DNA of 26,651 nucleotides from a bacterium (lineage in GTDB: Bacteria > JAMCPX01), in assembly GCA_021789095.1 (NCBI GenBank), contig JAJYJX010000008.1, positions 1 through 26,651 of the forward strand, in the 5' to 3' direction. Positions 1-26,651 of the stretch are shown one piece after another (within the stretch, counting starts at the first letter, position 1; every line of letters starts with the position of its first letter). The notes under the pieces were generated by a model, which was not told where the DNA came from, did not search any database, and saw nothing but the letters and a program-made list of their open reading frames with translations. A program made the translations under genes and the position numbers.

Positions 1-2
1 TG

Positions 3-86
3 CTGAAACATGATAGGCAGGTATCATTTTATCTGAATTCGAATGAAGGTAAACAAGTGCTGCTTGTCACTTTTTATGCTCCGTAG
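3..86 (+). CDS. Possible 3' end of an upstream gene (weak)
   Basis: An open frame enters from the left edge and stops at TAG 84-86. Its 27 codons read plausibly as protein and end in GKQVLLVTFYAP. The other two forward frames stop within the first 15 bases. I do not recognise the product. It could be the C-terminus of the gene before lpxK or a chance open frame; the sequence to the left would settle it. Confidence 0.3.
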   Translation: MKHDRQVSFYLNSNEGKQVLLVTFYAP

Positions 87-161
87 TTATCTTTAAAGTT
101 TGTGAAAATAAAAACCCTTTAAAAAAACAGCCAGGAATGCCGCACCGGTGAGTAAGATAAA

Positions 162-1202
162 ATGAAAATATTGTATAAAAAACACCTCTTGCTGGATATT
201 TTATTGTTCCCGTTAATCCTGGCGTCATTTGTTTACAGATGTGCGGCAGCAGTAAGAAGAATTCTGTACAAAAAAGGGATTTTAAATTCCTACAGGTCCA
301 AAATACCTGTTATCTCCGTCGGAAATCTTACGGTCGGCGGTACGGGCAAGACCCCTACCGTTATCTACCTGTGCAATATGCTCAAGGATAAAAAGATCGC
401 GGTTGTTTCGAGAGGGTATGGTTCGCGGGGCAGGGGAATACGGGTAGTGTCTGACGGCACCAGAGTTTTATGCGATCCAGATGAATGCGGAGACGAACCC
501 TTGCTGATAGCCCAATCAACCAGGAACACCGCCGTTGTTGTCGGTAAAAACAGGGCAGTGGCTGTACAATTTGCAGAGATGAACTATAGTCCTGACCTTA
601 TCATACTGGATGACGGATTTTCCCATCTGCGCGTAAAAAGGGATATAGATATCCTGCTTATCGACAGTACGGCAGGTTTTGGCAACGGCCACCTATTGCC
701 TGCCGGACCGCTGAGGGAACCGGTCAGTGTGCTACGGTATGCAGATGCAGTGGGAGTAAAAAATGGAAATGCCCCGGACATCCCCGGCCTTGGAAAGTAT
801 GATCTCCATGACCGGACCTACCGTTTCCATTACACACTGAGGGGCATACAATCTGTTGATAACAGCGGCAGCAGGGAGATAAAGGACATCAAGGACAAAA
901 GAATCGTTGCAATCGCTGGCGTTGCATTCCCGGAAAGTTTTTTTCATCTGCTCCGCGCGAACGGCATAGTGCCGGTCCAGTGCATAGCAATGCCCGATCA
1001 TCACCGGTATGGAGAGAAAGAGCTCGATAAACTTGTCGGCAGGTACGCGCCAGACATAGTCCTTTCAACGGCAAAGGATGCGGTAAAAATACAAAGCATC
1101 CGGAGGGACAGGCATACGGCATGGCTGTATGTTGACATGGTTATTGAAATGGATGAAAGAGTATTGAAAGATGTGTTTCACAGGAAAGGCATCCCTGCAT
1201 GA
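162..1202 (+). CDS. lpxK: Tetraacyldisaccharide 4'-kinase LpxK
   Basis: LpxK phosphorylates the 4' position of the tetraacylated disaccharide-1-phosphate to make lipid IVA, at the cytoplasmic face of the inner membrane. The protein has 346 residues, normal for the family. An N-terminal hydrophobic helix (about residues 8-31) is followed by the unusual P-loop GGTGKT at 59-64 within SVGNLTVGGTGKTP. A DDGF motif (in ILDDGFSHLRVKRD) matches the family's DDGFQH-type signature. The start has only a weak purine-rich RBS (ggtgagtaag). The stop overlaps the next start as ATGA at 1199-1202, so the two genes are probably translationally coupled. Assignment is by motif and is firm; substrate chain lengths cannot be read from sequence. 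Confidence 0.95.
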   Translation: MKILYKKHLLLDILLFPLILASFVYRCAAAVRRILYKKGILNSYRSKIPVISVGNLTVGGTGKTPTVIYLCNMLKDKKIAVVSRGYGSRGRGIRVVSDGTRVLCDPDECGDEPLLIAQSTRNTAVVVGKNRAVAVQFAEMNYSPDLIILDDGFSHLRVKRDIDILLIDSTAGFGNGHLLPAGPLREPVSVLRYADAVGVKNGNAPDIPGLGKYDLHDRTYRFHYTLRGIQSVDNSGSREIKDIKDKRIVAIAGVAFPESFFHLLRANGIVPVQCIAMPDHHRYGEKELDKLVGRYAPDIVLSTAKDAVKIQSIRRDRHTAWLYVDMVIEMDERVLKDVFHRKGIPA

Positions 1203-2131
1203 TAAAAAAAATAAGACACCTTTCGGAATATCTTGCCCTGCGTGTGCTTGTATTCGTTCTCAACATGCTTCCGGAGAGGACGATCGGGCGGATTGCAGGT
1301 GTTCTCGGGTTTTTATGGTATTACCTTGATCCGAAACACAGGCACATAGCTTTAAAAAACATAAGCTATGCTTTTCCGGAGATGGACGAAGACACCCGAA
1401 GGCGCATCGTGCGGCAAAGCTACGGGAACATACTGGCGACGTTCATATCCTTTCCCAGGATAGCGGCATTGAATGCATCACGCGTTGACAGGCATTTCGA
1501 TTTCCAGTGCACGGAAAACTACGAGCATGCAAAAAACATGGGTAAGGGTGTGTTTTTACTCACAGGACACCTGGGAAACTGGGAACTTGCTGCGGCAGCT
1601 CACAGTATCAAGAACGGCGGCCTTATTGCAGTGGCAAAGGATATCCATAATCCGTACATAGATGCATATATAAAGGCATTGCGCAGGAGCGCAGGCATAG
1701 AGGTCGTGAGACCGCGGAACGCGGTGTTCAGATTGCTGCGTGCACTGAAGCATGGTAAAACAATAGCGATGCTGCTGGACCAGAATACCCTGCGACACGA
1801 AGCTGTATTTGTAAAGTTTTTCAACAGACCAGCGGCAACGCAGTACGCCATGGCGCTGATGGCATTAAAAACAGGTGCGGCTGTTGTTCCGGGCTATATA
1901 GTGAAGAATCCCGTTAGGAAAGGCTATATAATAAGGTATGAAGAGCCTATCATACCGACGGACGACGGGGACAGGGAACAGGCGGTCGTGAACTGGACGC
2001 AGTGTTTCACATCGGTGCTCGAGAGGCTTATAAAGTACATGCCCGCACAGTGGTTCTGGGTGCATGACCGGTATAAAACAGCCAGAACGGATCCCGGTAT
2101 TTCCGGGCAGCAGAAGATCGACCTGCGGTAG
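1199..2131 (+). CDS. Lipid A late acyltransferase (LpxL/HtrB family)
   Basis: A membrane acyltransferase of the LpxL/LpxM family, which adds secondary acyl chains to the lipid A disaccharide from acyl-ACP. The 310-residue length is typical. The catalytic HX4E motif is visible as HLGNWE, with His124. An N-terminal hydrophobic segment (LRVLVFVLNMLP and GVLGFLWYYL) would anchor it to the inner membrane. The segment QWFWVHDRYKT near the C-terminus is also characteristic. It overlaps lpxK by 4 bases and is separated from the PBP gene by one base, so it sits inside an envelope operon. Whether it adds the first or second late acyl chain, and whether it needs Kdo, cannot be decided. Confidence 0.92.
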   Translation: MIKKIRHLSEYLALRVLVFVLNMLPERTIGRIAGVLGFLWYYLDPKHRHIALKNISYAFPEMDEDTRRRIVRQSYGNILATFISFPRIAALNASRVDRHFDFQCTENYEHAKNMGKGVFLLTGHLGNWELAAAAHSIKNGGLIAVAKDIHNPYIDAYIKALRRSAGIEVVRPRNAVFRLLRALKHGKTIAMLLDQNTLRHEAVFVKFFNRPAATQYAMALMALKTGAAVVPGYIVKNPVRKGYIIRYEEPIIPTDDGDREQAVVNWTQCFTSVLERLIKYMPAQWFWVHDRYKTARTDPGISGQQKIDLR

Positions 2132-2132
2132 A

Positions 2133-4376
2133 ATGAAAAAAAAGACAAAAAAACGTCTGTATATTATTTCTTCCATAACGGCATCCGTACTGTTTGTTGC
2201 CGCAGCGGTGTACGGCTACTCGCTGTATGAAAGTGTGACTGCGCGTTTTATCTCACGGGGGTTCCCGTCCCCGTCTGTTGTGTATTCATGTACGCTTTAC
2301 CTGAAAAGCGGCATGGGCGTTTCTGAAGATATGCTCGTTAACAAGCTGGAAAGGCTGGGATACCAGGAGACGCCGGGTATGCCGTTTACGTTCGGCAGTT
2401 ATTCGATATCGGGTAATACCGTTTCCCTGTACACACGGGGATTTAAAATGCCCGCGTACAATATAAGTCCGACAACCGCGGTTTTGCAATTTTCGAACCA
2501 CAGTATATCGGAAATAACGGCGAACGACGGAACGACAATGAACGGCATCGAACTTGAGCCGGAACAGCTTGCGGTTTTTTTTGGAGACGATTTCAAGATG
2601 AGAATGCCCGTGAATCTGCCCTCCATCCCGGACAACCTGATCAATGCGGTTATCACCACGGAGGACGCACGGTTTTTTGAGCATGGTGCGATAGATCTGA
2701 GCAGTATATTCAGGGCGATGCTTGCGGATCTGTCGTCCATGAGCATAAAGCAGGGAGGGAGTACGATTACTCAGCAGCTGGTGAAAACACTTTTTCTGAG
2801 CAACCGCCGTACATTCAGGAGAAAGATCGTGGAAGCGGTCATGGCACTCATGATAGCGCACAGGTTTACAAAAGCGCAGATACTGAATGCATATCTCAAC
2901 GATGTGTATCTTGGCCAGGACGGGCATGTAAACATTACAGGGATGGGCGCTGCGGCACGATATTATTTTTCAAGCCCGATCGAAAGGCTCACTCTGTCGC
3001 AGTGCGCGATGCTCGCAGGCATGATCGCATCGCCGAACAGGTTTTCACCGATCTCCAGTCCCGCTGAAGCATTTCGCAGAAGGAACTATGTATTGTCTAG
3101 GATGAAAGACTACAACGTGATAACGAACGAAGAGTATATAAAGGCAATGGCAGAACCCCTTGGCGTCGCGGTCACCCACATAACCGTAAAATCCGCACCG
3201 TACTTTGTCGATTACGTCGCGGACCAGCTCGAATTAAAGTTTTCGAAAGAGCTCCTGACCGGGCAGGGACTCAGGATCTTCACGACCATCGACATGGACG
3301 CGCAGCTCATGGCGGAAAAAGCTATGGCAGAGGCGCCGCGCAGACTTGAAGGAGCCATGGTTGTGATACAGCCGCAGACCGGGTATGTGCTCGCAATGAT
3401 AGGCGGCAGGGATTACGCGAAAAGCCAGTTTAACAGGGCGGTTCTGTCCCAAAGACAGATAGGCTCGTGCGTAAAGCCGTTTATCTATATGCTCGCATTC
3501 GATGATCTGGCAAAAAAGGGCTTTTCCCAGGCAACGGAGATCGACGACGCACCCCTGAAGATAAAGACAGGGACAACCGAATGGGAACCCCATAACTATG
3601 ACGATAAATTCAGGGGATATATGAGCGCGCGATATGCGCTGCAGCATTCCATCAATGTACCTGCGGTAAAAGTGGCCATGGAAACGGGACTCGAAAACAT
3701 TTCTCAGGAGCTCGAAACGCTGGGGCTTGGGACGGATATACCCGCGTTCCCTTCCATTGCACTCGGCAGCATATCAACGTCACCGCTAGACCTGTGCCTT
3801 GCGTATACAATCTTTTCAAACAACGGGTATGAGCCCCTTGAGCCCATCAGTATAAAGGCTGTAACGGACATGCACAATAATATTGTCTTGAAGACAGACC
3901 TCGGGTTCAACCCAGCCGCTCCGGCGCAGGGATGCTACATTGTGGATAATGTGCTTCTGGGTTCTGAAACAGAGGGCACGGCGAGAGGGCTGCGCAAGTT
4001 TGATATTCAAGGGGAATATGCTGGAAAGACCGGTACGACAAACGACTTCAGGGACACGTGGTTTGCGGGCTATACGCCGGACGTGGTCGCCGTGGACTGG
4101 ATGGGGTACGATAACAGCCTGCGCATAGGGGAGCCTTCGTCAGCGGTCGCTCTTCCTGTAGTAGGGAAGTTTCTTGGACTGTATACCCGCATGTACGGGG
4201 GCAGGGCGTTCGATAGTCCTTCGGGAATAAAGTTTGCGTGTGTTGACAAGTACACGGGGTTGGCCGGCGATAAGGCGACGGACTGCGTTCAGGGGGCGTT
4301 TATCGCAGGAACAGAACCAGAAAAGGGCGCTGTTAAAAGCATAATCGACTGGTTCAGGCATTTGTTCAATAAATGA
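2133..4376 (+). CDS. mrcB: Bifunctional PBP1B-type peptidoglycan synthase
   Basis: A class A penicillin-binding protein that polymerises lipid II (glycosyltransferase) and cross-links stem peptides (transpeptidase) on the periplasmic side of the inner membrane. I choose ATG 2133, one base after the upstream stop, over ATG 2064, which would overlap that gene by 68 bases. This gives 747 residues. A cationic N-terminus and one membrane helix (about 8-30) come first, then a UB2H-like region (LERLGY), a GT51 domain with catalytic Glu177 in TTEDARFFEHG and the QGGSTITQQLVK motif, and a transpeptidase domain with S445-C-V-K448, S506-I-N508 and K632-T-G634. All catalytic motifs are intact. The UB2H-like segment and overall similarity favour PBP1B over PBP1A. 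Confidence 0.92.
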   Translation: MKKKTKKRLYIISSITASVLFVAAAVYGYSLYESVTARFISRGFPSPSVVYSCTLYLKSGMGVSEDMLVNKLERLGYQETPGMPFTFGSYSISGNTVSLYTRGFKMPAYNISPTTAVLQFSNHSISEITANDGTTMNGIELEPEQLAVFFGDDFKMRMPVNLPSIPDNLINAVITTEDARFFEHGAIDLSSIFRAMLADLSSMSIKQGGSTITQQLVKTLFLSNRRTFRRKIVEAVMALMIAHRFTKAQILNAYLNDVYLGQDGHVNITGMGAAARYYFSSPIERLTLSQCAMLAGMIASPNRFSPISSPAEAFRRRNYVLSRMKDYNVITNEEYIKAMAEPLGVAVTHITVKSAPYFVDYVADQLELKFSKELLTGQGLRIFTTIDMDAQLMAEKAMAEAPRRLEGAMVVIQPQTGYVLAMIGGRDYAKSQFNRAVLSQRQIGSCVKPFIYMLAFDDLAKKGFSQATEIDDAPLKIKTGTTEWEPHNYDDKFRGYMSARYALQHSINVPAVKVAMETGLENISQELETLGLGTDIPAFPSIALGSISTSPLDLCLAYTIFSNNGYEPLEPISIKAVTDMHNNIVLKTDLGFNPAAPAQGCYIVDNVLLGSETEGTARGLRKFDIQGEYAGKTGTTNDFRDTWFAGYTPDVVAVDWMGYDNSLRIGEPSSAVALPVVGKFLGLYTRMYGGRAFDSPSGIKFACVDKYTGLAGDKATDCVQGAFIAGTEPEKGAVKSIIDWFRHLFNK

Positions 4377-4481
4377 GATTTGTGTCGCAAGCCGCAAATT
4401 AAAACTTCAGTATTCCAAATTTTTAAATGCATTTTTCGGTATATGGAAGAGCTGGTCTTTTTGTGATAAAGACTATGGTGT

Positions 4482-5252
4482 ATGAAGATCCTTGTATGCG
4501 TAAAACAGGTTTATGTGCCGGGAACGGATGTAACCATAGACCACTCTTCCGGATGGATCCAGTATAATCCAACGGGTTTCAGGCTGAACAGCTATGACGA
4601 GTATGCCCTCGAAGAAGCCCTGCTTATAAAAGAACGTATTGCTGATACGCGGGTGCATGCCGTTTCCATAGGACCCGGGAGAACAGAGGTAGCCATCAGG
4701 AGGGCGATGGAAATAGGCGCTGACGAAGGCATACAGATACGCTATGAAAAGGAAGGATATCTCTCGCCCTATCAGACCGCATCGCTCATCTCATCGTACG
4801 CAAAAGAAAAACAGTACGACCTTATTATGACAGGCGTGACGGCCGAGGACGATATGCAGATGCAGACAGGACAGATGATTGCAGGTACACTGAATTACCC
4901 GTATGCGTCCTCCGTGATCAAACTGGAAATGAAGACGGAGCATCTTGTGTACGTCGAGAGGGAGTGTGATGCCATGCGCAGGGAATGCGTGGAACTGCCC
5001 ATGCCGTGTGTGCTCACTATCCAGTCAGGCATCAATAAGCCCCGCTATCCGGCGCTTTCCAATGTGCTCAGGACAAAACAGCAAAAACTCATGGAGATAC
5101 CGGCGCAGGACCTGGTTATGCCCGAAGCCCGGGAAAAGATTATAAAGGTGTTTTTGCCGGAGACCACAGCCAGGGGTGTATTCTTGCAAGGTTCAGCAAA
5201 GGAAAAAGCAGTGGAGCTACTCAGGATCCTGCACGAAAAGGCATTTTTATGA
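4482..5252 (+). CDS. etfB: Electron transfer flavoprotein beta subunit
   Basis: The beta subunit of ETF, which binds AMP (or a second FAD in bifurcating types) and, with EtfA, passes electrons from acyl-CoA or related dehydrogenases. The 256-residue length fits. The opening MKILVCVKQVYVPGTDV and the segment TGVTAEDDMQMQTGQMIAG (about 117-137) match the EtfB nucleotide-binding core; PMPCVLTIQSGINKPRYP is the usual central signature. No good Shine-Dalgarno precedes the ATG. etfA follows after 243 bases rather than the usual few, and the gap holds an inverted-repeat element. No partner dehydrogenase gene is adjacent, so the electron donor is unknown. Confidence 0.93.
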   Translation: MKILVCVKQVYVPGTDVTIDHSSGWIQYNPTGFRLNSYDEYALEEALLIKERIADTRVHAVSIGPGRTEVAIRRAMEIGADEGIQIRYEKEGYLSPYQTASLISSYAKEKQYDLIMTGVTAEDDMQMQTGQMIAGTLNYPYASSVIKLEMKTEHLVYVERECDAMRRECVELPMPCVLTIQSGINKPRYPALSNVLRTKQQKLMEIPAQDLVMPEAREKIIKVFLPETTARGVFLQGSAKEKAVELLRILHEKAFL

Positions 5253-5282
5253 ACGATAGACCTAAAGAGTAGAAATAAAAGA

Positions 5283-5464
5283 TAGTGAGGTTTACGAGGT
5301 GAGTGAAAAACCTGCGTCAAATAGAGTATTCTTCGAATATCGGCAAAAGTGCTAAAACAAGAAGCCTGCATATAAACTTACAAAGGACAAAAAGAAGGGT
5401 AATATAGAAAGGCTAAAGGATCTTAGGTGGATCGCAGGGTTGAACGAACAAGTAAACCTCACTA
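5283..5464. mobile_element. MITE-like element between etfB and etfA
   Basis: A perfect 14-base inverted repeat is present: atagtgaggtttac at 5282-5295 and gtaaacctcactat at 5452-5465. Read as TA + GTGAGGTTTAC ... GTAAACCTCAC + TA, it has 11-base terminal repeats flanked by TA on both sides. That is the arrangement left by IS630/Tc1-mariner-type insertion. The interior, about 178 bases, is A-rich and has no intact gene: a GTG-led frame stops after 18 codons. Calling it a MITE or decayed insertion is inference, because only one copy is in view. The alternative is an mRNA structure between the two ETF genes. Confidence 0.45.
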
Positions 5465-5495
5465 TTAAACTTTTGAGGATAAGGGTAAAAAGCAG

Positions 5496-6479
5496 ATGAA
5501 CGACACAATTGTAGTGATAGCCCAGCATTCGCAGGGCGCGGCTGATCCCGTTACCTACGAGGCGATAGCATGTGCAATGGAACTGTGCGGCGGAGACAAT
5601 TCCTGCATCAGGGTCATTGTGCCCGGCAAACAGACGGCGGATATTGCAGAAAAGATCGCAGGCACAACAGGGGCCGACGTTACAGCAGTTGAAGGCAAAG
5701 GCCTGAAGCTCTACAACGCAGAGGCATACATAAAAGTGCTCGAGGGCTTTCTTAAAGATATAAAACCTTTATACATTGTACTGCCGCACACATCGACCGG
5801 GTACGATCTTGCACCCGCACTTGCAGTAAAACTTAAGGCATCGTGCATAACGGCGGTAGAGAAAATAAACCATGCCGATGGCAAACATACATTTATACGA
5901 CCCCTGTTTAACGGCAGGCTTTATGCAGAGGTTGTTCCGGAGACAGAAAGTACGGTTATAACCGTGCAGCCCGGTGCATGGCACAAGGCTGTCGGCAGTC
6001 CGGACAAAAAGGGCAGGGTAAATGTCATAACGGCAGATGCAGGCAGCACAAAAACCAGAACCATATCCATCAAGCATTCAGAGTATGAAAGCGCTGCCCT
6101 GTCTCAAAGCGATGTTATTATATCGGCAGGCCGGGGCATCGGGAAAAAAGAAAATCTGTCTCTTATACGTGAGCTGGCGGGCATATTCAAAAGATCGGCA
6201 ATCGGCTGCTCAAGGGCCGTATGTGATGTGGGATGGCTTGGGTACAGGCACCAGGTTGGAACAACAGGTGTAACGGTCTCTCCAAAGCTTTACCTTGCCT
6301 GCGGCATATCAGGTGCAATCCAGCACGTTTCAGGCATAAAGGGGGCACAGACGATCATTGCCGTTAACACGGATCCCCATGCAAGGATCTTCAGTGTGGC
6401 GGATTATTGCGTTGTTGAAGATCTGGAGCAGTTTATTCCGGCAGTTCTCGAAGCATACGGACGGCTATACAGTGAGTAA
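5496..6479 (+). CDS. etfA: Electron transfer flavoprotein alpha subunit
   Basis: The FAD-binding alpha subunit of ETF, 327 residues. The C-terminal FAD domain is clear at about residues 249-298: VGTTGVTVSPKLYLACGISG, then AIQHVSGIKGAQTIIAVNTD, then the terminal VVEDLEQFIPAVLEAY. The N-terminal half (IVVIAQHSQGAADPVTYEAI) is the alpha/beta domain that docks on EtfB. No ferredoxin-like N-terminal extension is present, so nothing suggests an iron-sulfur ETF. A purine-rich tract (gaggataagg) lies upstream of the ATG but rather far from it. The gene converges with feoB, with only 42 bases between the stops. It is an ordinary ETF alpha subunit; whether the complex bifurcates cannot be told by eye. 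Confidence 0.94.
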   Translation: MNDTIVVIAQHSQGAADPVTYEAIACAMELCGGDNSCIRVIVPGKQTADIAEKIAGTTGADVTAVEGKGLKLYNAEAYIKVLEGFLKDIKPLYIVLPHTSTGYDLAPALAVKLKASCITAVEKINHADGKHTFIRPLFNGRLYAEVVPETESTVITVQPGAWHKAVGSPDKKGRVNVITADAGSTKTRTISIKHSEYESAALSQSDVIISAGRGIGKKENLSLIRELAGIFKRSAIGCSRAVCDVGWLGYRHQVGTTGVTVSPKLYLACGISGAIQHVSGIKGAQTIIAVNTDPHARIFSVADYCVVEDLEQFIPAVLEAYGRLYSE

Positions 6480-6521
6480 CCTCTTTATTGCATTTTTCAG
6501 GTTAATAAATAGCAGAACTTT

Positions 6522-8579
6522 CTATCCGAGTAAAAGTCCTGTCCTATAAATTATAAAGCTTATCAGGAATGCGACAATGAGCGGATAGACAATGCCGATG
6601 GCAAGCAGCTTGTTGTCACGCAGCTCTTTTTTCATGGTAACGATTGTTGCAAGACAGGGAATATACAATGTCTGGAAAATAATAAAAACAAATGCAACGA
6701 GCGGGGTTATCGACTGTTTCAGCGCAACGCCGAGAGCCTGTTCGCTGGAAGCGTTGTAAAGCACGCTCAGTGTTGCTATGGACGTTTCCTTTGCGGTGAA
6801 TCCCGTTATCAGGGCGACAAGGATCCTCCAGTCAAACCCTATGACCTTTCCGATCGGGGCCAGCCGTCTTCCGACGATCCCCAGCACGCTCTGGTCAATG
6901 GTGCTGCCGGGATAATGGGACAGGAACCATATGATGATCGTAAAGGAAACGATGTACGTGCCCGCCCTTTTGAAAAAGCTCACTGTTTTGTTCCACGCGT
7001 AAAGGCCGACCGTCCTTGCATTCGGTTTCCTGTAGAGCGGAAGCTCTATAATGAGAGGCGAGCGTTCGCCTTTCAGTACGGTTTTTCTCAGGAGCAGGCC
7101 GCTGAGAACAACAATGGCAAAGCTTATGCCGATCACGGCGATCATGACAAGCCAGGCATAATGCGGGAAGAACACGCTCACGAACATGCTGGTAACGACA
7201 AACCGTGCGGAACAGGGTATAAATGGATTTATAATGACCGACAGTTTTCTGTCCGTCTCGTTGTCCATTACCCTTGAGCACATCACACCCGGCACATTGC
7301 ATCCGTAGCCGACAAGCAGGCAGATGAAGCTTTTGCCGTGCAGTCCCAGTACATGCATGACCCTGTCCATAATAAATGTTGATCTCGCAAGCATGCCCGT
7401 ATCTTCAAGAATGCCGAGGAAGACAAAAAATATAAAGATGAGCGGGAAAAAAGATGCCACAGTTCCAACACCACCGATAACACCGTTCACAATCAGTCCT
7501 TTTATCCATTCGGGAGCGCTGCCAAGAAGTTTCACTGACACGTTGTCGAGCAGGTTAAAAAACTGGCTCAACCATGCAGCCAGAGGATTGCTCAGGCTGA
7601 AGGTAGCCCAGAATATGAATCCAAGGATCGCAACAATAATTGCTAGTCCCATGAACTGGTTTGTAAGCAGGTGATCGAGCTTGTCCGTGAATGTTATTAT
7701 GTTCAGCTTTGACGGTTTTACTGCACTGGATGTGATATTGTGTATCCAGTCGTATCTGGAATCGGCTATGTCGACAATAAGACTCTCTGCTTTTGATTGT
7801 ATATCCTTTATATAGCGGTGGTCCTCCGGACTGATGATCGATTTCAGTACGCCGGCCACATGCTCATCGCCTTCGAGTATTTTTATGGAAGCCCACCTGA
7901 TATTGGTAAACGGTATGGAATAGGTACTTAATCTGCCGGATAAGTCGCTTACGAGCCCTTCAATGGCTTTTGTGTAATAAAGAGGGGCAGGGTTGAATGT
8001 TCTTTTATGTTCGGTAAGTTCGCCGATGACGCCCAGCAGCTCTTTGATACCCTTGTTCTTTACGGCAATGACAGGGACAACCGGTATACCAAGATGTGTT
8101 TCAAGTTCCTCCACATTAAGCTCTATGTCTTTCGATGCTGCAAGATCGAGCATGTTCAATGCAACGACCACTTTTGCTCCGGTTTCAAGGATCTGTCCGA
8201 GCAGGTACATGTTGCGGTCAATATTTGATGCATCTATTATGGAGATCACAACGTCCGGTTTTTCTTCAACAATATAACTTGCAGCTATGGTTTCTTCTAT
8301 GGAGCCTGATGAAAGACTGTATGTTCCCGGAAGGTCCACTATTTTGTAGGTCCTGTCGTTATAGGCCGTGTATCCCTCCTTTTTTTCTACGGTTTTGCCG
8401 GGCCAGTTTCCGACATGCTGGTTGAGACCTGTAAGTATGTTAAAAATAGTGCTTTTCCCTACATTCGGGTTTCCGGCGAGGGCAACTGTAATAGTGCCTT
8501 TATTATAGGATATATCATCATTTGAACCTGAATCATGCCATGATGACACAACAGTGCTTTTTAAGTGTTTATTTTTCAC
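6522..8579 (-). CDS. feoB: Ferrous iron transporter FeoB
   Basis: An inner-membrane Fe(II) transporter with a GTPase-like N-terminal domain. I choose a GTG start at 8579 because AAGGAG lies 9 bases upstream (8589-8594); the upstream ATG at 8612 has no RBS and adds 11 residues. This gives 685 residues. The G domain has G1 GNPNVGKST at 36-44, G3 DLPGTYSL and G4 NMLD. A helical linker region precedes a multi-pass membrane domain with the Gate motif GYGCNVPGVM near residue 425. No feoA or feoC is adjacent. The gene is divergent from archease and convergent with etfA. The family is certain; the iron substrate is inferred from the family. Confidence 0.93.
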   Translation of the reverse strand: MKNKHLKSTVVSSWHDSGSNDDISYNKGTITVALAGNPNVGKSTIFNILTGLNQHVGNWPGKTVEKKEGYTAYNDRTYKIVDLPGTYSLSSGSIEETIAASYIVEEKPDVVISIIDASNIDRNMYLLGQILETGAKVVVALNMLDLAASKDIELNVEELETHLGIPVVPVIAVKNKGIKELLGVIGELTEHKRTFNPAPLYYTKAIEGLVSDLSGRLSTYSIPFTNIRWASIKILEGDEHVAGVLKSIISPEDHRYIKDIQSKAESLIVDIADSRYDWIHNITSSAVKPSKLNIITFTDKLDHLLTNQFMGLAIIVAILGFIFWATFSLSNPLAAWLSQFFNLLDNVSVKLLGSAPEWIKGLIVNGVIGGVGTVASFFPLIFIFFVFLGILEDTGMLARSTFIMDRVMHVLGLHGKSFICLLVGYGCNVPGVMCSRVMDNETDRKLSVIINPFIPCSARFVVTSMFVSVFFPHYAWLVMIAVIGISFAIVVLSGLLLRKTVLKGERSPLIIELPLYRKPNARTVGLYAWNKTVSFFKRAGTYIVSFTIIIWFLSHYPGSTIDQSVLGIVGRRLAPIGKVIGFDWRILVALITGFTAKETSIATLSVLYNASSEQALGVALKQSITPLVAFVFIIFQTLYIPCLATIVTMKKELRDNKLLAIGIVYPLIVAFLISFIIYRTGLLLG

Positions 8580-8663
8580 AAACAATTTCTCCTTATTGAA
8601 AATGGGTATCAATAATTTAAAAGCAAGTCAAGGGAAAAGCAAGCAGCGGACAAAACATGCATA

Positions 8664-8691
8664 TTTTTATTATTTTTTTGCGTAATAAAAA
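8664..8691. repeat. AT-rich dyad in the feoB/archease divergent region
   Basis: TTTTTATTA (8664-8672) and TAATAAAAA (8683-8691) form a perfect 9-base inverted repeat with a 10-base spacer, roughly midway between the two divergent starts. It might bind a regulator of either gene, but the region is so A/T-rich that a chance dyad is quite possible. It does not resemble a canonical Fur box. Confidence 0.3.
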
Positions 8692-8723
8692 AACAAGGTA
8701 TATATTATGAAAGGAGCAATAGT

Positions 8724-9146
8724 ATGAACAGAGCAACATACGCACTTGTACCGCATACAGCAGACATTTGTATAGAAGTGAATGCAAAAGCATTGCGCGA
8801 ACTTTTTCTTAATTCTGCAACAGCGCTTACAGAACAGATAGTAAAAACAAAGAAGGCAAGTAAAAAGGAAACCAGGGAAATAGAGATTGCAGCACCGGAC
8901 ATGGATTCGCTTTTAATATACTGGCTCCAGGAACTGCTGTATAATTTTTATGTACACGGTTTGGTTTATGTTGATGCCCGCATCAGGGTTTTAACAGTCA
9001 AAAAACTCAAAGTTAACGCTGTTTTTTGCAGGTTCAGGCCGGAAAAACATGTTGCCTTAAGGGAGGTCAAGGCTGTTACATACCACAATGTGCACATTAA
9101 AAAAATGGGAGGCAGGTATATGGTCAGGATCGTGCTTGACATATAA
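8724..9146 (+). CDS. Archease, activator of RtcB
   Basis: Archease promotes guanylylation and multiple turnover of the RNA ligase RtcB. The protein has 140 residues, the normal size. The family's N-terminal signature is visible in YALVPHTADICIEV, the middle has DSLLIYWLQELLYNF, and it ends in the conserved acidic VLDI. AAAGGAG lies 7 bases upstream of the ATG. rtcB begins 78 bases downstream on the same strand, the classic archease-rtcB arrangement, which makes the functional call strong. It shares a 144-base divergent region with feoB (8580-8723). Confidence 0.93.
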   Translation: MNRATYALVPHTADICIEVNAKALRELFLNSATALTEQIVKTKKASKKETREIEIAAPDMDSLLIYWLQELLYNFYVHGLVYVDARIRVLTVKKLKVNAVFCRFRPEKHVALREVKAVTYHNVHIKKMGGRYMVRIVLDI

Positions 9147-9224
9147 ATCCTGCAAAGAGAGAAGAGTTTTCCCGTTATTTTAACTGGATTTTTTAAGATA
9201 AGGAAAAAATTTAACTGTACTGAC

Positions 9225-10670
9225 ATGAGTGAAATGAAGCTGAAAAAGATAGATGCTTTCAGGTGGCAGATACAGCAGGAAAACGGCATGAACGTGCCGG
9301 GTATCGTTTATGCCGATGACAGGATGATGGAAGAGCTGCGTAATGATGAATCACTAAAACAGGTACGCAATGTTGCAATGCTGCCCGGCATTATTTATGC
9401 CTCTATTGCAATGCCCGACATACATACAGGTTATGGTTTTCCGATTGGGGGTGTTGCTGCTTTTGACAGCACGGAGGGCATTATCTCACCGGGCGGCGTT
9501 GGTTATGATATCAACTGCGGGGTAAGGCTGTTGAGAACAAACCTGAACAGGGAAGAGATCAAACCAATCATAGAAAAGCTCGTTGACAGTGTATTTTCAA
9601 ATGTACCCTCAGGCGTTGGTTCCCACAGAAAAGACATACGCTTTTCCAGGGCAGACCTTGATCTGGTTTCGGTACATGGCGCAAAGAATATCATTTCAAG
9701 GGGCTTTGGTTTCCCCGAAGACGAGCGTAGGATCGAAGAATCAGGCGCTATTTCCGGGGCCGACCCGGAGAATGTAAGCCAGAGGGCTAAAGAGCGCGGG
9801 CACGATCAGCTGGGCACCCTTGGTTCCGGCAATCACTTTATAGAAATAGGATTTGTGGAAGATATCTATGATCCCGAGACAGCACAGGCATTCGGATTGT
9901 TCCAAAATGGAATAACAGTACTTATCCATACAGGTTCTCGCGGGTTTGGTTATCAGATATGCGATGATTATATCCGCACCCTGCAGAACTATTCATACAA
10001 GCACGGCATAACGCTGCCCGATAGACAGCTTGTCTGGACGTACTTTAAGTCAAAAGAAGGACAGAAATATTTCAGCGCAATGAATTCAGCGGCAAATTTT
10101 GCATTCGCAAACAGGCAGTTGATAACTCACTGGGTTCGTGAATCTTTTGAACATGCGCTTGGCAGGAAGGCGCAAGCTATCGGCATGAACCTTGTATACG
10201 ACGTTGCCCATAATATCGCAAAAGAGGAAAAATACAGGATTCAGGGAAGGGAGCGCATGCTTATTGTGCACAGAAAGGGTGCCACACGAGCTTTCCCGGC
10301 AGGTCATCCTGATGTTCCCGAGGTTTACAGATCAACCGGCCAGCCGGTGTTAATCCCCGGAGACATGGGCAGGTATTCATATGTGCTGGTTGGAACAGAA
10401 CGAACGTTAACGGAAACATTTGGAACAGTGTGTCATGGTGCGGGCAGGGTAATGAGCAGGGGTCAGGCAGTCAGGGCGGCAAAGGACAGACAGATTCTAC
10501 GGGAACTCAGGGGAAAGAACATTATTGTAAGAGGTGCGACAAGGGCCACGATCAATGAAGAGATACCGGAAGCATACAAGGATGTAAGCAGGGTAGTTGA
10601 TATCGTAGCAGGCGCAGGACTCGCAAAAAAAGTAGCAAAACTTCACCCCCTGGGTGTAGTTAAAGGATAA
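9225..10670 (+). CDS. rtcB: RNA-splicing ligase RtcB
   Basis: A GTP- and Mn(II)-dependent ligase that joins RNA 2',3'-cyclic phosphate or 3'-phosphate ends to 5'-OH ends. The 481-residue length is typical of the archaeal-like form. Visible motifs in order are MPDIHTGYGFPIGG, GGVGYDINCGVR with metal ligand Cys98, GSGNHF, IHTGSRGFGYQI, VYDVAHNIAKEE, and CHGAGR with the guanylylated His404. Cys98 and His404 fall at the same residue numbers as in the archaeal enzyme, so the core is essentially collinear. It follows archease, and the pair is probably cotranscribed. Neither an Rtc-type regulator nor the cyclase rtcA is nearby, so the RNA substrate (damaged tRNA/rRNA or a dedicated target) is unknown. 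ATG 9234, three codons in, is a possible alternative start. Confidence 0.95.
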   Translation: MSEMKLKKIDAFRWQIQQENGMNVPGIVYADDRMMEELRNDESLKQVRNVAMLPGIIYASIAMPDIHTGYGFPIGGVAAFDSTEGIISPGGVGYDINCGVRLLRTNLNREEIKPIIEKLVDSVFSNVPSGVGSHRKDIRFSRADLDLVSVHGAKNIISRGFGFPEDERRIEESGAISGADPENVSQRAKERGHDQLGTLGSGNHFIEIGFVEDIYDPETAQAFGLFQNGITVLIHTGSRGFGYQICDDYIRTLQNYSYKHGITLPDRQLVWTYFKSKEGQKYFSAMNSAANFAFANRQLITHWVRESFEHALGRKAQAIGMNLVYDVAHNIAKEEKYRIQGRERMLIVHRKGATRAFPAGHPDVPEVYRSTGQPVLIPGDMGRYSYVLVGTERTLTETFGTVCHGAGRVMSRGQAVRAAKDRQILRELRGKNIIVRGATRATINEEIPEAYKDVSRVVDIVAGAGLAKKVAKLHPLGVVKG

Positions 10671-10728
10671 TCGGCGATTAACCCGAAAAAGGCAATCAGA
10701 GAGTTTTGAAGTGTATGGTAGGAAATTA

Positions 10729-10759
10729 CAGGGGGGGCGGTTCACGAACCGCCCCCCTG
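10729..10759. terminator. GC-rich hairpin between convergent rtcB and citrate synthase
   Basis: A run of G plus cggttc pairs with gaaccg plus a run of C, giving about 12-14 base pairs with one bulged G and a tiny loop. It lies between the convergent stops. No strong T-run follows on either strand, so termination might be Rho-assisted or the hairpin may mainly protect 3' ends. Its placement suits a bidirectional terminator. Confidence 0.65.
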
Positions 10760-10781
10760 CGGTGACAATATTGATTTATAA

Positions 10782-12092
10782 TCAGGCTACCTTACTCTTT
10801 GCCGCTTCCTTGAGCATATTGATCGTTACGGATTTTGGCCTTTCAAGCGGTGCACCGACTGCCCTGTCCCATACTATCTGTGCTGTTATGCCCATTGCCC
10901 TTGAAACACCGAACAACACCGTGTAAAAATCAAATTCCGTGACTCCATAATGGCACTGAAGCGCTCCCGAATGTGCATCTACATTTGGCCATGGGTTCTT
11001 TGCCTTTCCCTGTTTAAGCAATACGTTCGGCACAACCTCAAACACGTTGCTTACTGTCTTGAACACAGGGTCTTCGGGCATATACTTTAAGGCAAACTCA
11101 CGCTGTGCAGTGTAGCGGGGATCGGTCTTTCTTAATACAGCATGACCATAGCCTGGAATTACCTTGCCGCTGCTGAGTGTATCATTTGCAAATTTCTCTA
11201 TCTGTTCCTTCGTAGGAACTCCATTGTGTATCTTCATGAGATCGAGTATCCATTTCAGGCATTCCTGGTTTGCCAGGCCGTGGAGCGGTCCTGCAAGGCC
11301 GTCCATTGCCCCGGATATTGAGTAATAAATGTCCGAAAGCGCAGTTGCGATTAAATGACCGGTATGCGCGCTGACATTTCCGCTTTCATGGTCGCTGTGG
11401 AGGATAAGGTAAAGACGCATAAGGTTTTTGTACTCAGGGTGTTCAACACCCATCATGTGGGCAAAATTGGCACCCCAGTCAAGCGACGGGTCGGGTGCGA
11501 TAAAGGTGTCACCCTTGTATGCCCTCCTGTATATGTACGCTGCTATTGCCGGCAGTTTTGCAAGCAGGTTCATGGAATCCTCAAGCATTGGTTCCCAGTA
11601 CTCTGTTTTTTTCATGCCTTCACTGTATCTTTTTGCAAAAAGGGACTCTCTCTGCAAGACAAGAACAGCTGTTGCAAACTGCGTCATAGGATGGGTGTCC
11701 ACGGGCATGGATCTGATGACATCATAAACGTACTGCGGTACAGTTGATCTTGTTTTAAACTCTTTCTCTATCTCCAACACATCGTCCTTTGACGGCATTT
11801 CTCCGGTTAAAAGCAAATACCATAAACCTGTAGGATAGGCTTCACTCTCAGCATTTGGCTTTGGTAATTTTTCCCGTACCTCCGGGATCGTATAATTACG
11901 GAATCTGATTCCTTCCTGTGGGTCCAGATACGAGGTTTCACAAACCATTGATTTTATGTCCCTCATGCCTCCCATGACCTGCTCTATAACAACTTCATCA
12001 AATTTCGTTTTACCCAGCTCTTTTGACAGCTTGGTAACTTCTTCACGCCATGACGGAATCAGCTTTGATAATTTGTCTTTGAGTCTACTCAT
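10782..12092 (-). CDS. gltA: Citrate synthase, mitochondrial/eukaryotic-like type
   Basis: Condenses acetyl-CoA and oxaloacetate to citrate. The start at 12092 (MSRLKDKLSKL) is chosen because AAAGGAG sits 7 bases upstream; the frame stays open for 11 more codons without an RBS. This gives 436 residues. The sequence resembles mitochondrial citrate synthases: LILHSDHESGNVSAHTGHL, then SGAMDGLAGPLHGLANQE, then GYGHAVLRKTDPR. Catalytic residues are His271, His317 and Asp372, each exactly three less than pig His274/His320/Asp375. Geobacter sulfurreducens is known to carry a eukaryote-like enzyme of this kind. The gene is divergent from the condensing-enzyme fusion and has its own promoter with an overlapping palindrome. 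Confidence 0.94.
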   Translation of the reverse strand: MSRLKDKLSKLIPSWREEVTKLSKELGKTKFDEVVIEQVMGGMRDIKSMVCETSYLDPQEGIRFRNYTIPEVREKLPKPNAESEAYPTGLWYLLLTGEMPSKDDVLEIEKEFKTRSTVPQYVYDVIRSMPVDTHPMTQFATAVLVLQRESLFAKRYSEGMKKTEYWEPMLEDSMNLLAKLPAIAAYIYRRAYKGDTFIAPDPSLDWGANFAHMMGVEHPEYKNLMRLYLILHSDHESGNVSAHTGHLIATALSDIYYSISGAMDGLAGPLHGLANQECLKWILDLMKIHNGVPTKEQIEKFANDTLSSGKVIPGYGHAVLRKTDPRYTAQREFALKYMPEDPVFKTVSNVFEVVPNVLLKQGKAKNPWPNVDAHSGALQCHYGVTEFDFYTVLFGVSRAMGITAQIVWDRAVGAPLERPKSVTINMLKEAAKSKVA

Positions 12093-12114
12093 ACGCTTTC
12101 TCCTTTCAAAATTT

Positions 12115-12126
12115 ATTGTATACAAT
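12115..12126. promoter_or_regulatory. Palindromic operator candidate ATTGTATACAAT
   Basis: A perfect 12-base palindrome overlaps the end of the citrate synthase -10 element and its predicted transcription start, where a bound repressor would block initiation. The form ATTG-N4-CAAT resembles sites of some GntR-family regulators, but the regulator is not encoded in the window and family assignment is inference. Confidence 0.5.
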
Positions 12127-12151
12127 ATACATCAACAAATTTTGCTGTCAA
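12124..12151 (-). promoter_or_regulatory. Citrate synthase promoter
   Basis: On the minus strand, TTGACA (12151-12146) and TATATT (12129-12124) are separated by 16 bases, a strong sigma70-type pattern. The predicted start of transcription is near 12117, about 25 bases upstream of the GTP-independent choice of ATG at 12092. Position and spacing support it; no transcript data are available. Confidence 0.65.
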
Positions 12152-12190
12152 CTAATACTGTTTTTACAGGACAAGGAATTTTTGAAATGA

Positions 12191-12218
12191 TTGACATTTT
12201 AATCAAACACGATTTAAA
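12191..12218 (+). promoter_or_regulatory. Promoter of the condensing-enzyme/thiolase operon
   Basis: TTGACA (12191-12196) and TTTAAA (12213-12218) are spaced by 16 bases, upstream of a strong RBS (AAGGAGG, 12262-12268). The -35 is consensus; the -10 matches at 4 of 6 positions. It faces away from the citrate synthase promoter. Confidence 0.5.
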
Positions 12219-12274
12219 ACCAGGTGCAGGCAGATTATTGCATCTGCAGAATCAATATAATAAGGAGGCAAACT

Positions 12275-13720
12275 ATGGTTGGTATCGTGTCGTACGGGGG
12301 GTATATCCCCAGACGAAGGCTGAACAGGATGTCGGTGATCCAGGAAATGGGGTGGTATATACCAGCACTGCTGATGGTTGCCAACGGTGAGCGCTCCATG
12401 TGCAACTGGGACGAAGACAGCATAACAATGGCGGTAGCGTCAGCGCGGGATTGTATTTCAGGGTTTGATAAATCAAAAATAGACGGTCTATTTCTTGCAA
12501 CAACAACACCTGCATACGCAGACAGGCAAAATGCAGGCATAGTGGCTGCAGGGTTGAATCTCAGGGAGAACATTGCTACGGCAGATTTTACATCTTCTTT
12601 AAAATCAGCGACATCTGCCGTGATTTCAGCCCTGGAATCCATAAAAAGCGGCGAAAAGGGTAATATTCTGGTTGCTGCCGCAGATCACAGAAAGACAAGG
12701 TCGGCAAGTTTTTATGAAATGTGGTTTGGTGATGGCTCAGCTTCACTTTTGCTTGGTAATGACAATGTCATAGCCGAATATAAGGGCTCGTATTCCATGT
12801 CCCTGGATTTTGTCGATCATTTCAGGGGCGAAGGGAAGGATTTCGATTATACATGGGAGGAGAGGTGGATCAGGGACGAAGGGTATGCAAAGATTATACC
12901 ACAGGCCATAAACGGGCTATTGGCAAAATACAAACTTTCAATAAAAGATATAGCAAGGGTTGTGTACCCGTGCTTTATATCAAGGGAGCACAAGGGTATC
13001 GCTAAAAAACTGGGCACATCCAGGGATCAAGTCATTGATAACATGCACGAGATGACAGGCGAAACAGGGGCAGCACATCCGCTGGTAATGCTTGTAAGCG
13101 CACTTGAGCAGGCAAAACCAGGGGAGAAGATTGTTGTTGCAAGTTTCGGTCAGGGCAGCGATGCACTGCTGTTCGAGGTTACAGGGAATATAACAAAACT
13201 TGCCCAGCGGGCAGGCGTAAAGGGTTCGCTGGCCAATAAAAAAGAAGAATCAAGTTATGCAAGGTTTTTAAAATTCAATGAATTGATAAATGCGGAGACA
13301 GGCATAAGGGCAGAGGCATCAACGCAGACAGCACTGACAGCACTGTGGCGCAACAGGAAAATGATACTCGGTTTCGTTGGCGGGAAATGCAAGAAATGCG
13401 GCACGGTCCAATACCCGAAAACGAATGTATGCGTAAATCCCAAGTGCAACACGTTCCACACGCAGGAGGATTACGAGTTTTCGGATAAAGAGGCAAAGGT
13501 TATGTCATTCACGGGCGATTACCTCGCAGTATCTGTGGAACCACCCGCTATCTACGGCATGGTACAGTTCGACGGCGGGGGAAGGACCCTTCTGGATTTC
13601 ACAGACTGCGACCTTGAAAACATGCAGGTGGGGCAAGCCATGAAACTGTCTTTCAGAAAAAAGTACCAGGACAAAGAGCGCGGGTTTACAGGATATTTCT
13701 GGAAGGCAACACCAAAATAG
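12275..13720 (+). CDS. HMG-CoA synthase-like protein fused to DUF35 zinc-ribbon/OB domain
   Basis: The 481-residue protein joins a thiolase-fold domain of the HMG-CoA-synthase/KAS III type (about 1-330) to a C-terminal DUF35 domain (about 365-481). The DUF35 part has a zinc ribbon, CKKCG and CVNPKC, followed by an OB-like domain. AAGGAGG 6 bases before ATG 12275 decides the start; the frame is open 17 codons further up. By eye alignment, the catalytic Cys falls at Leu109 (DFTSSLKSATSAV against DISAACSGFLYAL or EFACKAGTAAI). The HMGCS Glu aligns with Thr in ATTTPAYADRQ, and the HMGCS His region reads VVYPCFIS. It may therefore not be a true synthase. In archaea, thiolase, DUF35 and HMGCS form one complex; here DUF35 is fused and the thiolase gene follows directly. 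Function is uncertain: scaffold, aldolase-like enzyme or CoA-handling subunit. Confidence 0.8.
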   Translation: MVGIVSYGGYIPRRRLNRMSVIQEMGWYIPALLMVANGERSMCNWDEDSITMAVASARDCISGFDKSKIDGLFLATTTPAYADRQNAGIVAAGLNLRENIATADFTSSLKSATSAVISALESIKSGEKGNILVAAADHRKTRSASFYEMWFGDGSASLLLGNDNVIAEYKGSYSMSLDFVDHFRGEGKDFDYTWEERWIRDEGYAKIIPQAINGLLAKYKLSIKDIARVVYPCFISREHKGIAKKLGTSRDQVIDNMHEMTGETGAAHPLVMLVSALEQAKPGEKIVVASFGQGSDALLFEVTGNITKLAQRAGVKGSLANKKEESSYARFLKFNELINAETGIRAEASTQTALTALWRNRKMILGFVGGKCKKCGTVQYPKTNVCVNPKCNTFHTQEDYEFSDKEAKVMSFTGDYLAVSVEPPAIYGMVQFDGGGRTLLDFTDCDLENMQVGQAMKLSFRKKYQDKERGFTGYFWKATPK

Positions 13721-13738
13721 GTTTAAAGGAGGAATAAA

Positions 13739-14950
13739 ATGTCAACCGGAATCAAAGATAAAGTAGCAATAATTGGAATGGGCTGCACGAAGTTCGGTGA
13801 ACGGTGGGATGCCGGTGCAGAGGATTTGATGGTAGAGGCATTTGAGGAGGCAATTGCAGATGCAGGCATAGAGAAGAATATGATACAGGCAGCATGGTTC
13901 AGCGATTGCTTTGATGAGATACATGTGGGCAAGAGCGCGCTTCCGCTCTCCATAACCCTGCGGCTGCCCAATATTCCGGCAACAAGGGTTGAAAATTTCT
14001 GTGCCAGCGGAACGGAAGGATTCCGGGGAGCTGTTTATGCGGTAGCTTCGGGTGCATATGATATTGCACTCGCACTCGGCGTCGAAAAACTCAAGGATAT
14101 TGGTTATGGAGGTTTACCCAACTCAGGTTCCAACAGCGGCAGTCTTAACTGGCTGTGGATGCCAAATCTAACCGCCCCCGGTGCATTTGCCCAGCTTGCA
14201 ACAGCCTATGCTGCAAAATACAAGCTTTCGTTTGATGATCTTAAACGCGTACTTGCGCATATATCGGTAAAAAGTCATGCAAACGGTGCGTTGAATCCAA
14301 AGGCTCACCTGCGCACACCCATAACAGAGGATCAGGCCATATCATCGCCCATGGTGGCGCACCCCCTTGGATTGTTCGACTGCTGCGGTGTAAGTGACGG
14401 TGCGGCGGCAGCGATCGTTACTACGCCGGAGATAGCCAGAAAGCTTGGTAAAAAGGATCTTGTAACTGTTAAGGCTTTGCAGATAGCGCTGAGCAACGGG
14501 GAAGAAGCCCAGTTCAACGAATGGGACAGCACGTATTTTGTCAGTACGACAAAGGCAAGCGTTGCCGCTTATAAAGAGGCGGGCATAAAGGACCCGAGAA
14601 AAGAGATCAGTATGATGGAATTGCATGATTGTTTTTCAATAACTGAGCTTATAACCTATGAGGATCTGCATATATCTACAAGGGGCGGTGCACCAAAGGA
14701 TGTAATGGATGGATTTTTTGACCTCAGGGGCGGCGGTATTCCGACACAGGTGGACGGCGGGCTTAAATGCTTTGGTCATCCAATAGGGGCATCGGGCCTG
14801 CGCATGCTTTATGAGATGTACCTGCAGCTTCACGGTAAGGCAGGAGAGAGACAGTTGAAGGACCCAAAGCTCGGGCTAACACATAATCTCGGCGGCTTCC
14901 CGTTCATGAATGTAGTAAGCATAGCCGTTGTTGGTAAAGAAGGTATATAA
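13739..14950 (+). CDS. SCP2-type thiolase, partner of the DUF35 fusion
   Basis: A 403-residue thiolase of the SCP2/acetyl-CoA acetyltransferase-like group that usually works with DUF35 proteins. It forms or cleaves a 3-ketoacyl-CoA bond. The nucleophile is visible as Cys88 in VENFCASGTEGF, with His296 in MELHDCFS and His347 in CFGHPIGASG. The classical second cysteine near the C-terminus is replaced by the HNLGG motif, as usual for this group. AAAGGAGG lies just upstream (13725-13732), 18 bases after the fusion gene's stop, so they are one operon. Related pairs include archaeal acetoacetyl-CoA thiolase/DUF35/HMGCS and the BbsAB benzoylsuccinyl-CoA thiolase. The actual substrate here is unknown. 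Confidence 0.88.
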   Translation: MSTGIKDKVAIIGMGCTKFGERWDAGAEDLMVEAFEEAIADAGIEKNMIQAAWFSDCFDEIHVGKSALPLSITLRLPNIPATRVENFCASGTEGFRGAVYAVASGAYDIALALGVEKLKDIGYGGLPNSGSNSGSLNWLWMPNLTAPGAFAQLATAYAAKYKLSFDDLKRVLAHISVKSHANGALNPKAHLRTPITEDQAISSPMVAHPLGLFDCCGVSDGAAAAIVTTPEIARKLGKKDLVTVKALQIALSNGEEAQFNEWDSTYFVSTTKASVAAYKEAGIKDPRKEISMMELHDCFSITELITYEDLHISTRGGAPKDVMDGFFDLRGGGIPTQVDGGLKCFGHPIGASGLRMLYEMYLQLHGKAGERQLKDPKLGLTHNLGGFPFMNVVSIAVVGKEGI

Positions 14951-14979
14951 ATATATATAAAATTCTACATTCAAAATCA

Positions 14980-15009
14980 TAATTTCTAAACAGTACGGCT
15001 TAGAAATTA
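14980..15009. repeat. AT-rich stem-loop after the thiolase gene
   Basis: TAATTTCTAA (14980-14989) and TTAGAAATTA (15000-15009) are a perfect 10-base inverted repeat with a 10-base loop. It lies 30 bases past the thiolase stop and 83 before the next ATG. No T-tract follows, so it is a weak terminator at best; it could instead be an operator for the downstream gene. Confidence 0.4.
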
Positions 15010-15091
15010 GATGGTTTGAAATGAGCGGCACCAGCTTGGAACGGGTTGTGTTGAGGATTTAAATATTAGGATTTAGTGTTTAAGAGGGAGT

Positions 15092-15439
15092 ATGGCTGTT
15101 TACAAATATACACATCAGAATTTGGGAGAAGAGGTAACAGCTGTTTCAGGCTATTACTCATTGAAAAATGAGGCACAGCTGGAGTACGGAGGCAGGCAGT
15201 TGTATTATTATACAGGCTACAGCGTTGTTGATACTTCCTGCTGCGGCCCCGGCGGGTGCGGTTTTGCATTGGTTGTCGGATATATCGTAAACTGGAAAAA
15301 CGGCAGCACCGCAAATGGTATCGATACATCTGATATAGAGCCTGTAACGGATGATGCACAAAGGCAGGAAATAAGGAAGCTTCTTACCAAATCTATACAC
15401 GTACAGCAGGTTAATTTCTGGGCACCGCAGGCGCGGTAA
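15092..15439 (+). CDS. Conserved-looking 115-residue protein with CCGPGGC motif
   Basis: I do not recognise a named function. The protein is small, predicted soluble and has no signal peptide. Its middle carries VVDTSCCGPGGCGFALVVGY, with three cysteines in a glycine-rich turn, and the ends are Tyr/Gln-rich and polar. The cysteine cluster could bind a metal or cluster, or be redox-active. An RBS (gaggg) precedes the ATG, and the codon use looks like that of the neighbours. It stands alone between the thiolase operon and the efflux operon, 141 bases after one and 133 before the other. The next operon's gap begins with an A/T-rich stretch. Real coding status is likely; function is open. Confidence 0.75.
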   Translation: MAVYKYTHQNLGEEVTAVSGYYSLKNEAQLEYGGRQLYYYTGYSVVDTSCCGPGGCGFALVVGYIVNWKNGSTANGIDTSDIEPVTDDAQRQEIRKLLTKSIHVQQVNFWAPQAR

Positions 15440-15572
15440 GCCCTCCTGATAAGAAAAAAACATTGCAACCGACCGGCGCAGAAACACTTGACTTTTATCT
15501 TTTTTTATATGATTAAAAAATCTTCATTCATAAATTGAATTGCTGTTCGAAATTATTGAACGCGAGGTAAAT

Positions 15573-16652
15573 ATGAAAGATAAAAGGGTTGCAGCCGCAA
15601 TCATAATTATTCTTGGGTTTCTGGTAATACTGTTTATCAGAACAAGGGGTTCAGGCCGTCATGCTGTTAAACGCGCGACCATCCCTGCAGTAACAATCGG
15701 ATATCCCATGCAGATGGACCTGAATAAAACGATAACCCTTACCGGCAGTATTATGGCGGTTCAGCAGGCCAGCATATTTGCACGGGTAGGCGGATACCTT
15801 GAAAAGATCACGGTTGATGTGGGTGACAGGGTCAGCAGGGGGCAGGTCCTTGCCGTTATAAATTATAATGACCTGCAGAACCAGTACGAACAGGCAAAAG
15901 CAAACTTCGAGTATGCAAACATCCAGTACGAAAGGGCAAAAAAGCTGATCGAAAAACAGTTGATCTCGCAGAACGACCTTGATATGGCAAAAAACCAGTA
16001 CAGCGTGACACAGGCATTGATGAACGTAGCGGCACTTAATCTGAGTTATGCTACCATCCGTGCACCGTTCAGCGGTTACATAGCGAACAGGTATGTTGAT
16101 CCTGGTACGCTTGTCCCCGGTTCAACGCAGATGGTGCCTGCAACGCCCATTCTTGTTCTCGTGGATACCAATACGGTGAAAGTCATGGTAAACGTGTCCG
16201 AAAAGGACGTCTCAAATGTGCGCGCAGGAATGCCTGTTACAGCGGTGACCGACACATATCCGGATAAAATATTCAGGGGAGTTATAAGCCGCGTATCGCC
16301 TGCACTTGACCCGGCAACAAGGACCATGGGGGTTGAGGTGGATATACCCAATCCCCAGCACCTACTAAAGCCGGGCATGTTTTCCAGGGTCAGTATTGTT
16401 TCAGAATCGCATAAAAATATCCTGGCGGTCCCTGTATCGGCATTAATAAATACTGACGATAAAAAGAATCTCTATGTTGTTGAAAATGATAAGGCAATAC
16501 TTGTTCCCGTAGAAGACGGCATTGAATCCGGCGGTATGGTGGAAATTAAGAAAGGCATCAACCGGGAGTCCGCTGTCGTTGTGGCGGGACAGGAAGCGCT
16601 GCACGAAGGCGAGCAGGTGACAGTCCAGCAGCCTGCAGAGGAATCGAAATAA
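15573..16652 (+). CDS. RND efflux membrane fusion protein
   Basis: The periplasmic adaptor linking an RND pump to an outer-membrane channel. I choose ATG 15573 with GAGG five bases upstream; a TTG at 15540 would add 11 residues without an RBS. This gives 359 residues. An N-terminal membrane anchor (about 6-23) is not a lipoprotein box. Then come a lipoyl half with VGGYLEKITVDVGDRVSRGQ, an alpha-helical hairpin (NQYEQAKANFEYANIQYERA onward), the second lipoyl half ATIRAPFSGYIANRYVDPGT and beta-barrel/membrane-proximal domains. Its stop directly abuts the pump's ATG. The A/T-rich 133 bases upstream contain TTGACT (15488) but no convincing -10. Substrate cannot be inferred. Confidence 0.93.
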   Translation: MKDKRVAAAIIIILGFLVILFIRTRGSGRHAVKRATIPAVTIGYPMQMDLNKTITLTGSIMAVQQASIFARVGGYLEKITVDVGDRVSRGQVLAVINYNDLQNQYEQAKANFEYANIQYERAKKLIEKQLISQNDLDMAKNQYSVTQALMNVAALNLSYATIRAPFSGYIANRYVDPGTLVPGSTQMVPATPILVLVDTNTVKVMVNVSEKDVSNVRAGMPVTAVTDTYPDKIFRGVISRVSPALDPATRTMGVEVDIPNPQHLLKPGMFSRVSIVSESHKNILAVPVSALINTDDKKNLYVVENDKAILVPVEDGIESGGMVEIKKGINRESAVVVAGQEALHEGEQVTVQQPAEESK

Positions 16653-19600
16653 ATGCCCCTGTCAAGATTTGCGCTGAAAAACCCCATATCGATATTGATG
16701 ATTGCCATAGCAGTGGTGGTGCTTGGCGCAACGAGCGTGAACAAGCTTTCCGTTGACGTATTCCCGAGTATAACAATGCCTGTTGTGGTTGTAGGGACGC
16801 TGTTCCCGGGCGCAAGCCCTGCCGATGTCGAGCGCTCCATAACATACCCCATTGAAAAGTCCGTGGCGTCCGTCAACGACGTATCATACATCCAGTCCAT
16901 GTCGAAAGAGGGCTTTTCCATGGTCATGGTGTTTTTTAATTGGGGGGCGAACATAGACAGGGGTTCTGTTGATATTATAGAGAGCATCCAGCGCATCATG
17001 AGTATGCTTCCCCCGGGCATACAGCAGCCGTTCGTCGTAAAATTCGACATCTCGAATATCCCGGTATGCATGGTCACCGTATCGAGCAACCGGCTGAACG
17101 GACTCCAGTTGAACGATCTTGCAACCAATGTCGTCGAGCCGCAGATAGAGCACCTGCCGCACGTTGCGGCTGCAACCGTGAACGGCGGACTCATACGGCA
17201 GATCAATGTCGACCTGAATCCCGAGAAGCTGATAGCAAAAAACGTCTCCTTCATGGATGTTATCATGGCAGTAACAAACGCAAACTTCATACTCCCGAGC
17301 GGTGACATAAAGATCAACAACCTGGACTACAACCTGTTTACGACAAACCAGTTCACCACAGTACCTCCCATGAACAACATCGTGGTCAAGGTTGTCAACG
17401 GGGTGCCGATACATATAGGTGATGTGGGCCAGGTACTGGACGCCGCCCAGACACAGACAAACATAGCAAGGGTCAACGGGAAGAGCGGCGTTTATCTTGT
17501 CGTGAATAAAACGCCCGGGGCAAACACCGTTGATGTCGTTGATGCCGTCAAAGGGCTCCTGCCCCATCTGTTGAACATACCCGGGGGCGTAAAGTTCGAC
17601 GTATCGTTCGATCAATCCATATACATCAAGCAGGCCATAAACAGTCTTATCCATGAGGCGTTACAGGGAGCCTTACTTGCTTTTCTTATCATACTTGTTT
17701 TCCTGAGGAGCTTTACCAGCACGCTCATTATCTCGCTCTCCATACCCCTGTCCGTGATGATGACTTTCATCCTGCTCTATTTTGTAGGTCACCAGACGCT
17801 GAATATGTTTACCCTCGGAGCGCTTACGCTGAGCGTCGGAAGGCTTGTTGACGATGCCATTGTCGTCCTTGAAAATATCTACCGGCACCGTGGTCTCGGC
17901 AAGAGCCCGGTGAAGGCCGCTATCGACGGTTCCGGAGAAGTTGCAATGCCGGTCCTTGCCTCTACGATAACAACGATCTCCGTGTTCTTCCCGGTCGTTT
18001 TTATAACGGGCATTGCACGGCTTTTATTTGAACCCTTTGCGCTTACCATTTCATTCGCACTGATCGCATCGTACTTTGTATCCCTAACGGTGATACCCGC
18101 CCTGTCAAAGAAATATCTCAGACCTGAAAAGGACTACAGCGTGAAATCCGGAAGACTCTATGAAAGGATATTTGCAAGGAGCAAGGCGTTTTTTGACGGT
18201 ATAGACAGCATGTACCAAAATACGCTCGGATGGGCATTGTCGCATAAAAGGGTTGTCGTGTTCGGGATAGCTGGGCTGTTTGTCGTATCCCTGTTCCTCG
18301 TTAAATTCATCGGTACAGAGTTTTTCCCGCAAACGGACGAAAACCAGTTTTTAATCACCATGCGCGCACCCATAGGGACGCGGCTTGAAATAACAAACCA
18401 GTATGTGAAGCAGATAGAGCAGATCATCCGCGATACAATACCTGCGAAGTATATCAAGACGGTTATATCAAATGAAGGCCTGCCGTCGGGGTTCGGAGCC
18501 ATATGGAGCCAGAACACGGGCCCGCATGCGGCACAGATCCAGGTAAACCTTGTTACCCCGGATAAAAGGGATGAAAGCGACGTTGAACTGATGAACAAGG
18601 TGAGAAAGCGCATGGAGGGAGTCATCACCGGCATACAGACCTATTTCTTATCCGGAGGCATTGTTTCCCGTATCCTGAACTTCGGCTCCACAGCGCCGGT
18701 AGACGTTGAGTTATACGGGTACGATCTCGCCACGGCAGCAGAGCAGGCCCAGAGGGTCGCATCCGTTATGCGAAAAACGCCCGGCGTGACGGACGTCATG
18801 ATAAGCAGGGAAGAGGACTATCCGGAAATCGACATCAACGTTGACAGGGAAAAGGCGGCGCTTGCAGGCGTTGACCAGAGGACGGTTGCGAATACGGTCC
18901 TTACGTCCATGAGTTCCAGCCTCAGCATATTCCCGTCCATTTATACGGACCCTGTAACAGGGAACAATTACTATGTCGTTGTACAGATGGACAAACGGTT
19001 TACCGAGGGTATGGAAAACCTCGAAGACATCCCCCTGCCAACGTATACCGGCAAATCGATATTCCTCAAAGACATTGCGGACATAACAAAGAGTGTCGGG
19101 CCCGTGCTGATCGAGAGAAAGTACCAGCAGAGGGTGATACACATAACGGCTAACGCGACCGGCAGGCCGCTCGGAGATGTTGCTTCAGACCTGTCAAAGG
19201 CGTTCTCCAGGCTCAACCTGCCGCCCGGGTTCTACGTAAGCATGAGCGGTGAAGTCGCACAGCAAAAGGGTGCATTTACCAGCATGTTTTTCGCACTGCT
19301 GCTTGCAATAATGCTCATCTACATGATCATGGCTTCGCAGTTCAAATCATTGATAGACCCGTTTATCATTATGTTCTCGGTCCCCATGGGATTCATCGGG
19401 GTTCTCTGGATGCTGTTCATCACAAATACAACCCTGTCCATAGAATCCTTCATGGGAGTTATCATGATGATCGGTATTGTTGTGAGCAACGGCATACTAC
19501 TTGTTGACTATACAAACAGGCTCAGGGCACAGGGCATAGAACTGCACGAAGCGGTTATCAAAGGAGGAAGGACAAGGTTAAGGCCGATTTTGATGACGAG

Positions 19601-19799
19601 TCTTGCCACGATTCTCGGACTTATCCCCATGGCTGTAGGCATAGGAGCGGGAAGCGAAACCAACATGCCGCTTGCCCGTGCCGTGATAGGCGGATTGCTG
19701 GTTTCGACATTCCTGACCCTTCTCCTGATCCCCACGCTCTACACGATTTTCGAGGAGCGATTTAAGAGGACCATAAAACAGGACGAGGAATTGAAATAA
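16653..19799 (+). CDS. RND efflux pump permease, AcrB-like (HAE1-type)
   Basis: A proton-driven inner-membrane trimeric pump component of 1048 residues, a full-length RND protein. It shows the two-fold layout: a first helix (ISILMIAIAVVVLGATSV), large periplasmic loops and two helix bundles. The proton-relay aspartates are present in VGRLVDDAIVVLENIYRHR. At the place of AcrB Lys940 the sequence reads GIVVSNGILLVDY, so Ser replaces Lys, as seen in several non-AcrB RND branches. Both flanks are fused tightly: the ATG follows the adaptor stop with no gap, and the stop shares one base with the next ATG (19799). The features fit drug/lipid-type HAE pumps rather than the metal-type CusA found at the right end. 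Confidence 0.94.
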   Translation: MPLSRFALKNPISILMIAIAVVVLGATSVNKLSVDVFPSITMPVVVVGTLFPGASPADVERSITYPIEKSVASVNDVSYIQSMSKEGFSMVMVFFNWGANIDRGSVDIIESIQRIMSMLPPGIQQPFVVKFDISNIPVCMVTVSSNRLNGLQLNDLATNVVEPQIEHLPHVAAATVNGGLIRQINVDLNPEKLIAKNVSFMDVIMAVTNANFILPSGDIKINNLDYNLFTTNQFTTVPPMNNIVVKVVNGVPIHIGDVGQVLDAAQTQTNIARVNGKSGVYLVVNKTPGANTVDVVDAVKGLLPHLLNIPGGVKFDVSFDQSIYIKQAINSLIHEALQGALLAFLIILVFLRSFTSTLIISLSIPLSVMMTFILLYFVGHQTLNMFTLGALTLSVGRLVDDAIVVLENIYRHRGLGKSPVKAAIDGSGEVAMPVLASTITTISVFFPVVFITGIARLLFEPFALTISFALIASYFVSLTVIPALSKKYLRPEKDYSVKSGRLYERIFARSKAFFDGIDSMYQNTLGWALSHKRVVVFGIAGLFVVSLFLVKFIGTEFFPQTDENQFLITMRAPIGTRLEITNQYVKQIEQIIRDTIPAKYIKTVISNEGLPSGFGAIWSQNTGPHAAQIQVNLVTPDKRDESDVELMNKVRKRMEGVITGIQTYFLSGGIVSRILNFGSTAPVDVELYGYDLATAAEQAQRVASVMRKTPGVTDVMISREEDYPEIDINVDREKAALAGVDQRTVANTVLTSMSSSLSIFPSIYTDPVTGNNYYVVVQMDKRFTEGMENLEDIPLPTYTGKSIFLKDIADITKSVGPVLIERKYQQRVIHITANATGRPLGDVASDLSKAFSRLNLPPGFYVSMSGEVAQQKGAFTSMFFALLLAIMLIYMIMASQFKSLIDPFIIMFSVPMGFIGVLWMLFITNTTLSIESFMGVIMMIGIVVSNGILLVDYTNRLRAQGIELHEAVIKGGRTRLRPILMTSLATILGLIPMAVGIGAGSETNMPLARAVIGGLLVSTFLTLLLIPTLYTIFEERFKRTIKQDEELK

Positions 19800-21151
19800 T
19801 GGGCAAACTTTCTTATTATATGTTTTACGTTAAAACAGTAGCATTGATTTTGTTTACGGCATTGCTTCTGTTTTCTTTCAACGGAACAGCATATGCGGAC
19901 AATGATCAGACGCTGTCGCTCAGACAGTGCGTAGAGATAGCACTGAAAAGGCAGCCTGCGATAAGGGCGGGTACCACCCAAACGGAGATAAACAAAGGGA
20001 TACTGACCCAGGCGCGCTCTGCCTGGTATCCATGGATAAGTGCACAGGGCGGGTACACAAGGGAAACCAATAACTATGTTTTTCCGCCTGCATTTTCAGC
20101 GTTTATTCCCAACGTATCGATGCGGGAGAGCAACACCTCGTATGACTATTATACGGCGTCTGTCGGGTTTAACTGGCTGCTGACGAATTTCGGCCAGAGG
20201 CTTTACACGATACAGGCACAGAGACGGGCGGTTCAATCATCGCAGTACAATGAACAGACAACAATGGCCGATGTTATATTCAATGTCACCCAGAGCTATT
20301 ACGGACTGCTCGCAGCCCTGCACCTCTCGGATGTCGCCGCAGAAGTACTGAGCGAGAGTACAAAGCACCTTGAACAGGCACAGGGTTTTTTCAGTGTGGG
20401 GAGGGTCTCCCGCATCGATGTTGCAAGGGCCGAAACAGACCGTGCGAACACACTGCTGAACATGATAACGGCCGGTAACAACGTCGAGCTCGCAACGGTG
20501 AACCTGCTCAACACCATGGGTGTCAACGACACGGATACGGTTACCATAATCGATACCATTTCACCAACAACACAGGACGTTGATACGGGCAGCGCCATAC
20601 AAAAAGCGATGGACAACAGGTCCGAGCTGAAAGCACTGTATGCAGTAGAAGAGGGCTTCGGGGCGTCACAGAACGCAACGCTTGCATCCAACCTGCCGAC
20701 CGTTGTCGGTACAGGAGGGTACAGCTGGGCAGGCTATCATACACCGCTTACGTGGAACTGGGCCGTTGGTATCGGAGTGCAGTTCCCCCTGTTTTCGGGC
20801 TTCATGACGTACGGCAAGTACGCAGAGCTCAAGGCACGGCAGCACAATGCGCAGGCGCAGATAGACGAGATGAAGCAGGGCATTGTGTTTCAGGTAAAAC
20901 AGGCAAGCCTGAACCTGCACCAGGCGAAGAACAGTATCGAAGCGGCGCAAAAGGCAATGGAAAGTGCACGGCTGAACCTTGAACTTGCGGAAGGCAGGTA
21001 TGCCACGGGTGCGGGCTCTATCATAGAGCTTACGGACGCCGAAGCGCTTTTTGCATCGACAAGTGCAAGCTACATACAATCTGTCTACCAGTACAATGTC
21101 GCACTTGCACAACTTGAGCGTGCAGAAGGTATTATAACAAAGGGTTATTAA
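19799..21151 (+). CDS. TolC-family outer-membrane efflux protein
   Basis: The outer-membrane exit duct of the RND pump, 450 residues. A signal peptide (hydrophobic core LILFTALLLFSF, likely cut after TAYA) precedes LSLRQCVEIALKRQPAIRAG, the typical start of an OEP repeat. The second repeat begins around QFPLFSGFMTYGKYAELKAR, with heptad-like coiled-coil helices and a final AEALFASTSASYIQSVYQYN. The ATG overlaps the pump stop by one base, so the three components should be made in linked amounts. No lipobox cysteine follows the signal peptide, so it resembles TolC more than OprM. Confidence 0.92.
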   Translation: MGKLSYYMFYVKTVALILFTALLLFSFNGTAYADNDQTLSLRQCVEIALKRQPAIRAGTTQTEINKGILTQARSAWYPWISAQGGYTRETNNYVFPPAFSAFIPNVSMRESNTSYDYYTASVGFNWLLTNFGQRLYTIQAQRRAVQSSQYNEQTTMADVIFNVTQSYYGLLAALHLSDVAAEVLSESTKHLEQAQGFFSVGRVSRIDVARAETDRANTLLNMITAGNNVELATVNLLNTMGVNDTDTVTIIDTISPTTQDVDTGSAIQKAMDNRSELKALYAVEEGFGASQNATLASNLPTVVGTGGYSWAGYHTPLTWNWAVGIGVQFPLFSGFMTYGKYAELKARQHNAQAQIDEMKQGIVFQVKQASLNLHQAKNSIEAAQKAMESARLNLELAEGRYATGAGSIIELTDAEALFASTSASYIQSVYQYNVALAQLERAEGIITKGY

Positions 21152-21194
21152 TCGCCGGGTTGACATTCAGCGGATACAATAGTTTTATAAATGC

Positions 21195-23177
21195 ATGAAG
21201 GATAAGGATCGTAAAATTGTTCATGCTGCAACATACGGGATCTTAGATATTGTTTTTTTATTCCTTGTCTTTTTACTGGCTTTCTTACTGGCCTTTAATA
21301 ACATATCCGAGCCTGATGCATTCTGGCATCTAAAACTGGGCCAATACATACTCGATACGCACAGCCTGCCGTACAAAGACATATTTTCTTATACACTTGC
21401 AGGTACTCCTGTTTTTCCCGTTGAATGGCTGTTTGAGGTTATCTGGTTTTTTATCTATAAGCACACAGGCATTGCAGGTCTCATTATAGCAAAATCAATG
21501 ATTGCCGGACTTACTGCCGCCCTTTTGTATCTGTCCGCGCTCAATTACAGGGTAAACAGGTATATCGGCTTTGCTGTTATCAGCGGCATTTTTATTGCTG
21601 CAGGTTTTTATTTTGCAGACAGACCGCAATTAATAACCTACCTGTTTATTGCCCTGTTTGTCTATCTTATCTCCCTGTATGATAATGGGCACAGGCATTT
21701 GATATGGTTACTGCCTCTCATTATGCTTTTATGGTTTAATATGCACCCGGGCGCTGTGTTCGGTTTGATCTTTTTAACGGGATGGGTGTTCGAAGGCTTT
21801 GCAAGACTTTTAAAAAAAGAGATTAAAACAAGCGAATACCTTAACTATCTTGCTGTATTTATAGCAGCGTGCGCAGCATCATTTATAACACCTTCAACGT
21901 ACCATCTTTACACATTTTTGTTTCACCATGTAGCGTCGCTTGGTGTAAAAGGCGGGCTTGAATATATTAACGAATTTAAGGCCCCGAACTTAATAACGGA
22001 TCCGATCATGTTAATAATGCTTTCTGTATTCGCAGCGGCATTAGTCACAAGCATAAACAGAATACCTTTCAGATACGTGTTTTTCGGATTTATAATGATC
22101 CCTATGGCATACGGCATGGAGCGCATGGTTATTGTAACATTCATAGGCACTGTGTGCGGCGTTTGTATGGTGATTGATAAAGCTGTTTCACTATTGAAAA
22201 GGTATAAACTGGTCTCCAAACCTTTTTACATTGCTATTGCAGCATTACCTTTCCTTTTTGTTTTACATCAGTACAGGACGGATGACATGGGATATAAAAG
22301 CGTAGGTATTTACCGATCCATTTACCCTGACAGGGCAATAGATTTTATACTAAAGCACAAAATGAAGGGTAATATATACAATGAGATGAACTTCGGCGGT
22401 GCTCTGATCTTCCTCGGCTATCCCGAGATCAGGGACTTTATAGATACAAGGTTAACCCCTGAAAAAGTACTGTTGCCTAAGGTAGCGAATGCAATGGAAA
22501 GCCCGCAGGCGTTCCAGAGCCTTATGCATGAATATAATGTCACTTACGCATTGATATCTACCGGTGATCCTCTCGATTACAGCAAATTGTTTCCAGAGCC
22601 TCAATGGACGCTTGTGTATTTCGATGATTATGCACAGATCTATGTAAAAAGGAATACAGGAAATGATGAGCTTATAAGTAAGTACGGTTACCGGGTGTTT
22701 AATCCTCATTCTTTTATCTATACCTTTGAAGCATTTGTATCACCACAGGCATACTTCACCACGCCCGGATTATTTAAGGAGCTGCAAAGACTTGTAAAAG
22801 AAGTACCATACAGTGCAATGGCGCACCTTGCCTATGGTGTTGCTGTGATTTATGACAATGCTGATTACACGGATGGTTTAAAGCAGATTGATACTGCAAA
22901 GCAAATAATGCCTTACAGCCCCACGGTACTGTTATGGTACGGCATTGAACATGGGCTGAACGGGAATATCAAAACAATGGAGAAAAGCTTTGATACGGTT
23001 AGTAACGTTATATCCGGAGAAGAACATTTTATGAATACAGCAGTTATGAACTATATTATGGGTTATTACTATTATGTGGCCGGACAAAAGAATCAGGCCG
23101 TCAAAAGCCTGAAGACAGCCGTGAGGCTTGATCCAAAGCTTTCCCAGGCACAGGAACTGCTTGATCGTATACAATAA
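21195..23177 (+). CDS. Multi-pass membrane protein with TPR-like C-terminus (GT-C-like)
   Basis: A 660-residue integral membrane protein with roughly ten hydrophobic helices in the first 370 residues, then a soluble tail. The opening EPDAFWHLKLGQYILDTHSL resembles bacterial GT-C-like membrane families (usual pattern DPDTWWHL.G), where an acidic residue sits in the first periplasmic loop. The segment GALIFLGYPEIRDFIDTRLT resembles the post-membrane motif of the same group. The last 120 residues hold TPR-like helices (YYYYVAGQKNQAVKSLKTAV, then RLDPK). It starts 43 bases after the efflux operon and has no clear RBS; TTGACA at 21160 lacks a well-spaced -10. Catalytic activity is unproven; it may be a glycosyltransferase or an inactive relative. 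Confidence 0.75.
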   Translation: MKDKDRKIVHAATYGILDIVFLFLVFLLAFLLAFNNISEPDAFWHLKLGQYILDTHSLPYKDIFSYTLAGTPVFPVEWLFEVIWFFIYKHTGIAGLIIAKSMIAGLTAALLYLSALNYRVNRYIGFAVISGIFIAAGFYFADRPQLITYLFIALFVYLISLYDNGHRHLIWLLPLIMLLWFNMHPGAVFGLIFLTGWVFEGFARLLKKEIKTSEYLNYLAVFIAACAASFITPSTYHLYTFLFHHVASLGVKGGLEYINEFKAPNLITDPIMLIMLSVFAAALVTSINRIPFRYVFFGFIMIPMAYGMERMVIVTFIGTVCGVCMVIDKAVSLLKRYKLVSKPFYIAIAALPFLFVLHQYRTDDMGYKSVGIYRSIYPDRAIDFILKHKMKGNIYNEMNFGGALIFLGYPEIRDFIDTRLTPEKVLLPKVANAMESPQAFQSLMHEYNVTYALISTGDPLDYSKLFPEPQWTLVYFDDYAQIYVKRNTGNDELISKYGYRVFNPHSFIYTFEAFVSPQAYFTTPGLFKELQRLVKEVPYSAMAHLAYGVAVIYDNADYTDGLKQIDTAKQIMPYSPTVLLWYGIEHGLNGNIKTMEKSFDTVSNVISGEEHFMNTAVMNYIMGYYYYVAGQKNQAVKSLKTAVRLDPKLSQAQELLDRIQ

Positions 23178-23266
23178 GCAACCCTATAAAAAGACTTATT
23201 CCCCCAAAGTCCAATAGCGAGGTTTGCTGCTGCTTTTCAAACAAACTTTTTTGGTTTATGTATTGG

Positions 23267-23297
23267 AGCAGGGGCAGATTTAAAGCCCGCCCCTGCT
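23267..23297. terminator. Hairpin between convergent transcription units
   Basis: AGCAGGGGC (23267-23275) pairs with GCCCCTGCT (23289-23297), a perfect 9-base stem with a 13-base loop that can pair further. It lies between the GT-C-like gene and the oppositely oriented YHS-like gene. On the plus strand it is followed by ATTCTTAT, a modest T-rich tail. Confidence 0.7.
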
Positions 23298-23337
23298 ATT
23301 CTTATACTGTAAGAAAACCAGATCGCTTTAGAAAATA

Positions 23338-23724
23338 CTACTGGTACATGCCCTTGTTTCCGGACGGCTGCGTCTGTTTGTTTTCCTGTCCTGACGGAGT
23401 GTTGGCACTGTTGATGTACTTTTGAGGGTCTTGCAAAAATTGCTCTTTTTCCTGATCAGAGGCAAAGTAGAACTTCATGTCCCTGTAAATCGTAAAAGGA
23501 GTAGCCTTTGTTAGCTGTACTTTGACGTGGGACACGGGAGATATGGCGTAGCGGGTTTCACCGGACTGCCCCTGTCCATTGTCCATGCTTTCATTGTTCT
23601 GGCTGATCATCACTCCATGCGGGTCGCATGCACTGCACGCTCTTGATCGCTCTGCAAATATCGCGATGGCTGTAACAAGCAACAGAATTGTCAGTAATTT
23701 TATTGTTAGATTAAATCCCGTCAT
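23338..23724 (-). CDS. Secreted YHS-like protein lacking the metal-site cysteines
   Basis: A 128-residue protein with an N-terminal hydrophobic segment (LTIKLLTILLLVTAIAIF), so it is exported or membrane-tethered. Just after this lies CSACDPHG. The middle follows the YHS pattern: ISPVSHVKVQLTKATPFTIY, then RDMKFYFASDQEKEQFLQDP and QKYI. Where YHS domains have PVCGM and YFCS..C, this has PVSHV and YFAS..E, so the usual cysteines are gone. The tail is Gln/Ser/Asn-rich. The RBS is GGGGG before the ATG. The gene starts 15 bases after the true YHS gene and probably shares its transcript. Role in metal handling is inferred from context only. Confidence 0.75.
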   Translation of the reverse strand: MTGFNLTIKLLTILLLVTAIAIFAERSRACSACDPHGVMISQNNESMDNGQGQSGETRYAISPVSHVKVQLTKATPFTIYRDMKFYFASDQEKEQFLQDPQKYINSANTPSGQENKQTQPSGNKGMYQ

Positions 23725-23739
23725 TGTTTCCCCCCTTTT

Positions 23740-23901
23740 TTATTTTGTTTTTTGCGTTAAATATTTTTCCGGATCTTTTTCAAATTTGTCCTTGCATCCT
23801 TTGGCGCAAAAGTAGTAGGTTTTTCCTTTGTAATCATACTTTGCTGCTGCAAGTTTTTCATCAACTACCATCTTGCATACGGGGTCTTCATATTTTGCCA
23901 T
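23740..23901 (-). CDS. YHS-domain protein, 53 residues
   Basis: A short gene running from ATG 23901 to TAA 23740, with GGGGAGG six bases upstream of the ATG. The product opens MAKYEDPVCKMVVDEKLAAA and contains GKTYYFCAKGCKDKFEKDPE. These are the complete hallmarks of a YHS metal-binding domain: PVCxM, YYFCxxGC and KDPEKY. There is no signal peptide, so it should be cytoplasmic. YHS domains are found in copper ATPases and copper-resistance loci, matching the cusA context. It has its own promoter candidate and follows a terminator that ends the upstream genes. Binding of Cu or Ag is inference from family and neighbours. Confidence 0.9.
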   Translation of the reverse strand: MAKYEDPVCKMVVDEKLAAAKYDYKGKTYYFCAKGCKDKFEKDPEKYLTQKTK

Positions 23902-23915
23902 GTTAACCTCCCCTT

Positions 23916-23944
23916 TTTATACTTTATACACGGAATAAAGTAAA
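23916..23944 (-). promoter_or_regulatory. Promoter with dyad upstream of the YHS gene
   Basis: On the minus strand, TTTACT (23944-23939) and TATAAA (23921-23916) are separated by 17 bases. An inverted repeat, ACTTTAT (23921-23927) and ATAAAGT (23935-23941), extends by one further pair and covers the spacer. This is where MerR-family or repressor proteins would bind, though MerR promoters usually have 19-20 base spacers. Confidence 0.5.
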
Positions 23945-23964
23945 TACAAGTTCCGGATTCTTAC

Positions 23965-23997
23965 AAAAAAAGGACAGCCACTTAAGCCCGCCCTTTT
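23965..23997 (-). terminator. Intrinsic terminator after the Met/His-rich gene
   Basis: On the minus strand AAAAGGGCGG pairs with CTGTCCTTTT (10 pairs, two of them G-T), followed by a run of seven T. It lies 15 bases beyond the stop of the Met/His-rich gene. It should end or attenuate the cusA transcript before the YHS genes. Confidence 0.75.
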
Positions 23998-24011
23998 TCA
24001 AGCAGTTCACA

Positions 24012-24596
24012 CTATTTGCCGTGCATACCGTTCATATCTGGCATATTACCGTGCTGTTCATTCATGTGTTCGTTCATATTCATCTCATGCTGCATCTGCT
24101 CGTTGCGGTGCTGCATCATCTCTTGCATATTCATTCTTTCCTGTTGCTGGACCTCATTTCTTATCTGATTGGCAGCATCCATACTATTTTTATCCTTTAC
24201 CTGTTTTGCATGATTTTCATAGGCATTTATATTTGCATAAACGGATTTCATGACATCACCAAGCTTCAGATTGTACTTCTGCGCGATCTCTCCCCATCCC
24301 ATGCCCTGTTTTTTCAAGGTCATAATCCGGCTCAGGGGTTGGTTTGATGCCTTTGAAAGCGCCCCTGCAATAACGATTTCCCCGTCTTCATGGTGCTCCT
24401 TGCGCATTGCCTCTATGGTTCCGGCTTTCAGTCCCCCGGCCTTCTCCATCAATCGCAGTTGTTCCTTATTCTGGAGCTGCGTTTGTGCCTGAGTTTTATT
24501 TTGTGTCTGGGTGGTTGTTTGTTCTGCTGCAACCACTGTTCCTGTTAAAGCAATCGCTATGGCTATTGCGCCGATGCCTGCTAACACTTTTTTCAT
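24012..24596 (-). CDS. Secreted Met/His-rich protein, probable periplasmic metal binder
   Basis: A 194-residue exported protein of no family I can name. The signal peptide (MKKVLAGIGAIAIAIALTGT, cut near VVAA-EQ) is followed by a Gln/Thr-rich linker, a globular middle with KKQGMGWGEIAQKYNLKLGD, and a C-terminal 45 residues dominated by Met, His, Asn and Glu (MQEMMQHRNEQMQHEMNMNE, then HMNEQHGNMPDMNGMHGK). Such methionine-rich tails bind Cu(I) or Ag(I) in periplasmic carriers such as CusF- and PcoE-like proteins, though no homology to these is claimed. A strong RBS (AAGGAGG) precedes the ATG. It lies 36 bases after the beta-barrel gene, in the same direction, so it is probably cotranscribed with cusA. 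Confidence 0.85.
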   Translation of the reverse strand: MKKVLAGIGAIAIAIALTGTVVAAEQTTTQTQNKTQAQTQLQNKEQLRLMEKAGGLKAGTIEAMRKEHHEDGEIVIAGALSKASNQPLSRIMTLKKQGMGWGEIAQKYNLKLGDVMKSVYANINAYENHAKQVKDKNSMDAANQIRNEVQQQERMNMQEMMQHRNEQMQHEMNMNEHMNEQHGNMPDMNGMHGK

Positions 24597-24632
24597 ATTG
24601 TTTCCTCCTTTTTACTTTAGACTTTGTAATTA

Positions 24633-25502
24633 TTAAAACGTAACAGCCAATCCTATTGTAAAGGTTGAAATGGTTGATGTAAAGTAATTCATGGACGGAA
24701 AATTATTCATACCTGTGCCTGACATCCCGCCGCCCATGCCCCCGCCCATTGCCAAGGTACCCATAGTACCCCTGTTGGAAGATGAGCTGTTGGAAAGATT
24801 GTTCACCGGATTGGTCGTTATGCCGGTTGATAGTTTATACAGTGCGTATATGCTGATGTATCTGATTATGTTGTACGATGTGCCCATTTCAAGTGCCGCA
24901 TCCTGCTCTGAGACGTCCGGGTTCACGGATGTATCGACAATACCTCTCATATAAAGCCACCATTTGTAGGTTGGATAAAAATATCCGCCAAGGAATGCAC
25001 CGATAAAGCTGCCGGGTCCATAGACATAATAATAAACAGGACCAGCGCCCACACTGACAAAGTCCGTTATGGCATACCTGCCCTCAAGCCGTGTTGAGAC
25101 AGAATAATAGCCGTTTGTATTGGATGTTGCCCCGAATGTGTAATTTGCGACCCCGCCGAGCTTAAATCTGCTGCCTATTCTCTGATACAGGTCAGCATAG
25201 AGGATATGAAACTCCTCCGTAGAGGACGTTTGAGCGACTCCCCATTCATGCGAATAGCCTGCATCCATATACGTCTTGTACGAAGGCGCATAGCCGAGCT
25301 TGCCGTACAGGGTGTAAAAGGTCTGGTTCTGATCCGTAAATGACACATCGCTGCCCACACCCGGATAAAAATCAGCATGGGTATTGGTTGCATAGCCAAG
25401 CAACAATAAAAGGATACCCCAATAAAGTACAATAACAAGGTTTGCTTGTTCGCTATTTTTCAAATAAGCTCTAAGAATACTCAAATGTATTGGCCGCTTC
25501 AT
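24633..25502 (-). CDS. Outer-membrane beta-barrel-like protein coupled to CusA
   Basis: I choose ATG 25502: AAGGAGG lies four bases upstream within cusA, and the start overlaps the cusA stop as ATGA. The longer open frame upstream would run inside cusA. This gives 289 residues. A signal-like segment (LVIVLYWGILLLLLGY) ends at THA-DF. The rest alternates aromatic and polar residues as in beta-barrels and ends in phenylalanine (FTIGLAVTF), the usual outer-membrane assembly signal. A loop before the last strand is Met/Gly-rich (GTMGTLAMGGGMGGGMSGTG, then MNNFPSMNYF), with six Met in about 27 residues. No named family is recognised; it is not TolC-like. Translational coupling and the Met-rich loop suggest a role in Cu/Ag handling. 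Confidence 0.82.
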   Translation of the reverse strand: MKRPIHLSILRAYLKNSEQANLVIVLYWGILLLLLGYATNTHADFYPGVGSDVSFTDQNQTFYTLYGKLGYAPSYKTYMDAGYSHEWGVAQTSSTEEFHILYADLYQRIGSRFKLGGVANYTFGATSNTNGYYSVSTRLEGRYAITDFVSVGAGPVYYYVYGPGSFIGAFLGGYFYPTYKWWLYMRGIVDTSVNPDVSEQDAALEMGTSYNIIRYISIYALYKLSTGITTNPVNNLSNSSSSNRGTMGTLAMGGGMGGGMSGTGMNNFPSMNYFTSTISTFTIGLAVTF

Positions 25503-26651
25503 TGTGCCTCCTTTTTTTCCTGTTTTGGCAATGCTTTTCTCTTCCAGTAAAGATAGATTACCGGGTATACGACAAGCTCCATGATCGCGGAGGTGAATAC
25601 GCCTCCTATCATAGGCATGGCAATACGCTTCATGACATCCGCACCGCTCCCGTGACTCCACATGATTGGCGCAAGCCCCATAATAATGGCAACGACGGTC
25701 ATCATCTTCGGGCGTATTCTCTGGACAGCACCGTACATGATGGATTCCTTGAGATCGTTTTCGGTGTGCATCTTTCCCTCATCGATCCACCGGTGATAAG
25801 CCTCATCAAGGTACACGAGCATGACGACCCCTGTTTCGGCATCAACACCGGCAAGTGCAATGATACCGACCCATACTGCAACGCTGAGCTCGTAATGCAC
25901 GATGTAAAGTCCCCAGAAAGCGCCGGTCAGGGAGAACGGGATCGCAAGCATGACAAGGAGCGCCTCTGTTACCGAATGTTTGTTGAAATACAGGAGCAAA
26001 AACACAATAAACAGGGTAAGCGGGATCACGATCATAAGGGTCTTTTTCGCGTGTTCCATATATTTATATTCGCCCGTCCACTCAAGCGTATAACCCGCGG
26101 GAAGCATGCCATTTTTTATGATCCCATCGTTTACGGCTTTCTTTGCGCGTTCCACGTATCCGCCGATATTGCTTGTGTTCAAGTCCACATACACCCAATC
26201 GGAAAGCATGCCGTTTTCGTCCCTTATCATCGGAGGTCCGTTGACTCTATGAATACTGGCAAGCTCTCCTATGGGAACCTGGGCGCCTGACGGCGTTGGA
26301 ACAAGTGTCATCTTGAGGTTATCGGTATCATCGCGGAGTTCACGGGGATACCGCAGCGCAATCGCAAAACGTTCGCGTCCGTTGATAACCTTGCCGATGG
26401 ACATACCGCCTATGGCTGTTTCTATAACATCCTCCACATCGCTGATGGTCAGCCCGTACCGTGCGATTGCTTCACGGTTTATGTCAAAATCTATGTAATG
26501 CCCGCCCACTGCCCTTTCCGCAAAAACACTCCTGGTCCCGGGTATCTTTCCGAGGGTGCTTTCCAGCATCTTCCCGATATTTTCCATTTCGCCGAGATTT
26601 GGGCCATAGATCTTAATACCAACAGGGGTACGTATGCCTGTGGTCAGCATG
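25499..26651 (-). CDS. cusA: CusA-family copper/silver RND pump, C-terminal part
   Basis: The gene enters from the right edge; about 383 C-terminal residues are present. It follows E. coli CusA throughout: MLTTGIRTPVGIKIYGPNLG, NREAIARYGLTISDVEDVIE, then IALAGVDAETGVVMLVYL and RIRPKMMTVVAIIMGLAPIMW. The helix motif has Glu as in CusA (GVAAEFGVVM), unlike the Asn-type of Zn/Co pumps (CzcA), supporting Cu(I)/Ag(I). The first visible Met corresponds by position to the third methionine of the CusA metal site (Met672), so the metal-binding triad may be complete upstream. The stop overlaps the next gene's ATG. Expected partners cusB and cusC would lie beyond the edge or elsewhere. Confidence 0.93.
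   Translation of the reverse strand, partial: MLTTGIRTPVGIKIYGPNLGEMENIGKMLESTLGKIPGTRSVFAERAVGGHYIDFDINREAIARYGLTISDVEDVIETAIGGMSIGKVINGRERFAIALRYPRELRDDTDNLKMTLVPTPSGAQVPIGELASIHRVNGPPMIRDENGMLSDWVYVDLNTSNIGGYVERAKKAVNDGIIKNGMLPAGYTLEWTGEYKYMEHAKKTLMIVIPLTLFIVFLLLYFNKHSVTEALLVMLAIPFSLTGAFWGLYIVHYELSVAVWVGIIALAGVDAETGVVMLVYLDEAYHRWIDEGKMHTENDLKESIMYGAVQRIRPKMMTVVAIIMGLAPIMWSHGSGADVMKRIAMPMIGGVFTSAIMELVVYPVIYLYWKRKALPKQEKKEAQ

Follow-up and report, generated by a model that had tools for sequence, protein, structure and literature searches.

A fused HMG-CoA synthase-like/DUF35 protein as a probable scaffold for a beta-oxidation-type thiolase

The stretch of DNA analysed here (the window, 26,651 nucleotides) encodes a 481-residue protein in which an HMG-CoA synthase (HMGCS)-like domain is joined to DUF35, directly upstream of a thiolase gene. 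A first-pass annotation, made from the letters alone, read the HMGCS-like domain as lacking its catalytic residues and proposed that the protein may be a scaffold, an aldolase or a new C-C bond enzyme. What, then, would a synthase fold without synthase residues contribute beside a thiolase? Among these options we find the scaffold best supported, while neither an aldolase nor a new C-C bond enzyme gained positive evidence.

The fused protein and its missing catalytic residues

The gene and the parts of its product are located as follows, all on the forward strand.

12263-12268, +: Shine-Dalgarno sequence AGGAGG, 6 bases before the ATG at 12275 (read directly)
12275..13720, +: fused HMGCS-like/DUF35 protein, 481 aa, from the ATG at 12275 to the stop at 13720
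12275..13294, +: degenerate HMGCS/KAS III-fold domain, aa 1-340 (Z 47.6 to 6ESQ_I)
12503..12505, +: Thr77, at the position of the HMGCS catalytic Glu
12599..12601, +: Leu109, at the position of the HMGCS/KAS III nucleophilic Cys
12968..12970, +: Pro232, at the position of the HMGCS/KAS III catalytic His
13061..13063, +: Glu263, at the position of the triad Asn; each of 90 close relatives has Glu or Asp here
13076..13078, +: His268, invariant in the window's subclade; Ala, Ser or Cys in HMGCS
13373..13447, +: DUF35 zinc ribbon, aa 367-391, CxxC-x10-CxxxxC (Pfam zf-ChsH2)
13484..13657, +: DUF35 OB-fold, aa 404-461 (Pfam OB_ChsH2_C)

The domain assignment was borne out, with Pfam recognising ACP_syn_III_C (residues 216-295), zf-ChsH2 (367-391) and OB_ChsH2_C (404-461). 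An AlphaFold2 model of the fusion, built on 64 family members, reached a pLDDT of 90.4 and a pTM of 0.93. The superposition proposed earlier, carried out for the fusion against the HMGCS chain of the archaeal thiolase/DUF35/HMGCS complex (6ESQ_I), gave a matching fold with a Z of 47.6 and an rmsd of 1.6 A over 334 residues. Other near structures were PhlA (Z 45) and MucA (Z 41), in Foldseek/VIA lists that are dominated by the HMGCS-fold domain and therefore carry little information on the DUF35 part. By sequence, the first 340 residues matched PhlA best among PDB entries (E 2e-40), followed by 6ESQ_I (E 6e-27) and MucA (E 1e-17). The DUF35 part is intact, as first described: all four zinc-ribbon Cys (372, 375, 386 and 391) are present and are kept in 97 of 97 alignment rows. 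The second Cys pair of the ribbon (13388-13447) reads CVNPKC, a CxxxxC spacing found in the window's subclade, versus CxxC in the wider fused clade, a difference of two extra residues.

Catalytic positions were mapped by HMMER alignment of the fusion to 6ESQ chain I. Leu109 takes the place of the nucleophile Cys114, Thr77 that of Glu82 and Pro232, within VVYPCFIS, that of the VFHQPN His, in agreement with what had been read by eye, and the Asn of the Cys-His-Asn triad is replaced by Glu263. Since the confident model superposes closely on 6ESQ_I, a misalignment of these active-site positions is not plausible. Across 130 fused proteins, which include a few near-duplicate genomes, position 109 holds Leu in 58, Gln in 49 and otherwise Val, Thr, Glu, Met, Ile, Asn, Ser, Pro or Arg; a Cys stands there in none (0/130). 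Position 77 is Thr in 112 and Glu in 2, and position 232 is Pro in 102 and never His (0/130). In contrast, standalone archaeal-type HMGCS (23 from genome searches plus 6ESQ) carry E, C, H and N at all four positions in 24 of 24 cases, and because of this difference the loss is a clade-wide trait and not chance. A shifted Cys/Glu/His replacement set, which would have undone the first-pass reading, was sought across the fused clade and none was conserved. Cys60, Cys233, Cys261 and Cys295 were considered as shifted nucleophiles and rejected, being partly conserved and in no case kept clade-wide with a His and a Glu; Cys233 is missing in many alphaproteobacterial members (PAA, PSA, PVA) and in the wider clade.

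A fused clade and its neighbouring thiolase

In an unrooted tree, which gives neither the number nor the direction of residue losses and includes a few divergent rows with very long branches, the fused proteins (62 rows), compared without columns 77, 109 and 232, form one side of a 100/100 branch that recurs in every bootstrap tree (100%). The fusion is therefore a member of a clade and not a broken gene. It was found in all 9 genomes examined of the window's phylum, and its full-length fused form occurs in about 35 of 366 sampled genomes from many phyla. Comparisons across genera of the window's phylum give a dN of 0.04-0.21 and a mostly saturated dS, which indicates that the domain is under purifying selection, and many residues of the HMGCS-fold domain are invariant among relatives.

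Two contigs (G031:C75 and G178:C87) each carry a pair of fused paralogues separated by about 3-6 kb; the two members of a pair belong to different subclades, which suggests two different complexes per cell. PhlA, MucA and a single PhlA-like protein, L156 (G169:C19:11535-12572), fall on the HMGCS side of the dividing branch. This last protein is a standalone HMGCS-fold protein, 45% identical to PhlA, with Ser, Gly and His at the Glu, Cys and His positions, and may be an intermediate or a new PhlA-like system.

The genes that flank the fusion are these.

10782-12125, -: citrate synthase, oriented divergently from the fusion; conserved in this place in the phylum's genera g1-g3 and not seen beside the fusion in g4
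13739..14950, +: partner thiolase of the NF004810/PRK06157 family, 403 aa, 18 bases downstream of the fusion
14000-14002, 14624-14626 and 14777-14779, +: thiolase Cys88, His296 and His347, from the alignment of thiolases
15092-15439, +: small open reading frame of 115 aa; its DTSCCGxGGC motif is conserved, and it belongs to no Pfam or NCBIfam family

The partner scores 674.9 bits against the PRK06157 family profile (cut-off 403), and its sequence is far nearer to the thiolases 6ESQ_A (E 1e-51) and BbsB (4e-44) than to PhlC (2e-17). The catalytic residues attributed to it earlier hold throughout: Cys88, the HDCF motif at 296-299, Cys344 and His347 (of GHP) are invariant in 59 of 59 aligned adjoining thiolases. 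Of the 61 named loci with room for it, 58 have a thiolase gene immediately after the fusion in the same orientation, and one also lies downstream in 25 of 27 further fused loci; the two others (L135 and L136) have no recognisable thiolase within 1.5 kb. An intact thiolase Cys with two His and a DUF35 partner encoded adjacent is the combination of a BbsAB-type catabolic thiolase, while the Tyr that replaces the HDxF His in aldolases such as Sal and Ltp2 is not found here, His296 being invariant.

Gene neighbourhoods of the fusion

In 45 of 80 relatives the fusion extends into a short-chain dehydrogenase (SDR), and 28 of those also have a recognised SCP2. A 910-residue example (L035) has the order HMGCS*-DUF35-SDR-SCP2, the asterisk marking the degenerate domain, and is preceded by a MaoC-SDR-SCP2 gene, an arrangement that is the plan of peroxisomal MFE-2. 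Genes for acyl-CoA dehydrogenase, AMP ligase and MaoC-SDR-SCP2 recur around the relatives' fusions, and plasmid-borne relatives (Sphingomonas, Azoarcus, Sphingobium and Variovorax) lie amid genes for enoyl-CoA hydratase, MaoC, SDR, CoA transferase and acyl-CoA dehydrogenase. These surroundings, which were absent from the first-pass annotation, as was the closest precedent, PhlA/PhlABC, point to a probable role of the relatives in catabolism by beta-oxidation.

Within the window the fusion-thiolase pair is isolated, with the citrate synthase divergent upstream, and no beta-oxidation gene adjoins it, EtfBA at 6-8 kb being the one exception; this counts against the reading favoured below. The citrate synthase would use up acetyl-CoA produced by the thiolase. 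The window's genome holds 16 matches to Acyl-CoA_dh_1, 8 to ECH_1 and 14 to the thiolase family.

Each of the phylum's four genera has the 115-residue open reading frame directly 3' of the thiolase. We considered it as an obligate further subunit and rejected this, because, although 17 of the 18 sampled genomes that carry the window's fusion subclade have it (and 1 of 348 others), among named fusion genomes it is present in only 23 of 49 and for the most part lies away from the fusion there; it is lineage-linked instead. An AlphaFold2 model computed for it without an alignment (pLDDT 38) was of no use.

Known complexes and readings of the fusion

The catabolic benzoylsuccinyl-CoA thiolase BbsA/BbsB (PDB 7PXP) shares the thiolase superfamily (E 4e-44) and a DUF35 partner, the latter with a weak NCBIfam match to BbsA; that system is not known to have an HMGCS-fold subunit. 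The archaeal acetoacetyl-CoA thiolase/DUF35/HMGCS complex (PDB 6ESQ/6ET9) offers the closest fold, the same three components and a thiolase with Cys and HDCF/GH motifs, although its HMGCS is active (Cys114, Glu82), forms a separate chain and serves the mevalonate pathway. According to PMC12329534, its DUF35 joins thiolase and HMGCS, which share a CoA site. In PhlA-PhlB-PhlC (PpATase of Pseudomonas protegens, PDB 5M3K/5MG5; relative 9SKH) the HMGCS-fold PhlA also misses Cys, Glu and His, like the fusion, and is accompanied by a DUF35 subunit with a Cys4 zinc site and a thiolase-fold subunit bearing Cys88. PhlA was itself described as without the key Cys and Glu, the substrate is contacted by PhlC residues only, PhlC Cys88 is essential, and PhlA and PhlB are very likely required for a folded, functional complex (PMC6392133). 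PhlABC differs in that A and B are separate chains, that its thiolase-fold subunit is a biosynthetic Friedel-Crafts acyltransferase and that in the tree PhlA sits with HMGCS and MucA, apart from the fused clade. MucABC (Streptococcus macacae, PDB 9VBO/9VBT) has an HMGCS-fold subunit with C, E and Q at the Glu, Cys and His positions, but it is distant (22-23% identity), acetylates tetramates and consists of separate chains. The plan of a degenerate HMGCS-fold protein, a DUF35 protein and a Cys-bearing thiolase-fold protein is thus found here with the A and B parts fused, whereas a grouping of the fusion with PhlA and MucA as A subunits is not, both lying with standalone HMGCS across the dividing branch.

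A 2010 paper (PMC2954200) had already reported DUF35 joined to members of the thiolase superfamily, to SDR and to SCP2, and had counted PhlA as an inactive member. Acetone-degrading Desulfotomaculum clusters hold a separate DUF35 and acetyltransferases (PMC8084838), for which no link to the fusion emerged. The vanilloyl acetic acid enzyme VceA was considered as a relative, which the paper found does not support.

We consider it probable that the fusion is without catalysis and acts as an HMGCS-DUF35 scaffold for a thiolase of the beta-oxidation type. Because both adaptor parts lie in one chain, we assign it the scaffolding and CoA-handling share of a thiolase complex. The 481-residue protein would be a non-catalytic structural and CoA-handling subunit, whose HMGCS-fold domain, without the synthase Glu, Cys, His and Asn, would form with its DUF35 a platform for assembly of the downstream thiolase, in a geometry as in the archaeal and PhlABC complexes. 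The thiolase alone would do the chemistry, with Cys88 as nucleophile and His296/His347. We infer that such a complex forms and that it would run in the direction of CoA-dependent cleavage, with a 3-oxoacyl-CoA as substrate, closing a beta-oxidation-like pathway.

The strongest reservation concerns the close subclade's own invariant polar set in or near the old active site (Arg84, Asp153, His182, D-Y-x-W-E-E-R-W at 191-198, Glu/Asp263 and His268), which exceeds the strict needs of a passive scaffold and could mark a second active site or a mere binding surface. As a tentative extension, the subclade's old HMGCS pocket might be a second active or acyl-CoA-gating site on Glu/Asp263 and His268, and at the same time, in Desulfobacterota and relatives, a module of a covalent dehydrogenase-to-thiolase channel, in which HMGCS*-DUF35-SDR-SCP2 and the thiolase would pass on 3-oxoacyl-CoA without release; we regard this combined proposal as possible rather than expected.

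It is unlikely that Glu/Asp263, His268, Arg84 and the WEERW loop form a repurposed active site working before or after the thiolase step, for instance as a hydrolase or decarboxylase. All 90 members of the subclade have Glu/Asp263 and His268, in contrast to HMGCS, and the Gln that stands in place of the Cys in 49 of 130 proteins recalls KSQ modules, where Gln is the residue that makes KS domains decarboxylases. However, position 109 switches between Leu and Gln, and Pro replaces the His, which is not so in KSQ. Moreover, the wider fused clade varies at both sites, with Asn, Tyr, Leu, Phe and others at 263 and with Ser, Gln, Ala and others at 268, yet the same thiolase pairing is found there, and interface or CoA-binding roles would give the same invariance.

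A PhlABC/MucABC-like C-acyltransferase, forming C-C bonds in biosynthesis, shares the same degenerate HMGCS, DUF35 and thiolase plan and has in PhlA and MucA two of the nearest structures and in PhlA the best PDB sequence match. Against it, the partner is far nearer to thiolases than to PhlC and keeps the HDCF His, PhlA and MucA cluster with HMGCS outside the fused clade, and the adjoining genes are those of beta-oxidation, not of polyketide or NRPS pathways, which together make this reading improbable.

A DUF35-dependent aldolase like Sal or Ltp2 is less credible again. In Shy(DUF35)-Sal and ChsH2(DUF35)-Ltp2 a DUF35 fused to a pathway enzyme holds a thiolase-fold partner, and Cys298 of HDCF is the counterpart of the Cys in Sal's YDCY; Sal acts through Tyr302/Cys304 of that motif and Ltp2 through paired Tyr (PMC12329534). 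In these steroid aldolases, though, the altered member is the thiolase-fold partner and no HMGCS fold is present, whereas here the degenerate member has the HMGCS fold and the thiolase keeps Cys88, His296 and His347 in 59 of 59 cases where Sal and Ltp2 have Tyr in the motif.

That the fusion is a genuine synthase, forming HMG-CoA or acetoacetyl-CoA with residues at shifted positions, can practically be dismissed, since only fold and remote homology favour it, no replacement Cys/His/Glu set is conserved, it scores below both archaeal-type HMGCS equivalog cut-offs of NCBIfam (202.6 against 244 bits for NF003274; 127.3 against 353.35 for TIGR00748), and HMG-CoA reductase was found in 0 of 9 genomes of the window's phylum. 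The missing reductase rules out a mevalonate-pathway role; DXP reductoisomerase is present in 7 of these 9 genomes. The earlier warning that the name HMG-CoA synthase would mislead was thus justified.

More generally, these proteins make up a large, widespread clade with an HMG-CoA-synthase fold but no synthase residues, which current names (OB-fold protein, 3-oxoacyl-ACP synthase III C-terminal domain protein, hypothetical protein) mask. An entire fused clade uniformly without the HMGCS catalytic set, with an intact thiolase adjoining in beta-oxidation operons, appears to be new, no description having been found in the literature searched. The fused dehydrogenase and SCP2 forms provide a direct handle on acyl-CoA channelling by DUF35 complexes, a question posed as open by the authors of the Sal structure (PMC12329534). 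The principle seen in PhlA, that of a dead thiolase-superfamily partner, would be carried from antibiotic biosynthesis to an apparently catabolic beta-oxidation. The fusion should not be annotated as HMG-CoA synthase, and is most likely the non-catalytic partner of an enzyme complex that cuts carbon chains.

Follow-up and report, generated by a model that had tools for sequence, protein, structure and literature searches.

A probable Cus-type copper/silver efflux locus with two separable downstream gene pairs in one family of uncultivated bacteria

Introduction

Do the small genes that lie behind a cusA gene at the end of a bacterial contig form a single machine for copper and silver, or did they come together from separate sources? 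The DNA analysed here (the window, 26,651 nucleotides) is an entire contig, C87, of a genome (G000) that amounts to 2.15 Mb in 203 contigs. A preliminary description of this DNA had proposed that cusA is followed, instead of by a standard cusCFBA layout, by one accessory module of four proteins (an outer-membrane beta-barrel, a Met/His-rich secreted protein, a cytoplasmic YHS protein, and a YHS-like protein that is exported) by which Cu(I)/Ag(I) could be relayed across cytoplasm, periplasm, and outer membrane. In this study, the window was compared with the other genomes of its family (nine genomes in total, G000 to G008), with CusA loci and genomes outside the family, and with the literature on copper efflux.

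Results and Discussion

Gene content of the locus

Reading frames and their translations gave, on the minus strand and from the contig end inward, the five genes of the preliminary description in the order that it had reported (Table 1).

Table 1. Features of the cusA end of the window, listed from the contig end inward.
Feature	Position	Strand	Basis or remark
cusA, C-terminal 383 codons	25499..26650	-	PF00873 5.3e-73, TIGR00914 1.9e-106
Predicted 12-stranded outer-membrane beta-barrel, 289 aa	24633..25502	-	ATGA overlap with cusA; low-confidence model
Secreted protein, 194 aa, helical core and Met/His-rich tail	24012..24596	-	Signal peptide, composition
Intrinsic-terminator hairpin	23969..23996	-	Folding -13.2 kcal/mol; T run 23961-23968 after the hairpin
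Promoter-like element TTGTATTT-N-TGTATAA, 5' of the YHS gene	23924..23949	-	Conserved in 7 genomes
YHS protein, 53 aa, cytoplasmic, cysteines intact	23740..23901	-	PF04945 1.2e-18
Exported YHS-like protein, 128 aa	23338..23724	-	PF04945 5e-6, under the Pfam cut-off

The proposed departure from a cusCFBA layout is unreadable in the window because the contig ends inside cusA; in the relatives the order is cusC-cusB-cusA, with CusB-like and CusC-like genes upstream of cusA in G002, G003, and G004 and a CusB-like gene in G007. The window retains the last ~37% of cusA, the cut falling at the residue that corresponds to M672 in E. coli CusA. The N-terminal part was not found on the other contigs of the same genome, and two contig pairs considered as its source (C46 with C106, and C6 with C34) were rejected, as they carry other pumps.

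The CusA pump

The best NCBIfam model for the CusA fragment was TIGR00914 (CusA/CzcA), with a score that is below the cut-off (357 vs. 701 bits) because the fragment is truncated. The full-length orthologue in G007, to which the fragment is 82% identical over the matching part, scores 1118 bits against the same cut-off, identifying it as an RND permease of the CusA/CzcA family; the CusA orthologues of four other family genomes are 88-89% identical to the G007 copy. The equivalents of M573, M623, and M672, the Cu(I)/Ag(I) ligands of the E. coli protein, are kept in the CusA of G002, G003, G004, G006, and G007, and the window fragment covers just the last of the three. The conservation of this methionine triad in the relatives bears out the earlier assignment to a Cu(I)/Ag(I)-type CusA.

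Like the HME-RND Cu(I)/Ag(I) efflux systems CusCFBA of E. coli and SilCFBA, the locus has an orthologous CusA, and the relatives show the three periplasmic metal-binding methionines and the same order of cusC, cusB, and cusA. Unlike them, it is accompanied by no CusF (PF11604; a search of 10 genomes at E up to 0.1 found none, with a positive E. coli control), and barrel, Met/His-rich, and YHS genes lie downstream instead. The absence of CusF is ordinary: a survey of gammaproteobacterial genomes recorded CusA in 60% of them and CusF in 26% (PMC3548706). We consider it fairly probable that this is a tripartite Cu(I)/Ag(I) efflux operon of the Cus type that carries two independent add-ons, namely the barrel with the Met/His-rich protein and the pair of YHS-type proteins.

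The predicted outer-membrane barrel

The start codon of the barrel gene overlaps the stop codon of cusA (ATGA) in the window, G006, and G007, that is, in three genomes of two genera. The encoded protein matched nothing in Pfam, the CopB family included, at E up to 1, and a search of PDB chains with its profile, at E up to 10, found nothing. The AlphaFold2 model is all-beta and of low confidence (pLDDT 44), and aligns to 12-stranded outer-membrane barrels, with Z-scores of 17.8 to NalP and KdgM and 13.1 to PcoB (7pge). This alignment of a low-confidence model supports the earlier description of the protein as an outer-membrane barrel; a strand-alternation test, weak alone, gave a value that was reached by 17 of 500 shuffles. 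The last loop of the barrel (residues 232-271) is rich in Met and Gly, with 6 Met in 40 residues, and it should face outward, provided that both termini are periplasmic. Outside the family, a sample of 386 genomes yielded one borderline relative (G340, E 1e-3), and a scan of GTDB r220 returned five loci that are all known family copies. As far as searched, the barrel family is confined to this bacterial family.

The nearest known parallel is the PcoA-PcoB (CopA-CopB) pair, in which PcoB is a 12-stranded outer-membrane barrel whose gene overlaps that of its periplasmic partner by four bases (PMC12509749). Here too, a probable 12-stranded outer-membrane barrel is paired with a secreted protein, and the barrel gene shares four bases with the preceding gene, to which it is coupled. 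The differences are that the Met-rich stretch is the last loop of the barrel, with no His/Met-rich disordered region before the first strand (in PcoB/CopB it is the N-terminal region that is His/Met-rich), that the partner is not a multicopper oxidase, and that the barrel gene is coupled to cusA. A fold shared with outer-membrane barrels, PcoB among them, is no proof of function.

The Met/His-rich secreted protein

The protein encoded after the barrel has a signal peptide, a core modelled as helical (pLDDT 76), and a tail in which Met and His make up 16 of the final 43 residues (p about 8e-11 with the window's own proteins as background), and it is thus the secreted Met/His-rich protein that had been described. 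Neither its fold nor its sequence gave a significant match in the PDB. Outside the family, a profile of the helical core found relatives in 13 of 377 genomes; those inspected are without the Met/His tail, and one adjoins an unrelated small barrel. The core is a widespread, unnamed exported domain and the Met/His tail a lineage-specific addition. The tail is retained in most family copies, at cusA and away from it alike, and in G007 it is kept with the helical core lost.

Met/His-rich products are also encoded behind cusA in other bacteria: at least 10% Met and His was found in 4 of 16 first genes downstream of cusA elsewhere, compared with 6.6% of background reading frames (p 0.018). Three such exported proteins (at loci L160, L164, and L178) resemble the family protein in position and composition; unlike it, they have no coupled barrel gene, and their sequences differ from it by eye. 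A Met/His-rich secreted protein behind cusA therefore seems to recur by convergence, and no coupled outer-membrane barrel gene was seen behind cusA at the compared CusA loci outside the family.

Distribution of the barrel and Met/His-rich pair

Within the family, the barrel and Met/His-rich genes lie directly behind cusA in G000, G006, and G007, lie away from cusA in G001, G003, G004, and G008 (four of the seven carriers), and are absent from G002 and G005. At the loci away from cusA, the pair adjoins glpK (glycerol kinase) in G003, G004, and G008, and FadL-type and ferredoxin-like genes in G001 and G004, with a FadL-type gene also in G008; no copper genes were seen beside the pair at any of these four loci. 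G001, a genome that is 99% complete, carries the pair and no CusA orthologue. The cassette thus need not serve Cus, and the strongest reason to think that it may act independently of Cus is the set of copies that lie apart from cusA. The barrel copies linked to cusA form one group in gene trees, with moderate support (86/90) that is too weak to choose between one insertion and relocation.

These locations are what would be expected if the two proteins were a general envelope module (e.g., a porin with a periplasmic partner, or a function in envelope stress or in the handling of iron or another metal) that was inserted behind cusA by chance in one lineage. The wide occurrence of the helical core as a tail-less exported domain, once beside an unrelated small barrel, also fits such a module. 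However, the ATGA coupling to cusA has been kept across two genera and the Met/His tail in most copies at both kinds of location, and we regard this reading as unlikely. A more specific proposal is that the pair is an undescribed two-protein system for metal release at the outer membrane, in which Cu(I)/Ag(I) is passed by a secreted Met/His carrier to its partner, a 12-stranded barrel whose Met loop faces outward, with the system either standing alone or coupled to cusA; this is put forward tentatively and is rather improbable as it stands.

The YHS pair and the division of the locus

The preliminary claim of two YHS-type proteins was upheld, one of them above the Pfam cut-off and one below it. 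The cytoplasmic protein scores 67 bits against PF04945 (cut-off 30.3) and contains both DPVC and YYFCAKGC, whereas the domain of the exported protein scores 26.9 bits and is without cysteine. In an alignment of the exported orthologues, CPVC is present in G002, G003, and G005 and SPVS in the window, G004, G006, and G008; the CxxC that remains in the window's protein lies just after the signal peptide. With the YHS cysteines lost, a metal relay through this protein appears doubtful in the window's genome. The cytoplasmic protein, with PF04945 and intact cysteines, is like the YHS-domain metal proteins (the N-terminal YHS domain of Cu P-type ATPases, and free YHS proteins), and a P-type ATPase of the same genome (L119) likewise begins with a YHS domain. 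The pair differs from these in being stand-alone, in having a second, exported, degenerate copy, and in its position next to cusA, which is rare outside the family: a YHS gene lies within 1.5 kb of cusA at 2 of 23 CusA relatives there (L044 and L182), and adjacency of cusA and YHS as a general rule was rejected on this count.

In the family, a YHS gene follows cusA, directly or past the cassette, in all six genomes with the junction on one contig. The order cusA, YHS, exported YHS-like occurs without the cassette in between in G002, G003, G004, and G008; in G007 the barrel pair comes between cusA and the YHS gene, which the end of the contig cuts short, and in G006 the same order extends across two contigs. 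Overall, the two pairs are inherited separately in 6 of the 9 family genomes. A hairpin with a T run separates them in all three genomes with the cassette behind cusA (the hairpin of the window was found by folding and was not listed by a consensus terminator scan), and the promoter-like element 5' of the YHS gene is conserved in seven genomes. The simplest reading is that a cassette of barrel gene, Met/His-rich gene, and terminator was placed between the cusA stop codon and the YHS promoter. The preliminary description had held that occurrence of the small genes without cusA in most genomes would refute a joint module; this applies to the barrel and Met/His-rich genes, which lie away from cusA in 4 of 7 genomes, one of them with no CusA orthologue, and it does not hold for the YHS gene.

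Because a terminator and a conserved promoter divide the pairs, and because relatives carry them separately, the four genes are not one unit, contrary to the earlier view of a single four-protein module. A relay in which the barrel, the Met/His-rich protein, and both YHS-type proteins cooperate with CusA in carrying Cu(I)/Ag(I) from the cytoplasm to the outside could draw on the shared gene order of G000, G007, and (over two contigs) G006, and on the fact that all of the proteins are plausible for metal handling by composition or domain. The separate inheritance of the pairs, the terminator and separate promoter between them, and the missing YHS cysteines of the exported protein make such a relay quite unlikely, and the original proposal is accordingly not supported.

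Probable sequence exchange at cusA

The body of the window's cusA is 96.9% identical in DNA to that of G003, a member of another genus, and about 97% identical to part of that of G008; the other compared genes show 66-83% DNA identity. The high identity ends sharply at position 25537, about a dozen codons before the cusA stop codon. This pattern probably reflects an exchange of cusA between genera or, less probably, a chimeric assembly of the window contig. That the cusA-barrel junction itself is an assembly artefact is extremely improbable: the contig does end in this cusA of 97% identity and sharp edge, but the ATGA junction recurs in G006 and G007, whose cusA genes are 76-78% identical in DNA to the window's. 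Since these two genomes share the junction with their own, more divergent cusA, the conclusions on the accessory genes are independent of the origin of the window's cusA, and the evidence for the arrangement comes from G006 and G007 no less than from the window.

Proposed mechanism

On the reading as a Cus-type operon with two add-ons, CusCBA would most likely export Cu(I)/Ag(I), and for the add-ons we infer copper as the ligand. With CusF missing, the Met/His-rich protein would take its place as the periplasmic buffer for Cu(I)/Ag(I), and the barrel would, by analogy with PcoB and PcoA, serve as a passive pore or release site in the outer membrane, with translational coupling keeping its production proportional to that of CusA. 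The YHS pair would form a separate transcription unit, of which the cytoplasmic member could bind Cu(I) inside the cell.

Conclusions

The literature searched contained no named system of this composition, consistent with the preliminary description, and no paper combining 'YHS domain', CusA, and copper. Every type of component is either known or similar to a known one; as far as searched, the combination is confined to one family of uncultivated bacteria. The locus looks like a local variation on copper-efflux operons, Cus efflux with accessory genes specific to the lineage, and not like one new four-protein machine. A copper-efflux operon without CusF can thus gain other envelope proteins through modular insertion. 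Additionally, this study highlights two uncharacterised families whose pairing can be put to the test: an outer-membrane barrel restricted to the lineage and an exported helical domain of wide occurrence. Should the pair indeed release metal across the outer membrane, it would represent a second solution of the PcoB kind, with no relationship in sequence.

Neighborhood and sequence variation of the cus locus

In the comparison with G003, a genome from another genus of the same family, the body of cusA shares 96.9% DNA identity, whereas the other genes compared range from 66 to 83%, and the high-identity stretch has a sharp edge shortly ahead of the stop codon. Judged from sequence, this jump would reflect either an exchange between genera or an assembly chimera.

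The cus locus is convergent with a second RND efflux operon, which likewise neighbors it in three other genomes of the family (G004, G006 and G008).

Features of the window
Feature	Position	Remark
Presumed archease-like and RtcB-like RNA ligase genes	8724-10670	archease-like gene immediately upstream of the ligase gene
Small protein	15092-15439	CCGPGGCG stretch
Second RND efflux operon	15540-21151	adaptor, AcrB-like permease, outer-membrane factor
Membrane protein	21195-23177	660 aa; weak TPR match at C-terminal end
Exported YHS-like protein	23338-23724	
cusA body	25537-26651	

Relatives of the helical core of the Met/His protein, lacking its Met/His tail, were found immediately upstream of an unrelated 154-aa predicted outer-membrane barrel at two loci in genomes of another family (L148:1350-2402 and L149:5857-6811), suggesting that an exported helical domain and a barrel may form a recurring pair.

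The exported YHS-like protein differs by genus in carrying CPVC vs. SPVS (L115:10257-10661, a locus in another genome, vs. the window's copy); by these motifs, its putative metal site is lost within the family.
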